A stretch of 64,000 nucleotides of DNA, from assembly GCF_016595525.1 (NCBI RefSeq), contig NZ_JAENII010000004.1, forward strand, positions 186,001 through 250,000, read 5' to 3'. Numbering within the stretch: the first letter of the stretch is position 1; the number at the start of each line of letters is the position of its first letter. Of this stretch, positions 1-64,000 are shown piece after piece. Both the position numbers and the translations under genes were made by a program. Below the pieces are notes generated by a model. The model was not told the DNA's origin. It made no database searches and saw only the letters and a program-made list of their open reading frames with translations. The stretch is from Haloferula rosea (lineage in GTDB: Bacteria > Verrucomicrobiota > Verrucomicrobiia > Verrucomicrobiales > Akkermansiaceae).

Positions 1-3000
1 CCCCGGTGACCGATACCAGGTCGCTCGCCGCGATGGCATCGAGCTCGAAGTCGAGCACTCCACTTCCCGCCGCTGCGCCAGAGAGGTCGAGGTCGCCGAG
101 GATGCTGAAGGTTCCGACTGAGGCGCCGGGGGCGATACCACCTGCCGAGTTGACGGTGACATTTGAGCTCACCGAGCCGTTGCCACCGAGGAGGCCTTCG
201 TTGACGATGGTGTCGCCACCGTAGGTATTGGCACCATTCAGGAACCAAGTTCCCGTTCCGCTCTTGGTGAGGACCGTGGTGCTCCAGTCTGCTCCGAAGC
301 TACCCAGATCATCGTCGATGACGCCCGTGCCTTCGCCTGTGAGGGTGAGTGAGCCACCGGTGTCGTTGGAGATGATGTTCTGGTTGGGAGCGGTCCCTGC
401 CAACTTGCGGTAGAAGCCTCCCGCGGCCACCTCGAGTGTCGCACCGCCGGCACCGATGCTGTAGGCTCGCAGGCCTTCATTGGCAGGACCAGCCCCGACA
501 AATCGAAGCGTGCCGCCATCCACCAGGACGGAGTAGTAATTGTTGCGCAGTTCGCTGAGGGCATTGCTCGCTCCGTAGTTGAATCGGTCGGTCTCGAACA
601 TACCGCCCTCTACGAAGACGTAAGTGGTGTCGGTGTTTCCGAAGAAGGCTCCGGTCGCATAGAGCTGGGAGGTGCCGTTCACCGTCACAACGCCATCGGT
701 GATCCGGGTCTGACCGGTGTAGTTGTGGGCGGTCTCCATCGAGATCGTCCCAGATCCCACCTTCCTCAGCCCGCCAGTGCCAGCGTTGGGATTCTGCAGG
801 TTGCCACTGATGATCAGGTCTGCGGTTTCGTCGCCGGTGACGTCGTCCACGATGAAGTCGCGCAGTCCATCCAGTCCGATGCCGAAGGTGAACGGCCCGA
901 TGGTGGAGGTTGCCGTGCCGTCCACGGTCACCACGCCACGAAGGAAGGTGTTCTCGTTGTTGAACGACCCCGCACTCGTCGCGGACCAGACGGAACCATT
1001 GCGAAGGGTGATGTCGGGCATGTGGGAGTGGTTGCCGTCGGTATGCGTCAGGGTACTGGCATCGATGAGGATGGCTGCATTCGTTCCACCGGCACTGATC
1101 GGATTCTCGCGGCGGATGGCGTTGGTATCGCCGATCTGGAGAAGCGATCCTCCTGACACATTGATGGGCGCGAGGTCGGACACGGCGTCTGCCTGAAGCG
1201 AGGACAGGGCGAGGGTGGAACCGTTGGTGACGTCGACGGATCCGGTGAAGGTGCTGGAGTTCAGCAAGGTCACGCTTCCGCCGCCATTGACGGCCATGCC
1301 GCCGATGCCGCCGATGGCATTGCCGTCGATCACGTAGTCATTCCCCACGGTATTGGTGAAGGTCATGCCACCGGGGACGACCGGGTCGCCATCGAGGTCG
1401 CTGACGGTGACGGTGCCCGCGCCGAGATCGCCGAAGGTGACGGTATCGAGGTTGTAGAAGATCTGGTTCACACCGTCCCAGTTCAGGTCAGGACCCGCGA
1501 CTTCCCAGAATACCGAGTCTCCGCCGGTCCAGTTGACGGCCCCTGGATTGAATGTGACTTCGAGGGTGCCGGCGTTGTCATTCCAAGTCCCGGCGCGATA
1601 GAGGTCGGGATCGAGAATGAGATTCGTCCCGGCGGTGCCGTTGAGCGTCGAGCCGTAGCTGACGACCGGATGTGGACCCGGGCTAGAGAGGCCGAGTGGA
1701 AGGCGGGCGCGGTTGTCAGTGCCGATCAGGGTGAGCGTGTCTGCTGTGAGCGCGCTGGTGGCGGGGTCAACGGTGAGCACGGGCACTCCAGAGGTGGAGT
1801 CCATGCTCAGCGTATCAAGGGTCTCGGTGTTTCCGGACGCATCGAGTTCTCCGCCTGTCATGGCCACGGTGGCCGTGGCCGGGAGGTTCTCGATCGGGGC
1901 GACGCTGTCGGTCAACAAGGCCAGGCGTCCGCCATTTACCGTCCAGGTTTCGGAAGCCGCCGTATTGTCACCGCCGAGGACAATGCTGCCATCGTTGAGG
2001 GTCGTGGTGCCGGTATGCGCGAGGCTGACGCCATCGCCTGAAGTGGCGTCGAGGGTGCCCGTGCCATCCTTGATCAGATTGCCGTCACCTTCGATCGGAT
2101 TGGTGAAGGTGAGGAGGGTCCCGGTGCCCGTCAGGGTGTTGTCGGTTCCCGCGGCCAGAGTCAGAGTCGAAGTTTCGGGGAAGAGGAAGACGTTGGCGTC
2201 ATTGGTTTCCAGTGTGCCGCCCGAGAGAAGAATGGGTGGGAGCCTGTCCTGTCCTGCGTTTGCCGCGGCAACACGGAAGGTCCCGTTGGCATTCACGGTG
2301 ATTCCTTCGGAGTTCCGCAGTGCCTGAGTGTCTCCTGCCAGTTCCACGGTGCCGTTGTTGATGGTGATGGCCCCGGCGTAGGGCATGTTGGCATCCGGAG
2401 CGGAGAGGGTGAGCGTGCCGGTGCCGTCCTTCGTCAGTCCTCCCGCTTCGGCGCCGAGCTCACCGGCGAAGTCGTAGTCCACCGTGTTGTTGTTGACGTT
2501 GATGGTGGAAGGAACCGGAAGCCCGGTGAGATTGACCGTCCCGGCAAACCCGGGGTCCACGGTGTCATCAAAGCTTGCCGAGTCGCCGTTGTAGAAGCGC
2601 TCGCTCACGACGCCGTCCGTCCAGTTGAAGCTGGTGTTGATGTCCCATGCTCCGTCCGGGCCGGCGAAGGTCAGGGCCTTGCGGTTCAGCTCGACCTCGA
2701 TGTTCATGGCGTTGTCGGTGAAGACGACGGGCCCACGGAAGTTGCCGATGTTGGCGACGGCCAGGTTGTCGGTGACGTCTCCCGGCGCGCCGTCATCGAT
2801 CAGGATGCCGGTGTAGTTGAAGAGGGAGATGGGTCCGGTGGTTTCGGGGAAACGGGAGAAGTCCACGGTGGTCACTCCGTTGAGTGCCAGGTCGGTCGTT
2901 GTGATGCCCGTTCCACCGTCAGCGAAGATCGTGGCGCCTCCGGTGGCACCGAGAGTGAACAGCCCGCTGACCGAGCCGTCTCCGGCGACCGCCCCGAGGT

Positions 3001-4936
3001 CGTCGACGAACAGGTCACCACCCAGCGTGCCGTTGTGAATGAGCAAGCCGCGGCTGACCTGGAGCTCTCCGGTGTAGCCGCTGCCATCTCCGGTGAAGGT
3101 CAGCGTCGAATCGATCGCGGCATTCACCGCATTGTTCAGCTCGAGGTTGCCGGAGCCGAGCAGGGTACCCGAGAACAGGGCCGAATTCGCTCCAGATCCG
3201 CCGATACGTGCTCCTGCAGCGTCCACGGTCACTGTTCCCGTGATGTCGTTGCCGGTGCTGAAGCGGATGGCACCGAAGGGTTCAGGTCCTTCTTCCCAAC
3301 CATTTCCAACAATGGTGAAGTCATTGGCGACCGTGCCCATCTGCAGCCATGCCTGACCACCATCCAGCACATTGACCGTTCCTGTTCCGAAAGAGGATGT
3401 CTCCGTGGCTACAGCCCGGATGTCGTCGAGGTTCGTGCCCCCGGTGTAGGTGTTCTCGCGCAGGAATTGGAGCTGGCTGAAGGCCGTGGGTGAGTTGCCG
3501 GTGACGTTGACCGTCAACGGCGTCGAGCCATCGAAGTCACTGAGAATAACCCCCATCTGGATGCCTCCTCCGACAGGATCCGGGTAGGCGAAGTTCAACG
3601 CGCCGCTTGAGGACGTGAGGAATCCAAGGTCTCCGTTCTCCGTTGAGGTCCATCCGCCGCTACCCACTTGGTTGAATGATCCGCTGACGACATCCAGCGT
3701 GGAGCCGTTGTCGATCCTCAGGCCGGTATCAAGCGATACCGAATTGACGGAGACCGTAGTTGCCGAGTCGATCCGAAGCAGGCCATCCACGGTGAAGAAG
3801 TCCGTGGAAGACCAGTTCGGGGAAGTGACGAAGATCTCTCCTCCGTTGGTGGTGAAGGACCCGGTGAAGGCGGTTCCATCTCCGCTCAGGGTCAGCCTTC
3901 CACTGCCGGTCTTGCTGATGGCATCGGCACCGGCGAAATCGTTCGCGAAGACGGCGAGATCGTTGTTCGAGATGCTTGTCGTGACCGACAGGGTGTCGGC
4001 CGCCGTTGCACTCCCGAAGATGTGACCGGGGCTGAGCACGGTGATGGTGTTCGCACTGACCGGAGCGGTGAGCGTGACCGCGCCGCCAGCACCATCGAAG
4101 ACTGCGTCCACCGTCCCGTCATTGGGGGCCCAGGTGGTGTTGGGCGATTCGGCGGTCGTGGTCTGCCAATGGGTCGCAGTCACGTCCCAGTCGCCTGCGC
4201 CGCCGTCATCATCGTCGGCAGGATCCCACTCGAGCACGGGATTCAGGTCGGGGCCTTCCGCGAGGAGGGTGTTCAGATCGACGGTGGCATCATCGTAGAT
4301 CTGCACATTCGCCAGATCCATTTCGGCAAGCGAGTCCCTGTTGCGGTTGACGCCGAGCCGCATGGCCTGGAGGCCGCCGAGGTTGAGGGCATCATCGCCG
4401 ATGAAGTTCACCGATCCGGCTCCGATCGGCGTCACGTAGAGTTTTGACTGATTGCCTCCGCCACCTTTGCGGAGAACGATGTGGTACCAGGTGTCCACCG
4501 CATTACCGAGGGTGGAACCCGAGATATTGACGCCGGGGTCGGACAGGGCGCGCACCGTGTCGCCATTGAGGTCGATCTGGTAGTCAAAGCTTCCGGGCTC
4601 CACATTCGTGTAGAGTCCTTGGAAAAACCCTTGGTTCCATGAAGGAAGCCGGACCCAGAAGGAAATCGTAAAGGCGCCGGCACCCCCGCCACCGGTCCAT
4701 TCGAGCCATGCGCGGTTGGGCGCTTCGGTTCCCGGAAACTTCGCGAATCCCGCGGGGTGGTAGCGCACCTCGCCACTGCCTTCGAAGACTTCGGTCAGGT
4801 TCCGGCCATTGGTTGATTCGTCGGTCAGGAAGTCACCATCCTTGCCATGGAATTTGGCGAAAAGGCCGGCGGAGACGGGTTGAGTGGCCGCCAGAACGGT
4901 GGCCACCACGATGAGGGATCGTTGATGGGTTTTCAT
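1..4936 (-). CDS. Giant secreted autotransporter-associated beta-strand repeat protein with N-terminal LamG-like domain (3' end outside window)
   Basis: An open minus-strand frame runs from ATG at 4936 off the left edge, about 1645 codons with no stop. The N-terminus (MKTHQRSLIVVATVLAATQPVSA) is a signal peptide. Residues ~25-230 look like a LamG/concanavalin-fold domain (FTISFWVRLP, then DTWYHIVLRK). After that come many imperfect Gly/Thr/Asn-rich repeats with phrases such as LTKDGTGTLTLSA, KTGSGRLTLSGDG and NTYGGDTIVNEGLL, the hallmark of the autotransporter-associated beta-strand family (PF12951/TIGR02601). Such proteins form long parallel beta-helices at or outside the outer membrane and are abundant in Verrucomicrobia. 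The sorting signal (PEP-CTERM or autotransporter barrel) would lie to the left and cannot be seen. Substrate or partner is unknown. The many small plus-strand frames here are shadows. Confidence 0.9.
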   Translation of the reverse strand, partial: MKTHQRSLIVVATVLAATQPVSAGLFAKFHGKDGDFLTDESTNGRNLTEVFEGSGEVRYHPAGFAKFPGTEAPNRAWLEWTGGGGAGAFTISFWVRLPSWNQGFFQGLYTNVEPGSFDYQIDLNGDTVRALSDPGVNISGSTLGNAVDTWYHIVLRKGGGGNQSKLYVTPIGAGSVNFIGDDALNLGGLQAMRLGVNRNRDSLAEMDLANVQIYDDATVDLNTLLAEGPDLNPVLEWDPADDDDGGAGDWDVTATHWQTTTAESPNTTWAPNDGTVDAVFDGAGGAVTLTAPVSANTITVLSPGHIFGSATAADTLSVTTSISNNDLAVFANDFAGADAISKTGSGRLTLSGDGTAFTGSFTTNGGEIFVTSPNWSSTDFFTVDGLLRIDSATTVSVNSVSLDTGLRIDNGSTLDVVSGSFNQVGSGGWTSTENGDLGFLTSSSGALNFAYPDPVGGGIQMGVILSDFDGSTPLTVNVTGNSPTAFSQLQFLRENTYTGGTNLDDIRAVATETSSFGTGTVNVLDGGQAWLQMGTVANDFTIVGNGWEEGPEPFGAIRFSTGNDITGTVTVDAAGARIGGSGANSALFSGTLLGSGNLELNNAVNAAIDSTLTFTGDGSGYTGELQVSRGLLIHNGTLGGDLFVDDLGAVAGDGSVSGLFTLGATGGATIFADGGTGITTTDLALNGVTTVDFSRFPETTGPISLFNYTGILIDDGAPGDVTDNLAVANIGNFRGPVVFTDNAMNIEVELNRKALTFAGPDGAWDINTSFNWTDGVVSERFYNGDSASFDDTVDPGFAGTVNLTGLPVPSTINVNNNTVDYDFAGELGAEAGGLTKDGTGTLTLSAPDANMPYAGAITINNGTVELAGDTQALRNSEGITVNANGTFRVAAANAGQDRLPPILLSGGTLETNDANVFLFPETSTLTLAAGTDNTLTGTGTLLTFTNPIEGDGNLIKDGTGTLDATSGDGVSLAHTGTTTLNDGSIVLGGDNTAASETWTVNGGRLALLTDSVAPIENLPATATVAMTGGELDASGNTETLDTLSMDSTSGVPVLTVDPATSALTADTLTLIGTDNRARLPLGLSSPGPHPVVSYGSTLNGTAGTNLILDPDLYRAGTWNDNAGTLEVTFNPGAVNWTGGDSVFWEVAGPDLNWDGVNQIFYNLDTVTFGDLGAGTVTVSDLDGDPVVPGGMTFTNTVGNDYVIDGNAIGGIGGMAVNGGGSVTLLNSSTFTGSVDVTNGSTLALSSLQADAVSDLAPINVSGGSLLQIGDTNAIRRENPISAGGTNAAILIDASTLTHTDGNHSHMPDITLRNGSVWSATSAGSFNNENTFLRGVVTVDGTATSTIGPFTFGIGLDGLRDFIVDDVTGDETADLIISGNLQNPNAGTGGLRKVGSGTISMETAHNYTGQTRITDGVVTVNGTSQLYATGAFFGNTDTTYVFVEGGMFETDRFNYGASNALSELRNNYYSVLVDGGTLRFVGAGPANEGLRAYSIGAGGATLEVAAGGFYRKLAGTAPNQNIISNDTGGSLTLTGEGTGVIDDDLGSFGADWSTTVLTKSGTGTWFLNGANTYGGDTIVNEGLLGGNGSVSSNVTVNSAGGIAPGASVGTFSILGDLDLSGAAAGSGVLDFELDAIAASDLVSVTG

Positions 4937-5013
4937 GGGTCTTACCCATCATGAAACGACCGAAATCGTGCTTGATCAAGCTGGATTTTCCGGGCGGCGG
5001 ACGCTCGGAACGA

Positions 5014-6096
5014 TCAACCTTTCACCGGGGCCTCGATGATGCCTTCCTCGGTCTCCTGCTTGAGGCGGAGTTGACCGCAGGCGGCATCGATGTCGTGGCC
5101 CTTCTCCAGACGCAGGGTGGCGGATACGCCGGCGTTCTTGAGCACGTCGCGGAAGGCCCGGCACTGGTCTTCGGACGGGCGCACCCAGTCGAGGCCGTCG
5201 ACGGTGTTGTAGGGGATCAGGTTCACCTTGGCCTTCAGCTTCTGCGCGTGGCTGGCGAGGATGCGGGCCTGCTCGAGGTCGTCGTTGATGTCCTCGATGA
5301 GGATGTATTCCAGAGTCAGGTGCTGCTTCTTACGAGAGTTCCAGTAGTTCAGCGCCTCGAAGAGCTTTTCGGTGTTCCACTTCCGGTTGACCGGCATGAT
5401 CTTGTCGCGCACTTCGTCGGTGGCGCCGTGCAGTGAGATGGCCAGCCGGATTTGCTGCGGGTGCTCAGCAAGCTTCTGGATCTGGGGCACCAGTCCGGAG
5501 GTGGAGATGGTCAGGTGGCGGGCTCCGAGATGCAGGCCCCATGGGGCGGTGATGATCTCGATGGCGGCCATCAACCGGTCGAAGTTGGCGAAGGGCTCGC
5601 CCATGCCCATGAAGACGAGGTTGTCGACACGCTCGCCGGAGAGGCGCTCGGCCATCAGGACCTGGCCGGCGATTTCGGAGGGCTCGAGGTTGCGGGAGAA
5701 TCCGGCGAGGCCGGAGGCGCAGAACTTGCAGCCATAGGCGCAGCCCACCTGGGAGGACACGCAGAGCGTCCGTCGGTCGGACTTCTCACCGTAGAGCGCC
5801 GGGTTGGCGGGGATGAGGACGGACTCGACGTAGCGGCCGTCGTGGAGCTTGAAGAGGAACTTGCGGGTGGTGTCGGCGCTTCCCTGGGTGGTGCTGTGCT
5901 CGAGGGCGTCCAGACGGTGGGTCTCGGCGAGCTTGTCGCGCAAGGCCGCGGGAAGGTTGGTCATTTCCTCGATGCTTGTGACCTTCTTCTTCCAGATCCA
6001 GTCGAGCACCTGGGTGACGCGGAACTTCGGCTGTCCCCACTCGTCCATGAGGGTGGCGAGTTGGTCGTGGTTGAGTCCGGTCAGCGCAGCTTGCAT
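5014..6096 (-). CDS. rlmN: Dual-specificity 23S rRNA/tRNA adenine C2-methyltransferase RlmN (radical SAM)
   Basis: Product of 360 residues, normal RlmN length. The radical-SAM cluster motif CX3CX2C is at C119, C123 and C126 (GCAYGCKFC). The two methyl-transfer cysteines are present: C112 (RTLCVSSQVG) and C340 (DIDAACGQL). The 112-to-119 spacing is the same as in E. coli (C118 to C125). MGMGEPFAN and AISLHGATDEVR are also typical of the family. By family knowledge it methylates A2503 of 23S rRNA and A37 of some tRNAs in the cytoplasm, influencing translational fidelity. It stands alone between a surface protein and a divergent glycosidase, so no operon context is evident. The N-terminus starts directly with the accessory domain; no longer start is needed. 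Confidence 0.96.
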   Translation of the reverse strand: MQAALTGLNHDQLATLMDEWGQPKFRVTQVLDWIWKKKVTSIEEMTNLPAALRDKLAETHRLDALEHSTTQGSADTTRKFLFKLHDGRYVESVLIPANPALYGEKSDRRTLCVSSQVGCAYGCKFCASGLAGFSRNLEPSEIAGQVLMAERLSGERVDNLVFMGMGEPFANFDRLMAAIEIITAPWGLHLGARHLTISTSGLVPQIQKLAEHPQQIRLAISLHGATDEVRDKIMPVNRKWNTEKLFEALNYWNSRKKQHLTLEYILIEDINDDLEQARILASHAQKLKAKVNLIPYNTVDGLDWVRPSEDQCRAFRDVLKNAGVSATLRLEKGHDIDAACGQLRLKQETEEGIIEAPVKG

Positions 6097-6214
6097 CGGG
6101 GGGACGCTCGGATTTCCCGCGCGTCACTGCAAGTGCGGGGATCGGATTGATTCTGCGGTCCGTGGCATTTTTGCGGTCGTCTTGGCCGGACGGTTTGCCC
6201 ATGGTCCGGCCGTG

Positions 6215-8875
6215 ATGAAGACACTCTGGATGCTCCTGCCTGCCTTGGTTTCCCTGAAGTCCTCAGCAGATGAAAGGCCGCTGGTTTTGCGCTTTGACGA
6301 GCCGTCGGCCCATTGGGAGCGCCATGGATTGCCGATCGGCAACGGGGCCCTCGGGGCGGTGCTGATGGGAGGGGTTCCAACGGCGGAGATGCAGTTCAAT
6401 GTGGATTCCCTGTGGACGGGCGACGAGAACCCGGGCGGCAGCTACGATCTGGGTGACCAGGCGCGGCCGAACACCTTCGGGACGTATCAGAATTTCGGCT
6501 CGGTGATTTTCGAGCAGGCGGGTGGCGACAAGGCGGTGACCGTTCGTTCCCAGAATGGACCGGGAACGTCGAACGCGCCGGACCAATCGGTGGCCCAGAG
6601 TGTGGATGGCGATCCCCGGACGAAGTGGTGTGTGATTCATCATGACCAGCCGCTCGTCTGGGTGGCGGACCTTGGAGAGGCGAAGGAACTGAGCGGGTAT
6701 GCATTCGTGAGTGGCAACGACATGCCGAAGCGGGATCCGGCGGCGTGGACGGTGGCCGGTTCAGATGATGGCAAGGTTTGGAGAACGCTCGATGAGCAGC
6801 GTGAGGTGGCACCGATTGATGGACGGGGGAAGTCAGCGACCTACGGCATCAGCAAGCCGGCATCCCATCGCTACGTGCGTTTCAGCTTCACTCCGCGGAA
6901 AAACACGACCCATTTCCAGGTCGCTGAGATCCAGTTGAAGGGGATCCCTCTCGCAGCTCGGTCCGCCGTGCCGGAGAACTACCGTCGTCAGCTCGACCTC
7001 CGCCTCGCGCGCCACACGACCCAATGGTCTGAGGGTGGTGTGACCTTCACCCGTGAAGCGATCGCTTCCCATCCGGCGGGAGTCGTCGCATGGCGCCTCG
7101 GAGCGGACCAAGCGGGCAAGCTCACCGGCAATCTTCGTTTCAAGGGAGCGCACCCTCAATGGGAGAAGAGCGAGTCGACTCGGGATGGCCTGAAGCTCAT
7201 CGGCACCTTGCCCAACGGTCTGCGCTACGCGGCGCGGCTGCAGGTGATTGCCAAGGGTGGAACTTCGACCTCCAAGGACGGTCGTTTCTCGATCGAGGGA
7301 TGCGATGAGGTGCTGGTGCTGCTCGCGGCAGATACGAACTACGTGATGGACCGCAAGGCGGGTTGGATGAAGGGCGACCCGATGAAAGTGGTGGACGAGC
7401 GTCTGGCCAAGGCCTCGGCGCAGTCGTGGGAGCAATTGCGTGCGGAGCATGAGGCTGACCACCGTCGTTTGTTCGACCGGGTGAGCCTCGATTTGGGGGC
7501 GAGTGCGCCTGAGGTGGCCGGCAAGCCGATCAATCTGAGGATCAAGGCCTACCGTGACCAGGCCCGCGACCTGCCGCGGCCCTGTCTCGACCCGGAGCTT
7601 GAGGCCATGCTGTTTCAATACGGGCGCTACCTGCTGATCGGTAGTTCCCGCCGGGGAACCCTGCCCGCCAACCTGCAGGGGATCTGGTGCAACAGCAACA
7701 AGCCGGCCTGGGCGAGCGACTACCACTCGAACATCAACCTGCAGATGAACTATTGGCTCGCGGAAACCGCCAACCTCCCTGAGCTGGCCGATCCGCTCTT
7801 CGACCTGCTCACCGCCGGTGCACCGGTCTATCGGGAACACACGGCTCTTGAGTATGGGGCGGACACCGAGGGTTTCGTCACGCGCATGAGCATCAATCCG
7901 TTCGGCGGCACGGGCTGGAATTGGAATATCGAGGGCACCGCTTGGCTTTCGCAGCACTTCTGGGAACACTACCAGTTCTCGCTCGATGAGGATTTCCTCA
8001 AGGAGACCGCGTGGCCGTGGATGCGGGATGTCAGCCTGTTCTGGCTGGGTCGACTCAAGGAGCTTCCTGACGGCCAGTTGGTCGTGCCGAATGCATGGTC
8101 CCACGAACACGGACCGCACGAGGATGGCACCGCCCATGCCCAGCAGCTCATGTGGGACTTGTTTTCCAGCACCCTGTCTGCCGCTGAAATCCTGGAACTC
8201 GACCCAGCTCTGCAGGCCCGCCTGCGCGAGACCCTCGACAAACTCTACGGCCCGAAGATCGGGAGCTGGGGGCAGCTGATGGAGTGGATGGAAGAGAAAC
8301 CGGAGCTGGAAAAAGGGAACCACCGCCACACCAGCCACCTTTTCGCCGTGCATCCGGGCAACCAGATCACCCTGCAGGATCACCCCGAGTTGGCAGAGGC
8401 CGCCCGCGTCTCGCTGACCAAGCGGGGCGAAGTCGGTGACAGCCGCCGCTCGTGGACCTGGGCCTGGCGCACCGCGCTGTGGTCGCGGCTTGGTCAGCCG
8501 GACCGCGCCCATGGTTGTGTCGCCGGGTTGCTTGCCTACAACACCCTCGACAACCTTTGGACAACCCACCCGCCTTTCCAGATCGACGGCAACTTCGGCA
8601 TCACCGCGGGAATGATCGAAATGCTGCTCCAGAGTCACGCCGGGGTCATTTCGCTCCTGCCGGCGCTGCCGGAAGCCTACCCAGCAGGATCCGCGAAGGG
8701 CCTGCGGGCACGAGGAGACGTGGTGGTGAATCTCGATTGGGAGGCGGGCACGCTGAAGTCCGCTTCACTGACGAGTTCCGTGTCCCAAACCGTCCGAATC
8801 CAGCTGCCCGGAGAAGCTGAAGTGAGAAAAGTTGAGCTGATCGCGGGGCAGCCCCATACCGTCGGCAGGCCCTGA
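6215..8875 (+). CDS. GH95-family alpha-L-fucosidase with inserted F5/8 type C domain
   Basis: ATG at 6215 gives 886 residues with a signal peptide (MKTLWMLLPALVSLKSSA). The frame is open upstream to 5849, but that overlaps rlmN and lacks an export signal. GH95 landmarks: GLPIGNGALGAVLMGG and NVDSLWTGDE near the N-terminus, NINLQMNYW (the two Asn that help catalysis), SHEHGP with the acidic residue, and FQIDGNFG with the aspartate. Residues ~110-245 interrupt the N-terminal beta domain with an F5/8C-like carbohydrate-binding segment (VDGDPRTKWCV, HRYVRFSF, FQVAEIQLKGIP). The family mostly hydrolyses alpha-1,2-L-fucosides, and some members act on L-galactosides. A periplasmic or secreted role in degrading fucose-rich polysaccharide or mucin is inferred, fitting the sulfatases elsewhere in the window. 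Confidence 0.9.
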   Translation: MKTLWMLLPALVSLKSSADERPLVLRFDEPSAHWERHGLPIGNGALGAVLMGGVPTAEMQFNVDSLWTGDENPGGSYDLGDQARPNTFGTYQNFGSVIFEQAGGDKAVTVRSQNGPGTSNAPDQSVAQSVDGDPRTKWCVIHHDQPLVWVADLGEAKELSGYAFVSGNDMPKRDPAAWTVAGSDDGKVWRTLDEQREVAPIDGRGKSATYGISKPASHRYVRFSFTPRKNTTHFQVAEIQLKGIPLAARSAVPENYRRQLDLRLARHTTQWSEGGVTFTREAIASHPAGVVAWRLGADQAGKLTGNLRFKGAHPQWEKSESTRDGLKLIGTLPNGLRYAARLQVIAKGGTSTSKDGRFSIEGCDEVLVLLAADTNYVMDRKAGWMKGDPMKVVDERLAKASAQSWEQLRAEHEADHRRLFDRVSLDLGASAPEVAGKPINLRIKAYRDQARDLPRPCLDPELEAMLFQYGRYLLIGSSRRGTLPANLQGIWCNSNKPAWASDYHSNINLQMNYWLAETANLPELADPLFDLLTAGAPVYREHTALEYGADTEGFVTRMSINPFGGTGWNWNIEGTAWLSQHFWEHYQFSLDEDFLKETAWPWMRDVSLFWLGRLKELPDGQLVVPNAWSHEHGPHEDGTAHAQQLMWDLFSSTLSAAEILELDPALQARLRETLDKLYGPKIGSWGQLMEWMEEKPELEKGNHRHTSHLFAVHPGNQITLQDHPELAEAARVSLTKRGEVGDSRRSWTWAWRTALWSRLGQPDRAHGCVAGLLAYNTLDNLWTTHPPFQIDGNFGITAGMIEMLLQSHAGVISLLPALPEAYPAGSAKGLRARGDVVVNLDWEAGTLKSASLTSSVSQTVRIQLPGEAEVRKVELIAGQPHTVGRP

Positions 8876-8889
8876 AGGGCCTTGGTTTT
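8867..8889 (+). terminator. Probable intrinsic terminator of the GH95 gene
   Basis: A 7-bp inverted repeat AGGCCCT / AGGGCCT, with the TGA stop codon in its loop, is followed by TGGTTTT. A stem overlapping the stop codon is unusual but workable. A second small hairpin (GACCT-TAAA-AGGTC, 8976-8989) lies in the leader of the next gene. Confidence 0.5.
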
Positions 8890-9020
8890 CCGCTGTTTTG
8901 CAACGGCCAGGCGACCTAACACGCCAAATTTTGGTTTGCCGGACGACAGCTTGATCCGTAAAACAACCGTCGCGCGACCTTAAAAGGTCCTGATTATTAA
9001 GGATTCCTAACGATCTGCAT

Positions 9021-9680
9021 ATGCTCTTCCGTTTCTTTTCCCCCGCCCTTGTCGCCATGCTTCTCGCCAGTTGTGGGAATGATGTGGCGGTGGTTTCCAA
9101 AGAGCGCGCCATGCGTGGCGGCGCTTCCACAGGCACCACCGGTAACCACTACACCGCTCGAGGCCCCTACACGACCGCTCATCCTTCACCGAGTGTGATC
9201 GCCGCCGGTCACCAGAAGCGGAAGGACAAGCACGGCATGCCCTACTACTCGAACGAGCGAGTCCGGCACGTGCGCACCACGGCCTACACCTGCAGCGAGT
9301 CCGACCACCTTGAGTACGGTTCGATGAATGCCGCAGGCACCCCTCTCCGCTACTCCAGCAACGTCATCAGCGCTGCGGCGGATTGGTCGGTGTATCCGAT
9401 CGGCACCACCTTCCGCATCAAGGGCATGAAGCCACTGTTCGTGGTCGATGATTACGGTTCGGCTCTGGTCGGCACCAATACGATCGACATTTACACACCG
9501 AGCAAGTCGCACATGCGTGCTTGGGGTCGCCGCAACGTGGAGATTTCCGTCGTCCGCTGGGGAAGCTATGCCCGCAGTGCAGAGCTGCTCTCGGGCCGCA
9601 CCGGACACAGCCATTGCCGTCAGATGTACACGAGCATCAAGCGCAAGGTGAACAGTGGTCAGGCCACGGTGATGCGCTGA
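9021..9680 (+). CDS. 3D-domain lipoprotein (putative peptidoglycan-active, MltA/YabE-type fold)
   Basis: 219 residues. The start gives a lipoprotein-type signal (MLFRFFSPALVAMLLASC), so it is probably outer-membrane anchored. The C-terminal half matches the 3D domain (PF06725): RHVRTTAYTCSE, then SAAADWSVYPIGTTFRIKG, FVVDDYGSALVG, TIDIYTPS, and WGRRNVEISVVRWG. The conserved aspartates in VVDDYG and TIDIY define the family. In MltA and Sps/RpfB-like proteins this double-psi barrel forms the lytic transglycosylase site. No companion catalytic domain is present, so the exact reaction is inferred. Residues ~20-85 are low-complexity and probably a linker. The next gene (nth) begins 35 nt downstream on the same strand. 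Confidence 0.8.
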   Translation: MLFRFFSPALVAMLLASCGNDVAVVSKERAMRGGASTGTTGNHYTARGPYTTAHPSPSVIAAGHQKRKDKHGMPYYSNERVRHVRTTAYTCSESDHLEYGSMNAAGTPLRYSSNVISAAADWSVYPIGTTFRIKGMKPLFVVDDYGSALVGTNTIDIYTPSKSHMRAWGRRNVEISVVRWGSYARSAELLSGRTGHSHCRQMYTSIKRKVNSGQATVMR

Positions 9681-9714
9681 TGCGCCTCCGTCCGATTTCA
9701 CTCTCTCCCTTCGC

Positions 9715-10368
9715 ATGACGAAAGCCGAGCGCGCGGCTCATCTCGATCGACGCCTGGACGAACTCTACCCGGAGACGCCCGTCCCTCTGGATCATTTTGA
9801 TCCGTACAGCCTGCTGATCGCCGTCTTGCTGTCGGCCCAGTGCACCGACGCACGGGTCAACCTGATCACTCCCGCCCTGTTCGCCCGCGCGAACAACCCG
9901 CGGGACATGATGGAGGTGCCGGTGGAGGAGATCCGCGAGATCATCCGTCCCTGCGGACTCTCACCGCGCAAATCGAAGGCGATTTCCGAACTCTCCCGCA
10001 TCCTGATCGAGTCCCACGGCGGTGAAGTCCCCGCCGACTTCGCCGCGCTCGAGGCCCTGCCCGGCGTCGGGCACAAAACCGCCTCGGTGGTGATGGCGCA
10101 AGCCTTCGGCGTACCGGCCTTCCCGGTGGACACCCACATCCACCGGTTGGCCCAGCGGTGGAAGCTGACCAATGGCAAGAATGTCGACCAGACCGAGAAG
10201 GATCTGAAGAAGCTTTTTCCGCGAAATCGATGGAATGCTTTGCATCTCCAAATCATCTTCTACGGACGGGAACACTGTACGGCCCGCGGATGCGATGGAA
10301 CCGTGTGCATGCTGTGTCGTGAGCTTTTTCCCCGGAGAAAAGCGCCTGTGGTAGTGACAAAGTCCTGA
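9715..10368 (+). CDS. nth: Endonuclease III (bifunctional DNA N-glycosylase/AP lyase)
   Basis: 217 residues, close to E. coli Nth (211). The helix-hairpin-helix LPGVGHKTA carries the catalytic lysine K121, and FPVDTHIHRLAQR has the catalytic aspartate D139; the E. coli residues are K120 and D138. It excises oxidised pyrimidines from DNA in base-excision repair. Oddity: the C-terminal iron-sulfur motif is not the canonical C-X6-C-X2-C-X5-C. The visible spacing is C-X4-C-X4-C-X2-C (HCTARGC, TVCMLC), and no cysteine follows. A cluster could still be formed by four cysteines, or it may be altered. The codons read cleanly, so a frameshift is unlikely. Confidence 0.93.
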   Translation: MTKAERAAHLDRRLDELYPETPVPLDHFDPYSLLIAVLLSAQCTDARVNLITPALFARANNPRDMMEVPVEEIREIIRPCGLSPRKSKAISELSRILIESHGGEVPADFAALEALPGVGHKTASVVMAQAFGVPAFPVDTHIHRLAQRWKLTNGKNVDQTEKDLKKLFPRNRWNALHLQIIFYGREHCTARGCDGTVCMLCRELFPRRKAPVVVTKS

Positions 10369-10425
10369 CTCAGGAATTGCACCTAAGATTTTCATCACCA
10401 TTATCCGTTTGTTTTTGAAATCTTT

Positions 10426-10440
10426 CCTTGCCGGGCAAGG
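10426..10440 (+). other. Small hairpin in the leader of the ExbB operon
   Basis: CCTTGC-CGG-GCAAGG, a perfect 6-bp stem about 50 nt before the exbB start, inside a 122-nt intergenic stretch that otherwise shows only an AT-rich segment (10388-10425) suitable for a promoter. It could be a leader structure or a weak terminator for nth; no T-tract follows. Confidence 0.3.
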
Positions 10441-10490
10441 CCTGATTCCGAGAATGCCGACCCTCTAAGTTGAGCTACCCATCTCCTACC

Positions 10491-11276
10491 ATGATCCAAA
10501 AACTCGCTAACCGCTCGAGCCGCATCGCGGCCATCGTTACCACCACGGTTCTTGCCAGCGCCCCCACGCTCCTCGCTCAGGATGGGGCTCCCGGTGAGAA
10601 GAACGCCCTTCAGAAATTTGTTCTCGATGGTGGTCCCACGATGCTCTTCATCGGCCTCGCGGTCCTGGCACTCATCGCCCTCTGCGTTTTCAACTTCATC
10701 AACCTCACCAAGGCGAAGTTCTGCCCGGATGATCTGAAGATGGCGCTCATGGACCACATGGCCAACTGCCGCGTGCGCTCTGCGATCGAGCTCGCCGCCT
10801 CCCATCCATCCTACCTCGGCCGCATGATGGCCTACTCGCTGCCGAACATCGACGCCACCCGTCCGGAAGACCTGGGCCGTGACAAGATCGAAGACGCCAT
10901 CGCCGATTTCTCCATCAATGAGAACCGCAAGGGCATGACCTGGATCAACTACATCTCGCTGGTCGCCCAAGCCGCCCCGATGCTCGGTCTCCTCGGAACC
11001 GTGATCGGTATGGTCCAGGCGTTCAGCATTCTTGCTGAGTCCGGAGCTGCCGATCCTGCCCAGCTCGCTGGTTCGATTTCCGTGGCCCTTTTGACCACCA
11101 TGTGGGGTCTGATCACCGCGATTCCTTCGCTGCTGGCCTACTTCTTCTTCAAGAACCGCTTCAACAATCTCGTGGCCGACTGCCACCACGCTGCAGAAGA
11201 CCTCATCAACGCTTCCGTGCAGACCGTCAATCAGGACGCATATCTTGCCAAGATTCCTGAGGGTGTGGCCGTTTGA
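10491..11276 (+). CDS. exbB: ExbB/TolQ/MotA-family proton channel protein
   Basis: ATG at 10491 gives 261 residues; a TTG seven codons upstream is possible. An N-terminal signal-like segment (to ~LLAQ) is followed by three hydrophobic segments: GPTMLFIGLAVLALIALCVFN, then the conserved APMLGLLGTVIGMVQAF, then SVALLTTMWGLITAIPSLLAYFFF. The last two carry the GLLGTVIGM and TTMWGL signatures of ExbB/TolQ. Family members form pentamers in the inner membrane around ExbD dimers and use proton flow to energise outer-membrane work. It heads a five-gene operon (exbB, exbD, exbD, TPR, exported protein), all co-directional and ending in a terminator at 16391. No TonB or TolA gene is present, so the force-transmitting partner is probably one of the last two genes. 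Confidence 0.9.
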   Translation: MIQKLANRSSRIAAIVTTTVLASAPTLLAQDGAPGEKNALQKFVLDGGPTMLFIGLAVLALIALCVFNFINLTKAKFCPDDLKMALMDHMANCRVRSAIELAASHPSYLGRMMAYSLPNIDATRPEDLGRDKIEDAIADFSINENRKGMTWINYISLVAQAAPMLGLLGTVIGMVQAFSILAESGAADPAQLAGSISVALLTTMWGLITAIPSLLAYFFFKNRFNNLVADCHHAAEDLINASVQTVNQDAYLAKIPEGVAV

Positions 11277-11344
11277 TTCCGGTGAAAGCGGGCGGTCCGG
11301 CACTCTGGATCGTCCACCCTTGAACCTCTCACCGAACGAAACAT

Positions 11345-11797
11345 ATGGCTTCCAATAAACTGCGTGGCGCCATGGCCGATGAAGGCGATGGTCTGGAGAT
11401 CGACATGTCGCCGATGATCGACATGGTCTTCCTCCTGCTGATCTTCTTCCTCGTCAACGCGACGATGATCATCGTGAAGATGGACCCCAAGGTTGAGCCA
11501 CCGATCGCGAGTCACTCGAAGCGCGCCGAAGATGGTAACGGCCGTATCGTCATCAACATCTATGACGACGGATCGTTCTTCAACGAGAAGGGCGAACAGC
11601 TCAACGAGGATGAGGACATCTTCGAACTCGTGAAGGAGCAGAAGGACATCATCGACCAGCAGGGCTACTCACCGAAGCTCCACATCCGGGGCCACAAGGA
11701 TGCAGTCTTCAAGTACTGCCGTCAGGTCATCCGGGTGTCGGCGAAGGCCGGCGTCGACCAGGTTCTCTTCGCCACCTACGGCTTCGAGAAGCGTTGA
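11345..11797 (+). CDS. exbD: ExbD/TolR-family biopolymer transport protein (first copy)
   Basis: 150 residues. One N-terminal transmembrane helix, IDMSPMIDMVFLLLIFFLVN, with the essential membrane aspartate in PMID. A periplasmic domain follows (RIVINIYDDGSFFNEKGEQL; PKLHIRGHKDAVFKYCRQVI) that ends in FATYGFEKR. It should pair with ExbB and the second ExbD to form the proton-driven stator. It starts 68 nt after exbB and is followed 39 nt later by the paralogue. Two divergent ExbD proteins in one operon are common in Verrucomicrobia and Planctomycetes and suggest a heterodimeric stator (inference). Confidence 0.9.
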   Translation: MASNKLRGAMADEGDGLEIDMSPMIDMVFLLLIFFLVNATMIIVKMDPKVEPPIASHSKRAEDGNGRIVINIYDDGSFFNEKGEQLNEDEDIFELVKEQKDIIDQQGYSPKLHIRGHKDAVFKYCRQVIRVSAKAGVDQVLFATYGFEKR

Positions 11798-11836
11798 GCC
11801 CCGGCCTGAAAAACTCAAAACCTACCTTTTCCGACC

Positions 11837-12301
11837 ATGTCCCGCCACAAACGCGATGAAGCGATGGAGGAAGACCAGCCCAAGCTGGACATCTCCTCCC
11901 TGATTGATGCGACCTTCCTCCTGCTCATTTACTTCCTGGTCACCACGACCATTCAACCCCGTGAGCAGGACGTGCCGATGACCCTGCCAGCGGCGGCTCC
12001 CAGTGAGACGCCTCCGGAGATCGAACCGAAGTTGATCAAGATCGATGCCAGTGGTGCCATCTTCGTGGGTGCCGGCGCCGCCCAGATTCCCATGGACAGT
12101 GATCCGGACTCCCGCGACGTGCCCATGCTCTTCGCCGACCTCAAGTCCTACTCCGACAGTGCCAAGTCGGCCAGTAGTGAGCCGTTGGTCCAGATCTATG
12201 TCGATGGCGGTGCTGCCCAGCAGCGTGTGATCGATGTTCTCAACGCCCTTACCGGTGTCGGCATTTCCAAAGTGACCTTCACCGACCTGGTCGACCCATG
12301 A
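11837..12301 (+). CDS. ExbD/TolR-family biopolymer transport protein (second, divergent copy)
   Basis: 154 residues. The membrane helix LDISSLIDATFLLLIYFLVTT keeps the critical aspartate (SLID). The periplasmic part differs from the first copy: a Pro/Glu-rich stretch (PAAAPSETPPEIEPK), then IKIDASGAIFVG, then VQIYVDGGAAQQRVIDVLNALTGVGI, typical of the ExbD C-terminal fold. It is probably a partner of the first ExbD in the same stator. The gene is followed by a strong inverted repeat before the TPR gene, which may set expression ratios between motor and downstream proteins. Confidence 0.88.
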   Translation: MSRHKRDEAMEEDQPKLDISSLIDATFLLLIYFLVTTTIQPREQDVPMTLPAAAPSETPPEIEPKLIKIDASGAIFVGAGAAQIPMDSDPDSRDVPMLFADLKSYSDSAKSASSEPLVQIYVDGGAAQQRVIDVLNALTGVGISKVTFTDLVDP

Positions 12302-12347
12302 GAAAACAGGTGCTCCATGCACCGACTTGCTCGACCTAAGAAATGCA

Positions 12348-12390
12348 AGCGCCGACCCGTTGCCCCTTGCGGGATGCGTGAGTCGGCGCT
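12348..12390 (+). terminator. Attenuator-like hairpin between exbD and the TPR gene
   Basis: A perfect 9-bp inverted repeat (AGCGCCGAC / GTCGGCGCT) encloses a 25-nt loop that can itself pair CCCG with CGGG. It is followed by CTCGTGTT rather than a T-run, so partial termination or an mRNA-stabilising 3' stem is more likely than full termination. Confidence 0.45.
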
Positions 12391-12432
12391 CTCGTGTTAC
12401 CCTACAACCTACCAAAACCGAAACCTCCAGTC

Positions 12433-15429
12433 ATGAACCTCATCCGGCGCATATTCACGCCCCTCTTGGGAGTCTGCCTCGCCCTGACCGCCATCGGTCC
12501 GGCGAGCGCGCAACTCGATGCCACCCCCCAGTCGCTGAATGCAAAGGCGACTGACCACATGAAGAACGCACAGTGGCAGGAAGCACTCAAGCTTCTCACC
12601 ACCTGCACCGACCGCTTCGACAAGAACGCGATGACCCTCTACGGGCCGCAGTTTGGTGTGACCTGGTACCGCAAGGGTTACTGCGAATTGAAGCTTCAGC
12701 AGTGGGATGCCGCCGCCAAGTCCTTCGAGACCTGCTACCGCAAGTATTCCAACAAGGCAGCCGGCGCGGAGAGCGGTGGCAACATCTACAACAAGCGGGC
12801 CCTCCTTTACTGGGGACATGCCGCCAAGGGAGCGGAAGACTGGGCGACCGCGATCCGGATGTACAAGAAATTCCTCGAAGAGCGCGACAAGACACGCGAC
12901 TCCTTCGAACCCGGCGCCTACTACATCAACATGGCGATCTGCCACCTGAAGCTCGGCAAGATTTCCGAAGGGGTGCAGCATTTCGAAACCGCCCTGAAGA
13001 ACAAGGTCGCCTACCGGACTCCTGAAGCCGGCATCGTTGCGACCTTCCAGGTCCTCGTGGACGCCGTGATCGAGAAGCGCGATGAGAAGGCCCTGCTCTC
13101 CTTCGTCGAAAACAACCGCTCCGATCTCATCATCGAGCCATATGACATGCAGGCCTATTCCGGTTTGTTCCTTGGTCTCGCCGGCAAGGCCTACAACGCC
13201 GAGATGGAGTCCAGTGCCTTCGTCCTGTACCAGCTCATTCCCTCGACCCAGGTGATGCTCGAGGACACCAAGTCCCGCCTCGACAACCTCGGTGGCCGGG
13301 TCGGTGTGAAGGATGGCCTGCGCGTGATCCGGAAGGAGAATCTGGAGAAGTCGAAGAAGGCGCTTGAGGAATCCATCTCCAAGGGTGACCCGAACGAAGT
13401 CGTCCAGCTCAGCGCCACCGCCTTCCTCCACGAGAACAAGGGCAACGTCCGCGGTGCCTATGCCTGCTACACCCAACTCGAGCTCTTCTACCCCAAGAGC
13501 AAGAAGCGTGAGAGCCACCTTTACAACCTGGTGCGTACCGCATCGATCGTGGGCGAAGTGATGTCGACCGAGAAATACGGTTCGCTCTTCCTCAAGACCT
13601 TCCCGGATTCGAAGCATGTGCCGGCGGTCCGCCGCCTGATGCTGACCTCGCTGTTCTACAGTGGTGAATATGAGACCTGCATCGAGATCGCCGTGGAGAT
13701 GCTTCCCAAGCTCAAGAAGGAGACCGAAGCACACGACATCTGCCTGCACGTCCTTGGCGGCAGCTACTACTACACCGGTCAGTACCGCGAAGCCCAACCG
13801 CTGCTCGACCAGCACGCCGAGCTTTATCCCAAGAGCAAGTTCGAACAGGCCGCGCTCTACTTCCAGGCATCGAACCTTTCCCGTCTCCAGTTCTGGGGCA
13901 AGTCGGCCAAGCTGCTCGACGAATTCTTCGAGAAGCATTCCGATCCGTCGCAGAACATCTACTTCGCCTTCGCGCTCTATGACCGTGCGAACTGCCACTA
14001 CGCGCTCGATGAGAACGCAGCGGCCCTCGAGAAGTTGAATCGTCTGGAAACCGAGTTCCCGAATGCCGACATCATGGACATGGCCCTGAATCTCAAGGGC
14101 AACGTGCTCCAGGCCGAGGGCGACAAGGAAGAAGCCGAGAAGTACTACATCAAGGCTCTGGCACTCGCCGAACGTCGTGAGAACGACATCGTGGCGGGCG
14201 AAGCACTCAACTACCTCGTCTCCATGCTCGGTGAGAAGCCGAAGAAAAAGGACTCTCCGAACCGTCTGAAGGACGCCGTTCCCTACGCCGACAAGTTCTG
14301 GAAGCAGTATGGCAGCGACTCGCCCTACAAGGCCCAGGTGGCCGTGGGACAGGTGTATGCCCTGCAGGACGCCGGTCGCGGTGAGGAAGCCCTCAACCGT
14401 CTGCGTGACGTGATTTCCGAGATGGCCTCCATCCCCGGAGCGGCCGGCCTTGAAGAAGCGATCGGTTCCTATACCGAAGTCTACCTCGACAGCCACAGCC
14501 CGGAAGAGCTCAAGGAGCACTATTACAGCTTCCCCGGTATCAAGGCCTCCAACAAGGCGGCGCGCGCCTTGCTCCGCATCGCGGTCATCGGCGTGTTCGA
14601 GGATCAGGTCAAGAAGGCGGGCGACGACGAAGCCAAGCGCATCCAGGCCGAGGCCGGCATCAAGGTCCTCTTCCGCGACCTCAAGAACGAGTTCGATCTC
14701 AACGACCTGTCGAACTACATCCTCGTCCGCGTGGGTGACTTCATCCGCGAGACCAACAGCCCGCGCGAAGCCCTGCCCTACTATACCGAGGCGCTCAACC
14801 GTGAGGACGACAAGTCCTACAAGTTCCCTGCGCTGTTCGGTCGTGGCGCGGTCAACGCACTCGGTTCGAAGGCCCAGCAGGCGGAAGCGATAAAGGACTT
14901 CCAGCGCGTGCTCAACGACTCGCAGGAACGCTCCGACAAGGATCGTGCGCTCTACAAGATGATCGTCACCGAGATGGCCATGGGCGACTACGAGAAGGCG
15001 AAGGAGAACGCCCGCCTCTATCTCGATCGTGAGAAGGGCTACGCTCAGAAGAAGATGGAGGTCGCCATGCTGCTCGCCGAAGCTTACGACAAGTTGGGCA
15101 TGGTGAACGATGCCATCGCTTCCTACGTCAACGTCTGGAACACCTACAAGGGTGCCATCCGGATCTCCGCTCCGGCGATGAAGCGCTACATGGAACTCGT
15201 CTGGGACCGCAACATGGCGGGCGACGAAGTTTCCGACCGCCAGGGCGCCTACAATGCGGGACGGACCTACATCGACCAGACCCGCGGGATCGTCGTCGGT
15301 GACAAGGCGAAGGCCAGCCCGGAAGAAGTCGCGATGTGGAAGGAAGTCGAACAACTCGTCGAACAGTACGTCGCCAACCCTGAAGTGAAATCGAAGGAGC
15401 AGCTCGAAGCCGAAGCCGCCAGCCGCTGA
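12433..15429 (+). CDS. Exported 998-residue TPR-repeat protein of the ExbBD operon
   Basis: ATG at 12433 begins a signal peptide (MNLIRRIFTPLLGVCLALTAIGPASA); an upstream in-frame ATG at 12394 would hide it. The mature protein is nearly all alpha-helical tetratricopeptide repeats, for example YRKGYCELKLQQWDAAAKSF, GAYYINMAICHLKLGKISEG and YYTGQYREAQPLLDQHAELYP, continuing to the C-terminus. No enzymatic motif was found. Location is periplasmic or outer-membrane lipid-free by prediction. Its place after exbB-exbD-exbD suggests that it is the periplasmic scaffold or load driven by the motor, occupying the role of TonB/TolA (inference). The antisense 1017-codon open frame over the whole gene is a codon-bias shadow. 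Confidence 0.88.
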   Translation: MNLIRRIFTPLLGVCLALTAIGPASAQLDATPQSLNAKATDHMKNAQWQEALKLLTTCTDRFDKNAMTLYGPQFGVTWYRKGYCELKLQQWDAAAKSFETCYRKYSNKAAGAESGGNIYNKRALLYWGHAAKGAEDWATAIRMYKKFLEERDKTRDSFEPGAYYINMAICHLKLGKISEGVQHFETALKNKVAYRTPEAGIVATFQVLVDAVIEKRDEKALLSFVENNRSDLIIEPYDMQAYSGLFLGLAGKAYNAEMESSAFVLYQLIPSTQVMLEDTKSRLDNLGGRVGVKDGLRVIRKENLEKSKKALEESISKGDPNEVVQLSATAFLHENKGNVRGAYACYTQLELFYPKSKKRESHLYNLVRTASIVGEVMSTEKYGSLFLKTFPDSKHVPAVRRLMLTSLFYSGEYETCIEIAVEMLPKLKKETEAHDICLHVLGGSYYYTGQYREAQPLLDQHAELYPKSKFEQAALYFQASNLSRLQFWGKSAKLLDEFFEKHSDPSQNIYFAFALYDRANCHYALDENAAALEKLNRLETEFPNADIMDMALNLKGNVLQAEGDKEEAEKYYIKALALAERRENDIVAGEALNYLVSMLGEKPKKKDSPNRLKDAVPYADKFWKQYGSDSPYKAQVAVGQVYALQDAGRGEEALNRLRDVISEMASIPGAAGLEEAIGSYTEVYLDSHSPEELKEHYYSFPGIKASNKAARALLRIAVIGVFEDQVKKAGDDEAKRIQAEAGIKVLFRDLKNEFDLNDLSNYILVRVGDFIRETNSPREALPYYTEALNREDDKSYKFPALFGRGAVNALGSKAQQAEAIKDFQRVLNDSQERSDKDRALYKMIVTEMAMGDYEKAKENARLYLDREKGYAQKKMEVAMLLAEAYDKLGMVNDAIASYVNVWNTYKGAIRISAPAMKRYMELVWDRNMAGDEVSDRQGAYNAGRTYIDQTRGIVVGDKAKASPEEVAMWKEVEQLVEQYVANPEVKSKEQLEAEAASR

Positions 15430-15452
15430 AAACCCAACTGCCAACCAAGACC

Positions 15453-16367
15453 ATGAAATCAATCATTGCACCTGCGTTTGCAGCCACGTTGCTGGCAGCG
15501 ACCTCGGCCCAGGCCCAGGGGCGCTTCCAGCAGGAAGCCCTCCTGATCAACAGCCCTTCGGAGTTCGAACAGGTCTGGATCGCCGATGCGAACACGACCC
15601 ACTTCATCTACTTCGCCACCGAACAGGGGGTGGATACCGTCAAGAAACTGATCTCGGCGCCTGCTGCGATCTGGCTCATGGAGCCTGCCGAGTACACCGA
15701 AGCCATGGAGCTCTTCCAGGCCCGGAACTACGAGGAAGCTCGTACGAAGTTCGCATCGGTGCGGGAGACCTACAAGAAGTTGCAGGAGATCCCGAACAAC
15801 CACTCGTCGCTCGCGGCTTACTACGAACTCGAGCTCAACAAGCTTGATGAGCTGAAGGAGGTCCAGGACAAGTTCCTGCCGGTCGATCGCGACAGTCTGA
15901 CCCGGCCCCACCAGCTGCAGCAGATGGAGATCTACACACTCTGGGACGCTGTTCGCACCAAGGACTGGTCCCGCTTGGAGCTCCTTTGCCGTGAGAAGCT
16001 GGAAGAGAAGATGCCCGGTGGGCAGCGCGCACAGGTTGGCTACATGCTTGGTCTGGCACTCGAAGGTCAGAAGAAGCCGATTCCCGCCATCAATGCCTAC
16101 AACATCGGGATGACCGCCGACACGGGTGCTTCCGAAGTGATCACCAATGAGTCGGCTCTCAATGCCCTGCGTCTCTACACTCAGGACGAATCGGTTCAGC
16201 TGGCGATCAAGCTCCACGGCACTCCCGACGAGGATGACCAGTCGAGTGGTGCGCTTCGTCTGGCCGAGGCTGCCTCGCTTGCCTCGCTGTATCAACTGAC
16301 CCTCGGAGGAGGGAAGGCGCTGCCGGGCGAATACAAGGATTTGCTCAAGTACAAGCCGAAGGACTGA
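15453..16367 (+). CDS. Exported helical protein, last gene of the ExbBD operon (function unknown)
   Basis: 304 residues with a clear signal peptide (MKSIIAPAFAATLLAATSAQA). The rest is mainly alpha-helical with TPR-like spacing (YTEAMELFQARNYEEARTKF; YMLGLALEGQKKPIPAINAYNIG). It starts 24 nt after the TPR gene and precedes a strong terminator, so it belongs to the motor operon. I do not recognise a named family. A periplasmic accessory of the 998-residue TPR protein is the simplest reading. Confidence 0.82.
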   Translation: MKSIIAPAFAATLLAATSAQAQGRFQQEALLINSPSEFEQVWIADANTTHFIYFATEQGVDTVKKLISAPAAIWLMEPAEYTEAMELFQARNYEEARTKFASVRETYKKLQEIPNNHSSLAAYYELELNKLDELKEVQDKFLPVDRDSLTRPHQLQQMEIYTLWDAVRTKDWSRLELLCREKLEEKMPGGQRAQVGYMLGLALEGQKKPIPAINAYNIGMTADTGASEVITNESALNALRLYTQDESVQLAIKLHGTPDEDDQSSGALRLAEAASLASLYQLTLGGGKALPGEYKDLLKYKPKD

Positions 16368-16390
16368 GACGTCCTGCTTCTTTTCAAAAC

Positions 16391-16425
16391 GCCGGCTGTG
16401 GGGATCGACCTGCAGCCGGCTTTTT
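16391..16425 (+). terminator. Intrinsic terminator of the ExbBD/TPR operon
   Basis: Perfect 8-bp stem GCCGGCTG / CAGCCGGC with a 14-nt loop, directly followed by TTTTT. It lies 23 nt after the stop of the last operon gene and before the sulfatase start. Confidence 0.85.
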
Positions 16426-16510
16426 CGTGCCTTTGGCAGGCATGCTTCCCAGAGGGTGTGAATTGAGGTTGGCGACAGGACGGGATATCCGGCAGCGTAG
16501 CTCCACTCAA

Positions 16511-17887
16511 ATGAAGCGCTCACTCCTTTTCCTCGCCCTGACTGCCATCGCTGCGATGGCGAAGCCCAACATCGTGTTCATCATCACGGATGATCTCGGT
16601 TACGGTGACCTTTCCTGCAATGGCCAGAAGTTCTTCGAGACCCCGGTTCTGGACGGGCTCGCCAGCAAGGGCCTCCGATTCACCGACTTCTATTCGGGTG
16701 CGACGGTGTGTGCGCCCGCCCGCTGCTCGTTGATGACCGGGCGGGATCCGGGACACGCCTTCATCCGGGGGAATGGCCCGTTCGCGCTGAGGCCCGACCC
16801 GCAGGACATCACGGTGGGCACCCTGCTTCAGGGCGCCGGCTACCGGACGGCCATGATCGGGAAGTCATGCATCACCGGCAACACGCAGACTCCCGAGGTC
16901 GTCCTCTCGAAAGGCTTCGATGTGTTCTATGGCACCACCGATCATCGCGACGGTCATTTCCGCTACCCGAAGTTCGTCTACGACCAGACGGAGAAGGTGA
17001 TGCTGGAGGGCAACAAGTTGCATGAAGGGCCGCATTACGACGCGGAGCTTTACATGAAGGCAGCCGAGAAGTTCATCGGCGAACAGCCGAAGGACCAACC
17101 CTTCTTCCTGTTGCTTTCGTTTCCGATCCCGCACGCCTCCCTGCTGGCTCCTGAAGGGAAAGCGGAAGAGTTGGACATGAAGAACGATGTGAATTTCCGG
17201 AACAGCAATCATTACTCGAACGTGGAAGGCGTGAAGGCGAACTACGCTGCGATGGTGATGGAACTGGATGCCTATGTCGGCCGTGTGATGAAGGCCCTGG
17301 AGGCGAAGGGAGTGGAGGAAGATACGCTCGTGATGTTCACCAGTGACAACGGATCCCACTTCGAAGGCGGGTATGATCCGAAGCTGTTGAATTCAAATGG
17401 TGAGCTGCGCGGTGGAAAGCGGGATTTGTATGAGGGAGGCATCCGGGTGCCGCTGGTGGCCTACTGGCCGGCCGGCATCAAGAAGCCCGGAGCGCCCGAG
17501 GCTCCGTTCGCCTTCTGGGATGTGCTGCCGACCGCATGTGAATTGGCAGGGGTGGAGACCCCTTCGGAGATCGAGGGAATTTCGTTCGCTCCCACGCTGA
17601 CAGGGCAGGGTGAGCAGGAGATGCATGAGTCGCTCTACTGGGAATTTCATGAGCGCAAGGGCAGACGCGCCCTGCGCCAGGGGAAGTGGAAGCTCGTTCA
17701 GTATGACTTGGGAGCCAAGAATCCCGGCAAGCCGCAGCTTTTCGATCTGTCGCAGGACATCGGAGAGCAGAAGGATCTCGCGGCGAAGCACCCTGAACGG
17801 GTGAAGGACATGGTAAAGTGGATGAACCAGCACCGCGAACCGGCAGAGAGGTTTCCGATGGCGCCCTTGGACAAGCTGTCGAAGTAA
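16511..17887 (+). CDS. Secreted sulfatase (formylglycine-dependent, family S1)
   Basis: ATG at 16511 gives 458 residues with a short signal peptide (MKRSLLFLALTAIAAMA); longer in-frame starts back to 16427 fall in the terminator region and are rejected. The metal ligands are in IITDDLGYGDLS (D27, D28). The activation motif C-X-P-X-R is VCAPARCSLMTGR, with C67 as the residue matured to formylglycine. FTSDNGSH supplies the further metal-binding Asp/Asn, and YEGGIRVPLVAYWP is typical of the fold. It hydrolyses sulfate esters of a polysaccharide in the periplasm or outside; the substrate cannot be read from sequence. No formylglycine-generating enzyme or anSME is in the window, so maturation must be encoded elsewhere. 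Confidence 0.93.
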   Translation: MKRSLLFLALTAIAAMAKPNIVFIITDDLGYGDLSCNGQKFFETPVLDGLASKGLRFTDFYSGATVCAPARCSLMTGRDPGHAFIRGNGPFALRPDPQDITVGTLLQGAGYRTAMIGKSCITGNTQTPEVVLSKGFDVFYGTTDHRDGHFRYPKFVYDQTEKVMLEGNKLHEGPHYDAELYMKAAEKFIGEQPKDQPFFLLLSFPIPHASLLAPEGKAEELDMKNDVNFRNSNHYSNVEGVKANYAAMVMELDAYVGRVMKALEAKGVEEDTLVMFTSDNGSHFEGGYDPKLLNSNGELRGGKRDLYEGGIRVPLVAYWPAGIKKPGAPEAPFAFWDVLPTACELAGVETPSEIEGISFAPTLTGQGEQEMHESLYWEFHERKGRRALRQGKWKLVQYDLGAKNPGKPQLFDLSQDIGEQKDLAAKHPERVKDMVKWMNQHREPAERFPMAPLDKLSK

Positions 17888-17900
17888 GGGCGGAACGGCA

Positions 17901-18060
17901 GGTTCGATCGAACCTCTTCGGCGGGGTCTCGACGCTCTTGAAAAAGAGCGGAGGATCACCACGACCGGGGAGAGAAAAAACCCATGAAATCCCTCCCCGG
18001 TCGTGGATCACCGTGACGGGTCGAGGGTCAAACCCAGAGAAACTCCCCGGCCCGTCACGG
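17901..18060. other. Array of four palindromes/hairpins in the sulfatase-SH3 intergenic region
   Basis: Four inverted repeats follow each other. They are: GGTTCGATCGAACC (17901-17914, self-complementary); CGCTCTT-GAAA-AAGAGCG (17933-17950); a 14-bp stem with arms at 17959-17972 and 17993-18006 and a 20-nt A-rich loop; and a 10-bp stem with arms at 18011-18020 and 18051-18060. The last two units are each ~50 nt. Both contain AAACCCA and then GAAA and CTCCCCGG in the same order, so they look like diverged tandem copies of one structured unit. The array could be a 3'-UTR/terminator cluster of the sulfatase or a structured RNA; there is no T-run. No known riboswitch class was recognised. Confidence 0.6.
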
Positions 18061-18301
18061 AACCATCCACACCCGAAATTAAGCACTGGGGATGCCAACT
18101 CTCTTCGAGACGGATCGATTTTGGACGAAATCGATCGATTTCTTGGCCTCATCGGGTCGCCGATGGCCGCAATACTGGAAGCGGGCGAGTTCTTAGTCTC
18201 TGATAATCAAAATCTCAAAGTGGATGCCTCCGCCCTCGCTTGGAACTTCACCCATTGAGGCGTAGCTTTCTCCCAACTCCCAAGCCAGCCCCTACACTGC
18301 C
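18061..18301. other. Remaining leader of the SH3 gene, no gene seen
   Basis: The stretch contains one further AT-rich inverted repeat (ATCGATTT / AAATCGAT, around 18114-18137) and then unstructured sequence up to the ATG at 18302. A 146-codon frame crosses it from inside the sulfatase gene but lacks a family resemblance or export signal and would have to run through all the hairpins, so it is not called. Confidence 0.5.
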
Positions 18302-18643
18302 ATGCCAAGTTATGTGACAAATGCCGACTACGAGGAAAAAGACATCAATCCGCTCCGCTTGTCGGCGGGAGGTGAGGTGACGGTCGGACCCGTGGACCGG
18401 GCGTGGCCCGGCTGGGTGTGGGCCAGTGATTCCGCTGGGCGCAAAGGATACGTGCCGGAGGAGATTCTGGAACCGCTTGGCGAAGGTCGCTTCGCAGTGA
18501 TCGAGGATTTCGACCCGACGGTGCTTACCGTCCGCCGCGGCGACCAACTCGAGTCGATCCGGCAGATTCACGGATGGCACTGGTGCCGCAATGGTGAGGG
18601 AAACGAAGGCTGGGTGGCCGAGTATCTTTTGACGGCGGTTTGA
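18302..18643 (+). CDS. Small protein of two tandem SH3-like domains
   Basis: 113 residues without signal peptide or membrane segment. Two ~50-residue units align: NPLRLSAGGEVTVG...WPGWVWASDSAGRKGYVPEEIL and TVLTVRRGDQLESIR...WHWCRNGEGNEGWVAEYLL. Each has the L-x-G-D/E turn, the W-W/C core and the G-(W/Y)-V-P/A-E-L end of SH3 variant domains (PF07653-like). SH3 domains in bacteria often bind peptide or cell-wall ligands, but without an export signal a cytoplasmic binding role is equally possible. It ends 15 nt before an ankyrin/L,D-transpeptidase gene and is probably co-transcribed with it. Confidence 0.8.
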   Translation: MPSYVTNADYEEKDINPLRLSAGGEVTVGPVDRAWPGWVWASDSAGRKGYVPEEILEPLGEGRFAVIEDFDPTVLTVRRGDQLESIRQIHGWHWCRNGEGNEGWVAEYLLTAV

Positions 18644-18658
18644 TTCGGGAACGGCACC

Positions 18659-20545
18659 GTGGTAGTCCGTGGCACGGTGTTTCGAAGTTTTCTCCATTTC
18701 CTGAGCCTGTTCGTCCTCGTCTGGGGGGTGTGTGCATGTGATGGGGACAAGGCCGGGGCGATCAAGGAACTGCAGGCCCGGGGTGTGGAGATCAGCGGGC
18801 TGAGTTTGCTGCGTGCGGCGGAGGAGGAGGAATTGGAACACCTCGACCTGCTGCTTCGCGCCGGAGTTTACGCCGAGCAACGCGACCGGCTCGGTCGCAT
18901 GCCGCTCCATCTCGCGGTGATCCAGAAGAATCCGCGGATGGTGGAGCTTCTGATCGATCATGGTGCGGGTCTGCATCATCAGACTGCAAACGGCTGCACC
19001 GTGGTCTCTCTCGCCCTGGCTTCCGGACAGCCCGCTCTGGCGGCCGACCTGCTCGGGCGCGGTGCGAAGCCGGATGGTTTCACACCGGAAGGTGAGCGGC
19101 TTCTGCCCTGGGCGATCCGGGAAGGGCGGACGGATGACATCCAGCTTCTCCTCAAGGCGGGCGCGGATCCTCATGGGAGGGATGAAGCGGGAACTCCCCT
19201 TCTGCATCTGGCGATTGCCGTGAAGCACAAGGATCTGGTCCGCCAATTGATCTCGCTGGGAGCCGATTGCGGTTCCATCGACGCGACGGGGGAGTCGACC
19301 TTGATTCTTGCGTTGCGAAACGGATGGGAGGATCTCGCCAAATCACTGGTGCTTGCCGGGGCGGATCCGAATGCACCCGACCGGGACGGCATTCGTCCGG
19401 TCGTCCGTGCCTTGGAATCGGGCAGGGAAGTTCTTGCGCGCGAGCTCGTCGAGGTGGGTGCGGTCGTCGACGAGGGCTATCTCAATGATGCCTTGCGGGA
19501 AGCCTATCTGGCACGGGATTTCAGCGCCTGCAGGATGTGGCTTCGCTTCGGGGCCCGCCCGGCGGTGCCAGGGGCGACCTGCCTGGTGCGACGCGCGGCC
19601 GTGGACGATGAAACCGGTTTCCTGCATCTCTTCCTTGGCTACACCGGCGTTCCGGATGGGATGTTGTACGAGCATTGCCGTAGTGGCCGGAACCATGTCG
19701 TCGGCTTGTTGCTCGCCCATGGGGCGTCGGTGAATCCATCCCGCGCACCGTTTCTCGGAACTCCCTTTGGACGGGCGATCGAGGAGGGTGGGGATGCCAT
19801 GGCGCTTGATCTGCTTGGTGCGGGGGCTCATCCGCGTGGTCTGGCTTCGATGGGGGCCGAGCCCCTGCCGCTCGCCATCGTTTCAGGGCGGACGGAGACG
19901 GTGCGGCGATTGCTGGAGTGGGGTGCGCCGCCGAATGCCGAGCTCAAGGGGCCTCATTCACCGGGCTTTCTCAAGAAGGTGAGGGGGGCGACGATGCGGT
20001 GGCTACTCAGGAAGGATCAGCGGATCACGCCCATCATGCTCGCGGTGGACTCAGGTTCGATCGCAACCGTGAAAACCCTGCTGAAGCATGGAGCGGAGTC
20101 CAACGTGTGGACGCGCCGCACCGCAATCTGGCCGATCAACCTGGCGGCCCGTCACGAGGACGTGCGGATGATGCGCCTTCTCCTCGGCAAGGATCCGTAT
20201 GTCGAGGAGCGCAGGGTGGTGGTCGATCTCTCCGATCAGGAGTTGGTGGTTTTCGGCGAGACGGGTGAGGAAGTCTTCCGGACCCGGATCTCGACGGGCA
20301 AGAAAGGCTATGAGACGCCGACGGGTGAGTTCGCGATCACCAACCGCTACCGGAACTGGCAATCGACCATCTATCGATCGAGCATGCCGTATTTCCAGCG
20401 GCTGAGCTGCAGCGACTTCGGGTTTCACCAAGGGTATGTGCCCGGCCGGCCGGCATCGCACGGCTGCATCCGCGTCCCCTCCGGATCGGCTTCCAGGTTG
20501 TTCCAGCTGACGCGCTTGGGAGACCGGGTGACCATCGTTCCTTGA
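18659..20545 (+). CDS. Ankyrin-repeat lipoprotein fused to an L,D-transpeptidase (YkuD) domain
   Basis: 628 residues from GTG at 18659 (GTG at 18677 is an alternative). The N-terminus is hydrophobic (FLSLFVLVWGVCAC), and the cysteine near residue 28 may be lipidated. Residues ~40-515 are about a dozen ankyrin repeats, e.g. LGRMPLHLAVIQKNPRMVEL, AGTPLLHLAIAVKHKDLV and RRTAIWPINLAARHEDVRMM. Residues ~517-628 are a complete YkuD domain: VVVDLSDQELVVF, TPTGEFAI, then GFHQGYV and the catalytic SHGCIRV with C603, H601 and H590. The catalytic domain makes or edits 3-3 cross-links or attaches proteins to peptidoglycan in the periplasm. Ankyrin arrays normally bind proteins, so substrate recruitment is inferred. 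The domain pairing is unusual. Confidence 0.9.
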   Translation: MVVRGTVFRSFLHFLSLFVLVWGVCACDGDKAGAIKELQARGVEISGLSLLRAAEEEELEHLDLLLRAGVYAEQRDRLGRMPLHLAVIQKNPRMVELLIDHGAGLHHQTANGCTVVSLALASGQPALAADLLGRGAKPDGFTPEGERLLPWAIREGRTDDIQLLLKAGADPHGRDEAGTPLLHLAIAVKHKDLVRQLISLGADCGSIDATGESTLILALRNGWEDLAKSLVLAGADPNAPDRDGIRPVVRALESGREVLARELVEVGAVVDEGYLNDALREAYLARDFSACRMWLRFGARPAVPGATCLVRRAAVDDETGFLHLFLGYTGVPDGMLYEHCRSGRNHVVGLLLAHGASVNPSRAPFLGTPFGRAIEEGGDAMALDLLGAGAHPRGLASMGAEPLPLAIVSGRTETVRRLLEWGAPPNAELKGPHSPGFLKKVRGATMRWLLRKDQRITPIMLAVDSGSIATVKTLLKHGAESNVWTRRTAIWPINLAARHEDVRMMRLLLGKDPYVEERRVVVDLSDQELVVFGETGEEVFRTRISTGKKGYETPTGEFAITNRYRNWQSTIYRSSMPYFQRLSCSDFGFHQGYVPGRPASHGCIRVPSGSASRLFQLTRLGDRVTIVP

Positions 20546-20600
20546 TCCGCGGCATGCCGCTGAGCTTGCGAAAACCGTCCCCGAAGCGGATGATCGCCCC

Positions 20601-21572
20601 ATGAACCCCATCGAGCACGGCCGGCAGGTCATCGACATGGAAGCGGAAGCCCTCAGGACGATGAGTGGTTCTTTGGATGATTCCTTTGCTTCGGCCGTGG
20701 CGATGCTCAAGACGGTGCTCGACGAACATGGCAAGGTCGTGGTGGTGGGGATCGGCAAATCGGGAAACATCGGGCACAAGATTGCCGCCACGCTGAATTC
20801 GACCGGCTCGACGGCCGTGGTGCTGAACTCGCAGAATGCCCTGCATGGGGATTTGGGCATGGTTTCCGACGGGGATGCGGTGATTGCGCTTTCCTACTCC
20901 GGAGAGACCGCGGAGTTGCTCGATCTGCTGCCGCACATCAAGCGCTTCGACGTCAAGTTGATCGCGATGACCGGCAAGCCGGATTCCACGCTGGCCCGCC
21001 ATGCCGATACGACCCTGGATACTTCGGTGGACCGGGAAGCCTGCCCGCTGAATCTGGCTCCCACATCGTCTTCCACCGCAATGCTGGTCATGGGTGATGC
21101 CCTCGCGATGGTGCTGCTCCAGGCGCGGGGTTTCACCGAGGAAAATTTCGCCCGTTTCCACCCCGGTGGGGCTTTGGGCCGCGCGCTGCTCACCAAGGTG
21201 TCGGACATCATGAGGTCCGGCGAGTCCATGGCCAGCGTGGACTCCGATGCCACGGTGCAGGATGCCCTGGTGGCGATGACCCGGGCCCGCTCGGGTGCAT
21301 GTGTGGTCCTTGCCGCCGGCGGATTTCTTGGTGGGATCTTCACCCACGGTGACTTCGCCCGCAGCTACCAGTCGGACCCCATGGTCGGCGGAAAGAAGGT
21401 GGCGGAGCTGATGACCCGTGACCCGATCAGTGTGCAGGCCGACGCGCTTGCCGCGGAGGCGGTCAAGACGATCGGCGCCCACCGCGTCGATGATGTGGTC
21501 GTCCTCGATGAGGAAGGGAAGCCGGTCGGTCTGGTCGATACCCAGGACCTGGCGCGACTGAAGATCGTCTAA
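20601..21572 (+). CDS. kdsD: D-arabinose 5-phosphate isomerase (KdsD/KpsF family)
   Basis: 323 residues, standard length. The SIS domain carries VVVGIGKSGNIGHKIAATLNSTG, then NALHGDLGMV and ALSYSGETAELL. Two CBS domains follow from residue ~200 (VSDIMRSGE; LMTRDPISVQ), ending in VGLVDTQDLARL. It converts ribulose 5-phosphate to arabinose 5-phosphate, the first step to Kdo for lipopolysaccharide, in the cytoplasm. This shows that the host builds a Kdo-containing outer membrane. The gene stands 55 nt after the L,D-transpeptidase gene and converges on the GH2 gene with a 23-nt gap; a short CCCGG-ATGG-CCGGG stem sits in that gap. Confidence 0.95.
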   Translation: MNPIEHGRQVIDMEAEALRTMSGSLDDSFASAVAMLKTVLDEHGKVVVVGIGKSGNIGHKIAATLNSTGSTAVVLNSQNALHGDLGMVSDGDAVIALSYSGETAELLDLLPHIKRFDVKLIAMTGKPDSTLARHADTTLDTSVDREACPLNLAPTSSSTAMLVMGDALAMVLLQARGFTEENFARFHPGGALGRALLTKVSDIMRSGESMASVDSDATVQDALVAMTRARSGACVVLAAGGFLGGIFTHGDFARSYQSDPMVGGKKVAELMTRDPISVQADALAAEAVKTIGAHRVDDVVVLDEEGKPVGLVDTQDLARLKIV

Positions 21573-21595
21573 CCCGGATGGCCGGGCCGGAGGTT

Positions 21596-23548
21596 TCAGC
21601 GGCTTTTCCAGAGATCCTTGAAGACATCGCGGACGAGCTTCGGTTTGCCGAACTCGTCGTACATGCCCATGCGCGACCAGCCGTCGGAACGCTTGTTTCC
21701 GGTGTAGGTCTTGCGCGAGCGGTAGTCGACGAGAAGCCAGTAGGTGTAGCCCGAGAGCGGCGGGGTGTGCTGGTTCAGGACCTCGTACTGGCGGCGTAGT
21801 AGGTCGGCGTGCCAGTCTTCGGTTCCCTTCTGGTTCTTGCGGCCTCGTTTGCCCAGCACCGACCAGCCGCCGTTCTCCATGATGATGAGCGGTTTTCCGG
21901 GGTTCTCCTTTGTGACCCGCTTCAGGTCGGGATCGAGATCTTCGAAGGGATCCATGGCGCCCCGGTACTCATTGAAGCCGACGGCATCCGAATGTTCGAA
22001 GTGGGGTGAACCCTTGTGCGGGTGCCATGCGGCCCAGGTCATCGGGCGCTGATGCCAGTCATGCTGGCGGACGAGCTCCTTGCCCATCTCGACGAAAGGC
22101 TCGTACTCCGGGCAGAACTGGTGGCTCTCGTTGTGGGTTCCCCAGATGACGACCGATGGATGGTTCATGAGATCCCACAGCGCGCAGCGACCGAGCGATT
22201 GGTAGATCGATTTCGGGTCCTTCGTCTGCTGGTCCATCGACTTCTCTTTGTACCAGAATCCTCCCCATTCCCCGCACAGCATGATGCCGTCGCGGTCCGC
22301 CATCTGGTAGGTCCAAGGGTGGCGCTCGGCGACGTGGAGGCGGATGAAATTGGCGTCGGCATCGCGGGTGAGCTTGAAGAAGTCCTCGTGGTCCTGCCGT
22401 GTCAGCGCATTTCCCCGGCTACGGTGTTCCTCATAGAACGCGACTCCCTTCAGGAAGACGGGCTTCCCATTGAGGACGAAGGTGTTCCCCCGAATCTCGA
22501 ACTTGCGGATGCCGAAGGTCGTTTGAAGTTGATCGGCGGGAGAGCCGTCGATCTCGAGCGTGGTGAGAAGTTGGTGGAGGTTCGGAGCGCCGGGAGCCCA
22601 GAGTCCGGCACCCGGTTTGATCGGTGTGCTGAACCGAATGACGGCGTGGGCACCGGGCTGGAGGTCGAATGCCTTTGGGGCAGGGAGGGCGATGGCGGCG
22701 GAAACGATGCGGACCTGACCAGCTCGGCGCTGCTGACCGTGGTTGCTCACGCACACGGCGGCTTCCAGCTTGCCGTCCCGGGTTCTGATCTGCGCCTTGC
22801 GGATGGTCAGTGGGTTCTCGCTGATCAGTGACACCGAGCGGGGAATGCCGGCATAGGGCCAGTTGTCGGGGGCCTTCGGATGGCGCGTGTGGACATACTC
22901 GATCTCGTCGAAGCCGCTCTCGTCCTTCTTCGGCCGGAAATTCGGAAGCCGGATGATCTGGACTGCCAGCGTGTTGGTGCCATCCAGGAGCGCCGGGGTG
23001 GCATCGATCGAGAACGGCTGGCCTCCTCCTTCGTGGCGTGCGAGCAATTGCCCGTTGAGGAAGACGCGGACCCGGTGGGGCACCCCGAGGAACTCCAGTC
23101 GGTGGGCCTTTCCCTCTTCGCCCTTGTGTTCGAAATCCCGCCGATACCAGGCGGCCCCATCATACATGGGTGGATTGTTCGCAGTCCGGTCCGACCAGTC
23201 CCAGAACCGTCCGCCCGGCATGTTGTCCCAGCAGTGGGGCACGCTGACCTGCGTCCATGCTTCCTTCCCTTGAAGCCCGGTGTTGGCAGGGTCGAAGCGG
23301 AACTCCCACGGGCCGTCGAGCGACTTCCTGACTCTGAACGGGTTGTCCGCCCGGTCTTCGAAATCGGGTCGAATGCGATCGTAGTGGAAGACCACCGGCA
23401 GCCCGTTGAGTGTCCTCGTTTCGATGCCCATGGCATGGGCAAACTCCGGCGTGTCGGCCAGGTCATTGGCCGTGGCAGACAGGGAAAGGATGAGGGGCAG
23501 CAGACACTTCACGGTGAGAAAACTGTCCGTCACCGGCGATTCATTCAA
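21596..23548 (-). CDS. Secreted glycoside hydrolase family 2 enzyme (beta-galactosidase/glucuronidase-like)
   Basis: 650 residues with an N-terminal export segment (CLLPLILSLSATA). The sugar-binding jelly roll is at ~70-220 (PWEFRFDP, VSVPHCW, YRRDFEHKGEEGKAHRLEFLGV, VFLNGQLLARHEGG), followed by an Ig-like domain (~225-335) and a TIM barrel. Catalytic glutamates: acid/base in VVIWGTHNESHQ (E474) and nucleophile in LIIMENGGW (E558). RLHVAERHP in the barrel is also typical. By family it removes beta-linked galactose, glucuronic acid or mannose from glycans; the specificity is not readable. The enzyme is shorter than LacZ and has no C-terminal extra domains. It fits the polysaccharide-degrading theme with GH95 and the sulfatases. 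Confidence 0.9.
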   Translation of the reverse strand: MNESPVTDSFLTVKCLLPLILSLSATANDLADTPEFAHAMGIETRTLNGLPVVFHYDRIRPDFEDRADNPFRVRKSLDGPWEFRFDPANTGLQGKEAWTQVSVPHCWDNMPGGRFWDWSDRTANNPPMYDGAAWYRRDFEHKGEEGKAHRLEFLGVPHRVRVFLNGQLLARHEGGGQPFSIDATPALLDGTNTLAVQIIRLPNFRPKKDESGFDEIEYVHTRHPKAPDNWPYAGIPRSVSLISENPLTIRKAQIRTRDGKLEAAVCVSNHGQQRRAGQVRIVSAAIALPAPKAFDLQPGAHAVIRFSTPIKPGAGLWAPGAPNLHQLLTTLEIDGSPADQLQTTFGIRKFEIRGNTFVLNGKPVFLKGVAFYEEHRSRGNALTRQDHEDFFKLTRDADANFIRLHVAERHPWTYQMADRDGIMLCGEWGGFWYKEKSMDQQTKDPKSIYQSLGRCALWDLMNHPSVVIWGTHNESHQFCPEYEPFVEMGKELVRQHDWHQRPMTWAAWHPHKGSPHFEHSDAVGFNEYRGAMDPFEDLDPDLKRVTKENPGKPLIIMENGGWSVLGKRGRKNQKGTEDWHADLLRRQYEVLNQHTPPLSGYTYWLLVDYRSRKTYTGNKRSDGWSRMGMYDEFGKPKLVRDVFKDLWKSR

Positions 23549-23698
23549 ACCAAAGTGTCGTGCGGGTCCTTGTTGTTGCGTCGAGTTCGAGGATTGCAGG
23601 CATCATGGATCCAGACAGATTGCCGGATCCGCTCGGGTCTTACCCCGATTCGGGGTCGGGTGATGGGTCCCGGATTGCTCCCAGCAACGATCGCTGCT
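23549..23698. other. Intergenic, GC-rich with short inverted repeats
   Basis: Contains CCCCG-ATT-CGGGG (23643-23654) and an 8-bp pair CCGGGATT / AATCCCGG whose second arm overlaps the 3' end of the neighbouring minus-strand gene. It is probably the 3' end structure of that gene plus the GH2 promoter. No gene is seen. Confidence 0.4.
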
Positions 23699-24538
23699 TC
23701 AGAATCCCGGAGTCAGTGCGACGTCGCTCTGTTCCTTGATCCAGAAGAATGCGCTCCTCGCATTTCGCGATCGGTCGTCCCACTCGAGGATCAAGCCCTT
23801 GTTGTCGCCGGTCACCTCCTTGACCATCTCAACAGAGCCGGTAGGGCCACGGCGATAGAGCTGGTAGAGCCATCCCGATCGTCCGCTCGGGATGAAGAAC
23901 CGGACCCTGCGGGCACCTTCGAATTCGGCTTCGGCCTTGAAGGCCTCGTCGAGTTCGGTTGAAAAGCCGGTTTCAGCCAGTGAGCAAACGAAGGGAGCGC
24001 CCCGCTCGACCACCTCACCGTAATAGTGGTAGTGGATGTGGATGAAGGGGACCGGATCGTCCGAGAAATACTCGGTGGCGTCGAGGATGACGCCGACGAG
24101 GTGGAAGGGCTCGGTTCCCCGCCCTTGGTTGGTGTAGTACCACAGCGCGGTAATGGGGGCCTCGGCGGACGCGCCGGCGTAGCCGCCGATCGGCCAGCGT
24201 TCCTCCCTTTGGAGATTCTCCGGTGGAACGAAATCGATCTCGAATCCTGCGGCCGAGCGCAAGGCGTCCCGACTTTGAGCGGAGGCGGAATGCACTCCTG
24301 CAAATGTCTGACCATTTGCCGTGGCGAAAGTCCCCGGAATGTCGGTGTAGTCCAGGTTGAGCGTGAAGTAGAAACGTTGTTCCTCGAAGCTGAAGAAGGT
24401 CGAGGCGATGTCCGGCACGCCATCGCCATCGATGTCGATCGACTGCCCGTCAAACTCGCTGTAGTAGGTCGAACTCACATCGGCCTGGCAAGCGAGCGGG
24501 ACGAGGCAGCCGGCAATCGGATGCAGAAATCGCTTCAC
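23699..24538 (-). CDS. Exported protein of unknown function
   Basis: The frame is open from 24832, but the first ~98 codons read as non-protein-like sequence. The most sensible start is GTG at 24538, which yields a signal peptide (VKRFLHPIAGCLVPLACQA) and 279 residues. Next to the N-terminus lies DIDGDGVPDIAS, a calcium-loop-like motif as in FG-GAP or thrombospondin type 3 repeats. The middle is beta-rich (FYFTLNLDYTDIPGTF; ALWYYTNQGRGTEPFHLVGV), and the C-terminus ends NARSAFFWIKEQ. I recognise no family. Similar single-domain exported proteins with PEP-CTERM-type relatives are common in Verrucomicrobia, but no sorting signal is seen here. Confidence 0.65.
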   Translation of the reverse strand: MKRFLHPIAGCLVPLACQADVSSTYYSEFDGQSIDIDGDGVPDIASTFFSFEEQRFYFTLNLDYTDIPGTFATANGQTFAGVHSASAQSRDALRSAAGFEIDFVPPENLQREERWPIGGYAGASAEAPITALWYYTNQGRGTEPFHLVGVILDATEYFSDDPVPFIHIHYHYYGEVVERGAPFVCSLAETGFSTELDEAFKAEAEFEGARRVRFFIPSGRSGWLYQLYRRGPTGSVEMVKEVTGDNKGLILEWDDRSRNARSAFFWIKEQSDVALTPGF

Positions 24539-24830
24539 TGAGAAATGCTTGTTTTTGGGCTGTCCGGTGTCGAGCGGAAAGCCGGCAACGGCTCCGAATG
24601 AGGAGGCTGGTTTCTGCCTCGTGGTCAAAGGGGTGACCCCGATTCGACCCTTCCACATGGGGAGGGTTTTGCTGGTCGGTGATGAACCTCCGGCAAGGCC
24701 CCCCAGGGAGTGCGGAAGGATGCACGGGCAGCGGGAGCTTGGAGCGCCCCGTTGCAGATCGGACGAATAAAACAGAAACAAGTTGCACGAAATAGAATGC
24801 ATGTAAAAATGAGCCGTTACCAACAAGCAC
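24539..24830. promoter_or_regulatory. Divergent intergenic region, possible promoter for the eRF1-like gene
   Basis: About 290 bp between divergent genes. A weak sigma-70-like pair, TTGCAC (24783-24788) with TAAAAA 15 nt later (24804-24809), stands 21 nt before the ATG at 24831. A small GGGG-TGA-CCCC stem is also present. Nothing else was found; the in-frame extension of the upstream minus-strand gene across this region is rejected. Confidence 0.3.
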
Positions 24831-25904
24831 ATGAACTACGCAAAATTGAGAAAGCATCTGATTGCCCTGGCCAGCCTCCCGACCTGTGGGTCGCCGCTGG
24901 TCAGTGCATTCTTCGATCTGAGCAAGGGGAACGCCTCGGCACTGCGGGACTTCCAGGCTTGGACGGAACTGACACGGCAGACCTTTTCCGGGGCTCGCCG
25001 GCAGGAGTTCGATGATGCCACCGAGGAGATCGAGTCCTGGTTGATGAAGGCGAAAGGTCTCTCCGCGGCGGTTTTCTGCCGCTGGGGCGAACATCCGCTT
25101 TTCCTCCCCATGGAGTTCGAGGTGCCGCTCGAGAGCCGCTACCACGTCGACGAGTTGGCGGTGATCTATCCCCTCGTGGAGTTGAAGGATCGCTTCAATC
25201 GGTTCGTGGTGGCACTGACGACGGCGGAGTCGGCGCGGATCATCGAAGTGAACCTCGGAAGCCAGTCGGTCGAGCTGCTCACCGAGCGTCCGTCGCTGCG
25301 GGAGCGGATCGGAAGGGAGTGGACCCGGGAACACTATGCCAGCCACCGCCGTGAGAGAAACCGTCGGTTCCTCAAGGACAAGATTGCGGTGATCGAAAGC
25401 CTGATGGCGAAGCGGGGCCACAACTCGCTGATCATCGCGGGCGATGCCCGCTACGTGAACCGTTTGACGGATGCACTGCCAAGCCATCTGAAGCACAAGC
25501 TGATCGGCGAAATCAAAACGGGAATCAGTGACCAACGCCTCAAGGATGTGATCTCTCAAGCAGTGAATTCATTCCTCGAAGCCGAGGCGCAGGAATCCCA
25601 TGGGACCGTCCAGTTGTTGGTCAGCTCGGTGCGGGCTGGCGGGCTGGCGGTCGTCGGCGTGGAGGCGACTCGTCGCGCCCTCGGTCAGGGCCGGGTCGAA
25701 TGCCTGGTCGTTTCGAGCAGCTTGCTCAAGCAGGACCAGGAGGATCTGGTTCGCCTGGCGAGCCAGCGGGGAGTGCCGATCGAAACCGTGCAGAACTGCG
25801 AACTGCTGGAGCGCAATGGGGGCGCCGGGGCGCTGCTCCGCTATCTCCTGCCCAACTACGATTCCGCGGAGGTGGAAGAGCCCGAGCTGGAGCCGGTTGT
25901 TTGA
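24831..25904 (+). CDS. Bacterial archaeo-eukaryotic release-factor-like protein (baeRF)
   Basis: 357 cytoplasmic-type residues, no signal or membrane helix. Three parts are visible: an N-terminal alpha/beta domain (ISAFFDL-like phrase LVSAFFDLSKG), a central domain (NSLIIAGDARYVNRLTDALP), and a C-terminal L7Ae/eRF1-domain-3-like fold ending in CELLERNGGAGALLRYLLP. The GGxGALLRY ending is the signature of eRF1/Pelota C-terminal domains, and such proteins form the baeRF families in bacteria. They are thought to act on stalled ribosomes or as ribosome-associated stress factors; no function has been proven for most. No GGQ hydrolysis motif was seen, so peptide release is not implied. The final residues are acidic. 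It converges on the sbtAB genes across a terminator. Confidence 0.65.
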   Translation: MNYAKLRKHLIALASLPTCGSPLVSAFFDLSKGNASALRDFQAWTELTRQTFSGARRQEFDDATEEIESWLMKAKGLSAAVFCRWGEHPLFLPMEFEVPLESRYHVDELAVIYPLVELKDRFNRFVVALTTAESARIIEVNLGSQSVELLTERPSLRERIGREWTREHYASHRRERNRRFLKDKIAVIESLMAKRGHNSLIIAGDARYVNRLTDALPSHLKHKLIGEIKTGISDQRLKDVISQAVNSFLEAEAQESHGTVQLLVSSVRAGGLAVVGVEATRRALGQGRVECLVVSSSLLKQDQEDLVRLASQRGVPIETVQNCELLERNGGAGALLRYLLPNYDSAEVEEPELEPVV

Positions 25905-25942
25905 AGTCTCCGGAACGGAGCGGAGTGTTGCAAAAACCAAGT

Positions 25943-25975
25943 CCGGGGAAGCTGGAGCTTTCCCGGCCTTTCCTT
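25943..25975. terminator. Bidirectional intrinsic terminator between the eRF1-like gene and sbtB
   Basis: An 11-bp stem with one G-T wobble, arms 25943-25953 and 25956-25966, 2-nt loop, followed by CCTTTCCTT on the plus strand. On the minus strand the stem is followed by ACTTGGTTTTT. It lies between convergent genes. Confidence 0.65.
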
Positions 25976-25998
25976 GTTCCCGTGAAGGGGCAGATGGG

Positions 25999-26319
25999 TC
26001 AGGACTCCGCAGAGTCTTTCGAGGAGAACTTGGTGCTCCTCACGACCTTGACCTCGGTGACCCAAGCGATCACCGAGTAGTTCTCGAAGTAGCGTTCACT
26101 CACCTCGTCGAGTGCGGCGTCGGCCGCCTCCGGGGAGAGGATGCATTCGAACCTGAGGTTCGGTCCTTCCCAATCCTTGGCGCGGACCCCGCGGGATCCC
26201 TCGCCATCGGCGCGGGTGATGGTGTGACCTGTGGCGCCATGTCGACGAAGCAGCTCGATCATGGGCTCTTTCAGTAGCCCTTCAGTGACGATGGTCAGGA
26301 GGCTGAGAGGAACTTTCAT
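25999..26319 (-). CDS. sbtB: PII-like regulator of the bicarbonate transporter (SbtB)
   Basis: 106 residues from ATG at 26319, which overlaps the sbtA stop by 4 nt (ATGA). Longer in-frame extension upstream lies inside sbtA and is a shadow. The sequence has the PII ferredoxin-like pattern: LLTIVTEGLLKEPMIELLRRHGATGHTITRADGEGSRGVR, where the Gly/Arg-rich stretch is the T-loop base, and ending YSVIAWVTEVKVV. In cyanobacteria SbtB trimers bind adenine nucleotides, including cAMP, and control SbtA. The C-terminus (STKFSSKDSAES) has no cysteine pair, so the redox R-loop of some cyanobacterial SbtB proteins is absent here. Assignment rests on fold pattern plus tight coupling to sbtA. Confidence 0.85.
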   Translation of the reverse strand: MKVPLSLLTIVTEGLLKEPMIELLRRHGATGHTITRADGEGSRGVRAKDWEGPNLRFECILSPEAADAALDEVSERYFENYSVIAWVTEVKVVRSTKFSSKDSAES

Positions 26320-27278
26320 GGAGTCGGTGCGTGGGAGAGGGTTTCGGCAAGCTTGATGAAGATCGGGATCCCGACACTCAGGTTGAAGGGAAATGTCACT
26401 CCGAGTGACAGCGTCAAATAGATGCCGGGGCTGGCTTCCGGCAAGGCAATCCGTACGGCGGCGGGGGCGGCGATGTAGGACGCACTGCCGACCATCGCTC
26501 CGAAAATCGCCGCACCGCCGGGAGCCATGCCGATCCAGACCCCGCAGGCTGTGGCGATGGCGCCGTGGAAGGCAGGGAGGAAGCAGCCGAGGATGACGAG
26601 CCTCAGGCCGGTGCTGCGCAGATCCCGCACCCGGCTGGCGGCGACCATGCCGAGCTCGAGCAGGAACAGGCACAGCACGCCCTTGAACGGTGCGATGAAG
26701 AAGGGAGCCACGCTGTCCACCTTCGCTTGACCGCAGGCTGCGCCAATGGCGAGACCGCCCACCATGAGGAAGATGCTTTTGCCGGTGACCACCTCGCGAA
26801 GCGCATGTTTCATGCCGCCTGCTTGGCTCTTCTGGGCAAGGAGCAGACCGATGATGATCCCTGGCACTTCAAGGACGGCCAGCAGGGCAGGGAGGTATCC
26901 ATTCGAAGGGATGCCGGAGAGTTTGACGGCCTCGATGGCGGCGATGAACGTCACTGCCGAGACCGAACCGTAGTGGGCTGCCGTGGCTGCCGCATCGACC
27001 TTTCCGAGTTTCCCGAACCAACGCATGAAGAAGAATGCCGAGAGGGGAGTCAGGCATCCGAGCGCCAGGGTGAGTCCGAGTGGAAGCACGAGTTCCGAGG
27101 CCGGGGTCTCGGAGAGAGCCACTCCGCCTTTCAACCCGATGGCGAAGAGCAGGTAGATCGACATGCCTTGATAGATGGCACTCGGGATCTCGAGGTCGCT
27201 CCGAATCCAGCGGGCAATCATGCCGAGGACGAAGGCGAGCACGACGGGGGAAATCAGGTTTTGGGTCAGAAGGTCCAA
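26316..27278 (-). CDS. sbtA: Sodium-dependent bicarbonate transporter SbtA
   Basis: 320 residues and about ten hydrophobic segments, e.g. ISPVVLAFVLGMIARWIRSDLEIP, IYLLFAIGLKGGVAL, AHYGSVSAVTFIAAIEAV and GASYIAAPAAVRIALPEA-like GSASYIAAPAAVRIALPEA. The phrases SAIYQGMSIYLLFAIGLKGG and HYGSVSAVTF are characteristic of the SbtA/DUF897 family. It imports HCO3- with Na+ across the inner membrane. In this locus it is followed with a 4-nt overlap by sbtB, and faces a winged-helix gene and an exported carbonic anhydrase, so the set looks like a dedicated inorganic-carbon supply for carboxylases in a heterotroph (inference); no RuBisCO or carboxysome gene is in the window. Confidence 0.92.
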   Translation of the reverse strand: MDLLTQNLISPVVLAFVLGMIARWIRSDLEIPSAIYQGMSIYLLFAIGLKGGVALSETPASELVLPLGLTLALGCLTPLSAFFFMRWFGKLGKVDAAATAAHYGSVSAVTFIAAIEAVKLSGIPSNGYLPALLAVLEVPGIIIGLLLAQKSQAGGMKHALREVVTGKSIFLMVGGLAIGAACGQAKVDSVAPFFIAPFKGVLCLFLLELGMVAASRVRDLRSTGLRLVILGCFLPAFHGAIATACGVWIGMAPGGAAIFGAMVGSASYIAAPAAVRIALPEASPGIYLTLSLGVTFPFNLSVGIPIFIKLAETLSHAPTP

Positions 27279-27361
27279 TGGTTCAGAGGGTGGAGATTGA
27301 CTTGACGGAGAGGGTCACATGGCCGATTGATTGATGCCTAATCTCTCGTGACTTAGAATTC
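27279..27361. promoter_or_regulatory. Divergent sbtA / winged-helix regulator control region
   Basis: 83 bp separate the divergent starts and must hold both promoters. TCAC (27315-27318) and GTGA (around 27348) are spaced as imperfect half-sites around ATGGCCGATTGATTGATGCC, itself containing a GATTGATTGATG direct repeat. The site of regulator binding is inferred from position only. Confidence 0.35.
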
Positions 27362-27664
27362 ATGCAAAGTAGAGCCTCGCAAGATGAAGGGAGCCAGATC
27401 GGCTGGACCTTCCTGACGAACCACATGCACATTCTTGTGGTCCTCTCCCGGGAACCGTCAATGCGGATCCGGGATCTTGCGGATGAAGTCGGAATCACGC
27501 AACGGGCGGTGCAGCGCATCCTGGCGGAGCTTACCGCCGAGGGGATTCTCAAGGTGAAGAAGGAGGGGCGGAGGAATACCTACTCGATTCGCAGGCGGGC
27601 GCGGCTGCGCCACCCTCTCGAGAATCGCCACAACATCGGCGAACTGCTCGATCTCCTGAGTTAA
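27362..27664 (+). CDS. Winged-helix transcriptional regulator divergent to sbtA
   Basis: 100 residues. The HTH is evident: MRIRDLADEVGITQRAVQRILAELTAEGILKVKKEGRRNTYSI, with the recognition helix (ITQRAVQRILAEL) and the wing (KVKKEGRRNTYSI). N-terminal helices (WTFLTNHMHILVVLSRE) precede it. It resembles small MarR/ArsR-like HTH proteins without a ligand domain. Head-to-head position with sbtA and its own terminator make it the likely local regulator of bicarbonate uptake. No effector site is visible. Confidence 0.85.
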   Translation: MQSRASQDEGSQIGWTFLTNHMHILVVLSREPSMRIRDLADEVGITQRAVQRILAELTAEGILKVKKEGRRNTYSIRRRARLRHPLENRHNIGELLDLLS

Positions 27665-27665
27665 A

Positions 27666-27693
27666 GCCCCCCGGCGAACCGGGAGGCTTTTTT
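27666..27693 (+). terminator. Intrinsic terminator of the winged-helix gene
   Basis: GCC-C-CCCGG / CCGGG-A-GGC stem with a CGAA loop and one mismatch, directly followed by six T. It begins immediately after the TAA stop. Confidence 0.85.
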
Positions 27694-27727
27694 CAATCAG
27701 ACAGGAGATGTAGGTTCCAACACACGA

Positions 27728-28432
27728 TTACTTGTCTGACTCAAGCAGGGTGACCTTGCCGGTCTCGAGGGAGTAGATGCCTCCGACGATCATCACAGAG
27801 CCCTTCTTCTCAAGGTCTGCAATCACCTCGCTGCGCTCGCGGATGTCGGCGATGGTCTTCTGAACGTTCTTCTCGATGACAGCGTCGACGAACTCCTTGT
27901 TCTTCGAGCTGCGGTCGCCTTCGACGCCGGTCACCCCATCGACCGCAGGCTGGATTTCAGCGAGGAGGTCCGTGAGGTTGCCGAGTTTCACACCGTCACA
28001 GGCGCCTTTGACGGCACCGCAGGCTTCGTGGCCCAGGACGAAGATGAGTTTGGACCCAGCGGCTGCGGTCGCGAACTCCATGGACCCGAGTTGCTCGGTG
28101 GACTCGATGTTGCCGGCCACGCGGCCGACGAACACGTCACCGATTCCCTGGTCGAAGACCTGTTCGACGGGAACCCGGGAGTCGACGCAGGAGAGGACGT
28201 AGGCCATCGGCCACTGGCCCTTGGTGCCGGCGTCGATGCGGTCCGAAACATCGGACGCTTCCGGGGTCTCAGCGACGTAGCGGGCATTGCCGGCCATCAG
28301 GTCGTCGAGCACTGCTTTCGGGGTGAGGGCCTTCTGCTCTTCGGCGGTGGGAGGCATGGACTCGCCGAGGGCGAGCGGCGCAGCCAGTCCGAGGGATGCG
28401 ATGACGACAGAGTGAATGAGGGTTGGTTTCAT
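27728..28432 (-). CDS. Exported beta-class carbonic anhydrase
   Basis: ATG at 28432 gives 234 residues with a signal peptide (MKPTLIHSVVIASLGLAAPLALG); in-frame extension further upstream has no protein character. The zinc site is complete: C82-x-D84-S-R86 (SCVDSRVP) and H135-x2-C138 (LGHEACGAVKG). It interconverts CO2 and bicarbonate. The signal peptide places it in the periplasm, unlike most beta-CAs. Periplasmic conversion to bicarbonate next to the SbtA importer makes a coherent uptake chain (inference). It converges on the winged-helix gene and is preceded on its 5' side by an alpha/beta hydrolase gene in the same direction, 118 nt away. Confidence 0.93.
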   Translation of the reverse strand: MKPTLIHSVVIASLGLAAPLALGESMPPTAEEQKALTPKAVLDDLMAGNARYVAETPEASDVSDRIDAGTKGQWPMAYVLSCVDSRVPVEQVFDQGIGDVFVGRVAGNIESTEQLGSMEFATAAAGSKLIFVLGHEACGAVKGACDGVKLGNLTDLLAEIQPAVDGVTGVEGDRSSKNKEFVDAVIEKNVQKTIADIRERSEVIADLEKKGSVMIVGGIYSLETGKVTLLESDK

Positions 28433-28550
28433 TGATTTCAGGTTGTTGGTTTGCGGTTGAGATCCGCTGTTGGGCGCAACATGATACCTGCAATCAAGTT
28501 CGTGCAAGAGATTTCTTGAATATGGATTCGTTTTTCCCGGAAAGGTCCGG

Positions 28551-29426
28551 TCAGCTGGTGTTGCCCAGCCAATCGAGCATTTCGTCGGAGTGGAAGACGG
28601 CGAGGGAATAGTGGCCTTCACCCTCGACCCAGCAGCCTTCGGCGCCGGGGACTTTCTCGGCGAGTCGCTGGGCGACATGGCAGGGCAGGTTGGCATCCGC
28701 CTTGCCGTGCCAGAAGCGGATGGGAACGCGGATGGAGGAGACGTCGAAATTCCAACCGCTGAGGTAGAGCTCTCCTTCGCTGAGGACGCTGTCGGGGCCG
28801 TTGCGAATGGCCTCAAGGTAGCTTCGGGTGACCATGTCCCAGCCACCTTGTGAGAACAGGGCCTCCCGGTCCCGGTGGGGCACGCTCTTCAGCATCCAGG
28901 ACATCGGCGCATGGGTGGCGCCGCGTCCGACCATCCAGCGGCTGAAGGGAAGGAGGGCGGGAAGCATGGCTCGGCGGAGTCTGCGCGAGGAGGCGAGGGT
29001 CTTGTAGGCCCAGTGCATGTGGCCGCGGTCGTCCTTTTCGCCGAGTGGCGGAGCTCCACACGCAACTGCGGCGCGGATGACCCGATCGCCGAGGGTGGCG
29101 CTGGTGGCCAGGGTGTATGGGCCGCCACCGGAGATCCCGAAGATGGCGAAGCGTCCGATCCCGAGGGCATCGGCGAAGGCGGCGACGTCGGCCGGCCAAT
29201 CTTCGAAGTGCCGGTCGGGCACGGGGGTGGAGCCTCCGATTCCCGGGCGGTCCGGGGCAAGGATTCGCAGTCCACGTTCGAGGGCGAGGGGATCGAGATA
29301 GGCGGCCTGGTAGCGACTGCTTGGCCAGCCATGGAAAAACAACACCGGGCGGCCTTTTGGGTCACCGTATTCGGCGTAGCTGATGGTTCGTCCGTCGGCG
29401 ATCTGGACGTGCTCTTCTTCGTTCAT
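28551..29426 (-). CDS. Alpha/beta-fold hydrolase
   Basis: 291 residues, no export signal. Landmarks: oxyanion-hole motif LFFHGWPSSRYQ, nucleophile elbow FGISGGGPY (Ser near residue 99), acid in WHGKADANLP, and catalytic histidine in GEGHYSLAVF. This arrangement matches the alpha/beta hydrolase 1 family (esterases, lactonases, epoxide or haloalkane hydrolases). The chemistry cannot be chosen from sequence alone. It lies upstream of the carbonic anhydrase and downstream of the peptide synthetase on the same strand, with 180 nt between it and the synthetase stop. A link to either is not proven. Confidence 0.85.
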   Translation of the reverse strand: MNEEEHVQIADGRTISYAEYGDPKGRPVLFFHGWPSSRYQAAYLDPLALERGLRILAPDRPGIGGSTPVPDRHFEDWPADVAAFADALGIGRFAIFGISGGGPYTLATSATLGDRVIRAAVACGAPPLGEKDDRGHMHWAYKTLASSRRLRRAMLPALLPFSRWMVGRGATHAPMSWMLKSVPHRDREALFSQGGWDMVTRSYLEAIRNGPDSVLSEGELYLSGWNFDVSSIRVPIRFWHGKADANLPCHVAQRLAEKVPGAEGCWVEGEGHYSLAVFHSDEMLDWLGNTS

Positions 29427-29605
29427 GTTTCGCCCCTACCCTGGGGGCTCCATCGCCTCATTGCACATCGATTCTTTTTCCCGAACCATCGGTCGGGGTG
29501 CAGGTAGGGAGGCCTGACCTTCTCAAGGCTGCGGTGAAGGTGTGGGGGTTTGCTCGGTCTTGAGCCGGGCGCGGATCGGACCGAGGAGGAATTCGGGAAT
29601 GAGCT

Positions 29606-32600
29606 TCAGTGCGCCGCTGGCGAGAGCGCGGATGACAACAGGGTGGCGAGGTGCGGGAAGTTCTCATCATCGAACATGGTGAGATGGGAGCCCTTTGCGT
29701 TCTGGGCGACCAGCCGTGGCACGAGTCGCGACCAGCCGTAGTCGTCGGGGATGAAGTGCTTGTCGCTTGGAATGCCAGCTCGGAACAGGTGTAGGGTGGT
29801 TTCGATCGGCTTCGGTTCGAAGGCTCTACCGGCCCGTTCGTGGACGGCGCGGACCTGAAGGGCACGGAGGGGGCTGAAGGGCTCGCTCTCGGTGGCCCGA
29901 AGCAGTTCGCGCTCTTCACTTCGCACCTTCAGATGGGTAGCCAGTCCTTCGCTGGCGCGGCTGGCAAGACGAAGAAGCCGACCGTGGAAGCTGGGGTCGG
30001 GCGAGGTCTCCCAACAGCGGGTTGCTCGTTCGAGGAGATTGTAGGCCGGCGTCGGCACGGTGGGATTCAGCGTGTCGACCATGCCGAGGAAGGCGACTTC
30101 TTCGCCGCGGTCGAGGAGGAGGCGTGCGACTTCGTAGGCTAGCAGGCCGCCGAAGGAATAGCCCAGAAGCCGATAGGGACCGGAGGGTTGATCCTTCAGG
30201 ATTTCCTCGAGGTAGGATTGGGCGATTTCCTCGACCGATCGCTCGGGCAAGGAGCCATCGATGGATAGCAGCGGCGACTCGATCGCGAGGATCCGCCGGT
30301 CGGTGGAGATCACACGTGCCGCGCGGCGGTAGAAGACGACTCCGCCGTCTCCGCCGTGAAGACAGATGAGGGGAAGCTCGGTGTTTCCTTCAGAGATGGT
30401 CTGGAGTTGGGGCCCACCGGGGTCCGGCGATCCACCTTGCTCGAGAATGGCTGCGAGTCCGCGCAAGGATGGTGTTTCGATCAGGGTCGAGACTGGCATC
30501 CGACGTCCGAACTGGCGGAATACCTCGGCAAACATCCGCAGGGCATTGATGGAGTCTCCTCCGAGCTCGAAGAAGGATTCGTCCCGGCTGATGAACGAAA
30601 GCCCGAGAAGTTTCTTCCAGATCTCCGCCAGCTGGATTTCGGTCGGGGTTTCGGGGGCTTCGTCATTGAGGTGGCTGCTGGCGGTGAGGTTTGGATCCGG
30701 CAGGCTGCGGTGGTCGATCTTGCCCCGCTCGGTGAGCTTGAACTCGGACACTTCTGCCCAGCGAGTGGGGATGGATGCGGCGGGCAGGCGGGCTCGGCAG
30801 TGCTCGCGGAGTTTTGCCGGCCAGCGCTCGGTCGGCGGGGTGGCCCAGCGGATCCACGCGGCGAGGGCCAGGTTTCCGTCGGGGCCTTGCACGGGGCCGA
30901 CGTGGGCGGCGGAGATGCCGGGATAGTTCTCCAGTTCGCGGCTTACCTCGGCGGGTTCGATCCGGTTGCCGCGGATCTTGAGCTGGTCGTCGACTCGGCC
31001 GAGGAAGCGCAAGTGTCCGGTCGGCTCCCAGCAGGCCCGGTCACGGGTCCGATACCATGAGAGCCCTTCGCGTTGATGAAAGGCTTCCTTTGTTCTCTCA
31101 GGATCCTGCCAGTAGCCGGGGCCGATGCAGTCCCCGCCGATCCACAGTTCGCCGGCGGCAAAAGGGGGGATGGGATTTCCTTCCGCATCGCCGATCCGGA
31201 CGTGGACACCGGGAAGCGGTCGTCCAATGGTGGGATCTCCCGAGCCATTCCAGCTGCGGTCGATGCGCTCGACGCTGGCAACCACGGAGGCCTCGGTCGG
31301 GCCGTAGGTATTGAGGAGAAGGTGACTCCGTCCGCCGCAATCGAACCAGTCCTCGACGGCGCTGCCGGTCGCGCGTTCGCCCCCGATGATGGTGGTCTTG
31401 ATCGAGGTCGGGATGGATCGTCCCTCGAATTTCATCCACGCGCACCACGCGGCCCAATGGGCGGTCGACAGGTCGAGGACGCTGATGGCGTAGGCTTCGA
31501 TGTAGTCTTGGAGGGCAAGGAAATCGGCTTTGAGTTTCTCCGGCCGCGGCATGAGGGTGGCACCGGCAAGCAGGGTGGAGAGGACTTCCTCCAGCGAGGC
31601 GTCGAAGCCGGGCGAGGCGAACTGAAGGAGTTTTTCGCCCGGAGCCAAGCCGGCCTCGCGAGCGATGGCATGGGCTTCATTGCACACTCCGCCGTGGGTC
31701 ATGATCACGCCCTTGGGCTTCCCGGTGGAACCTGAGGTGTAAAGCAGAGTGAGCGGGCTTCGCGGATCCTCGGGACGTAATGAAACGACCTGAGAGGAGG
31801 CTTGGTGATCCAGACTCATGGTTCTCAGTCCGTGCCGTCCGCCCTCGACGGGCAGGTCGGTGAGGATGATCGCGGGGGCGGCATCGGAGACCATGGCCCG
31901 TCGGCGCTCCAGCGGCAGGTCGGGATCGAGGGGCAGATGGATCGCGCCGATCCGGGCGCAGGCCAGCAGGACGGTAGGGAAGAAGGCGCAATCCTTGAGC
32001 TCGCTTGCGACGATGGAGCCGGCGACGATGCCGCTGATTTCGAGGCGGGCCGCGAGGTGCTCCACACGCTGGTCGAGTTCGGCATAGGTGATCTTCAGAT
32101 CCTCGGTCTGGACGGCGGTTCGGTCGGAATAGGTGCGGGCTGCCCGTTGCCATGCCACGGCGAGATGCTCGTGGCCCACGCTCGGCTCCGAGCTCTCAAG
32201 AGCTGCGCTTTGGAGGAGGATGCCCTGGGGAAGTTGGACCGGGGGTTGCTCCGGGACGGTGGCGAAGCGGACCAGGATCTCGCTCCAAATCCCGAGCAGC
32301 ACGGATGCACCCTGTTTGCCGACCGACCGGCCATCAAACTCGACTTCGAGCTGCAGCTGGGGTGAGAGGTAGGCGGAAGCGAGCAAGGGTTCGCCGCTTT
32401 CCTCGAGCATTTCGATCGACTCGACCCACTCCGGCGGCTGGACCTGGTGGGCGAAGGTGCCTCGCTCGACCATCACGACTCCACCGGGCCATGGTCCGTC
32501 GGCCAGTTCCCAGCCGAGCTCGGCCAGCTGATCGGAGGCGAAATTTTCGAATGCTCGAAGTCCACGCAGCTGGGCATGGACTTCGCCGAGTGACTCCGTG

Positions 32601-33421
32601 CCGGCGCGTTCCCGGGGGATGACGACAGGCAGGGTATTCATCGAGAACCCCATGCGTCCGGGTTGGGGGCGGCCGGACCGGACTTGCCCGATGGCGACGG
32701 TGGAGGCACCGCAGGTAAGAGCGACGGCCTGACCCCACGCCCAAGTGACGACCGAGGCAGGTGTCACCTCAAGTTCCTCCGCCCGCTCGGTGATCAGCCT
32801 CAGGATGGAAGCTCCCATCACGCGGGAAACCCGCGATGGATGATGCTCATCACCCGGGAACTCGGGCCGAAGGTCGTCAATCTGTCTGGCGAGGTCCTTG
32901 AAATAGCGGCAAGCCGCCGCACGGGCGCTTGGATCCGGTTCCTGCCACACCTTGGTGGGATGTTCCCGGATGGAACCGGGTGTTTCGACCTCAGTCAGGA
33001 AGGCTTTGGTGATGGCTGTGAGGGAGCGCCCGTCGAGTAGCGCATGGTGGACGGTCCAGACCCAGACCTGCTCGCGCTCGAGATAGTGGCAGCGCCACGG
33101 CACGCTGGCTGCCAAGTCGAGGGGTCGTCGCCGATCGTCCTGAAGCCATGCCTCCAAGTCCACCTCTTCGGTGCAGAATTCCATCGGGCTCCTGACCACG
33201 CGCTCGATGAGTTCAGGAGAGCCGCTGCTGAAGTCGAAGCCGCAGCGGAGGACTTCCATGGAGGCCACGCATTCCTCCCATGCCCGGGCGAGACGGGGGG
33301 CCGAAACCGCGCCGTTCGTTCGGACGACGACTTGCTGGATGGCTTGGCCGGAAGCGGCTGGCTTGCGCAGCATCGAGCACGCAAGTGGGGCGATCTGAAC
33401 CTTGCTTTGGGACGGGGGCAT
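29606..33421 (-). CDS. Single-module nonribosomal peptide synthetase (C-A-PCP-TE)
   Basis: 1271 residues. A condensation domain (~1-390) has VHHALLDG, i.e. HHxxxDG with H126 and D130. The adenylation domain (~420-880) has LLYTSGSTGKPKGV, FDASLEEV, LLNTYGPTEASV, YRTRDRACW and the A10 lysine in LTERGKIDH. The carrier domain has FFELGGDSINAL with the phosphopantetheine serine S957. The C-terminal type I thioesterase has GYSFGG with S1089 and a histidine in KGSHLTMF (H1246). One complete module with a thioesterase would condense a donor acyl or aminoacyl group with one activated amino acid and release it. The first specificity-code positions read D-A-E, but no substrate can be assigned. No phosphopantetheinyl transferase, exporter or tailoring gene is adjacent. 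A TetR gene is divergent. Confidence 0.93.
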   Translation of the reverse strand: MPPSQSKVQIAPLACSMLRKPAASGQAIQQVVVRTNGAVSAPRLARAWEECVASMEVLRCGFDFSSGSPELIERVVRSPMEFCTEEVDLEAWLQDDRRRPLDLAASVPWRCHYLEREQVWVWTVHHALLDGRSLTAITKAFLTEVETPGSIREHPTKVWQEPDPSARAAACRYFKDLARQIDDLRPEFPGDEHHPSRVSRVMGASILRLITERAEELEVTPASVVTWAWGQAVALTCGASTVAIGQVRSGRPQPGRMGFSMNTLPVVIPRERAGTESLGEVHAQLRGLRAFENFASDQLAELGWELADGPWPGGVVMVERGTFAHQVQPPEWVESIEMLEESGEPLLASAYLSPQLQLEVEFDGRSVGKQGASVLLGIWSEILVRFATVPEQPPVQLPQGILLQSAALESSEPSVGHEHLAVAWQRAARTYSDRTAVQTEDLKITYAELDQRVEHLAARLEISGIVAGSIVASELKDCAFFPTVLLACARIGAIHLPLDPDLPLERRRAMVSDAAPAIILTDLPVEGGRHGLRTMSLDHQASSQVVSLRPEDPRSPLTLLYTSGSTGKPKGVIMTHGGVCNEAHAIAREAGLAPGEKLLQFASPGFDASLEEVLSTLLAGATLMPRPEKLKADFLALQDYIEAYAISVLDLSTAHWAAWCAWMKFEGRSIPTSIKTTIIGGERATGSAVEDWFDCGGRSHLLLNTYGPTEASVVASVERIDRSWNGSGDPTIGRPLPGVHVRIGDAEGNPIPPFAAGELWIGGDCIGPGYWQDPERTKEAFHQREGLSWYRTRDRACWEPTGHLRFLGRVDDQLKIRGNRIEPAEVSRELENYPGISAAHVGPVQGPDGNLALAAWIRWATPPTERWPAKLREHCRARLPAASIPTRWAEVSEFKLTERGKIDHRSLPDPNLTASSHLNDEAPETPTEIQLAEIWKKLLGLSFISRDESFFELGGDSINALRMFAEVFRQFGRRMPVSTLIETPSLRGLAAILEQGGSPDPGGPQLQTISEGNTELPLICLHGGDGGVVFYRRAARVISTDRRILAIESPLLSIDGSLPERSVEEIAQSYLEEILKDQPSGPYRLLGYSFGGLLAYEVARLLLDRGEEVAFLGMVDTLNPTVPTPAYNLLERATRCWETSPDPSFHGRLLRLASRASEGLATHLKVRSEERELLRATESEPFSPLRALQVRAVHERAGRAFEPKPIETTLHLFRAGIPSDKHFIPDDYGWSRLVPRLVAQNAKGSHLTMFDDENFPHLATLLSSALSPAAH

Positions 33422-33634
33422 GGGGGTGAAAGGGTGGGGGAACGCTACACATTAGCCCCATTGGGTGATGCTGAGGATTCCGTTATCGCGTGTCGGCGCG
33501 TGGGATCGCGAGCCAAGGCGCCGACGTGCCTGAACGAGGGCCTTGGATGCCGCCGGCCAGAGCAACTCCGGAGGCTGGGGGGGGTTGTGGAAATGTTGAC
33601 TTGAATGCCAGACAGGATGGTCTGTCATGGTGGC
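33422..33634. promoter_or_regulatory. Divergent control region of the peptide synthetase and TetR gene
   Basis: 213 bp, no gene. It contains the GACAG-N6-CTGTC site annotated separately and, nearer the synthetase, an inverted repeat GTCGGCGC / GCGCCGAC (33492-33542 region) that could fold into a leader stem. Confidence 0.4.
33611..33626. promoter_or_regulatory. Putative TetR operator 1
   Basis: GACAGGATGGTCTGTC: 5-bp arms GACAG/CTGTC with a 6-bp centre, 8 nt upstream of the TetR ATG. Its reverse complement starts GACAGACC, the same half-site as operator 2 downstream of the gene. Confidence 0.55.
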
Positions 33635-34189
33635 ATGACTGCTGCCCGTGACCGATTGTTGAACGCTGCGGCCGCCCTTTTCGGCGAGCGTGGGTATGAG
33701 TGTGTGGGCATCAATGAGATCATCGCCAAGGCGGATGTGGCCAAGGCGACCTTCTACCAGCATTTCCCGAGCAAGGAGATGCTGTGCGCCGCCTGGCTGC
33801 AGGATCAGGCCGAGAAGTCGGCCCGATCGCAGGAACATCTGCTGGCTGATCCACGACCGGTGAAGGAGCGCTTGGAAGAGCGCTTCGATGGCCTACAGGA
33901 CTGGTTGAAGCAGGAGAATTTTCCCGGTTGTCCCTTTTGTGTGACGGCGGCGATGACCCAGCCAGACCACGGTTTGCGGGGACCGGTCGAGACGTATCGC
34001 GCTCAGGCCAGGGCGTTCTGGCGGGAACTGGCCTCCCAGCACGAATCAGGCAAGAAGAAGGCCAAGCACCTGGGGGATGCTTGGTTCCTGCTTCACACGG
34101 GGGCGGCCACCGAAGCCCAGAATGTGAGGGCACTGTGGCCGGTGAAGAAGGCGAAGAGGGCGGCGCTGCTGTTGGGTGGGTGGACCTGA
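33635..34189 (+). CDS. TetR-family repressor (LmrA/YxaF-like)
   Basis: ATG at 33635 (10 codons inside the longest frame) gives 184 residues beginning MTAARDRLLNAAAALFGERGYECVGI. The TetR HTH is clear: INEIIAKADVAKATFYQHFPSKEML. The ligand domain includes FPGCPFCVTAAM, resembling the GCPF motif of LmrA/YxaF-type regulators, which sense hydrophobic compounds or quinones and repress export or detoxification genes. Operator-like palindromes of related sequence flank the gene on both sides. It probably represses itself and the thioredoxin/nitroreductase operon; control of the divergent peptide synthetase is possible too. Confidence 0.9.
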   Translation: MTAARDRLLNAAAALFGERGYECVGINEIIAKADVAKATFYQHFPSKEMLCAAWLQDQAEKSARSQEHLLADPRPVKERLEERFDGLQDWLKQENFPGCPFCVTAAMTQPDHGLRGPVETYRAQARAFWRELASQHESGKKKAKHLGDAWFLLHTGAATEAQNVRALWPVKKAKRAALLLGGWT

Positions 34190-34242
34190 TCGAGGCCTTG
34201 GACGCTTCCTGAGATCCAAAATTTTGTTCATTTCTCGGAATA

Positions 34243-34260
34243 GACAGACCGGTCTGGTCT
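34243..34260. promoter_or_regulatory. Putative TetR operator 2 before the thioredoxin operon
   Basis: A 12-bp perfect palindrome CAGACCGGTCTG (34245-34256) inside GACAGACCGGTCTGGTC. It shares GACAGACC with operator 1. LmrA/YxaF-type operators have a similar GACC-N2-GTC-like centre. It stands about 45 nt before the next start codon (34306), a position suited to block a promoter. Confidence 0.6.
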
Positions 34261-34305
34261 CTCATGATTGAAGCCTGCCGGTAGGTGGGTTGAATTTGAG
34301 GAACC

Positions 34306-34500
34306 ATGAAAACCAAGCAGAGCTCCCCGGGTTTCGCGGAAGCGAGACGGAACGTCCATTTGAGCATTCAGGCCCAGCATCCCGGCTGGGCGGATGAGCG
34401 AGGTCATTGTGCGCCTTGTGCAAGATATGAGCAGGAGCTTGCCGCCGAGTCATCGGGGCAGGCCCCGGTGGAAATCACCCAACCCAACGAAACGAAATGA
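34306..34500 (+). CDS. Small CxxC protein translationally coupled to thioredoxin
   Basis: 64 residues, hydrophilic, with HPGWADERGHCAPCARYEQEL carrying one C-x2-C pair. Its stop overlaps the thioredoxin start (ATGA). No signal peptide. The family is not known to me. The CAPC pair could bind metal or be a thioredoxin substrate, but this is only suggested by context. The operator palindrome directly upstream and the coupling argue that it is a real gene. Confidence 0.65.
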   Translation: MKTKQSSPGFAEARRNVHLSIQAQHPGWADERGHCAPCARYEQELAAESSGQAPVEITQPNETK

Positions 34501-34814
34501 AAGCAAACGAACTGAACACGAAGGATTTTGATGAGCTCATCGCGGAGGGAACCCAGCCGGTGCTGGTCGACTTCTGGGCGCCCTGGTGCGGCCCTTGCCA
34601 GGCGCTTGGGCCGGTGATCGATGAGATTTCCTCCGAGCAGGCGGGGAATGCGGTCGTCGCCAAGGTCAATGTCGACGAGGCCAAGGAGCTGGCGGTGCGT
34701 TACCAGATTCGCAGCATTCCGACGCTTCTGGTCTTCAAGAATGGGGAACTTGTGGAGCGTCTCCAAGGAGTCCAGTCCAAGGAGCGGATCACGGCTGCGC
34801 TGCATGCGGCCTGA
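34497..34814 (+). CDS. trxA: Thioredoxin
   Basis: 105 residues, standard length. FDELIAEGTQPVLVDFWAPWCGPCQALGPVIDEI contains the active site WCGPC; YQIRSIPTLLVFKNGELVERLQGV contains the cis-proline (IPT). It is a cytoplasmic dithiol reductant. It overlaps the small CxxC gene and is followed by a strong terminator before the nitroreductase, so read-through or a second promoter serves the downstream genes. Placement under a TetR-type operator suggests induction by an electrophile or oxidant (inference). Confidence 0.96.
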   Translation: MKANELNTKDFDELIAEGTQPVLVDFWAPWCGPCQALGPVIDEISSEQAGNAVVAKVNVDEAKELAVRYQIRSIPTLLVFKNGELVERLQGVQSKERITAALHAA

Positions 34815-34830
34815 GCTTCCTCCTCCAGGG

Positions 34831-34867
34831 TCTTCCGATGGTCTGGTTGCCATCGGGAGATCCTTTT
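34831..34867 (+). terminator. Intrinsic terminator after trxA
   Basis: An 11-bp stem with one T-G wobble (arms 34831-34841 and 34850-34860), 8-nt loop, then TCCTTTT. It separates trxA from the nitroreductase gene. Confidence 0.75.
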
Positions 34868-34910
34868 CCCTTGCGCCTCCATGGATCCGTTGCCCCATTG
34901 GCCTCACATC

Positions 34911-35519
34911 ATGAATACCTTGGAAACCATCGAGAACCGTCGCTCCGTGAAGCACTATGATCCGGAGCATGTCATGCCTGAGGGCGATCTGGCCCGTCTG
35001 ATCGAACTCACGAAACTGGCCCCGTCCTCATTCAACATGCAGAACTACCGTCTGGTGGTGGTCCGGGACGCCGAGCTGCGGAAAAAGCTCCGTGCGGTGG
35101 CGTGGGATCAGGCGCAGGTGACGGATGCTTCGGTCCTGTTCATCATGTGTGCCGACCTGAAGGCGCATGAAGAGGATCCTGCGGTCTATTGGTCCCATGC
35201 GCCGCAAGAGGTGCAGGACATCCTCGGTCCGGCCATCCGCCCATTCTACGAAGGGAAGGACCAACTCATCCGCGATGAGGCGATCCGCTCGTCCGCTCTC
35301 GCGGGGATGACCCTGATGCTTGCCGCGAAGGGGATGGGCTACGACTCGTGCCCGATGGTGGGCTTCGATCCCGAGGCCGTTGCCGAGCTGATCCAGCTTC
35401 CGGATGATCATGCGTTGAGCTTCATGATCGCGGTGGGCAAGGAAACCAAGCCGGCGTGGCCACGTGGCGCGCGACTTCCCGACAGCAAGGTGGTGATTCA
35501 GGACCGCTTCGAAGCGTAG
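34911..35519 (+). CDS. Nitroreductase-family FMN oxidoreductase
   Basis: ATG at 34911 gives 202 residues; 10 extra in-frame codons upstream overlap the terminator region and are dropped. IENRRSVKHYDPEH and LAPSSFNMQNYRLVVVRD are the FMN-binding signatures of nitroreductases, and MTLMLAAKGMGYDSCPMVGFDPEAV is typical of the C-terminal half. Such enzymes reduce quinones, nitroaromatics or flavins with NAD(P)H in the cytoplasm. The TetR-thioredoxin-nitroreductase-SDR neighbourhood fits a response to quinone-like electrophiles. Confidence 0.92.
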   Translation: MNTLETIENRRSVKHYDPEHVMPEGDLARLIELTKLAPSSFNMQNYRLVVVRDAELRKKLRAVAWDQAQVTDASVLFIMCADLKAHEEDPAVYWSHAPQEVQDILGPAIRPFYEGKDQLIRDEAIRSSALAGMTLMLAAKGMGYDSCPMVGFDPEAVAELIQLPDDHALSFMIAVGKETKPAWPRGARLPDSKVVIQDRFEA

Positions 35520-35576
35520 ATCGGCACCGCGGACATCTCCTCTCGACATTGCGCGCGGCTGACCGAGTCTGATCGT

Positions 35577-37016
35577 GTGAATGTCTTGCTAACAGGTGCG
35601 AGCGGCTACATCGGCCTGCGCTTGCTTCCCGCGCTTCTGGAAGCGGGACACACGGTGTATACCATGGTTCGGGATCGTCGCCGTTTCCCGGTCGACGAAT
35701 TTTCCAAATCTGGCGAGCAGCTTCAGATCATCGAAGGGGATCTGCTTCAGCCTGATGGGCTGCCGCGGCTGCCTGTGGAGATCGATGCGGCCTACTACCT
35801 CGTGCATTCGATGGGCGGGGCGGGCGACTTCGCCGTGCAGGAGCAGGAGGCGGCGAGGAATTTCGTGGGCTGGATGGACGCGAGCGGGTGTCGCCGTGTG
35901 ATCTACCTCGGTGGGCTGGGTGGAGGATCCGACAAGCTGTCGAAGCATCTGGAATCGAGGCGCGGTGTCGAGGAGGTGCTGAAGAGCGGGCGTGCTGCCG
36001 TGACCGTATTGAGGGCCTCGATCATCGTGGGTTCGGGATCCGCGTCATTCGAGATCGTCCGTGATCTGGCGGAGAAACTTCCCGTGATGATCTGTCCGCG
36101 GTGGGTGAACACCCGCTGTCAGCCGATCGCGATCCGCAGTGTGATCGGTTATCTGACCGGCATCCTCGCCGTGCCGGAAACCGAGAATGCCACCTTTGAC
36201 ATCGGTGGCCCTCAAGTACTACGTTACCGTGATTTGCTCTCGGGCTATGCGAAGGTGCGCGGATTGAAGCGCCACTTCGTTCCGGTGCCTTTCCTCAGCC
36301 CCCGACTGTCGTCGTGGTGGCTCTACCTGATGACCTCCACCCGTTTCGGCCTCGCGCAGGCACTGGTGGATTCCATGAAACATGAAACCGTGTGTGGTGA
36401 GCACCGGATTCGTGATCTGGTGGAAGTCGATCTGTGCTCCTACGAGGAGGCCGTGGATCTGGCGCTGTCGAGGATCGCGCAGAACCGGGTGCCATCGACG
36501 TGGTTCAACTCCCTGGTCGGTGGCTCGCTGGACCCACGCTTCATTGATGCGATCAGGGTCCCCGAGCATGGGGTGTATGCAGACCGGCAGAAGGTGCCGC
36601 TCACCACCGGGGAAGACGAGGTCAAGCGGGCGGTCTGGTCGCTGGGTGGCGAGAATGGCTGGCCGTCGATGAATTGGGCGTGGGAACTGAGGGGGTGGAT
36701 GAGCCGTCTCACCGGAGGGATCGGGACGCGCCGGGGCAGAAGGCATCCGAGTGAACTCCGGGCCGGTGATGCGCTGGACTTCTGGCGGGTGGTTCTGTCG
36801 GACCCGGTGGCCGGGCGATTGATTCTTTATGCCGAGATGAAGCTGCCTGGAGAAGGGTGGCTCGACTTCCGGATCAGCGAGGGTGAACTCGTCCAGACCG
36901 CGACCTTCCGGCCCCAAGGCCTGTTGGGTCGCCTCTACTGGTTTGCGGTGCTTCCGGCGCACTGGATTCTTTTCCCGCAGATGGCGAAGCGCCTTGCGGC
37001 GGGAAAATTGCGCTAG
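35577..37016 (+). CDS. SDR-type NAD(P)-binding protein with C-terminal DUF2867
   Basis: GTG at 35577 begins MNVLLTGASGYIGLRLLPALLEAGH, where TGASGYIG is the Rossmann glycine motif at the very N-terminus, so the start is well set. 479 residues. Residues 1-~300 are an atypical SDR (VHSMGGAGDF, RRVIYLGGLGG, VLRASIIVG). Residues ~320-479 match DUF2867 (DALDFWRVVLSDPVAGRLILYAEMKLPGEGWLDFRI; LYWFAVLPAHWILFPQM). Proteins of this layout (YcjA-like) are widespread and of unknown reaction. It follows the nitroreductase by 57 nt, probably the last gene of the redox set. Confidence 0.88.
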   Translation: MNVLLTGASGYIGLRLLPALLEAGHTVYTMVRDRRRFPVDEFSKSGEQLQIIEGDLLQPDGLPRLPVEIDAAYYLVHSMGGAGDFAVQEQEAARNFVGWMDASGCRRVIYLGGLGGGSDKLSKHLESRRGVEEVLKSGRAAVTVLRASIIVGSGSASFEIVRDLAEKLPVMICPRWVNTRCQPIAIRSVIGYLTGILAVPETENATFDIGGPQVLRYRDLLSGYAKVRGLKRHFVPVPFLSPRLSSWWLYLMTSTRFGLAQALVDSMKHETVCGEHRIRDLVEVDLCSYEEAVDLALSRIAQNRVPSTWFNSLVGGSLDPRFIDAIRVPEHGVYADRQKVPLTTGEDEVKRAVWSLGGENGWPSMNWAWELRGWMSRLTGGIGTRRGRRHPSELRAGDALDFWRVVLSDPVAGRLILYAEMKLPGEGWLDFRISEGELVQTATFRPQGLLGRLYWFAVLPAHWILFPQMAKRLAAGKLR

Positions 37017-37171
37017 CGAGGGCGAAGCGGTCGGTTGGCGTGGCGATTGGGGGTGCCGGTCGATGTCATTCCCAGCTTGCCCGGAATTGTAAGCTTTACC
37101 GCGGAGAGCCCGTTTCCATGTGGGCAGGAGAGTGGCGGCAAGCCGTTGCTGAGCTCCATGCCCATCCACCC

Positions 37172-39127
37172 ATGAAACCCCCGATGAGCTCCGCTGATCC
37201 GACCGCTGCCGCCCGTCCGACAAGAAACCGACCGCAGCGGTTCGGTGTCGCTCTGGTGCTGCTTGCCGCGGCTGCGGTGCTGATGGGGCCTGCGTATGGC
37301 AACGATGATGGACGTCCCGAGAAGCCCAACTTCGTCCTGATTCTAACCGATGATCTCGGATGGCAGGATGTGAAGTGCTACGATGTCGACGAACCCTCGC
37401 CGATGGAGACCCCGAACATTGATGCGCTGGCCAAGCGCGGGGTGATGTTCTGGCAAGGTTACTCGCCGGCACCGACCTGTGCGCCCAGCCGCTGTGCGAT
37501 CATGAGCGGTGTCCACCCGGCGCGGGCGCAGAAGACCCACGTCGTGGGAGGCGGCCCGCCGACGCCCTACAGCGTGGCACAGCATCGGTTGATGCCGCCG
37601 TGGTACAGCGGGCGGATGCCTGCGGATGAGCTGACCCTGCCGAAACTGCTCAAGCAGCAGGGCTACGTGACCGGACACAGCGGCAAGTGGCACATGGCGA
37701 TCAATCACCATGCCTACCCGCAGCCCGAGGACCAGGGCTTTGACTTCACGCGGTCGCACCGCGGTACTTCCATCCCGACGAAGAACCGCCTGACCGGCTT
37801 TGACACGCCCACCAGCGAGATGCCGCACCGCTTGGGGAAGGATGGATTTCCCATCGATCAGACGACGGAAGATGCGCTGGAGTTCGTGAGGAAGAACCAG
37901 GACAAGCCGTTCTTCCTCTACTACGCCACCTGGCTGGTCCACACGCCCATCCATACGCGGAGCAAGGCCTTGCTCGAGAAATACTGCAAGAAGCTCGATG
38001 TGTCGTTTCCCACGGATCCGGACAAGTGGGAGGTGGAGGGGCAGAACAACCCGTTCTACTGTGCGATGGTCGAGCAACTGGATCACTACGTCGGGCAGTT
38101 GATCGATCATCTCGCGACGACGGAAGACCCCCGTTGGCCGGGTCACAAGCTGATCGAGAATACCTACATCATCTTCACGTCCGACAATGGAGGGATGGAA
38201 CGTCACCCCGGTGAGATCATCACCGACAACGCACCGCTGGACCGCGGCAAGATCTCGGCCCGTGAGGGTGGCACGCGGGTGCCATTGATCATGGCCGGTC
38301 CGGGAATCGATGAGGGTGTGCAGTCGGAGGTGATGATCAACGGTCTGGATTTCTATCCGACCATCGCGTCCTTCGCGGGCGCGAAGCCACCGAAGGACAA
38401 GCCTCTGGATGGATGTGACCTGAAGCCCCTGCTGGTGAAGGATCCGGGTGACCCGGAGCTCGTGCGTGATGCGGACGGCAAGGTTCGCGACACGATGGTC
38501 TGGCATTTCCCGCACAGCGTGGCGATGGAGAGCACGATCCGGGTGGGGGACTGGAAGCTGATCCGCAAGTACGACCACGTGGCCAACCCGGCGGCGGAAC
38601 CGTATCAGTTGTTCCGGCTTTACCGCACCATCGATGGAAAGCCTCAGCGTGAGGACATCGAGGAGTCGAATGATCTGGCGAAGTCCGCTCCCGAGAAGGT
38701 CGAGCAGATGGCGGCCAGGCTGGATGCGGCGCTGGCGGAAATGAAGGCAAGTTTTCCCTACTACAACCCTCATACCAAGCATGCCCTGCCGCACAAGAAA
38801 CAGGTGCCGAAAGTGGTGTCGGAGAGCCGTTCCGGGAGCAAGGTGAGCTTTTCCTACCAGGAACAGGGATCGAAGGTGGTGGAAGCCGACCTCCTCTACA
38901 CGCTCAACGGCGGGGAACGCTACGAGGAATGGTTCCGCATGCCCGCGACGCTCGAGGACGGATTGAAGGTCACTGCCGAGCTTCCGGAAGGGACGACCCA
39001 TTACCTGATCAACCTGATCGACGAGCATCGGTTTCTCACGAGCTACCCCGAGGTTCCGGATATGAAGACGATTTCCCGGGATCGGGTTCATTACTCGGCC
39101 TCGGCGCTCAAGGTGAGCGCCAGATGA
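37172..39127 (+). CDS. Secreted sulfatase (formylglycine-dependent, family S1)
   Basis: ATG at 37172 gives 651 residues: a basic N-region, then a hydrophobic core (GVALVLLAAAAVLMGPAYG). Further upstream in-frame codons to 37040 lack protein character. NFVLILTDDLGWQDVKCY carries the metal aspartates. The activation motif is TCAPSRCAIMSG with C103, the residue converted to formylglycine. HSGKWHMA and FTSDNGGMERHP complete the site. A C-terminal ~120-residue beta domain (VVSESRSGSKVSFSYQEQG) is extra compared with the first sulfatase. It removes sulfate from a glycan outside the cytoplasm. The following gene encodes a secreted glycosidase-like protein 88 nt away, probably acting on the same glycan. 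Confidence 0.92.
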   Translation: MKPPMSSADPTAAARPTRNRPQRFGVALVLLAAAAVLMGPAYGNDDGRPEKPNFVLILTDDLGWQDVKCYDVDEPSPMETPNIDALAKRGVMFWQGYSPAPTCAPSRCAIMSGVHPARAQKTHVVGGGPPTPYSVAQHRLMPPWYSGRMPADELTLPKLLKQQGYVTGHSGKWHMAINHHAYPQPEDQGFDFTRSHRGTSIPTKNRLTGFDTPTSEMPHRLGKDGFPIDQTTEDALEFVRKNQDKPFFLYYATWLVHTPIHTRSKALLEKYCKKLDVSFPTDPDKWEVEGQNNPFYCAMVEQLDHYVGQLIDHLATTEDPRWPGHKLIENTYIIFTSDNGGMERHPGEIITDNAPLDRGKISAREGGTRVPLIMAGPGIDEGVQSEVMINGLDFYPTIASFAGAKPPKDKPLDGCDLKPLLVKDPGDPELVRDADGKVRDTMVWHFPHSVAMESTIRVGDWKLIRKYDHVANPAAEPYQLFRLYRTIDGKPQREDIEESNDLAKSAPEKVEQMAARLDAALAEMKASFPYYNPHTKHALPHKKQVPKVVSESRSGSKVSFSYQEQGSKVVEADLLYTLNGGERYEEWFRMPATLEDGLKVTAELPEGTTHYLINLIDEHRFLTSYPEVPDMKTISRDRVHYSASALKVSAR

Positions 39128-39215
39128 TCCCGAAGCGGATTTCGGATACGGAGCTTCAATCCATGCCGATCCAAGCGTCGATTCTTGAACGAAACGAAGT
39201 TCAGTCATTCAAGCC

Positions 39216-41375
39216 ATGCCCATGAAATCGCTGATCATCTCGATGCTTCTCATCGGACTCTTTGCCTCCCTGGCTGCCGCGCCGCCGCGACTTGTTCCAG
39301 AGGACCCTTCGTCGGCACCCAACTACTGGTGCACCTGGTATGCGCAGAACTACTGGATTGGTCGTGGTTCGGATCTCAAATCGCTCAAGGGAGTCACGAA
39401 TGCGGCTGCTCGTGACGAGCTCAATGAGCACACCTTGTTCAATCCGAAGGATGGATGGGCCACTACGTATCTTCCGAACAGCCGTCAGGACTATATTTTC
39501 CTGATTGATCACGGTTGGCAGACGAAGGACCCATCCAAGCGCATTGCAGGTGGTCCGGCGTTCTTCAATCTTGTGGCGGAGGAAGAGGATTTTCCGCGAT
39601 ATGCGGGTCTTGAACCGGGTGAACTCCTCAAGCGTTTCAACGAGGACATCAAGGCGGAGGGCTGGAACTCCCTCGGGATCTGGACTCGCGGGAACATCAC
39701 GCCCGATCAGGCCCGCACCTTCGTCGAGTGGTCGAAGGATGCGGACATCCGCTATTGGAAGATCGACGGCGGTGACACGGCGGCCTTCCACTCGTACCAG
39801 GCCAAACAGGAGATCTTCCCCGAACTGGTCCTCGAGTACGTGACGGGTGCGGGAGGGAACCTCAACCCGAAGTGGGATCGTGATCTGCCCGCCTATCCTT
39901 CGGTCTATGACTTTGGAGGAAGCCTGAGGGAACCGATGCTCAAGTGCCTGAAGCACTCCGATGTCTTTCGTACTTACGATGCCTCGCCGTTGCTGATGAC
40001 CTCCACCACGCTGAGGAGGACCCATGATATCCTGAAGCAAACCCAGCAGCAGCCGGAGTACCGGGCGGTTCTCAACGTGCAGGACGACTGCAATGTGGCC
40101 GTCGGCCTGGGCGTGCTTGTGGCCAGCAAACGCCATCCCGAGATGGGCGAGCGGACCTATAAGGGACGCGACCTACACCACCAGCTGTCGGGTCCGAGGA
40201 CGATGCAGAAGCGGATCAACGAAGTGGACCGCTTCGGTCGATGGGCGCGGATCGCTCCGGCTTTCCCCGCGGGTGAGGGCGTCTATCTTTCCTCGGAAAC
40301 CGAACTGATCGATCGATGCCAGTTCACCGAATGGGATACCTGGGCGTCGAACACCTACGGCAAGATGGTCAGCCAGAGTGCTCCGGCCGTGATGGCCCGG
40401 AACATGCCGCTCGCGGTGGTGGATTGCGACGGCCCGCCGCCATTTGTGTGCACCACGACCTACCCGAACGGGCCGACCGGCATTGCCGTCGAAGGTCGGG
40501 TGGCTCCGGACCAGAAGTGGTTCGAGCCGCGGGCAAGGGTCACGGTGAGGATCAAGGATGCTTCCCAGCCCATTGGCATCGTCGGGCACTACGAGTCTTT
40601 GACGCTTGAGTTTGCAGGACCGCTCACGGGTTTGGAGCATGTGTGGGCGCAAGACTTGCTCGCGGATGAGGCAGTGGACATCCGCTCCAAGGTTGTGACG
40701 GAAGGAAGCCGACTGGTGCTTCCCGGCAAGCTTCTGGAGCAGATCGGCACGGCGGCCGGGTCCGAAGGTGATCTGTCGGCTCCGGGTCTTGTCATCCGGT
40801 TGGAGGGCAAGGAGCTACCGGTTGCCGGTGAGGACTATCTGCCCGAGGTCCGCCCGGCGGTGGAGGAGGCGAGAGTGGCAGCACGAAAGACGAAGGTGGA
40901 TGGTTATCGAGGCGAGGCGACCCTGCGCAAAGTGAATGGTGGCTATCGGGTCGGTTCGGATGGCCCACGGCAGTGGGTGCTGCGCAAGCTCGATGAACCG
41001 GTGACCACGGGGACGGTGAGTTTCACCTGGCGCATGAAGCCCGCGGGAAAATCAGCGAAGAAGAACGGCTTCCTTCTGCTTGCCAGTGACGAGGATGCCG
41101 TCGCCGCCTTGTGTGGAGGGGCGTGGTTGGGTTCCAACGAGATCACCCTGTTTGAGAACGATGCGACCTGGGGCAACGATAAGAGGGTCGAGGCGACTTT
41201 CCATGCGGAAACGGAATACCGGCTGGACGTCGATCTCGACCGTAGGGAGGCCAAGCTGTCGGCAGGAGACAAGGTGATCCGCACGGCATTTTCCGAATCC
41301 TTCACCAGCATCAGCCATGTGGGCTTCGGGGTCCATCACGCGGAGACCGAGTTCACGACTCCGGTGATGAAGTAG
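39216..41375 (+). CDS. Secreted glycoside-hydrolase-like TIM-barrel protein (clan GH-D-like) with C-terminal beta-sandwich
   Basis: 719 residues with a signal peptide (MKSLIISMLLIGLFASLAAA, alternative start at 39222). The N-terminal half resembles an alpha-galactosidase-type barrel: NYWCTWYAQNYW, FLIDHGWQT, WNSLGIWTRGN and RYWKIDGGD, where D184 is in the place of the clan-D nucleophile. A second acid is probably in VFRTYDASPLL (residues ~250-260). Residues ~440-540 look like the C-terminal beta domain of such enzymes. Residues ~565-719 form a LamG/concanavalin-like domain (VSFTWRMKP; NGFLLLASDEDAV). I cannot assign a CAZy family. Position after a sulfatase suggests action on a sulfated galactose- or fucose-containing glycan. 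Confidence 0.7.
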   Translation: MPMKSLIISMLLIGLFASLAAAPPRLVPEDPSSAPNYWCTWYAQNYWIGRGSDLKSLKGVTNAAARDELNEHTLFNPKDGWATTYLPNSRQDYIFLIDHGWQTKDPSKRIAGGPAFFNLVAEEEDFPRYAGLEPGELLKRFNEDIKAEGWNSLGIWTRGNITPDQARTFVEWSKDADIRYWKIDGGDTAAFHSYQAKQEIFPELVLEYVTGAGGNLNPKWDRDLPAYPSVYDFGGSLREPMLKCLKHSDVFRTYDASPLLMTSTTLRRTHDILKQTQQQPEYRAVLNVQDDCNVAVGLGVLVASKRHPEMGERTYKGRDLHHQLSGPRTMQKRINEVDRFGRWARIAPAFPAGEGVYLSSETELIDRCQFTEWDTWASNTYGKMVSQSAPAVMARNMPLAVVDCDGPPPFVCTTTYPNGPTGIAVEGRVAPDQKWFEPRARVTVRIKDASQPIGIVGHYESLTLEFAGPLTGLEHVWAQDLLADEAVDIRSKVVTEGSRLVLPGKLLEQIGTAAGSEGDLSAPGLVIRLEGKELPVAGEDYLPEVRPAVEEARVAARKTKVDGYRGEATLRKVNGGYRVGSDGPRQWVLRKLDEPVTTGTVSFTWRMKPAGKSAKKNGFLLLASDEDAVAALCGGAWLGSNEITLFENDATWGNDKRVEATFHAETEYRLDVDLDRREAKLSAGDKVIRTAFSESFTSISHVGFGVHHAETEFTTPVMK

Positions 41376-41414
41376 GATTGGCTCCCGGGCAAGAGGGGTG
41401 GGCCTGAACTTGGT

Positions 41415-41876
41415 TCACTCCTGAAACAGGGGCTTCAGATCGTCGTCTTTGGCCGCCATTTCCTTGCACACGGCGTCGAGGGCGATGGCCTGGTCGAGTA
41501 GTTCGCGGGCTTCATCGTAGTTCTCCGACACCGAGGCGTAGCAGGCGAGGTTGTAGACGATGATCGGCTCGTCGGGATGAGACTCTCTTGCCTCGACGAG
41601 GATCTCACGGGCGGCATCCACCGACTCGATGCGTCGCACGGCATAGGCCCAGCTGATCCACCACTGGGAGTTCTGCGGTGATTGGCGGGCGAGTCGCTCG
41701 GCCAGTTCCCTCATCTCCGGCCACTTCGATTGGCGTGAGTAGAGGTCACAGCGAAGCATGCCCGCGACGTCCAGATTCGGGTCGATCGAGTTCAGCTCCT
41801 CTTCGGCATCGGAGAGGAGTCCGAGTTCCACATAGCCCTGCACGGCCAGAACCTGTTTTGCCACCTGTTCGTTCAT
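41415..41876 (-). CDS. TPR-repeat protein
   Basis: 153 residues, no export signal. TPR helices are visible: LAVQGYVELGLLSDAEEELNSI, WISWAYAVRRIESVDAAREIL and IIVYNLACYASVSENYDEARELLDQAIAL. The last matches the TPR consensus best. It probably mediates protein interaction in the cytoplasm; the partner is unknown. It lies 55 nt downstream of the ABC permease on the same strand. Confidence 0.82.
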   Translation of the reverse strand: MNEQVAKQVLAVQGYVELGLLSDAEEELNSIDPNLDVAGMLRCDLYSRQSKWPEMRELAERLARQSPQNSQWWISWAYAVRRIESVDAAREILVEARESHPDEPIIVYNLACYASVSENYDEARELLDQAIALDAVCKEMAAKDDDLKPLFQE

Positions 41877-41931
41877 CGATCGGATCCACAGTCTGTGGGA
41901 TGAAGGGGTCGGTCAAGTACGGGGCATCTGC

Positions 41932-44900
41932 CTAGTTCCTCTGGCTGCGATAGGCGAGCCATGCGCTGAGAGTGGCGCAGGCGGTGGTCAGAAGCGCAAG
42001 TCCGGCGATCCAGGCGAGGGTGATGCCCGGAGCGGGTTGTTGGGGGAGTGAGGGGAGGATGGAGATGAGTGCGGCGATGAGGCCGATGAGGAGTGCGGCG
42101 AGGATCAGACTGCGGACTTCGCGGGTGATGATCGAGCGGGTGATCCGGCGGGAGATGCCGATGGTGTGGAGCATGGCGAACTCATCCTTCCGTTCGGCGA
42201 GGTTGCGCGCGGTGACGAGGCCGAGTCCGGCGCTGCCGAGGATGACGCCGAGTCCTCCGAGGACGTTGAAGATGGAGATGTAGGTGTTCTCGACGCTGTG
42301 GAAGGCGGCGATGCGCTCGGCGGTGGGGCTGATGGTCGCGCCGAGGTCGGTGAGGGAACGCTGGAGATCGGCCCTGGCTTCGGCGGGCGCTTTGCTGGTG
42401 GTGGCAAGGAAGATCCGGTAGCCGGGCGAGGACGGGTAGCGTTTGACGAAGGCGGCTTCGTCGATGATGAAGCTGCCCTGGAAGACGGACTCGGTGAGGG
42501 TGCCGGCAATTTCTACGGTGAATGGCGTACCGAATTCGTCGGTGTACTCGATGAGGTCGCCGGGCTTCTTCTTGAGGACCCAGAGGAGGGTGGTTTCGTC
42601 AATGAAGGCTCGTAGCGGTATTGCCTGCTCGGACTCCGGGGCGAGCTGAAGCTCGCGGTCCGATGGGGATGGCGTGTTTCGAAGCGCTGCCCAGCTGGGT
42701 TCGATGCCTTCGGCGGTGGACTTGATGGAGAAGCGGCCTTCGAGCTGGGTGGTGTCGACAGCGAGCAGGCGGGGCTTGGCGACGGAGTTGAGGTTGAAGC
42801 AGGAGGCGTCATCGCCGGTGCCGACACGCACGGGTAGGAGTGTGTTGATGTCATCGCTCTCAAATTCGAATTGGCCGGAAGCCTGACGGATGAGGGGGCT
42901 GGCGGTCTCGATCCAGACGCCGTAGCCACCGGTGCCGCTGGTGGGGTCCTGCCATTCGCCGGCGCCGTGTTTCTGGAAGGAGGTGACGGAGATGACGAGG
43001 AAGATGGCCGAGGCGAGGGTGCCGATGGCGACGAGGGAGCGGGTGGGTCGGCGGGCGAGGTTGGTCTTGGCCAGCTGCGCTGGAGTGGAAAGTGAAAAGT
43101 GAGAAGTAGAAAGTGAGGGATTTGACGGCTGCGCTGCGTTGTTGGGTGGCTTGGATGGTGGGGCGGACTGAAGTCCGCGGTCCGGCTGGTGCTCGGGTTC
43201 TGGCGTGGGACCGTGATTGGAGGACTTGGGTCGTGAAGTGAGTTGGAAAACCGATTTCCAGAGGGCGAGGCCGGCGATGAGGAAGCAGAAGCCGGAGAGG
43301 AAGAAGGCGGAGGAGGGGCCGAGTTGGGAGGAGGCGGCGAGGGAGCCGATGCCGATGAGGGCGAAGATGAGGGCGATCAGGCGCGGGCGTTTGCGATGGC
43401 TGGTGGGTGGGATTTCCTCGCTGCCGGAGGTCAGGCGGAGGGAGGCCGAGCGTTTGCCCTGCTTGCGGGTGACCAGCCAGATGGTGGCCATCATGAGGAT
43501 GACGAAGCCGATCACGCCGCCGGCGATGGAGGCGGGCGAGGCGTGGAATTGGAACAGGCGCTCTCCGCCCGAATTCCAGATTTTCTCGAGGAAGAGGAGC
43601 AGGCCGCGGGTGTAGGCGAAGGCGAGGACGGCGCCGAGCAGGGCGCCCAGCGTGACCATGACGAGCCCTTCGCCGAGTCGCCAGCGGAGGATCTTCTTGG
43701 CCGGGATGCCGACGGCGGTGAGCAGGCCTGACTCGGTGTTGCGCTGCTCGATGTTGAAGCGGAAGAGCATGGCGGTCAGGGCCACGGCGGCGACGATGAG
43801 GAAGAAGGACATGCTCAGGAACAGGCTGGCGATGTCGACGGGTGAGGAAGCTGCTGCGGTGCTCTCGCTGGCGATGTCGCGGGTGTGGAGTCCGGCATCA
43901 AGGGGTTCGAAGACGTTGAGAAGCTTCGTTTCGATCTGCTCCTGCGGGATGTCCCACACGGCGGATCGGAGTCCGGTGGCGGAGCCCCAACGGTTTTGCC
44001 AGAGCTTGGCGGCGGCGGAGTGGGTGATGAAGGCCTTGGGGGTGCCGCGGTGATTGTCCCAGTAGGTTTCGTCCTTGTCGCGGATGCGCTTCATGTCGAG
44101 CGGTAGTCCGCTGGACCAGTCGGCGTTGGTCTCGGCTTCCGTGATTCCGGGAAAGTCGGGGGTCCATTGTTTGTCGGCGGCGGCGCCCTCGAGCGGGTAG
44201 ATGTGCCGCACGGTGAACTCGGCGTGCTCTTCGGTGAGCCGGTTGTTCTTACCAAGGACGTAGTAGCTGATGCGCACGGTGTCACCGGGCTGGGCGGCGA
44301 GATCCTCGGCTTCCCATGAGCTGAGTGCGATTTCGTCGTCCTTGAGGTCGTCCGGCACGAAGGTGGCCAGGGTCGGGTCGGCGCCGGTGACCATGGAATA
44401 GGGGGTCTCCCGTTCGTTGGCGGCGAGGGTGTTGACAAGGTAGGTGAGGGTGGGCCGGACCCGTGGGAAGGTTGCGCGGATCTTTGCTTCAAGCGTGGGG
44501 CTGAGGAAGATGCGCTCGCTGCGGATGGCGAGGTGGCCGTTCTCGGGCGCGTCGACGATGGACAGGCCGTAGTCGGCGAGGCTCATGGAGGATCGGACGC
44601 GCTTTTCAAACGTGGCGGGGTCGATCGGGTCGCGGGAAAGGAGGAGGTTGGCGCGGGCCGGGAGCTGTTCCATGGCCTCGGCGAGTGCGGGCAGGGGGAG
44701 GAATACCTTGGGGGTGTTCAGCTGGCTCTGAGCGAGGCTGAAGCGCCCCATTTCCCCGTCCTCAAGGATGTGGGAGACTTCGCCGCGAAGGGTGATGATC
44801 TCGTCATCGTTGTCGGCCAGCGGCACGTCGCCGGTGACGAGGGAGGGCTTCCGGAGGCGGACGATGAGGGTGTCTCCGACTCCGAGGTCGAGCGAGTCGG

Positions 44901-45309
44901 CGAGCTCTTTGTTGATCGGCCATGCCTTCTCACTGATTCGTGGGGTGGGTCCTTTGTCGCTGGAAATGGAGAAGTCCCAGAAGCGCTCGTTGATGCCGAA
45001 GATGTCGGTCTGGCCGATGGTCCGTCCGGTGGGCTCGCTGACCTGACCTTGGATCTGGAGGACGGGGGCGGTGTCCTTTCCCACTTCGCTTGCGAGCTCG
45101 GCGAGGAACAGGTTCTCGCCGCCGACGAGGACGTTGCGTGTCTTGCCGATGCGTTCTTCGGCGATCTGGCGCAAGGTGGACTTCACTGAGTCCCCGGCGA
45201 AGAGCGCACCGAGCAGCACCATGGTTCCCAGCGCGGAGCCGAGCAGGACGCCGAGGTAGCCGGTGCGGTGGTGCTTGAGCCCGCGGAGGATGAATTGGAG
45301 TGAGTTCAT
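41932..45309 (-). CDS. FtsX-like ABC transporter permease (fused, 1125 residues) containing repeat-derived linkers
   Basis: One N-terminal helix (GYLGVLLGSALGTMVLLGALFAG), a large extracytoplasmic domain (~45-480), then helices at ~485-520, ~560-600 and ~620-690. A second periplasmic domain follows after VAIGTLASAIFLVISVTSF (~765). The C-terminal helices include NVLGGLGVILGSAGLGLVTARNLAERKDEFAML, the FtsX/MacB signature. It pairs with the ATPase encoded next to it and should move or extract lipids or hydrophobic molecules (LolCE/MacB superfamily). Odd: residues ~708-745 are a low-complexity linker encoded by a composite repeat element, and residues ~882-890 read RELQLAPE from a second repeat; both are described separately. 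Confidence 0.88.
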   Translation of the reverse strand: MNSLQFILRGLKHHRTGYLGVLLGSALGTMVLLGALFAGDSVKSTLRQIAEERIGKTRNVLVGGENLFLAELASEVGKDTAPVLQIQGQVSEPTGRTIGQTDIFGINERFWDFSISSDKGPTPRISEKAWPINKELADSLDLGVGDTLIVRLRKPSLVTGDVPLADNDDEIITLRGEVSHILEDGEMGRFSLAQSQLNTPKVFLPLPALAEAMEQLPARANLLLSRDPIDPATFEKRVRSSMSLADYGLSIVDAPENGHLAIRSERIFLSPTLEAKIRATFPRVRPTLTYLVNTLAANERETPYSMVTGADPTLATFVPDDLKDDEIALSSWEAEDLAAQPGDTVRISYYVLGKNNRLTEEHAEFTVRHIYPLEGAAADKQWTPDFPGITEAETNADWSSGLPLDMKRIRDKDETYWDNHRGTPKAFITHSAAAKLWQNRWGSATGLRSAVWDIPQEQIETKLLNVFEPLDAGLHTRDIASESTAAASSPVDIASLFLSMSFFLIVAAVALTAMLFRFNIEQRNTESGLLTAVGIPAKKILRWRLGEGLVMVTLGALLGAVLAFAYTRGLLLFLEKIWNSGGERLFQFHASPASIAGGVIGFVILMMATIWLVTRKQGKRSASLRLTSGSEEIPPTSHRKRPRLIALIFALIGIGSLAASSQLGPSSAFFLSGFCFLIAGLALWKSVFQLTSRPKSSNHGPTPEPEHQPDRGLQSAPPSKPPNNAAQPSNPSLSTSHFSLSTPAQLAKTNLARRPTRSLVAIGTLASAIFLVISVTSFQKHGAGEWQDPTSGTGGYGVWIETASPLIRQASGQFEFESDDINTLLPVRVGTGDDASCFNLNSVAKPRLLAVDTTQLEGRFSIKSTAEGIEPSWAALRNTPSPSDRELQLAPESEQAIPLRAFIDETTLLWVLKKKPGDLIEYTDEFGTPFTVEIAGTLTESVFQGSFIIDEAAFVKRYPSSPGYRIFLATTSKAPAEARADLQRSLTDLGATISPTAERIAAFHSVENTYISIFNVLGGLGVILGSAGLGLVTARNLAERKDEFAMLHTIGISRRITRSIITREVRSLILAALLIGLIAALISILPSLPQQPAPGITLAWIAGLALLTTACATLSAWLAYRSQRN
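42634..42666. repeat. Coding palindromic repeat A, copy 1 (in the permease gene)
   Basis: The core GCGAGCTGAAGCTCGC (7-bp stem) is flanked by CTCCGGG and GGTCCGATGG. Read on the minus strand in the permease frame as SDRELQLAPES. Identical in core and flanks to copies 2 and 3 (50449-50478, 61282-61314). Confidence 0.85.
43071..43190. repeat. Composite repeat element R1 inside the permease gene
   Basis: Module order on the plus strand: hairpin CCAGC-TGC-GCTGG (43071-43083), an AGTG/AAGT-rich tract (43084-43117), GGCTGCGCTGCG, a GGTGGCTTGGATGG tract, then the hairpin GCGGACT-GA-AGTCCGC (43163-43178) with GGTCCGG. The same order is found in R2, R5 and R6. It is translated as a Pro/Ser/Asn-rich linker that includes AAQPSNPSLSTSHFSLSTPAQ-type sequence. 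Confidence 0.8.
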
Positions 45310-45310
45310 G

Positions 45311-45400
45311 TGGTCCGCTTCGCGGGAGTGGCGAGTGAGAAGTAGAAAGCGAAAAGTGGGACGCTGGGCGGCTGCGCCGCCGGGTCTTGGGTGGCTCTGA
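45311..45400. repeat. Composite repeat element R2 in the permease leader
   Basis: The hairpin CCGC-TTC-GCGG (45315-45325) lies 5 nt from the permease ATG. It is followed by GAGTGGCGAGTGAGAAGTAG and further AAGT units, then GGCGGCTGCGCCGCC and a GGGTGGCTCTG tract. No Shine-Dalgarno motif is seen between hairpin and ATG. The rest of the 174-nt gap to the ATPase gene holds nothing recognisable. Confidence 0.75.
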
Positions 45401-45483
45401 TGTCGCTGCTTTGAGGGCTCATCACTGTCCAGAAATTCATGGGGTCGGTGGGTTGGCTCGAAAGCGGTGTCGACGTTCGTCCC

Positions 45484-46167
45484 TCACTTTGCCATCGCAC
45501 TCCAAAGGGCTCCGTCGCGGAGCTCGAGGGTCCGGCCGATACGGTGGGCGAGGGCGTGGTTGTGGGTGACCACGAGGAGGGTGGTTTTCTGGTCCTGATT
45601 CAGCTCGAGCAGGAGGTCGGCGATGGTGTCGGTGGAGGCGGGGTCGAGCGATCCGGTGGGTTCGTCGGCAAGGACGAGCTTGGGCTGATTGACGAGGGCG
45701 CGTGCGACGGCGGTGCGCAGCTTTTCTCCGCCGGAAAGTTGCCATGGGAGGTGGTTGAGGCGGTGGCCAAGTCCGACTTTCTCGAGCAGGTCACGGGCGC
45801 GGTCGGTGGTGTCGCTTTCGGACTCCTGCCAGTCGCCGGCGAGGCGGGGCACGAGCACGTTCTCGAGCACGCTGAGCTGGGGCAGCAGGTAGTGCTGCTG
45901 GAAGACGAAGCCGAGCGAGTGGTTGCGGAAGTGGGTGGCTTCCTCGTCGCTGAGTTCAGCGATTTTCTGGCCACCGATGTCGATGGAACCTGAGGTCGGT
46001 CGGTCGAGAGCGCCGAGGAGGTTGAGCAGGGTCGTCTTGCCGCAGCCGGATGGGCCGGTGATGGCGGCGGCTTCGCCGTCGGCGAGTTCGAGCGAGAGGC
46101 CTTTCAGCACTTCGACGGTTTCGCCGGGTGTTTCGTAGGACTTGGAAATCTGTTGGGCGGAGATCAT
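45484..46167 (-). CDS. ABC transporter ATPase of the LolD/MacB type
   Basis: ATG at 46167 gives 227 residues (MISAQQISKSYET). A further ATG at 46185 is in frame but lies in a palindromic repeat (coding MLQPHA). Walker A ITGPSGCGKTTLLN, Q-loop VFQQHYLLPQL, signature WQLSGGEK, Walker B KLVLADEPTGSLD and H-loop VVTHNHAL are all intact. It energises the adjacent FtsX-like permease. The LolD/MacB subfamily does not import solutes but performs mechanical work on lipids, peptides or periplasmic partners. Confidence 0.93.
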   Translation of the reverse strand: MISAQQISKSYETPGETVEVLKGLSLELADGEAAAITGPSGCGKTTLLNLLGALDRPTSGSIDIGGQKIAELSDEEATHFRNHSLGFVFQQHYLLPQLSVLENVLVPRLAGDWQESESDTTDRARDLLEKVGLGHRLNHLPWQLSGGEKLRTAVARALVNQPKLVLADEPTGSLDPASTDTIADLLLELNQDQKTTLLVVTHNHALAHRIGRTLELRDGALWSAMAK

Positions 46168-46176
46168 GGCATGTGG

Positions 46177-46283
46177 CTGGAGCATCTTGCTCCAGTAGGT
46201 GTGCGGACCATCTTGGTCCGTCTGTATTTGGCACCGGAGCGGGACGCTCCGGCCACTGACTGGAGCAGGATGCTCCAGTCACG
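46177..46283. repeat. Cluster of four palindromic repeats (family C)
   Basis: Four inverted repeats in 107 bp: CTGGAGCATCTTGCTCCAG (46177-46195), CGGACCATCTTGGTCCG (46204-46220), CCGGAGCGGGACGCTCCGG (46234-46252) and CTGGAGCAGGATGCTCCAG (46260-46278). They share a 7-8-bp stem and a 3-nt central spacer of related sequence and fill the whole gap between the adenylating enzyme and the ATPase. Two more copies are at 59060-59078 and 59086-59104. Confidence 0.85.
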
Positions 46284-47492
46284 CTATTTGATGATGGTCC
46301 AGCGCTTGGCTTTGACTTCGAAGGTAGGAAGGGATCCGGCGGGCGCAAGGGTGACGGGAATGCGCAGGCTGAAAGTGGAGCGCAGGCGTTGTTGAAGCTC
46401 GGTGATGGTTTTTTCCGGGCCTTCCGCGGAGATCCGAAGTTCGGGTAGGGCGGTGCGCTGGTCGACTTCGACCTGGTACTCGCCGATCCTTTCGACGGAG
46501 CGGACGACGGCATCGATGGCGCTGGGGTGGATGTTGATGCCACGGATGACGACCATGTCGTCGCAGCGGGCGAGCACGCCCCCTTCGAGGGCGAAGTGTT
46601 CGCCGTGCGGGACGGGCTTCACCAGATCGCCGGTGCGATAGCGGAGAAGCGGGGAACCATGGCGACCGAGGGTGGTGAGCACCAGTTCACCGGTTTCGCC
46701 TGCGGCGACCGGCTGACCGGTGTCGGGGTCGATGACCTCGCAGAAGTACGACTCATGGCGTAGTAGAAGCAGGTCCGGGTCGGATTCGGAGCTGACGGAA
46801 ACCGGGCCGATTTCGGTCATACCATGGTGGTCGTAGACGCGGGCGTGCCAGGCGGCTTCGATCCTTGCCCGCACTTCGGGGATGCTGCCGCCGGGTTCTC
46901 CACAGGTGATGACTTTCTCAACGCCCAGCGAGTTGACGGGCATGCCGGTCTTCTCGCCGACCTCGGCGAGGCGCAGGGCGTAGGTGGGCGTGCAGCAGAG
47001 GATGGTCGACTGCGATCTTTTCAGCAAATGGAGCCGATCTTCCGACGAGAGCCCGCCGCCGGGCACGGCACGCACGCCCATGCGGGTGGCGGCTTCGAAG
47101 CCGGCCCAGAAACCGAGAAAGGGGCCGAAGGAGAAGGGGAAGAAGGCGGTGTCGCCCGGGTTGACCCCGGCGCCGCGCCAGACCCATTCCCAGTTGTCGA
47201 GGATCCACGTCCAGTTGTCGGCATCATCGAGCCAGATCAGCGGCTTTCCCCGGGTGCCGCTGGTCTGATGGTAGCGGTGGTAGGTCTCGAGCGGGAAGCT
47301 GTGGGTGGTGCCGTAGGGCGGGTGGGCTTCGTGGTCGGCGGCGAGCTCGTCCTTGGTGGTGAAGGGAACCGAGCGACTGAACTCTTCGAGGCTCTCGAAG
47401 GGGCCACACTCGCCGAGCTTGGCGGCGTAGAAGCGGTTCGCCGGCAGGATGGCGGCGAGGAGTTCGTTGAGCTGGGTGAGCTGGGTGGACAT
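46284..47492 (-). CDS. PaaK-like adenylate-forming enzyme (phenylacetate-CoA ligase family)
   Basis: 402 residues. The nucleotide loop is YHQTSGTRGKPLIW; further motifs are YDHHGMTEIGP and LLRYRTGDLVKP. A C-terminal AMP-binding_C_2-like domain includes VVIRGINIHPSAIDAVV and ends LPTFEVKAKRW with the catalytic-type lysine. The family activates aryl or short acyl carboxylic acids as AMP esters and usually transfers them to CoA. It shares a block with a chorismate-lyase-like protein, a thioesterase and an aldehyde dehydrogenase, so an aromatic acid such as 4-hydroxybenzoate is a candidate substrate (inference). Repeat R3 ends 7 nt before its ATG. Confidence 0.88.
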   Translation of the reverse strand: MSTQLTQLNELLAAILPANRFYAAKLGECGPFESLEEFSRSVPFTTKDELAADHEAHPPYGTTHSFPLETYHRYHQTSGTRGKPLIWLDDADNWTWILDNWEWVWRGAGVNPGDTAFFPFSFGPFLGFWAGFEAATRMGVRAVPGGGLSSEDRLHLLKRSQSTILCCTPTYALRLAEVGEKTGMPVNSLGVEKVITCGEPGGSIPEVRARIEAAWHARVYDHHGMTEIGPVSVSSESDPDLLLLRHESYFCEVIDPDTGQPVAAGETGELVLTTLGRHGSPLLRYRTGDLVKPVPHGEHFALEGGVLARCDDMVVIRGINIHPSAIDAVVRSVERIGEYQVEVDQRTALPELRISAEGPEKTITELQQRLRSTFSLRIPVTLAPAGSLPTFEVKAKRWTIIK

Positions 47493-47540
47493 GGCCGCCT
47501 TCGTCGAAGTGCCGAGTGGAAAGTAAAAGGTAGGAAGTGC
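47493..47540. repeat. Partial composite repeat R3 in the adenylating-enzyme leader
   Basis: TTCGTCGAA palindrome (47500-47508) 7 nt from the ATG, then GTGCCGAGTGGAAAGTAAAAG and AAGTGCC. Only the first two modules of the composite element are present, filling the 48-nt gap between two genes. Confidence 0.65.
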
Positions 47541-48095
47541 CTATTGCTTGGCTGACGCCTCGATGGCAGGTGCCGGCTTTGCCGGAGGTGCTGGCGCGGG
47601 CTTGAACTTGGTGGCCATGAAGCCACCGGCTGCAGCCATCAGGATGCCGATGTAGAAGGGAACCGGGATGGCCGAGAAACCGCCCTTGGGTGGGTGCATC
47701 ATGATGCCGACGACGGCATTCACGATCGGAGCTCCGGCGAAGATGGTCGACATGACGAGCACGGCGACGACCCCGGGGTTGATGCCGGCCTTCGCACCCG
47801 AGCCCATGGCGACGAGGACGAAGAAGGCGCCGACGGCACCGAGCACGCCGGCGAAGAGGGAGAGCCACATGCCTTTGGCGGGCATTGCCCAATCGGTACC
47901 CTTCATGAGCAGGATGGCGAGTGGCGCGAGCACGGCGATGAGGAAGTAGGCGATGCCGACGAAGAGGAAGGCCTTGTAACGGCCGAGTTCCTTGTCCGCC
48001 ATGCCGACCTGACCCTGGTGAAGGAAGATGCCGTAGAGGCCCCAGCAGGCGACGGTGATGAGTGCGAAGTAGAGCCAGTTCATGTTTTTGGTCAT
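47541..48095 (-). CDS. Half-size EamA/DMT-type membrane protein
   Basis: 184 residues with five hydrophobic segments, starting NWLYFALITVACWGLYGIFLHQG. The second helix is AFLFVGIAYFLIAVLAPLAILL; later ones include LFAGVLGAVGAFFVLVAM and VAVLVMSTIFAGAPIVNAVVG. The pattern resembles the N-terminal half of drug/metabolite transporters (EamA). The C-terminal tail (KPAPAPPAKPAPAIEASAKQ) is Pro/Ala-rich and cytoplasmic. Half-size members work as dimers. It probably exports a metabolite of this cluster, which is a guess from position. A family B palindrome is 13 nt upstream of its ATG. Confidence 0.75.
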   Translation of the reverse strand: MTKNMNWLYFALITVACWGLYGIFLHQGQVGMADKELGRYKAFLFVGIAYFLIAVLAPLAILLMKGTDWAMPAKGMWLSLFAGVLGAVGAFFVLVAMGSGAKAGINPGVVAVLVMSTIFAGAPIVNAVVGIMMHPPKGGFSAIPVPFYIGILMAAAGGFMATKFKPAPAPPAKPAPAIEASAKQ

Positions 48096-48103
48096 TGGAA
48101 TTT

Positions 48104-48131
48104 GGAGTGCGGTGGCTTGCCACCGCTTTCG
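48104..48131. repeat. Palindromic repeat B, copy 1
   Basis: GGAGTGCGGTGGCTTGCCACCGCTTT-type unit. The core is an 8-bp stem GCGGTGGC-TT-GCCACCGC. It stands just upstream of the DMT gene on the minus strand. Copy 2 at 48431-48459 is in the opposite orientation. Confidence 0.85.
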
Positions 48132-48180
48132 TGCTAGAGGTGATGAATGATGGGAGAAGGATTAGGCGGATTGGGAAGGG

Positions 48181-48387
48181 TCAGGAAACACCAAGTTGTT
48201 GGAGTGCCACTACGGCTTGTTCATACTGTTGGCTGTCGAGGACCCAGAGTTCCGGGCAATCAGGATCGGTGGACCAGGTGCCTTCGGTGAATTGGTTCTT
48301 CAGCATGGTCTCGATTCCTAGCGTCTCGAGATGGGATTGGTAGAGCCCGATGATTTCAGAACGATGGCTTTTGTAGAGCATTCTCAT
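48181..48387 (-). CDS. DUF2007-like small protein
   Basis: ATG at 48387 gives 68 residues (MRMLYKSHRSEIIGLYQS...). The longer in-frame start at 48465 would translate repeat B as MIWSAVACHRFAS and is rejected. The pattern (SHRSEIIGLYQSHLETLGIETMLKNQ, then PELWVLDSQQYEQAVVALQQL) matches the putative signal-transducing DUF2007 fold, a ferredoxin-like domain that also resembles PII T-loop proteins. Role unknown. It is bracketed by inverted copies of repeat B. Confidence 0.75.
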   Translation of the reverse strand: MRMLYKSHRSEIIGLYQSHLETLGIETMLKNQFTEGTWSTDPDCPELWVLDSQQYEQAVVALQQLGVS

Positions 48388-48430
48388 GGGCGTGACGGTG
48401 AATGGCTGGGTGGACTGCTGGAGGTAGCTC

Positions 48431-48459
48431 GCAAAGCGGTGGCAAGCCACCGCACTCCA
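48431..48459. repeat. Palindromic repeat B, copy 2 (inverted relative to copy 1)
   Basis: GCAAAGCGGTGGCAAGCCACCGCACTCC, the reverse complement of copy 1 within the core and flank. It ends 2 nt before the thioesterase stop codon. Confidence 0.85.
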
Positions 48460-48461
48460 AA

Positions 48462-48878
48462 TCACTTCAAGTCATCGAGTTTCTCTTTGAGTTCGCCGGG
48501 AAGCGGGACGGCCTTGATGCCGTCCTCGGTCATGGCGACGTGGGCGACGGAGAGTCGTCCTTCGGCGACGAGGGTGTCGCCCTTGGTGATGTCGAAGCGG
48601 TAGCGCACGGAGCGGTTGCGGACTTCTTCGACGAAGAGGCTCACGGTGAGTTCGTCACCGAAGCGGGCGGGGGCGCGGTAGTCGCAGGTGGCATTGACGC
48701 GGGGCCAACCGGTTTCGAGGCCTTCCACCACACCGTGAAGTTCGTGGTCGAGAGTACGCAGGAAGTCGTGTTCGCAGGCCTCCATGAAGCGGAAGAAGTT
48801 CGTGAAGTGCACGATCCCGGCCATGTCGGTTTCGTAGAATTCGACGCGGCGTTTGATCTGGTGGGCGGGTGTGGACAT
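48462..48878 (-). CDS. Hotdog-fold acyl-CoA thioesterase (4HBT/YbgC-like)
   Basis: 138 residues. VEFYETDMAGIVHFTNFFRFMEACEHDFLR has the D-x-x-x-x-V-H-x-x-x-x-x-x-x-E pattern with the catalytic aspartate in ETDMAGIVHF. The rest is the usual beta sheet: VNATCDYRAPARFGDELTVSLFV, RYRFDI, and GRLSVAHVAM. It hydrolyses acyl- or aroyl-CoA in the cytoplasm; the 4-hydroxybenzoyl-CoA thioesterase branch has the same motif. Within this block it could release the product of the PaaK-like enzyme. A 40-codon membrane-protein gene precedes it by 9 nt. Confidence 0.9.
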   Translation of the reverse strand: MSTPAHQIKRRVEFYETDMAGIVHFTNFFRFMEACEHDFLRTLDHELHGVVEGLETGWPRVNATCDYRAPARFGDELTVSLFVEEVRNRSVRYRFDITKGDTLVAEGRLSVAHVAMTEDGIKAVPLPGELKEKLDDLK

Positions 48879-48887
48879 GGAGGCGGG

Positions 48888-49010
48888 TCAGAAGAAGTTG
48901 AGGAGGTGAAGGACCCCGGCGATGACGAATGGAGCCGCGATCCAGGTCACCCCGATGGGGAGGTCCCAGTTGGGCGGGTCATTCTTCAGGGCGGGTTTTC
49001 GTTTGGCCAT
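48888..49010 (-). CDS. 40-residue single-span membrane protein
   Basis: Short gene: MAKRKPALKNDPPNWDLPIG followed by a hydrophobic helix, VTWIAAPFVIAGVLHLLNFF, and a stop. The basic N-terminus predicts an N-in orientation. It starts 7 nt after the PIN gene stop and ends 9 nt before the thioesterase start, so coding is likely. I know no family for it. Small anchors of this type often belong to a neighbouring enzyme or transporter. Confidence 0.6.
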   Translation of the reverse strand: MAKRKPALKNDPPNWDLPIGVTWIAAPFVIAGVLHLLNFF

Positions 49011-49017
49011 GGGAAAC

Positions 49018-49440
49018 TCATGATTGTGACCAAGGAGCAAGCACCGGGACCATGCGGCGGTTGCTCAGGCGGTAGACTCGGAAGTCTGAGTCGACGGTCC
49101 AGACTTTCGTCTCGCGGTGGGTTTCCACCATGTCGACGAGACAAGCGTCTGCAAAGTCCATTGGGGTGTCTTCATACTTCTGCAATAGCTTTGCCACCCG
49201 ATCCAGTGGCTCTTCGGCCGGCCGTTGTAAGGTGAAGCCGCCACCAGCCATCATCTTGAGCAGCACACGTTTCCCGGGTGTGAAGCGCCGAAGGAGGAAG
49301 AAAGCTTCGCAAAGCACGGCGTCGCAGGTCAGGAGGGGGGGGTCGAGGGCCTTGAAGCATTCCTTGGCCCAGGCGTGGTGGGCATCGGATGGGTTGAGCA
49401 GCGCGACGATGGGGCCTGTATCGGCGATCAGCGAGTTCAT
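49018..49440 (-). CDS. PIN-domain ribonuclease toxin (VapC-like)
   Basis: ATG at 49440 (longer frame rejected because it overlaps the antitoxin) gives 140 residues. The PIN acidic residues are visible: LIADTGPIVALL (first Asp), AVLCEAFFLL (Glu), DFADACLVDM (Asp) and TVDSDF (last Asp). VapC toxins cleave tRNA or rRNA. Its start overlaps the stop of the upstream RHH gene (ATGA), the usual arrangement of an antitoxin-toxin pair. Confidence 0.88.
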   Translation of the reverse strand: MNSLIADTGPIVALLNPSDAHHAWAKECFKALDPPLLTCDAVLCEAFFLLRRFTPGKRVLLKMMAGGGFTLQRPAEEPLDRVAKLLQKYEDTPMDFADACLVDMVETHRETKVWTVDSDFRVYRLSNRRMVPVLAPWSQS

Positions 49441-49697
49441 GATTCGCCAAAGCCTTCCATGTGCTCTTTGTTGGTTGAGAGATCGGTGATCCCGCTGCCA
49501 TCGCCGGCCCATAGCTGTTCCAAGTCCTTGGCGAACAGTTCGTAGCAAGAGGGGCGCTCTGAATCTCCGGTCTCCGACAGGACTTTGTGCAGGCCTTCCC
49601 GGATCAGTTCCGAGATCGGGACATTCCTTGCCGCGGCGAGCACCTTCAACCGCGCCTTGTCTTCAGACGACACCTTGATGGAAAGAGTCTCAGCCAT
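49437..49697 (-). CDS. Ribbon-helix-helix antitoxin
   Basis: 86 residues. The N-terminal part ETLSIKVSSEDKARLKVLAAARNVPISELIREGLHKVL is a ribbon-helix-helix DNA-binding domain. The C-terminal tail (ELFAKDLEQLWAGDGSGITD) would wrap the toxin. It overlaps the PIN gene by 4 nt. The pair is probably autoregulated through its promoter before 49697. Confidence 0.85.
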   Translation of the reverse strand: MAETLSIKVSSEDKARLKVLAAARNVPISELIREGLHKVLSETGDSERPSCYELFAKDLEQLWAGDGSGITDLSTNKEHMEGFGES

Positions 49698-49727
49698 GAT
49701 CGGATGGTAGTTTCAAAATGGCAGAAG

Positions 49728-51167
49728 TCAACTACCCGGGTCGACGAGGGGTTCGGCGAGGGCGAGGAAGCGGTCGCGCATGGCTTCGACGCTGTAATAT
49801 TCGTTGGCGGCGCGTCGCCCGTTGGTGCCGAGGCGCTCGAGTTCGTCGGGCTGGGAGAGCAATTCGTTCCATGCCTCTGCCAGTGCCACGGGTTGGTTTG
49901 GCTCGACCAGGCGTCCGGCCTCGCTTTGTGCGATGATTTCGCGGAAGGAGGAGCCGTCGGGTTGGACGACGGGGATGCCCGCGGCGAGGGCTTCGATAAG
50001 ATAAAGGCCAAAGGCTTCGGGGTAGGTGGCGGGCACGCTGAAAACCGTGAAGCCGTGGAGGATCTGCTGCTTCTCCTCAAGCGAGACATTGGGCGACCAG
50101 GTGACCTGATCGGTGAGGCCGGCGTCGGCGAGTTGTCGCTTCAGATCGGCGACCAGCTTTTCGTCGCCGGCGGTTACGGCACCGGCGATGTGCAGGCGGG
50201 CGTCCGGGTGGTCGAGTTTCTTGCGCAGGTGAATGAAGGCTTCGACGAGGTGGTGGACGCCTTTTTCGCGGATCATGCGGGCGAAGTAGCCGATGACGGG
50301 CCGCTTCGCGTCGGTGCCGAGTGCCCCGCCGTCGCCCTCCGGGCCATGGCGGGCAGGCGAGTGATCCTCCTTCGCCGAGGCTTCGGCGGACGGGGAGGTG
50401 GAAAGAGGGGGCTCTGGCGGCAGCGCGGCGTGGCTGGGTGGCGGGGGTTCCGGGGCGAGCTGAAGCTCGCGGTCCGATTGAAGTGGGGCGACGCCGTTGG
50501 GAAGGACCTCGATGGCTTGGTGGGGGAGATCGAGTCGGCAACGCATCAGGTCGGCGTAGAAGCGACTTGGCGAGATGAGCAGGTCGGCGTCGGGGAGACG
50601 TGCTGTTAGTTCGTTCCAGCAATCCGTCTTGTAGGGCTCCGGCAGGCCGTCGAGGAAGCTGTCCTCGCCCTGAAAGGAGCAGATGATCTTCACGTCGAGG
50701 TGCTGGCGCAGTGTGCGGATCATGCCGGCCTGCAAGGCGGTGCCGAGCACGAGGATGTCGGGGTTCTCGCGGGCGAGCCAGTCGATGAGTTGCTGCATTT
50801 CCTGGCCGAAGGGGCTGTCCTCGATGCGCAGCATCTCGAGGGCCATTTCGCCATGGTCGCGCGCCGAAGTCATGTGACTGCGTTTGGCGGCGGAGCGCAG
50901 GAGTGAGGTGTTGTTGAGCAGCTTGTGGAGAAAGCGGGGAAGCTGGAGTCTGGGCAGCTTCTGTTGGAGGAAGACATTGATGCCGCCGAAGAAGATCGGG
51001 CTGCCGGCGGTGGGGAGTTGCTCCTCATCGAGCTGCAGCGGGAGATACATCGGCAGCAGGGACACCTCATGTCCGGCGGCGTGCAGCGACTTGGCAAGGG
51101 CGTTGTCGCGCATGCAGGCGCCACAGTAGTAGCTGCCGGTGCCGGGAGTGAGGATGGCGATGTTCAC
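49728..51167 (-). CDS. Glycosyltransferase family 4-like, with a repeat-encoded interdomain linker
   Basis: 479 residues, no membrane helix. The N-terminal domain starts MNIAILTPGTGSYYCGACMRDNALAKSLHAAGHEVSLLPMY, the acceptor side of a GT-B fold. The C-terminal domain starts VIGYFARMIREKGVHHLVEAF and has the donor-site motif PATYPEAFGLYLIEALAAGIPVVQPDGSSFREI, with the E-x7-E of GT4. It transfers a sugar from a nucleotide donor to an unknown acceptor. Residues ~230-290, between the two domains, are low-complexity and encoded by repeat copies (RELQLAPE, AALPPEPPLSTSPSAEASAKE). GT4 proteins do not need such a linker. Confidence 0.88.
   Translation of the reverse strand: MNIAILTPGTGSYYCGACMRDNALAKSLHAAGHEVSLLPMYLPLQLDEEQLPTAGSPIFFGGINVFLQQKLPRLQLPRFLHKLLNNTSLLRSAAKRSHMTSARDHGEMALEMLRIEDSPFGQEMQQLIDWLARENPDILVLGTALQAGMIRTLRQHLDVKIICSFQGEDSFLDGLPEPYKTDCWNELTARLPDADLLISPSRFYADLMRCRLDLPHQAIEVLPNGVAPLQSDRELQLAPEPPPPSHAALPPEPPLSTSPSAEASAKEDHSPARHGPEGDGGALGTDAKRPVIGYFARMIREKGVHHLVEAFIHLRKKLDHPDARLHIAGAVTAGDEKLVADLKRQLADAGLTDQVTWSPNVSLEEKQQILHGFTVFSVPATYPEAFGLYLIEALAAGIPVVQPDGSSFREIIAQSEAGRLVEPNQPVALAEAWNELLSQPDELERLGTNGRRAANEYYSVEAMRDRFLALAEPLVDPGS
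50290..50480. repeat. Composite repeat element R6 inside the glycosyltransferase gene
   Basis: Same module order as R1 and R5, more diverged. Near 50308-50340 are a GCCGCTTCGCGTCGG hairpin and GTGCCGAGTG. Then follow CGCCGAGGCTTCGGCG (palindrome, 50372-50391 region), GGAGGTGGAAAGAGG, GGCGGCAGCGCGGCG, TGGCTGGGTGG and repeat A. Repeat A copy 2 occupies 50449-50478 (TCCGGGGCGAGCTGAAGCTC, then GCGGTCCGAT) and is translated SDRELQLAPEP. Confidence 0.75.
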
Positions 51168-51196
51168 TGAACGAGGAGTGTGCTGGGTTTCAGTGT

Positions 51197-51724
51197 TCAG
51201 GGCGAGTCATCGGTTAGTATTCTCAAAACTTCACCCGTTTCGGCTTTTTCGTTGGGAAAAGGAGGAGTGCCTTCGGGACATATAACGATTCCAACTGAGG
51301 TGAGGTAGGCGTCTAGGCGGGTAAGCCGACACGACTCTCTAAGAGCCTCGAGGAGGGACACGTCACGGGCATGATAATTCTCAATTCCCGTGGAAAGGGC
51401 TTCGTCACTGATGGAGAGGTCGTCATCAAAATTGCTGCCTTCCGTGCGAGACTTCCAAACGAGCATCGGAATACCCCGCAAGTTTGGGTCTCCTTTCCTG
51501 TCCAACTCCAAACTCCGGACACGAAGGTAGTCGATCGCTTCTTCGATGCTAGTGTCTTCAAAATCGATCACTGGGATGATGATGGAGTCGAGCTTGGCGA
51601 TGACGACGTCTCCGGGTTGTGCGGTGGCTTCTTGTTCGGCTGATAGCTCCGACTCCGGTTTCTCGCACGAACAGACAGTCGCGGTTGCAAACAAGAGGAG
51701 GTTCGCGAGGGAACGGGAGTTCAT
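51197..51724 (-). CDS. Exported lipoprotein-like protein of unknown function
   Basis: ATG at 51724 gives 175 residues; a frame extended to 51769 would start in repeat B. The signal is NLLLFATATVCSC, with a cysteine as possible lipidation site. The mature part includes DIIIPVIDF-like IIPVIDFEDTSIEEAIDYLRVRSLELD, a pattern seen in secretin/STN-like or DUF-type domains of Verrucomicrobia (ELDRKGDPNLRGIPMLV). The C-terminus repeats the motif of an STN half-domain (LTRLDAYLTSVGIVICPEG). Function unknown. Codon use is slightly less GC-rich than in neighbours. Confidence 0.65.
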   Translation of the reverse strand: MNSRSLANLLLFATATVCSCEKPESELSAEQEATAQPGDVVIAKLDSIIIPVIDFEDTSIEEAIDYLRVRSLELDRKGDPNLRGIPMLVWKSRTEGSNFDDDLSISDEALSTGIENYHARDVSLLEALRESCRLTRLDAYLTSVGIVICPEGTPPFPNEKAETGEVLRILTDDSP

Positions 51725-51751
51725 GATCTCTGGGCCGTTGGGGTAGGCCTT

Positions 51752-51780
51752 AAAGCGGTGGCAGGCCACCGCACTCCAAA
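51752..51780. repeat. Palindromic repeat B, copy 3
   Basis: AAAGCGGTGGCAGGCCACCGCACTCC, a GCGGTGGC / GCCACCGC stem with an AG in the loop, 28 nt upstream of the lipoprotein-like gene. A fourth, degenerate copy is at 57763-57790. Confidence 0.8.
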
Positions 51781-51804
51781 GCTTGCGGCCTACGTTGAGT
51801 GAGC

Positions 51805-53061
51805 TTAGACGGTGGCGACAGGTCGGCCGTAGTCGAGGGGCTCGGGGAGCTTGGCGAAGTCCTCGATGGCGGTGGCGAGGTCGGTGTAGTCCTTGCCGTC
51901 GATGTTGCCGATCAGGAGGTCGGTGAGCTTGGGGCGCAGGTCGGGGTGCTTGCGGATCAGTTTGCCGAAGCTGAACTCGGGGTCATAGAAGGCATAGACG
52001 ATCTTGCGCATGGTCTCGATGTGGCCGCAGAGATCTTCGCCGTATTGGGTGAAGGCGGACGCGGAGGTGTCGCCGTTCTCGAGAGCCGCGTGCGTGGCAT
52101 CGGCCGCCATTTCACCGGACTTGAGAGCGAGGAAGACGCCGCTGGAGAAGACGGGATCAAGGAAGGCGAAGGCATCACCGACGAGCAACAGGCCATCGGT
52201 GGCGCAGTGCTCGGCGCGGTAGGAATACTCGCCGGCAATCCAGTATTCACCGAACTGTTCGCCGGGATCGAGGTGGTCCTTGATCCAGGCGTTGTTCTCG
52301 GTCTCGCGGGCGTAGATTTCGGCGGGGTCGCGGGTTTCGCCGGGTTTGTAGAGGTAGTCGCGCTCGGCGACGATGCCGGAGCTGACGATGCCATTGCGCA
52401 GTGGGATGTTCCAGAACCAGCCGCCCTCCGGGAGGTAGGCGATGGTGGTGGCGCCTTCGTCGAGGCCGGGATCGCGCTTGGCATCCTTGAAGAGGGTCCA
52501 GATGGAGATTTTGTTGAGCATCGGATCGCGCTTGCGCCAACCGTGCTTGCGCTGGAAGAGGGCATCGCGTCCGGTGCAGTCGAGAGTGATGGGGGCGCGA
52601 ACTTCGAAGGCATCCTCGTCGCCGGTGCGGGCCTTCACGCCGACCACGCGCTCTCCATCCTTGAGGAAGTCGAGCACGGTCGTGCTTTCGCGCACCTCGA
52701 CGCCCTTGGAGCGTGCATTGTCGAGGAGCATGAGGTCGAAGTGCTCACGCTCGACCTGCCACGTGGTGGCGGCGGGGTGGTCGAAGTGCTGGAAGAAGTA
52801 GAAGGGAGCCGAAATGCGTCCGTCGGTGGTGGCGAACTGAACCGATTTCTTTTGCTGGTAGCCGATCTCATCCATCTTTTCCACCACGCCGAGGCGCTCG
52901 AGGGAGAAGTAGCAGAAGGGCATGAGGGACTCGCCGACGTGGTAGCGCGGGAAGGTGGCCTTCTCGAGGATGAGGACACGGTGTCCCTTTTCTGCAAGGA
53001 GGGTCGCGGAGGTCGTGCCGGCCGGGCCGCCGCCGATGATGATCGCGTCGTAGTCGTTCAT
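51805..53061 (-). CDS. FAD-dependent oxidoreductase, halogenase/geranylgeranyl-reductase-like
   Basis: 418 residues. The Rossmann motif IIIGGGPAGTTSATLLAEKGH is at the N-terminus, followed by FPRYHVGESLMP, typical of flavin-dependent halogenases and related oxidoreductases. EGGWFWNIPLRNG resembles the W-x-W-x-I-P motif of tryptophan-type halogenases. LLLVGDAFAFLDPVFSSGV binds the second part of FAD. It may halogenate or reduce/hydroxylate an aromatic or prenyl group. It overlaps the chorismate-lyase-like gene by 4 nt (ATGA), so the two should act together; this pairing occurs in pigment and aromatic-acid clusters (inference). Confidence 0.8.
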   Translation of the reverse strand: MNDYDAIIIGGGPAGTTSATLLAEKGHRVLILEKATFPRYHVGESLMPFCYFSLERLGVVEKMDEIGYQQKKSVQFATTDGRISAPFYFFQHFDHPAATTWQVEREHFDLMLLDNARSKGVEVRESTTVLDFLKDGERVVGVKARTGDEDAFEVRAPITLDCTGRDALFQRKHGWRKRDPMLNKISIWTLFKDAKRDPGLDEGATTIAYLPEGGWFWNIPLRNGIVSSGIVAERDYLYKPGETRDPAEIYARETENNAWIKDHLDPGEQFGEYWIAGEYSYRAEHCATDGLLLVGDAFAFLDPVFSSGVFLALKSGEMAADATHAALENGDTSASAFTQYGEDLCGHIETMRKIVYAFYDPEFSFGKLIRKHPDLRPKLTDLLIGNIDGKDYTDLATAIEDFAKLPEPLDYGRPVATV

Positions 53062-53606
53062 GGTGCCAAGGGAAGGATTTCGATGATGCGGGCAAGGCAG
53101 GAACCGTCGTCATTGCGCATCAGGTGATTGTAGCGCCCATAGAGGTTTTCGCCACCGGGAGATTTCGGGAAAATGTCGGCCACGGCATCCTGTGCGATCG
53201 AGAAGAAGCCCTGTGGCTCGCTGCGGAAAGGAAGCGCCGATTGGATGATGAGCGTTCCGAGAGGAGTCTGGCCTTCGAGGATGTCCTGATGGACGTCTGG
53301 GGGAAAGGCATCGAGCAGGATCTCGATCACGCCATATTCGACCGGCGTGCCATGGGTCGCGGCATGCAGGACGACTTCCCGCAGGTGAACGAGGTCATGC
53401 TGCTCGCTCTTGAGCACTTCCAGCCGAATTTCATCGGAATGAAAGGCCGCGAGTTTGGATGTCATGTCCTGATCGTGGACAAGGAGTTTCTGGAATGGCT
53501 GGGGGACGTCGCCGGGCTTCAGCCAGTGGAGCGCCTTCCCCGCAATATGCGACTTGCCGATCATGAAGGCCAGCTCGTGTGGGAACTTCGGTTCTTCTGG
53601 ATTCAT
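53058..53606 (-). CDS. Chorismate-lyase-like protein (UbiC/DUF98-type)
   Basis: 182 residues, no signal. The pattern RLEVLKSEQHDLVHLREVVLHAATHGTPVEYGVIEILLDAFP, then ILEGQTPLGTLIIQS, is that of the chorismate pyruvate-lyase-like fold (conserved R-E-V, P-V-E, E-I, P-L-G). If active it yields 4-hydroxybenzoate and pyruvate from chorismate. Overlap with the FAD enzyme gene suggests a linked step on an aromatic acid. The catalytic residues were not checked against a structure, so activity is inferred. Confidence 0.7.
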   Translation of the reverse strand: MNPEEPKFPHELAFMIGKSHIAGKALHWLKPGDVPQPFQKLLVHDQDMTSKLAAFHSDEIRLEVLKSEQHDLVHLREVVLHAATHGTPVEYGVIEILLDAFPPDVHQDILEGQTPLGTLIIQSALPFRSEPQGFFSIAQDAVADIFPKSPGGENLYGRYNHLMRNDDGSCLARIIEILPLAP

Positions 53607-53642
53607 GGTGGTGGATGGAGTGGTCGGGTGAGCCTTGTTGCC

Positions 53643-53683
53643 ATGGTTCCGTGAACCATCGCACCGTCGACTTGAGCAAGTCG
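53643..53683. other. Two adjacent palindromes after the FG-GAP gene
   Basis: ATGGTTC-CGT-GAACCAT (53643-53659) and CGACTT-GAGC-AAGTCG (53668-53683). They lie in the 120-nt gap between the FG-GAP gene and the chorismate-lyase-like gene. They have the size of family C repeats but different bases. No T-run is present. Confidence 0.5.
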
Positions 53684-53726
53684 GGTGAGGCAGAGGATGA
53701 GCTTTACGGATGGCAGAGGGTGACCT

Positions 53727-56309
53727 TTACGGATCGTACTCGATTTCGAGACGGCCGAAGTAGCTCGAGGCGCCCGGAGGTGCGGGGAACGAGAAGATCA
53801 CGCGTTCATAGTCCGCATCGATGTTTGAGACATTTTCGGTCACCGACGGAGGAGTCGAGAAGCTGGCAAGGTCCGGAGATCTCTTCGGCAAGTAGTTGAG
53901 GAAGGCTGCGTTCTTTCTCCGGATGGTGGTGATTTCGAAGAGCCCGGTGTTCACCTTGTACTCGAGGCGAGGCAGACCCGAGACACCTGTGGGTGAGAGC
54001 CTTGTCGCATCCGCTACCGAGGGATTCATGTTGTAGGCCATCTCGAGGAAATTCGGGATGAGATCATCGTCCGGATCCGCTGAGAAGAAGGCGTCGGCTC
54101 CGGTGAGTCCGAAGCCGTTGGCCCAGATCGACACGGGTGATGTGTCGGCTGAGTAGAGTTGGTGGCGCCCACGACTGCTCGCCACGAACACATCAATCGT
54201 TCCGTCCCCGGTGAAATCGCGTGCGATGACTTCCGAGGTGCTGATCGCTGGGAACGTGTCGGAGGAAAATGAAAACGAACCCGAGCCATCATTGATCCGC
54301 ACCGAGTCCGGACTTGGAGAAAAGCCTCCTGCACCAAACCACAAGTCGAGGTCGCCATCCCCATCGTAGTCGAGAGGCTCTGCATCCGTCGCAAAGCCGG
54401 ATCCGATGTTCACGCCGGTGCTGCTCAGGTTCCCCGCCCCATTGCTCAACCAAAGCCGGTTTCCTCCGATTCGATCGATGACGAAAAGGTCGTCATTGCC
54501 ATCCCCATTCAGATCCGCGGCGATGGCCTTTGTGGGGCTGCCACCACCGAGCGTCAGCCCCGAGTCGGTGAATACCCCGCTCCCGTTGTTCAGCCAAAGC
54601 GAGTCATCGGTGTCATCGGCAGGAGTGCTCGAATCGACTCCACCAATGAAGACGTCGAGATCCGAATCGTCATCCACATCGAGAAGCGCGACCGCCCGCT
54701 GGTTTCCTTGGCCGAAGGCATCGGACCGCGCGAAGGAGCCGCTGCCATTGTTGATGAAAAGGCTGTTCTGACCCACCGAGCTGAAGCTCGTCTGATTGAT
54801 CGTGATGATGTCAGGGTCGCCATCGCCATCGACGTCTCCAATCGCAATGGAGCCATTCAATTCACTATCGAGAAACTCTGCGGCTGCCGTGAAGTTGCCC
54901 GAGCCGTCGTTGAAGAAAATCTCATCCTGTCCATCGGCCTGACCACTGTACTGTGAGCAGAACACCACGAGGTCGGGGCCATTCTGCCCGTCCAGATCAG
55001 CCGAGAGAATTCGGATGGGGGTATTGCCGGGGTTGCAATTCAGGACCGTTCCCGGATCCGAAAAACTGCCGCTTCCATCATTTTCGAGGAAGGTGAGGGT
55101 GCCGCCGATGTTTCCAAGAGCGACGTCGAGATCCCCATCAAGATCGTAGTCGATTTCGGTCGCTGAGGCTGCCTGGGACCCAGCGACGGCCGTGGGTGAC
55201 AGCACAAGCGGTCCACCCGAGCCAATGGGCTCCCTGAGAAGCACCCGCGGAGCGGCCCCGTCGCAGACAATGAGGATATCTTCATCCAGGTCTCCATCGA
55301 GGTCACCGATGCCAAGATCAAAGGCTCCTCCGGGACCGAGGTCGTTGTCGTCCAAAGAGAAAACACCCGAGCCATTGTTCACCCAGAGTTGATTGGTTAG
55401 AGCGCGGTTTCGAGCGACATAGGCATCGACATCTCCATCGCCATCGAAGTCGTCCAGATGGAGGGCGGTGCCGAAGTCCGAAACGAAATTGGGTTGAGCC
55501 AGATTGGTGAAAACACCGGATCCGTTGTTGAGGTGGACGTGGTTGAGTTGCCCGCTGATGCTTCCGTTGACCACGAAGACATCGAGATCGTTGTCGCCAT
55601 CGAGGTCAGCGAGCTTCAGTTCGAGGGTGGTGCCAAACAAGGGAAGGCTCGCTCCCTGAGTGAAATTGGCCGAGCCGTCGTTGAACCAAACCGTGTTGGT
55701 TCCGTTGTTCCCCATGATGAGGTCGGGGTCGCCATCGCCGTCCAAGTCTCCGGCTGCCGCCGAGATGGTGAAGAATTCCCCAAGGTTCTGGCCGGAGTCT
55801 GAAAACGTTCCGTTTCCATCATTGAGCCAGATCTCATTCGGATCGGTGGAGGTATTGGTCGGAATCACCAAGTCGAGATCACTGTCATTATCTAGATCAA
55901 GAAGGAGAAGGTCTTCCCTGACGGAATTGGTGCCAACGGCCTGGCCTGAATCGGTGAACCCGCCGCTTCCATCGTTGAGGAATACCTTGCACGGCCCGAA
56001 AAAGCTTCCGGCGATGAGATCTTGATCGCCGTCCCCATCGATATCTCCAAAGGCGCAAGACCCTTCGCTGGGTAGAGTGGGTTGCCCGGCAAGCAGTTCG
56101 AACTGGCCGTTGCCGTCGTTGACCACCAGCACGCTGTTTCCGACACCACTACCGAGATAGGCGTCCAGATCGCCGTCGCCATCGATATCAGCGAGGTCGG
56201 TTCCCAACGTGTTGGCAACCGGGATGTCCAGACTCCAAACCAAGTTGAAGGTTTGGGAAAAGGCGGTCAGCGGGGCGAATAAGGCAATGAGGAGGGGGGA
56301 AGATCTCAT
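53727..56309 (-). CDS. Secreted FG-GAP/VCBS-repeat protein
   Basis: ATG at 56309 (an in-frame ATG at 56321 is possible) gives 860 residues with a signal peptide (MRSSPLLIALFAPLTAFS). About a dozen repeats of the form DxDxDGDxDL plus a W/L-NDGSGxF turn follow, e.g. LADIDGDGDLDAYLG and IWLNDGNGTFSDSGQ. They form a seven-bladed beta-propeller-like array with Ca2+-binding loops, as in integrin alpha or FG-GAP lectins. The last ~100 residues are a different beta domain (LPRLEYKVNTGLFEITTIRRKNA). It is extracellular or surface-bound; partner unknown. Base composition is lower in GC than in flanking genes. Confidence 0.85.
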   Translation of the reverse strand: MRSSPLLIALFAPLTAFSQTFNLVWSLDIPVANTLGTDLADIDGDGDLDAYLGSGVGNSVLVVNDGNGQFELLAGQPTLPSEGSCAFGDIDGDGDQDLIAGSFFGPCKVFLNDGSGGFTDSGQAVGTNSVREDLLLLDLDNDSDLDLVIPTNTSTDPNEIWLNDGNGTFSDSGQNLGEFFTISAAAGDLDGDGDPDLIMGNNGTNTVWFNDGSANFTQGASLPLFGTTLELKLADLDGDNDLDVFVVNGSISGQLNHVHLNNGSGVFTNLAQPNFVSDFGTALHLDDFDGDGDVDAYVARNRALTNQLWVNNGSGVFSLDDNDLGPGGAFDLGIGDLDGDLDEDILIVCDGAAPRVLLREPIGSGGPLVLSPTAVAGSQAASATEIDYDLDGDLDVALGNIGGTLTFLENDGSGSFSDPGTVLNCNPGNTPIRILSADLDGQNGPDLVVFCSQYSGQADGQDEIFFNDGSGNFTAAAEFLDSELNGSIAIGDVDGDGDPDIITINQTSFSSVGQNSLFINNGSGSFARSDAFGQGNQRAVALLDVDDDSDLDVFIGGVDSSTPADDTDDSLWLNNGSGVFTDSGLTLGGGSPTKAIAADLNGDGNDDLFVIDRIGGNRLWLSNGAGNLSSTGVNIGSGFATDAEPLDYDGDGDLDLWFGAGGFSPSPDSVRINDGSGSFSFSSDTFPAISTSEVIARDFTGDGTIDVFVASSRGRHQLYSADTSPVSIWANGFGLTGADAFFSADPDDDLIPNFLEMAYNMNPSVADATRLSPTGVSGLPRLEYKVNTGLFEITTIRRKNAAFLNYLPKRSPDLASFSTPPSVTENVSNIDADYERVIFSFPAPPGASSYFGRLEIEYDP

Positions 56310-56381
56310 GAACCCAACCATAAGAAGTCCCCGCGGCTTGAGAAGATCGGATTGATCCGATGTCGTGAATTATGAATCAGG

Positions 56382-57704
56382 TCAAACGATTCGGTCCGTC
56401 ACATGCTGCGGCAGGAAGAAGTCGTGCAGCAGGTTGTCGACGCAGAGCAGGCCGTCACGATTGAGGAGGATCTCGCCGTTCTCCACGGTGAGCAGTCCTT
56501 CTTCCTGAATCGCGGCGAGCTGGCCGGAGAACTTGTCGAGGATGTCGACGCCGAACTTGTCGGTGAAGTGGGAGGTCTTCACGTGGCCAAGTTTCATCAG
56601 GAGGATGAACTCACGGATCATGCGTTCTTCCTCGGTGGTCTGCAGGGCGCGTTTGATGGGAAGTTGGCCGGCATCGAGTGCCTTGTCGTAGTCCTCGATC
56701 TCGGTGAGGTTCTGATAGTGCACGCCTTTCGCGTGGGAGATGGATGCCACACCGATGCCCAGCAGATCGGCCCCGCCCCAGAGGGCGTCGCGGTAGATGA
56801 ACTTGGTGCGCTCCGGATTCTTCACAGCCGTGTAGCCGGAGCTGATGGTGTAGCCATCGGCCTCGAGCGCAGCGAAGGCGTCCTTGACCCAGCGGCGCTT
56901 CGTTTCCCAGTCGGCGATGGGCGCGACGAGGCTGCCACTTGCCTTCATGTCCTTGTAGATGCCCGTGTTGTAGGGAACCTCCATCTGATAGATGGTGACG
57001 CTGTCCGGCTGGAGCTCGAGGGTCTTCTCGATGTTCCGTTGCCAGTTCTCTTCGGTCTCTTCGAGCATGCCGGCGATGAGGTCGATGTTGACCTGGTCGA
57101 AGCCCTCTTCGCGGATGCGCTCGTAGGCGCGGTAGACTTCCTTCGTGCGGTGGGCGCGGCCGTTGATCTCGAGGATGCGGTCGTCGAAGTTCTCGATGCC
57201 GAGTGAAAGCCGGGTCACGCCGATGTCCTTGATCGCCTTGACCTTGTTCGGGTTGAGCGTGCCGGGTTCGGCTTCGAAGGCGATTTCCTCCGCGGCATCC
57301 CATGGGAGGAGGGCCTTCATGCGGTCGGTGAGCTCGGTCAGCTGCTTGGGTGACAGATAGGACGGCGTGCCGCCACCGAAGTAGACGAAGTGGGGTTTGC
57401 GGCCCTCGATGAGGGGTTTGCGCGACATCGTTTCCAGCTCGCGCACGGTGCAATCGAGGTAGTGCTTGATGTCATCGGCGTTCTTGTCGGTGTAGACGCG
57501 GAAGTAGCAGAAGTGGCAGCGTTTCCGGCAGAATGGGATGTGGTGATAGAGTCCGAGGGCCGGGGGCTCGCCTTCATGGGGCGTGGCGTAGGCATCGAGG
57601 ACGATCTGTTCCTGATCTTCCTTCCAGAAGGAGAAGGGCGGGTAGTTCGAAATGAAGTAGTTGCCCGCGCGGGTGGCTTTGCTGGTGGTGGATGAATCGG
57701 GCAT
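56382..57704 (-). CDS. HemN/HemW-like radical SAM enzyme
   Basis: ATG at 57704 gives 440 residues; the 28 extra in-frame codons upstream translate a repeat (RLPPFASWRF) and are dropped. The cluster motif CX3CX2C is IPFCRKRCHFCYF (C59, C63, C66). VYFGGGTPSYLSPKQL, SLGIENFDDRILEINGR and VNIDLIAGMLEETEENW are typical of the coproporphyrinogen-III-oxidase-like family, and a HemN C-terminal domain follows. True HemN/HemW proteins have related motifs, but family members also act in heme handling, cyclopropanation and methyl transfer. The cluster position, apart from heme genes, leaves the reaction open. Confidence 0.82.
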   Translation of the reverse strand: MPDSSTTSKATRAGNYFISNYPPFSFWKEDQEQIVLDAYATPHEGEPPALGLYHHIPFCRKRCHFCYFRVYTDKNADDIKHYLDCTVRELETMSRKPLIEGRKPHFVYFGGGTPSYLSPKQLTELTDRMKALLPWDAAEEIAFEAEPGTLNPNKVKAIKDIGVTRLSLGIENFDDRILEINGRAHRTKEVYRAYERIREEGFDQVNIDLIAGMLEETEENWQRNIEKTLELQPDSVTIYQMEVPYNTGIYKDMKASGSLVAPIADWETKRRWVKDAFAALEADGYTISSGYTAVKNPERTKFIYRDALWGGADLLGIGVASISHAKGVHYQNLTEIEDYDKALDAGQLPIKRALQTTEEERMIREFILLMKLGHVKTSHFTDKFGVDILDKFSGQLAAIQEEGLLTVENGEILLNRDGLLCVDNLLHDFFLPQHVTDRIV

Positions 57705-57716
57705 GATGGGAGCTAG

Positions 57717-57790
57717 CTTACAGAGGAACCGCCAGGACGCAAAGGGCGGGAGCCTGGATATTTGGAGTGTGGTGGCCTGACACCGCATTC
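57717..57790. repeat. Repeat patch with degenerate repeat B copy 4
   Basis: ACCGCCAGGACGCAAAGGGCGG-like segment (57728-57749 region) of the kind often seen as dispersed intergenic repeats in PVC bacteria, followed by GGAGTGTGGTGGCCTGACACCGC (57764-57786). It fills part of the 226-nt gap before the PQQ-repeat gene; nothing else is seen in that gap. Confidence 0.55.
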
Positions 57791-57930
57791 AGGGCGGGTC
57801 GGGCGGTCGGATGATGGCGTTGAGTTGCTACGTGAGGCAGGGCTGGATTTTTCGAGAGAAGTGAAGGGCTGACTCGGAAAACGGCGCCAGACCACCCTAT
57901 CTCGGAGCGGCTGGGCCGCATGCGACCCGC

Positions 57931-59133
57931 TTATTGGATCACGAAGACCGTTCCGCCACCGCCGGCGATGATGAGCCGGTCCTGGGCGAATACGGGCGAG
58001 GCGGTCAGCTTCTCCCCAAGGTCGAGCTGCCAGAGTTCCTTTCCTGTGGCGGGGTCGGCGGCGTAGAGCCGGCCGTCGCTGGAACCGAACACGATGGCGT
58101 CCTGAAACGCGATGGGTGAGGATTCGACGCGACCGCCGGTGGGGAAGGTCCAGACCTGTTTCCCGGTCTCGCGGTCGATGGCGTGGAGGGATTTGTCGCG
58201 GCAGCCGATGTAGACGTGCTGATCGTCGACAGCGGGTGCGGTGAAGAAGGGGAAATCCTCGCCTTCGTAGATCCACTTGAGTTCCTTGCTGCCGACCTGG
58301 GCGGCAACGACCTGGTTGGCGTAGTTGCCGGCGTAGATCATGTCGCCGTAGGTGGCGACGCTGTTGGTGATCTGGGCGTCGGTGAGGATTTGTCCTGCGG
58401 AGGTGCCGGTGGACGCGTCCAGCACATGGAGCACGCTGTCGCAGCCGCCGAAGGCGACGTGGCGGCCATTGATGATGGCGGGGGTGCCGTTGATGTAATC
58501 CTGGGTTTCGTAGGTCCAGACCTCGGTGCCGTCTTCGGGGTTCAGGCAGCGGGTGGTGCCGTCGTAGCCATTGACCAGCAGGCGGATGCCTTCCGCGGTT
58601 TCGAGGAGGTTGGCGGATGAGGAGAATTTCTCGTTGCCTTCGATCGACCACTGCTTTTCGCCGGTGGCGAGATCCAGCGCATAGAATTGCTGGTCACTGG
58701 AGCCGATGAAGACCCGGCCGTCGTGGATGGTCGGCGCGGCCTCGATGGTGTCCTCGGTCTCGAAGGTCCAAAGTGGTTTCTGATCTTTCAGGCTCAGGGC
58801 GTAGACGGTGCCCATGAGGTCACCGACGACCAGGGTGTCGTCGAGGACGGCGGCCTCGGATTGGCTGGGGCTCTGCAGCTCGAAGGTCCACTCGATCCGG
58901 GGTGCGGTGGGGGCCTTGGTATCGACGTATCCTTGAAGCGAAGGCGCTCCGCGGGTGACGGGCCAGTTGATCGAAGCCTCTTCCGTTGTGGTTTCGGGCG
59001 GGACGTCGTCAGGGGTGGGCGGGGCCGCCGACTTGTCGCAGGAGGCGAGCAGGAGGATGCCGGAGCAGGATGCTCCGGTCACGGACTGGAGCAGGATGCT
59101 CCAGCCACGGTCACGTTTTGGTGAGCGCTGCAT
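57931..59133 (-). CDS. PQQ-like beta-propeller lipoprotein with repeat-derived signal peptide
   Basis: 400 residues from ATG at 59133. The N-terminus (SILLQSVTGASCSGILLLASC) is a lipoprotein signal whose hydrophobic core is encoded by two family C palindromes. The mature protein is a beta-propeller of PQQ-enzyme-like/BamB-like repeats: VYALSLKDQKPLWTFE, FYALDLATGEKQWSI, LHAIDRETGKQVWTFP and LYAADPATGKELWQLD. No PQQ-binding or calcium-site residues typical of dehydrogenases were seen, so a structural or sensing role at the outer membrane is likelier. Its start overlaps the upstream alcohol dehydrogenase gene by 23 nt. Confidence 0.8.
   Translation of the reverse strand: MQRSPKRDRGWSILLQSVTGASCSGILLLASCDKSAAPPTPDDVPPETTTEEASINWPVTRGAPSLQGYVDTKAPTAPRIEWTFELQSPSQSEAAVLDDTLVVGDLMGTVYALSLKDQKPLWTFETEDTIEAAPTIHDGRVFIGSSDQQFYALDLATGEKQWSIEGNEKFSSSANLLETAEGIRLLVNGYDGTTRCLNPEDGTEVWTYETQDYINGTPAIINGRHVAFGGCDSVLHVLDASTGTSAGQILTDAQITNSVATYGDMIYAGNYANQVVAAQVGSKELKWIYEGEDFPFFTAPAVDDQHVYIGCRDKSLHAIDRETGKQVWTFPTGGRVESSPIAFQDAIVFGSSDGRLYAADPATGKELWQLDLGEKLTASPVFAQDRLIIAGGGGTVFVIQ
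59060..59104. repeat. Two family C palindromes within the PQQ-protein start region
   Basis: CCGGAGCAGGATGCTCCGG (59060-59078) and CTGGAGCAGGATGCTCCAG (59086-59104), separated by TCACGGA. The second is identical to the fourth copy in the 46177-46283 cluster. On the minus strand they encode residues ~10-25 of the lipoprotein signal peptide. Confidence 0.85.
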
Positions 59134-60223
59134 GGTAGAGGGCGGTGATGGTTTCTTCGGACAGGGGTCGCGGATTGAACTGGCCGGTCCATTGTGGCAT
59201 GGCCGCGGCGGTCAGCTCGGGGATGCGCCAGTCCCGGTCGTCGAGCGCGGGCAGGACGCGGCTGATCGGTTCGAGCCAGTCATGCAGGGGTTGGCCGAGG
59301 TGTTTACTGCAATCGTCGTAGATGGCGGCGGCCGAGGGTTCCTCGTAGTTGAAGCGGATGACGTGAGGCAGCATCAGGAACACGGCATGGCCGTGGGGGA
59401 TGTCGAAAAGGGCGGTGAGCGGGTTGGCCGTCGCGTGGGCGGCACCGAGCATGCTGTTCTCGATGGCGGATCCGGCCATGGCGGCGCCGAGCAGCATGCG
59501 GCTGCGTTCTTCAAGCGTGGCACTGCGGTCGAGGATGGAGGAAATCGATGAGGCAATCAGGCGGAAGGACTCGCGTGAGTAGGCCGATGAGATGGGGTTG
59601 CGTTTGGTGCATACGGCGGTCTCCAAGGCGTGGGAAAGGGCATCGAGCGCGGTGAGGTTCGCCACTGCCGGTGGCTGGGAGATGGTCAGCTCGGGATCGA
59701 GGATGGCGATCCGCGCGAGTGCCTTCGGGTCACCGCAGGCGATCTTTTCGTGGGAGCCATCGCGCGAGACGACGGCGAAGGATTGGCACTCGCTGCCGGT
59801 GCCGGCGGTGGTGGGCACGGCGATGAAGGGAAGCAGGGGTTTCGCGGCATGGCCGTAGCCCTTGTAGTCGCTCATGCGGCCACCGTTGTTGAGGAGGAAG
59901 TTGCAGCCTTTGGCAGTGTCCATGCTGCTGCCACCGCCGAAGCCGATGATGAGGTCGGGCGAGACCTCGGCGGCGAACATCCGGCAGGCCTCGATGTCGG
60001 ACTCGGAGGGGTTGATGTGGGCCTTGCCATACACGGTGACCTTGAAGCCGACAGCTTCCAGCAAGTCGACGGCGCGCTGGGCGTGGCCGGCTTCGAGGAT
60101 GCCGGGGTCGGTGACGAGCAGGATGTTGGAGGCCCCAAGGGACCTGGCCGCCTCCGGAAGTTCGGTGAGACGCCCGGGTCCGAAGAGGAGGCGGGGGGAG
60201 GGTCGGGCGTCGAAGGAGGTCAT
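59111..60223 (-). CDS. Iron-containing (type III) alcohol dehydrogenase
   Basis: 370 residues. NAD(P)-binding motif FGGGSSMDTAKG, then VPTTAGTGSE; metal ligands in NLTALDALSHALE (Asp, His) and GAAHATANPLTALFDIPHGHA (His, His). It interconverts aldehydes and primary alcohols. It sits immediately after the aldehyde dehydrogenase gene and near the second PaaK/LuxE-like enzyme, giving a logical acid-to-aldehyde-to-alcohol set. A composite repeat (R4) ends 8 nt upstream of its ATG. Confidence 0.93.
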   Translation of the reverse strand: MTSFDARPSPRLLFGPGRLTELPEAARSLGASNILLVTDPGILEAGHAQRAVDLLEAVGFKVTVYGKAHINPSESDIEACRMFAAEVSPDLIIGFGGGSSMDTAKGCNFLLNNGGRMSDYKGYGHAAKPLLPFIAVPTTAGTGSECQSFAVVSRDGSHEKIACGDPKALARIAILDPELTISQPPAVANLTALDALSHALETAVCTKRNPISSAYSRESFRLIASSISSILDRSATLEERSRMLLGAAMAGSAIENSMLGAAHATANPLTALFDIPHGHAVFLMLPHVIRFNYEEPSAAAIYDDCSKHLGQPLHDWLEPISRVLPALDDRDWRIPELTAAAMPQWTGQFNPRPLSEETITALYHAALTKT

Positions 60224-60231
60224 GGAAAATG

Positions 60232-60275
60232 CCCGCTGCGCGGGAGTGCCGAGTGCGAAGTAAAAAGTGGAAGAC
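60232..60275. repeat. Partial composite repeat R4 in the alcohol-dehydrogenase leader
   Basis: Hairpin CCCGC-TGC-GCGGG (60232-60244) 8 nt from the ATG, then AGTGCCGAGTGCGAAGTAAA and AAGTGGAAG. It fills the 54-nt gap between the aldehyde dehydrogenase stop and the alcohol dehydrogenase start. Confidence 0.75.
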
Positions 60276-60277
60276 GC

Positions 60278-61729
60278 TTACGCGATGGCGACGTCTCCCT
60301 GGATGGCTCGGCGGTGGTAGAGGAATTCGAACAGGTTCCCTTCGTGAGGTTGTTCCCACTGGACGCGGTTGGTCGGATAGGCTCCGAGGTTGAGGCGCTC
60401 GATGTCGGGGCTCAGCAGGAGTTCGTTGATGAAGTTCTGGTCCTCGGTGAAGGCGCTGACGACCAGGGTTTCACCGATGCTGCCGACCATTTCGCTCTGC
60501 GGCATCTCGACGATGCTGGCGTAGGGGAACATGAACTCGGTGTTGGCGAGCGGGTGGTCCTTGTCGGTGCAGGAGACGAGGGTCGGGTTGAGATAGAACT
60601 GATCGAAGGCTTCGACCTTGCGGTCGCCGTCGCGGTGTTTGGCCGTGAGGTCCTCGGCGCCGTCCTCCTTGAGTTGGGCGGTGATGAGTTCGTCGATGCC
60701 GTCGGCCATGGCCGGGTTGGCGAAGCCACAGAGAAGGGCGTTGTCGTCGTCGCGGGCCAGCGGCTTGATCTCGGCGAGGCGTTTGGCGATGGCATCGGCG
60801 AGTTCGTCGCGGTGACTGGGGACGAGGATGGCCGAGGTGTTGATGCACGAGCGGCCGCCGTTGGCGGAAATGGACTGGACGATGACGTCGAGGAATTCGG
60901 GCCAACGTTCGATCATGTCCTCACCGATGAGGATCTTCGAGCGGCCGGTGCCGTGGACGGAGACGCTTTCGTAGGGTGCGTATTTTTTCACCGTGACGTC
61001 GGAGCCGAAGGAGATGCCGCGCCCGCAGTGGGTGACGATGGTGTCGCCGCCTTCGTGGGTGGTCGGGTAGTAACCGAAGGCCTCCTTCGGGAAGCCGGCC
61101 TGAATCATGGCCTGGACGATGCGCAGCGGGGTGAAGGGGTCTTCGCGGCCGGGCTTGAGGAAGACCGGGATCTTCATCACCGGGGCGGGAATCCAGAGCG
61201 AGTTGACGGCGGGTGCGTTGCTCGGCAGGGAGACGCCGAGGGAGGTGGTGGCGGGGAAATAGTTGATGGTGAGGCTGGATTCTCCGGGGCGAGCTGAAGC
61301 TCGCGGTCCGATGGAGGTGAGGCCTTTGTCGAAGATCTCGAGGGGGAGTTGTCGGGTGAGGCCGCCGATGACCGTGCGGATCTCGGACATCGCGGCATGC
61401 ACCTTGCCCATGTTCATGCGCACGAGGGTGTGCGGCAGGCGGGTCAGGGCGGAGAGGGACTCGATGTAGTCTTGTGGCGATTGCATTGCATCGCCACATG
61501 GCAGGTCGGCATGGAGGAAGAGTTCGGCGGCTTGCTCGCAGTAGTCGGCCAGCGTCTCGGCGGGGATGGCGTCGAGGGCGGCCTTGGCCTTGGCGACCTT
61601 GAGCAGGTCACGCCGGATCAGGCCGGGGTTGGCGGTGTGGGTGGTGAGCGTGCCACGGGCGCCCAGATCGAGTTCGACGAGGTCGAGCGATTCGTAGCTT
61701 TCACCGAGGCGGAGGATGGGGATGTTCAT
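60278..61729 (-). CDS. Aldehyde dehydrogenase-family protein (acyl-CoA reductase-like)
   Basis: ATG at 61729 gives 483 residues (MNIPILRLGESYESLDLVEL); the frame extends to 61912 through repeat R5 and that part is rejected. The catalytic cysteine is C295 in SANGGRSCINTSAILV, the same motif as in ALDH and LuxC-type acyl reductases. LPSNAPAVNSLWIPAP and VFLKPGREDPFTP form the cofactor site. It makes or consumes an aldehyde from an activated acid in the cytoplasm. Adjacent genes are an alcohol dehydrogenase and an adenylating LuxE-like enzyme. Residues ~139-149 (GPRASARPGE) come from repeat A read in another frame than in the two other genes. Confidence 0.85.
   Translation of the reverse strand: MNIPILRLGESYESLDLVELDLGARGTLTTHTANPGLIRRDLLKVAKAKAALDAIPAETLADYCEQAAELFLHADLPCGDAMQSPQDYIESLSALTRLPHTLVRMNMGKVHAAMSEIRTVIGGLTRQLPLEIFDKGLTSIGPRASARPGESSLTINYFPATTSLGVSLPSNAPAVNSLWIPAPVMKIPVFLKPGREDPFTPLRIVQAMIQAGFPKEAFGYYPTTHEGGDTIVTHCGRGISFGSDVTVKKYAPYESVSVHGTGRSKILIGEDMIERWPEFLDVIVQSISANGGRSCINTSAILVPSHRDELADAIAKRLAEIKPLARDDDNALLCGFANPAMADGIDELITAQLKEDGAEDLTAKHRDGDRKVEAFDQFYLNPTLVSCTDKDHPLANTEFMFPYASIVEMPQSEMVGSIGETLVVSAFTEDQNFINELLLSPDIERLNLGAYPTNRVQWEQPHEGNLFEFLYHRRAIQGDVAIA
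61282..61314. repeat. Coding palindromic repeat A, copy 3 (in the aldehyde dehydrogenase gene)
   Basis: Same 33-bp unit as copy 1 (CTCCGGG, GCGAGCTGAAGCTCGC, GGTCCGATGG). Here it is translated GPRASARPGE, a frame shifted by one relative to the RELQLAPE copies, without disturbing the host gene. Confidence 0.85.
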
Positions 61730-61737
61730 GGTTGGAG

Positions 61738-61840
61738 GCCGCGGAGCGGCAGTGCCGAGTGAGAAGTAAAAAGTGGAAAGTGGAGGATCAGGCGGCTGAG
61801 CCGCGAGTTGGATGGAAGTGGGTTGGAAACCCGCGCTCCT
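61738..61840. repeat. Composite repeat element R5 in the aldehyde-dehydrogenase leader
   Basis: The best complete copy. The hairpin GCCGC-GGA-GCGGC (61738-61750) lies 8 nt from the ATG. Next come AGTGCCGAGTGAGAAGTAAA and AAGTGGAAAGTGG, then GCGGCTGAGCCGC (61792-61804), then TTGGATGGAAGTGGG, and last the hairpin GGGTTGGAAACCC with GCGCTCC. Confidence 0.8.
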
Positions 61841-61842
61841 GA

Positions 61843-62913
61843 TTAGTAGACCCCTTCGATGACGGTCTTGGAGCCGGATTGGAAGGGGCGGACGTCGCCG
61901 ACGCCATCCCAAGGGAATTCGTCGCAGGGTTTTCTGCGGATGGCTTCGTCGCGTTCGAGGAAGCGGGGCATGAAGAACTCCTGGGTCATGGTGGTGAGTT
62001 CGACGCGGCCGTATTCATCGTAGTCCATGAGCTGGGCGGTGTCGTCGGGGTTGACGATGCGGAGCACGGCGCGCGGCTGCGGGGCGTGATAGGTGAGCGA
62101 GTATTCGCCGGGGCCACGCTTCTTGCTGATGGCGAGTCCCATCAGGGTGTTGCCGTAGGTGGGGGCGAAGTTGACTTTGCCTTCGAGAACTTCCTCTTCG
62201 ATGAAGCGGACATACTGGGGGGTCATGGTGGTGCCGCCGGCGAAGACGCCACCGATGCCGGCGTCGGCAAGCGACATGCGTTCGGCGAGGGACTCGAGGA
62301 GTTTCGGGGTGGTGAAGAGGCAGCCGATGTCGCGGTGGCGGATGATGGTGGCGGCCTGGTCGATGACGTGTTCTTGGTAGGCCTTGGCCATTTTCATTTC
62401 GCCCATGCCGATGAGGCGCTTCACCCAGCGTGGGTCGAGGTCGATGAAGTAGCAGGCGCCGCCGCGGATGTTGGCGAGGTGCTCGATGGCCAGGCGCAGG
62501 CGGCGCGGGCCGGTCGGGCCGACCATCAGCCAGTTGGCGCCGGCGGGGAAGAAGTCGGGTCCGTAGTGTTCGGAGAACTCGGTATAGTCGGTCTTGTAGT
62601 CTTCCCAGCCGATGCGCTGCTTGGGCATGCCGGTGGTGCCGCCGGTTTCGAAGACGTTGTAGGGCCGGCCAGCGAAGGCTTTCGGAATGAAGCGGGCAGG
62701 GTCCTCCTTGCGCAGGATTTCGTCGTCGAAGTGGTCGAACTGAAGCAGGTCGGCGAAGCAGGTGACGTCAGTGAGCGGATTGAAATCGAGCGACTTCGCT
62801 TTCTCGAGCCAGTACGGGCAGCCGGTTTCCGGGGAGAAGTGCCACTGGACCATCTCGCGGGTGTGGGCATCGAGGGCGGCGGTGGCTTCGTCGGTGGTAA
62901 GTGTGGAAGACAT
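61843..62913 (-). CDS. LuxE/PaaK-like adenylate-forming enzyme
   Basis: 356 residues. The nucleotide loop is FETGGTTGMPKQRIGW. Further motifs are WLMVGPTGPRRLRLAIEHL, FAGGTTMTPQYV and APTYGNTLMGLA. It lacks the C-terminal half of full PaaK enzymes and is shorter than the copy at 46284. By family it forms an acyl-adenylate and passes the acyl group to a protein or CoA (LuxE supplies the fatty-acid reductase). With the downstream aldehyde and alcohol dehydrogenases it forms a carboxylate-reduction cassette (inference). Confidence 0.85.
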   Translation of the reverse strand: MSSTLTTDEATAALDAHTREMVQWHFSPETGCPYWLEKAKSLDFNPLTDVTCFADLLQFDHFDDEILRKEDPARFIPKAFAGRPYNVFETGGTTGMPKQRIGWEDYKTDYTEFSEHYGPDFFPAGANWLMVGPTGPRRLRLAIEHLANIRGGACYFIDLDPRWVKRLIGMGEMKMAKAYQEHVIDQAATIIRHRDIGCLFTTPKLLESLAERMSLADAGIGGVFAGGTTMTPQYVRFIEEEVLEGKVNFAPTYGNTLMGLAISKKRGPGEYSLTYHAPQPRAVLRIVNPDDTAQLMDYDEYGRVELTTMTQEFFMPRFLERDEAIRRKPCDEFPWDGVGDVRPFQSGSKTVIEGVY

Positions 62914-62964
62914 GGGACGGATGTGGGGAATGGAGGCGCGGAGACGCGAGCGCGCAAATGGAGA

Positions 62965-64000
62965 TCAGTTCGGGAAGAACTTGGCGACGGTTTCCTCGGC
63001 CGGTGGTTTGGTGGCGAGGGAGACGACGATCATGGCGACGGCACCTGCGAGCCAGCAGATGGCGGCTGGCATCACGCCGCCGAGGACGGTGAATTCGCCG
63101 CCGAAGCCGGACATGACGAAAAAGACGATCCATGTGGCGGTGGTGGCAATTACGCTGGCGTAGGCACCGGCCTTGGTGGCGCGTCGCCAGTAGAGGGCGG
63201 CGAGGACGAGCGGGGTGAGCGCGGCGAAGCCGGAGAAACACCAAACGGCGAGGTCGAAGACGTTCTGCTCGAACAGGACGAGCGACAGGATGTAGGTGAG
63301 GGTGACGATGCCGACGATGAAGGCGCGGGCCATGAAGAGGATCTGCTTGTCGGTGCGCTGTTTCTTCGAGCCATGAAGGACCACGTCGTTGGTGAACATG
63401 GTACCAAGGCAGAGGAATTGCGAGTCGAGCGAGGACATGATGGCGGCGAGGATGCCGGCGGTGACGAGTCCGACGATGATGGGATCACCGATGAGCTTGC
63501 CCACCATGATGGCGAGCACGGCACCGGGGGTGGCGGACTCCGGCAGCACGCCTGAGGCCCAGACGCCGATGAGCACGCAGGGGACCCAGACGATCATGAT
63601 GCACAGCGGGTGGGCGACCACGGTGAGCTTGAAGGACTTCGCGCTGCGGGCGGTGAGCCAGTGCTGGAAGAGGTGGGGAAACATCCCGACGCTCAGGGGG
63701 ATGAACATGTAGGTCAGGAAGGTGACCGGATTGACGCCGGCGTGTTCACTCGGGGTGCGGACGAGGTGGCTTGCCTTGGCTTGCTCGATGGCGGGGCCGA
63801 GTCCGCCGAGCTTGTTCGAGATCAGGGTGAAGGCGAGGACGCCCATGATCATGAAAACAATGGTCTGGAAGGTGTTTGCCCAGGCGGCGGCACGGGAGCC
63901 ACCGGCGAAGACGTAGCCGAGGACGACGAGGCAGATGATGGCGCCGGTGATCCACGGCGGGATGGCGCCGTTGGTGGCTTCAAAGAGCTCGGGAAACATC
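62965..64000 (-). CDS. Sodium:solute symporter (SSS family), 5' end outside window
   Basis: The frame enters at the right edge and stops at 62965; 345 residues are visible, so roughly the N-terminal quarter to third is missing. About nine hydrophobic segments include GAIICLVVLGYVFAGGSRAAAW, TFLTYMFIPLSVGMFPHLFQHW, GILAAIMSSLDSQFLCLGTM and VFDLAVWCFSGFAALTPLVLAAL. The DSQ-containing SSLDSQ and GGSRAAAW motifs are conserved in the family. It imports a small solute with Na+. It precedes the LuxE-like gene by about 50 nt and may supply the substrate of the reductive pathway. Confidence 0.9.
   Translation of the reverse strand, partial: MFPELFEATNGAIPPWITGAIICLVVLGYVFAGGSRAAAWANTFQTIVFMIMGVLAFTLISNKLGGLGPAIEQAKASHLVRTPSEHAGVNPVTFLTYMFIPLSVGMFPHLFQHWLTARSAKSFKLTVVAHPLCIMIVWVPCVLIGVWASGVLPESATPGAVLAIMVGKLIGDPIIVGLVTAGILAAIMSSLDSQFLCLGTMFTNDVVLHGSKKQRTDKQILFMARAFIVGIVTLTYILSLVLFEQNVFDLAVWCFSGFAALTPLVLAALYWRRATKAGAYASVIATTATWIVFFVMSGFGGEFTVLGGVMPAAICWLAGAVAMIVVSLATKPPAEETVAKFFPN

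Follow-up and report, generated by a model that had tools for sequence, protein, structure and literature searches.

The locus considered here raises the question of what a protein composed of an ankyrin array and an L,D-transpeptidase domain contributes to the bacterial cell, and whether the small SH3 gene immediately upstream takes part in its function. The window, by which we mean the whole stretch of DNA that was analyzed, comprises 64,000 nucleotides from Haloferula rosea. A first-pass annotation had assigned positions 18302-20545 to an ankyrin-transpeptidase fusion next to a double-SH3 protein; the region is real, but it holds two genes and the fusion protein, hereafter Ank-YkuD, occupies 18659-20545 alone. 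The features of the region are:

18302 to 18643, + strand: SH3 protein, 113 aa, not judged part of the system (SH3_2 Pfam match, distribution)
18659 to 20545, + strand: Ank-YkuD gene, GTG start, 628 aa (ORF call and Pfam)
18659 to 18739, + strand: predicted signal sequence and lipobox, with the putative lipidated Cys27 at 18737-18739 (home-made rule, not SignalP)
18785 to 20212, + strand: ankyrin array of about 15 repeats, residues ~43-518 (Pfam, helix pairs in the model, Foldseek)
19940 to 20209, + strand: final three ankyrin repeats, residues 428-517, where the array is most conserved (conservation scoring)
20210 to 20536, + strand: YkuD L,D-transpeptidase catalytic domain, residues 518-626 (Pfam 1.2e-19, PDB sequence matches)
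20426 to 20428, + strand: active-site His590 (His in 99/99 homologues; this residue was not a selection criterion)
20456 to 20473, + strand: SHGCIR motif with the catalytic Cys603 (alignment of 99 homologues)
20601 to 21572, + strand: KpsF/KdsD-type sugar-phosphate isomerase, downstream, not judged part of the system (Pfam)

Pfam places both domains within the one 628-aa reading frame, Ank_2 with an E value of 5e-38 and YkuD (PF03734) with 1.2e-19, the latter scoring 71.8 bits against a curated cut-off of 23.4. When the YkuD part was compared with PDB sequences, the best match was 5bmq (2.9e-7), followed by 1y7m and 4a1i (B. subtilis YkuD) at 7e-6, and an ErfK/YbiS-type protein was also matched. 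Structure prediction, a step that the first-pass annotation had advised, agrees with this division. The AlphaFold model of mature Ank-YkuD, built from eight sequences, has a mean pLDDT of 85.7 and a pTM of 0.66 and presents some 15 ankyrin helix pairs and, after them, a beta domain; a second model, restricted to the C-terminal repeats and YkuD, reached a pTM of 0.80 with a mean pLDDT of 78. In both models pLDDT drops below 50 in stretches that flank the active site, in the second model on both sides of the catalytic His. The models therefore define the two folds well but not the geometry of the active site, and the Ank_2 profile together with the modeled helix-pair solenoid identifies the ankyrin array at residues ~43-518, so that the fusion, and the repeats originally placed at residues ~40-515, were both correctly recognized. 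All 50 Foldseek matches listed were ankyrin or DARPin entries, as judged by their titles, and a further structural search, which barely covered the YkuD part, likewise listed ankyrin and DARPin-containing entries. Matches in phage and defence libraries were confined to the ankyrin part. A search of plasmids with the last 240 aa returned 27 records, of which none reached 80% query coverage; the best 15 of the 27 covered 45-59% of the query, mainly the YkuD part.

The C-terminal SHGCIRV site had been described as complete, and this holds: the window protein carries FGFH(590) followed by S600-H601-G602-C603-I604-R605. Across 99 aligned homologues, His590, Pro577, Arg581, Ser600, Gly602, Cys603 and Arg605 are identical in every sequence and His601 in 97. 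These figures must be read in light of how the set was assembled. Sixty-eight of the 99 were admitted on condition of carrying SHGC.R, and the invariance of the motif among them arises from that condition; the window protein and the 30 others were included without that filter. Within those 30 unfiltered homologues, all from other families, the S, G, C and R of the motif are present in 30/30 and its His in 28/30. The own-family set began as 83 ORFs from 81 loci, of which 68 were kept along with the window protein, while 15 were dropped on account of contig ends, short ORFs, the three pieces of L103, or the absence of SHGC.R (L087, L095 and L106). The last three are fusion homologues that lack the motif and L103 is split over three frames; these copies are possibly decaying or variant.

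Known YkuD/ErfK-type members carry LysM, SH3 or peptidoglycan-binding modules. Ank-YkuD, having the catalytic His and the SHGC.R motif with its Cys, is a member of the YkuD family, resembling the YkuD/ErfK-type L,D-transpeptidases (PF03734; PDB 5bmq, 1y7m, 4a1i) in its catalytic domain, its H...SHGC.R site and its predicted export. The six matched PDB YkuD sequences, however, measure 129-258 aa and could not accommodate an ankyrin array such as that of Ank-YkuD. Our literature search, conducted mostly without subscription papers, found no published description of the architecture, which therefore appears to be undescribed within a known enzyme class.

Such an absence from the literature is not matched by any scarcity in genomes. 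Ankyrin arrays had been regarded at the outset as rare in periplasmic cell-wall enzymes. The search for further YkuD proteins with ankyrin repeats, also advised by the first-pass annotation, found matches spanning both parts (E 1e-50 or better) in 147/239 genomes of the order and 34/48 of its genera. Of the refutation set in that annotation, a multitude of described proteins built in this way, one half applies: such proteins are numerous, but our literature search yielded none that had been described. The search profile was built from the last 240 aa (alignment A2, 36 sequences). No genome had a best E value between 2.3e-54 and 2.9e-38, and the strong matches listed start no later than model position 42, most of them at 2-11, and so reach into the ankyrin part. 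Within the window's own family, a match of 1e-30 or better was obtained in 73/145 genomes; relatives with an Ank-YkuD locus include Luteolibacter marinus (L040) and Roseibacillus persicicus (L043). Of 387 genomes sampled across the phylum, 48 had any match; eight of these lie outside the order, and in three of the eight (G323, G328 and G466) a match extended over both the ankyrin and the YkuD part. As only the best 8, 11 and 7 candidates per genome were scored in the family, order and phylum searches, respectively, all of these counts may be low. Pfam confirmed Ank and YkuD domains in 9/9 further fusion proteins from families f1, f2, f3, f4, f8 and f10; a tenth protein tested, a paralogue from the window's own genome, had YkuD alone.

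A tree of YkuD domains placed the 99 fusions apart from 12 stand-alone YkuD proteins, the only such proteins in the tree, with a support of 0.82. Among the fusions, f3, f4 and f10 form one clade each and f1 forms two pure clades (57 and 12 sequences), while f2 is scattered over both halves. We interpret the tree as reflecting a single ancient fusion that was duplicated early and then passed on mostly by vertical descent, although with so few stand-alone sequences, and with f2 scattered, more than one event is conceivable. Ank-YkuD thus appears to be of long standing in the order and widely retained there. Genus g3, whose genomes measure 2-3.5 Mb, has among the matches listed only YkuD-only or nearly YkuD-only proteins, none at 1e-50, and may possibly have lost a fusion that its sister genera keep. 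The YkuD proteins of g3 are mostly frames of 182-350 aa, with some exceeding 1000 aa.

The N-terminus indicates where such an enzyme would act. The first 27 residues of the window protein comprise a hydrophobic stretch ending in VCA-C, a plausible lipobox in which the Cys at -2 is unusual. Scored by the same home-made rule, rather than by SignalP, a lipobox is present in 45/57 own-family copies of clade A, a further 11 having a hydrophobic N-terminus and one having neither. Own-family copies of clade B have a lipobox in 0/12 and a hydrophobic N-terminus in 12/12. The 30 copies from other families comprise three with a lipobox, 22 with a hydrophobic stretch and five with neither; overall, 93/99 homologues have one or the other feature and 6/99 lack a signal by this rule. 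Clade B (e.g. L097, L101 and L104), with its 12 own-family copies, is a second, old fusion paralogue in which a hydrophobic anchor replaces the lipobox. At the level of sequence, then, Ank-YkuD is a predicted extracytoplasmic protein and, with a Cys after the hydrophobic core at the predicted processing site, a predicted bacterial lipoprotein, in keeping with the first-pass annotation. It is probably an exported, lipid-anchored YkuD enzyme bearing an ankyrin array.

Predicted export also separates Ank-YkuD from another YkuD-family group of the phylum. YkuD domains can be carboxypeptidases, as exemplified by the L,D-carboxypeptidases termed ElsL, which are reported in all orders of Verrucomicrobia (PMC8649774). 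ElsL shares the YkuD-family domain, but as described there it is leaderless and cytoplasmic, whereas Ank-YkuD has an N-terminal export signal.

We turn now to the neighboring genes, since the initial proposal was that the SH3 protein and Ank-YkuD may constitute a joint cross-linking device with protein-directed targeting, possibly one that tethers surface proteins to peptidoglycan. The 15-nt intergenic gap was accurately noted, and the adjacency recurs in three relatives. The first SH3 domain is supported by an SH3_2 match (E 7.1e-11, residues 4-58); the second, assumed at the outset, corresponds to weak PDB sequence matches with Abl-type SH3 domains within residues 63-112 (E 0.03-0.1). The protein also bears a weak similarity to SH3 domains of eukaryotes (neutrophil cytosol factor 1, E 2e-4). 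Its sequence shows no visible signal peptide, and thus it should not meet an exported enzyme. Its distribution is equally at odds with a partnership. An SH3 match was found in 59/145 own-family genomes and was strong (E 2e-26 or better) in 51, 47 of these orthologues having 63-76% identity and the window's own 100%; the small protein is in its own right strikingly well conserved. Comparing the two match lists by hand, we found no Ank-YkuD match in 15 of the 51 genomes. Where both genes are present (36 genomes) they are adjacent in four (G000, G039, G079 and G085) and 3.3 kb apart in G093, whereas in the other 31 they are separated by at least 46 kb or sit on different contigs. Among 20 SH3 loci inspected with 1.5-kb flanks (L045-L064), Ank-YkuD stood beside the SH3 gene in four, and no clear other common neighbor was seen within that distance. 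At L039, the Ank-YkuD gene is preceded by homologues of three genes that lie upstream of it in the window (TPR, 15453 and sulfatase), and no SH3 match intervenes. We therefore consider the adjacency to be confined to the window and a few genomes of the same genus, and a two-gene device to be highly improbable. In a comparison of 59 loci, with flanks of unequal length, the SH3 gene lay beside Ank-YkuD in one (L038), sulfatase in one (L039) and KdsD in none, and a linkage of any of the three to Ank-YkuD was rejected.

One neighbor does recur. Clustering of 96 upstream regions yielded a single group common to several genera, present at 26 loci in seven genera, the next largest groups having 5, 4 and 4 members and each being confined to one genus; downstream, the largest group from 90 regions had eight members, all from genus g1. 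The upstream family is dapL, encoding LL-diaminopimelate aminotransferase (TIGR03542; E 1.4e-181 in L043 and 3.7e-174 in L091). It precedes Ank-YkuD on the same strand at 26/81 own-family loci; three of the 81 (L023, L085 and L110) had less than 200 nt upstream and could not have shown it. By genus, the linkage is seen in 10/11 loci of g16, 6/13 of g8, 3/4 of g10, 3/7 of g11, 2/13 of g13, 1/1 of g7 and 1/17 of g1, where the sole linked genome, G133, is just 61% complete. Conversely, dapL was found at 0/15 loci of g6, g9, g12 and g15, beside none of the 12 clade-B copies and at none of 30 loci from other families. In the window itself it is not beside Ank-YkuD, but lies on another contig of the same genome. 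The intervening gap is 34 or 73 nt in L043, depending on the start chosen, and 168 nt in L091; over the 81 loci, gaps were measured between aligned parts and not between gene ends.

DapL lies on the route to meso-diaminopimelate, and it is on this residue of the stem peptide that L,D-transpeptidases act. The neighborhood thereby ties Ank-YkuD to diaminopimelate-containing peptidoglycan independently of its domain name. Within the phylum, Verrucomicrobium spinosum is reported to employ the DapL pathway and to contain diaminopimelate in its cell wall (PMC3681970). The linkage supports a role in peptidoglycan, directly in the linked genera and by homology for the window protein.

The same evidence bears on the notion that Ank-YkuD is a delivered antibacterial toxin. 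L,D-peptidase domains have been reported in polymorphic toxins (PMC3482391), which share with Ank-YkuD the placing of such a domain within a repeat-containing protein. The toxins described there, however, have RHS repeats and linked immunity genes, neither of which is seen at Ank-YkuD, where Pfam finds Ank and YkuD as the sole domains. Furthermore, the N-terminal anchor, the largely vertical pattern with mostly one match per genome across the order, and the lack of a possible immunity gene among neighbors common to genera all disfavor a toxin, a reading to which we give almost no credence.

What, then, might the ankyrin array do? Over 69 own-family sequences, mean conservation is 0.38 in the ankyrin part and 0.64 in YkuD. 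Within the array it climbs to about 0.5 over the three repeats adjoining the catalytic domain, which are its best conserved portion. This pattern supports a conserved junction module, and the last three ankyrin repeats together with YkuD are shown to be a conserved unit.

It is tempting to speculate that the ankyrin groove binds particular envelope proteins, which YkuD then joins to diaminopimelate. LdtA, LdtB and LdtC, which attach Braun lipoprotein to diaminopimelate, provide a model for such client-directed attachment. Ankyrins are protein-binding, the YkuD part matches an ErfK/YbiS-type protein, and in repeats 12-14 of 99 sequences the concave positions are somewhat better conserved than the convex (0.39 vs 0.29). 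This difference, however, is not significant (p 0.12), and neither was any excess of concave over convex conservation across the ankyrin surface (p 0.22 with 15 sequences, 0.14 with 69); hence we dropped concave-groove conservation as proof of client binding. Nor did neighbor clustering reveal a candidate client gene common to genera, and we regard the idea as a rather doubtful one.

Another possibility is that the last repeats cover or gate the active site. A precedent of sorts is Bd3460 of Bdellovibrio, described as a separate periplasmic ankyrin protein that blocks DD-endopeptidases (PMC4686830). Bd3460 and Ank-YkuD are alike in pairing exported ankyrin repeats with a peptidoglycan enzyme, a pairing predicted for Ank-YkuD from its sequence; they differ in that Bd3460, as described there, is a separate DD-endopeptidase inhibitor, whereas in Ank-YkuD the ankyrin part is fused to the YkuD domain. 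The peak of array conservation next to YkuD, the better conservation of the convex than the concave side in the last repeat (0.54 vs 0.33) and the pTM of the last repeats and YkuD modeled as one module are all compatible with self-regulation. Conservation at the junction would nevertheless be expected even without regulation, and we consider self-regulation rather unlikely.

Taken together, these findings are best accounted for by an envelope-tethered, YkuD/ErfK-type peptidoglycan L,D-transpeptidase with a built-in ankyrin arm, old and mostly vertically inherited, and located behind dapL in several genera; we hold this reading to be reasonably probable, if by no means secure. As an envelope-tethered transpeptidase, the protein would be exported and anchored by its lipobox Cys, or by a hydrophobic helix in the paralogous clade. 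The acyl donor for the Cys603/His590 site, as anticipated from the family, would be the diaminopimelate-D-Ala bond of a stem peptide; the diaminopimelate would then be joined to an amine, yielding a 3-3 cross-link or the attachment of a protein. The last three ankyrin repeats may hold or regulate the catalytic domain, and the N-terminal repeats, variable in number and sequence, would most likely form an arm between membrane and wall, acting as spacer or adaptor. A more specific proposal, of a lineage-specific means of aiming a wall cross-linking enzyme, in which a membrane-fixed solenoid arm of variable length, joined by a conserved three-repeat collar to the catalytic domain, sets the site of action and the envelope client, and is coupled in some genera to diaminopimelate supply via dapL, is offered tentatively and as an improbable refinement.

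The new elements here are the order-wide conservation of Ank-YkuD and its linkage to dapL in seven genera. The order holding Luteolibacter and Roseibacillus gains a conserved candidate family of L,D-transpeptidases that carries an unusual accessory fold and, in several of the genera, is genomically linked to the synthesis of diaminopimelate. Should the arm serve to select clients or distance, this would represent protein-guided wall modification, unlike that afforded by LysM or peptidoglycan-binding modules.

The 4.7-Mb genome of Haloferula rosea contains 13 YkuD loci, many for a genome of this size, and the enzyme may accordingly be redundant. At least four of the YkuD loci of this genome (L118, L119, L120 and L125) have lipoprotein-like N-termini, and six of its ORFs, including Ank-YkuD, have ankyrin matches.
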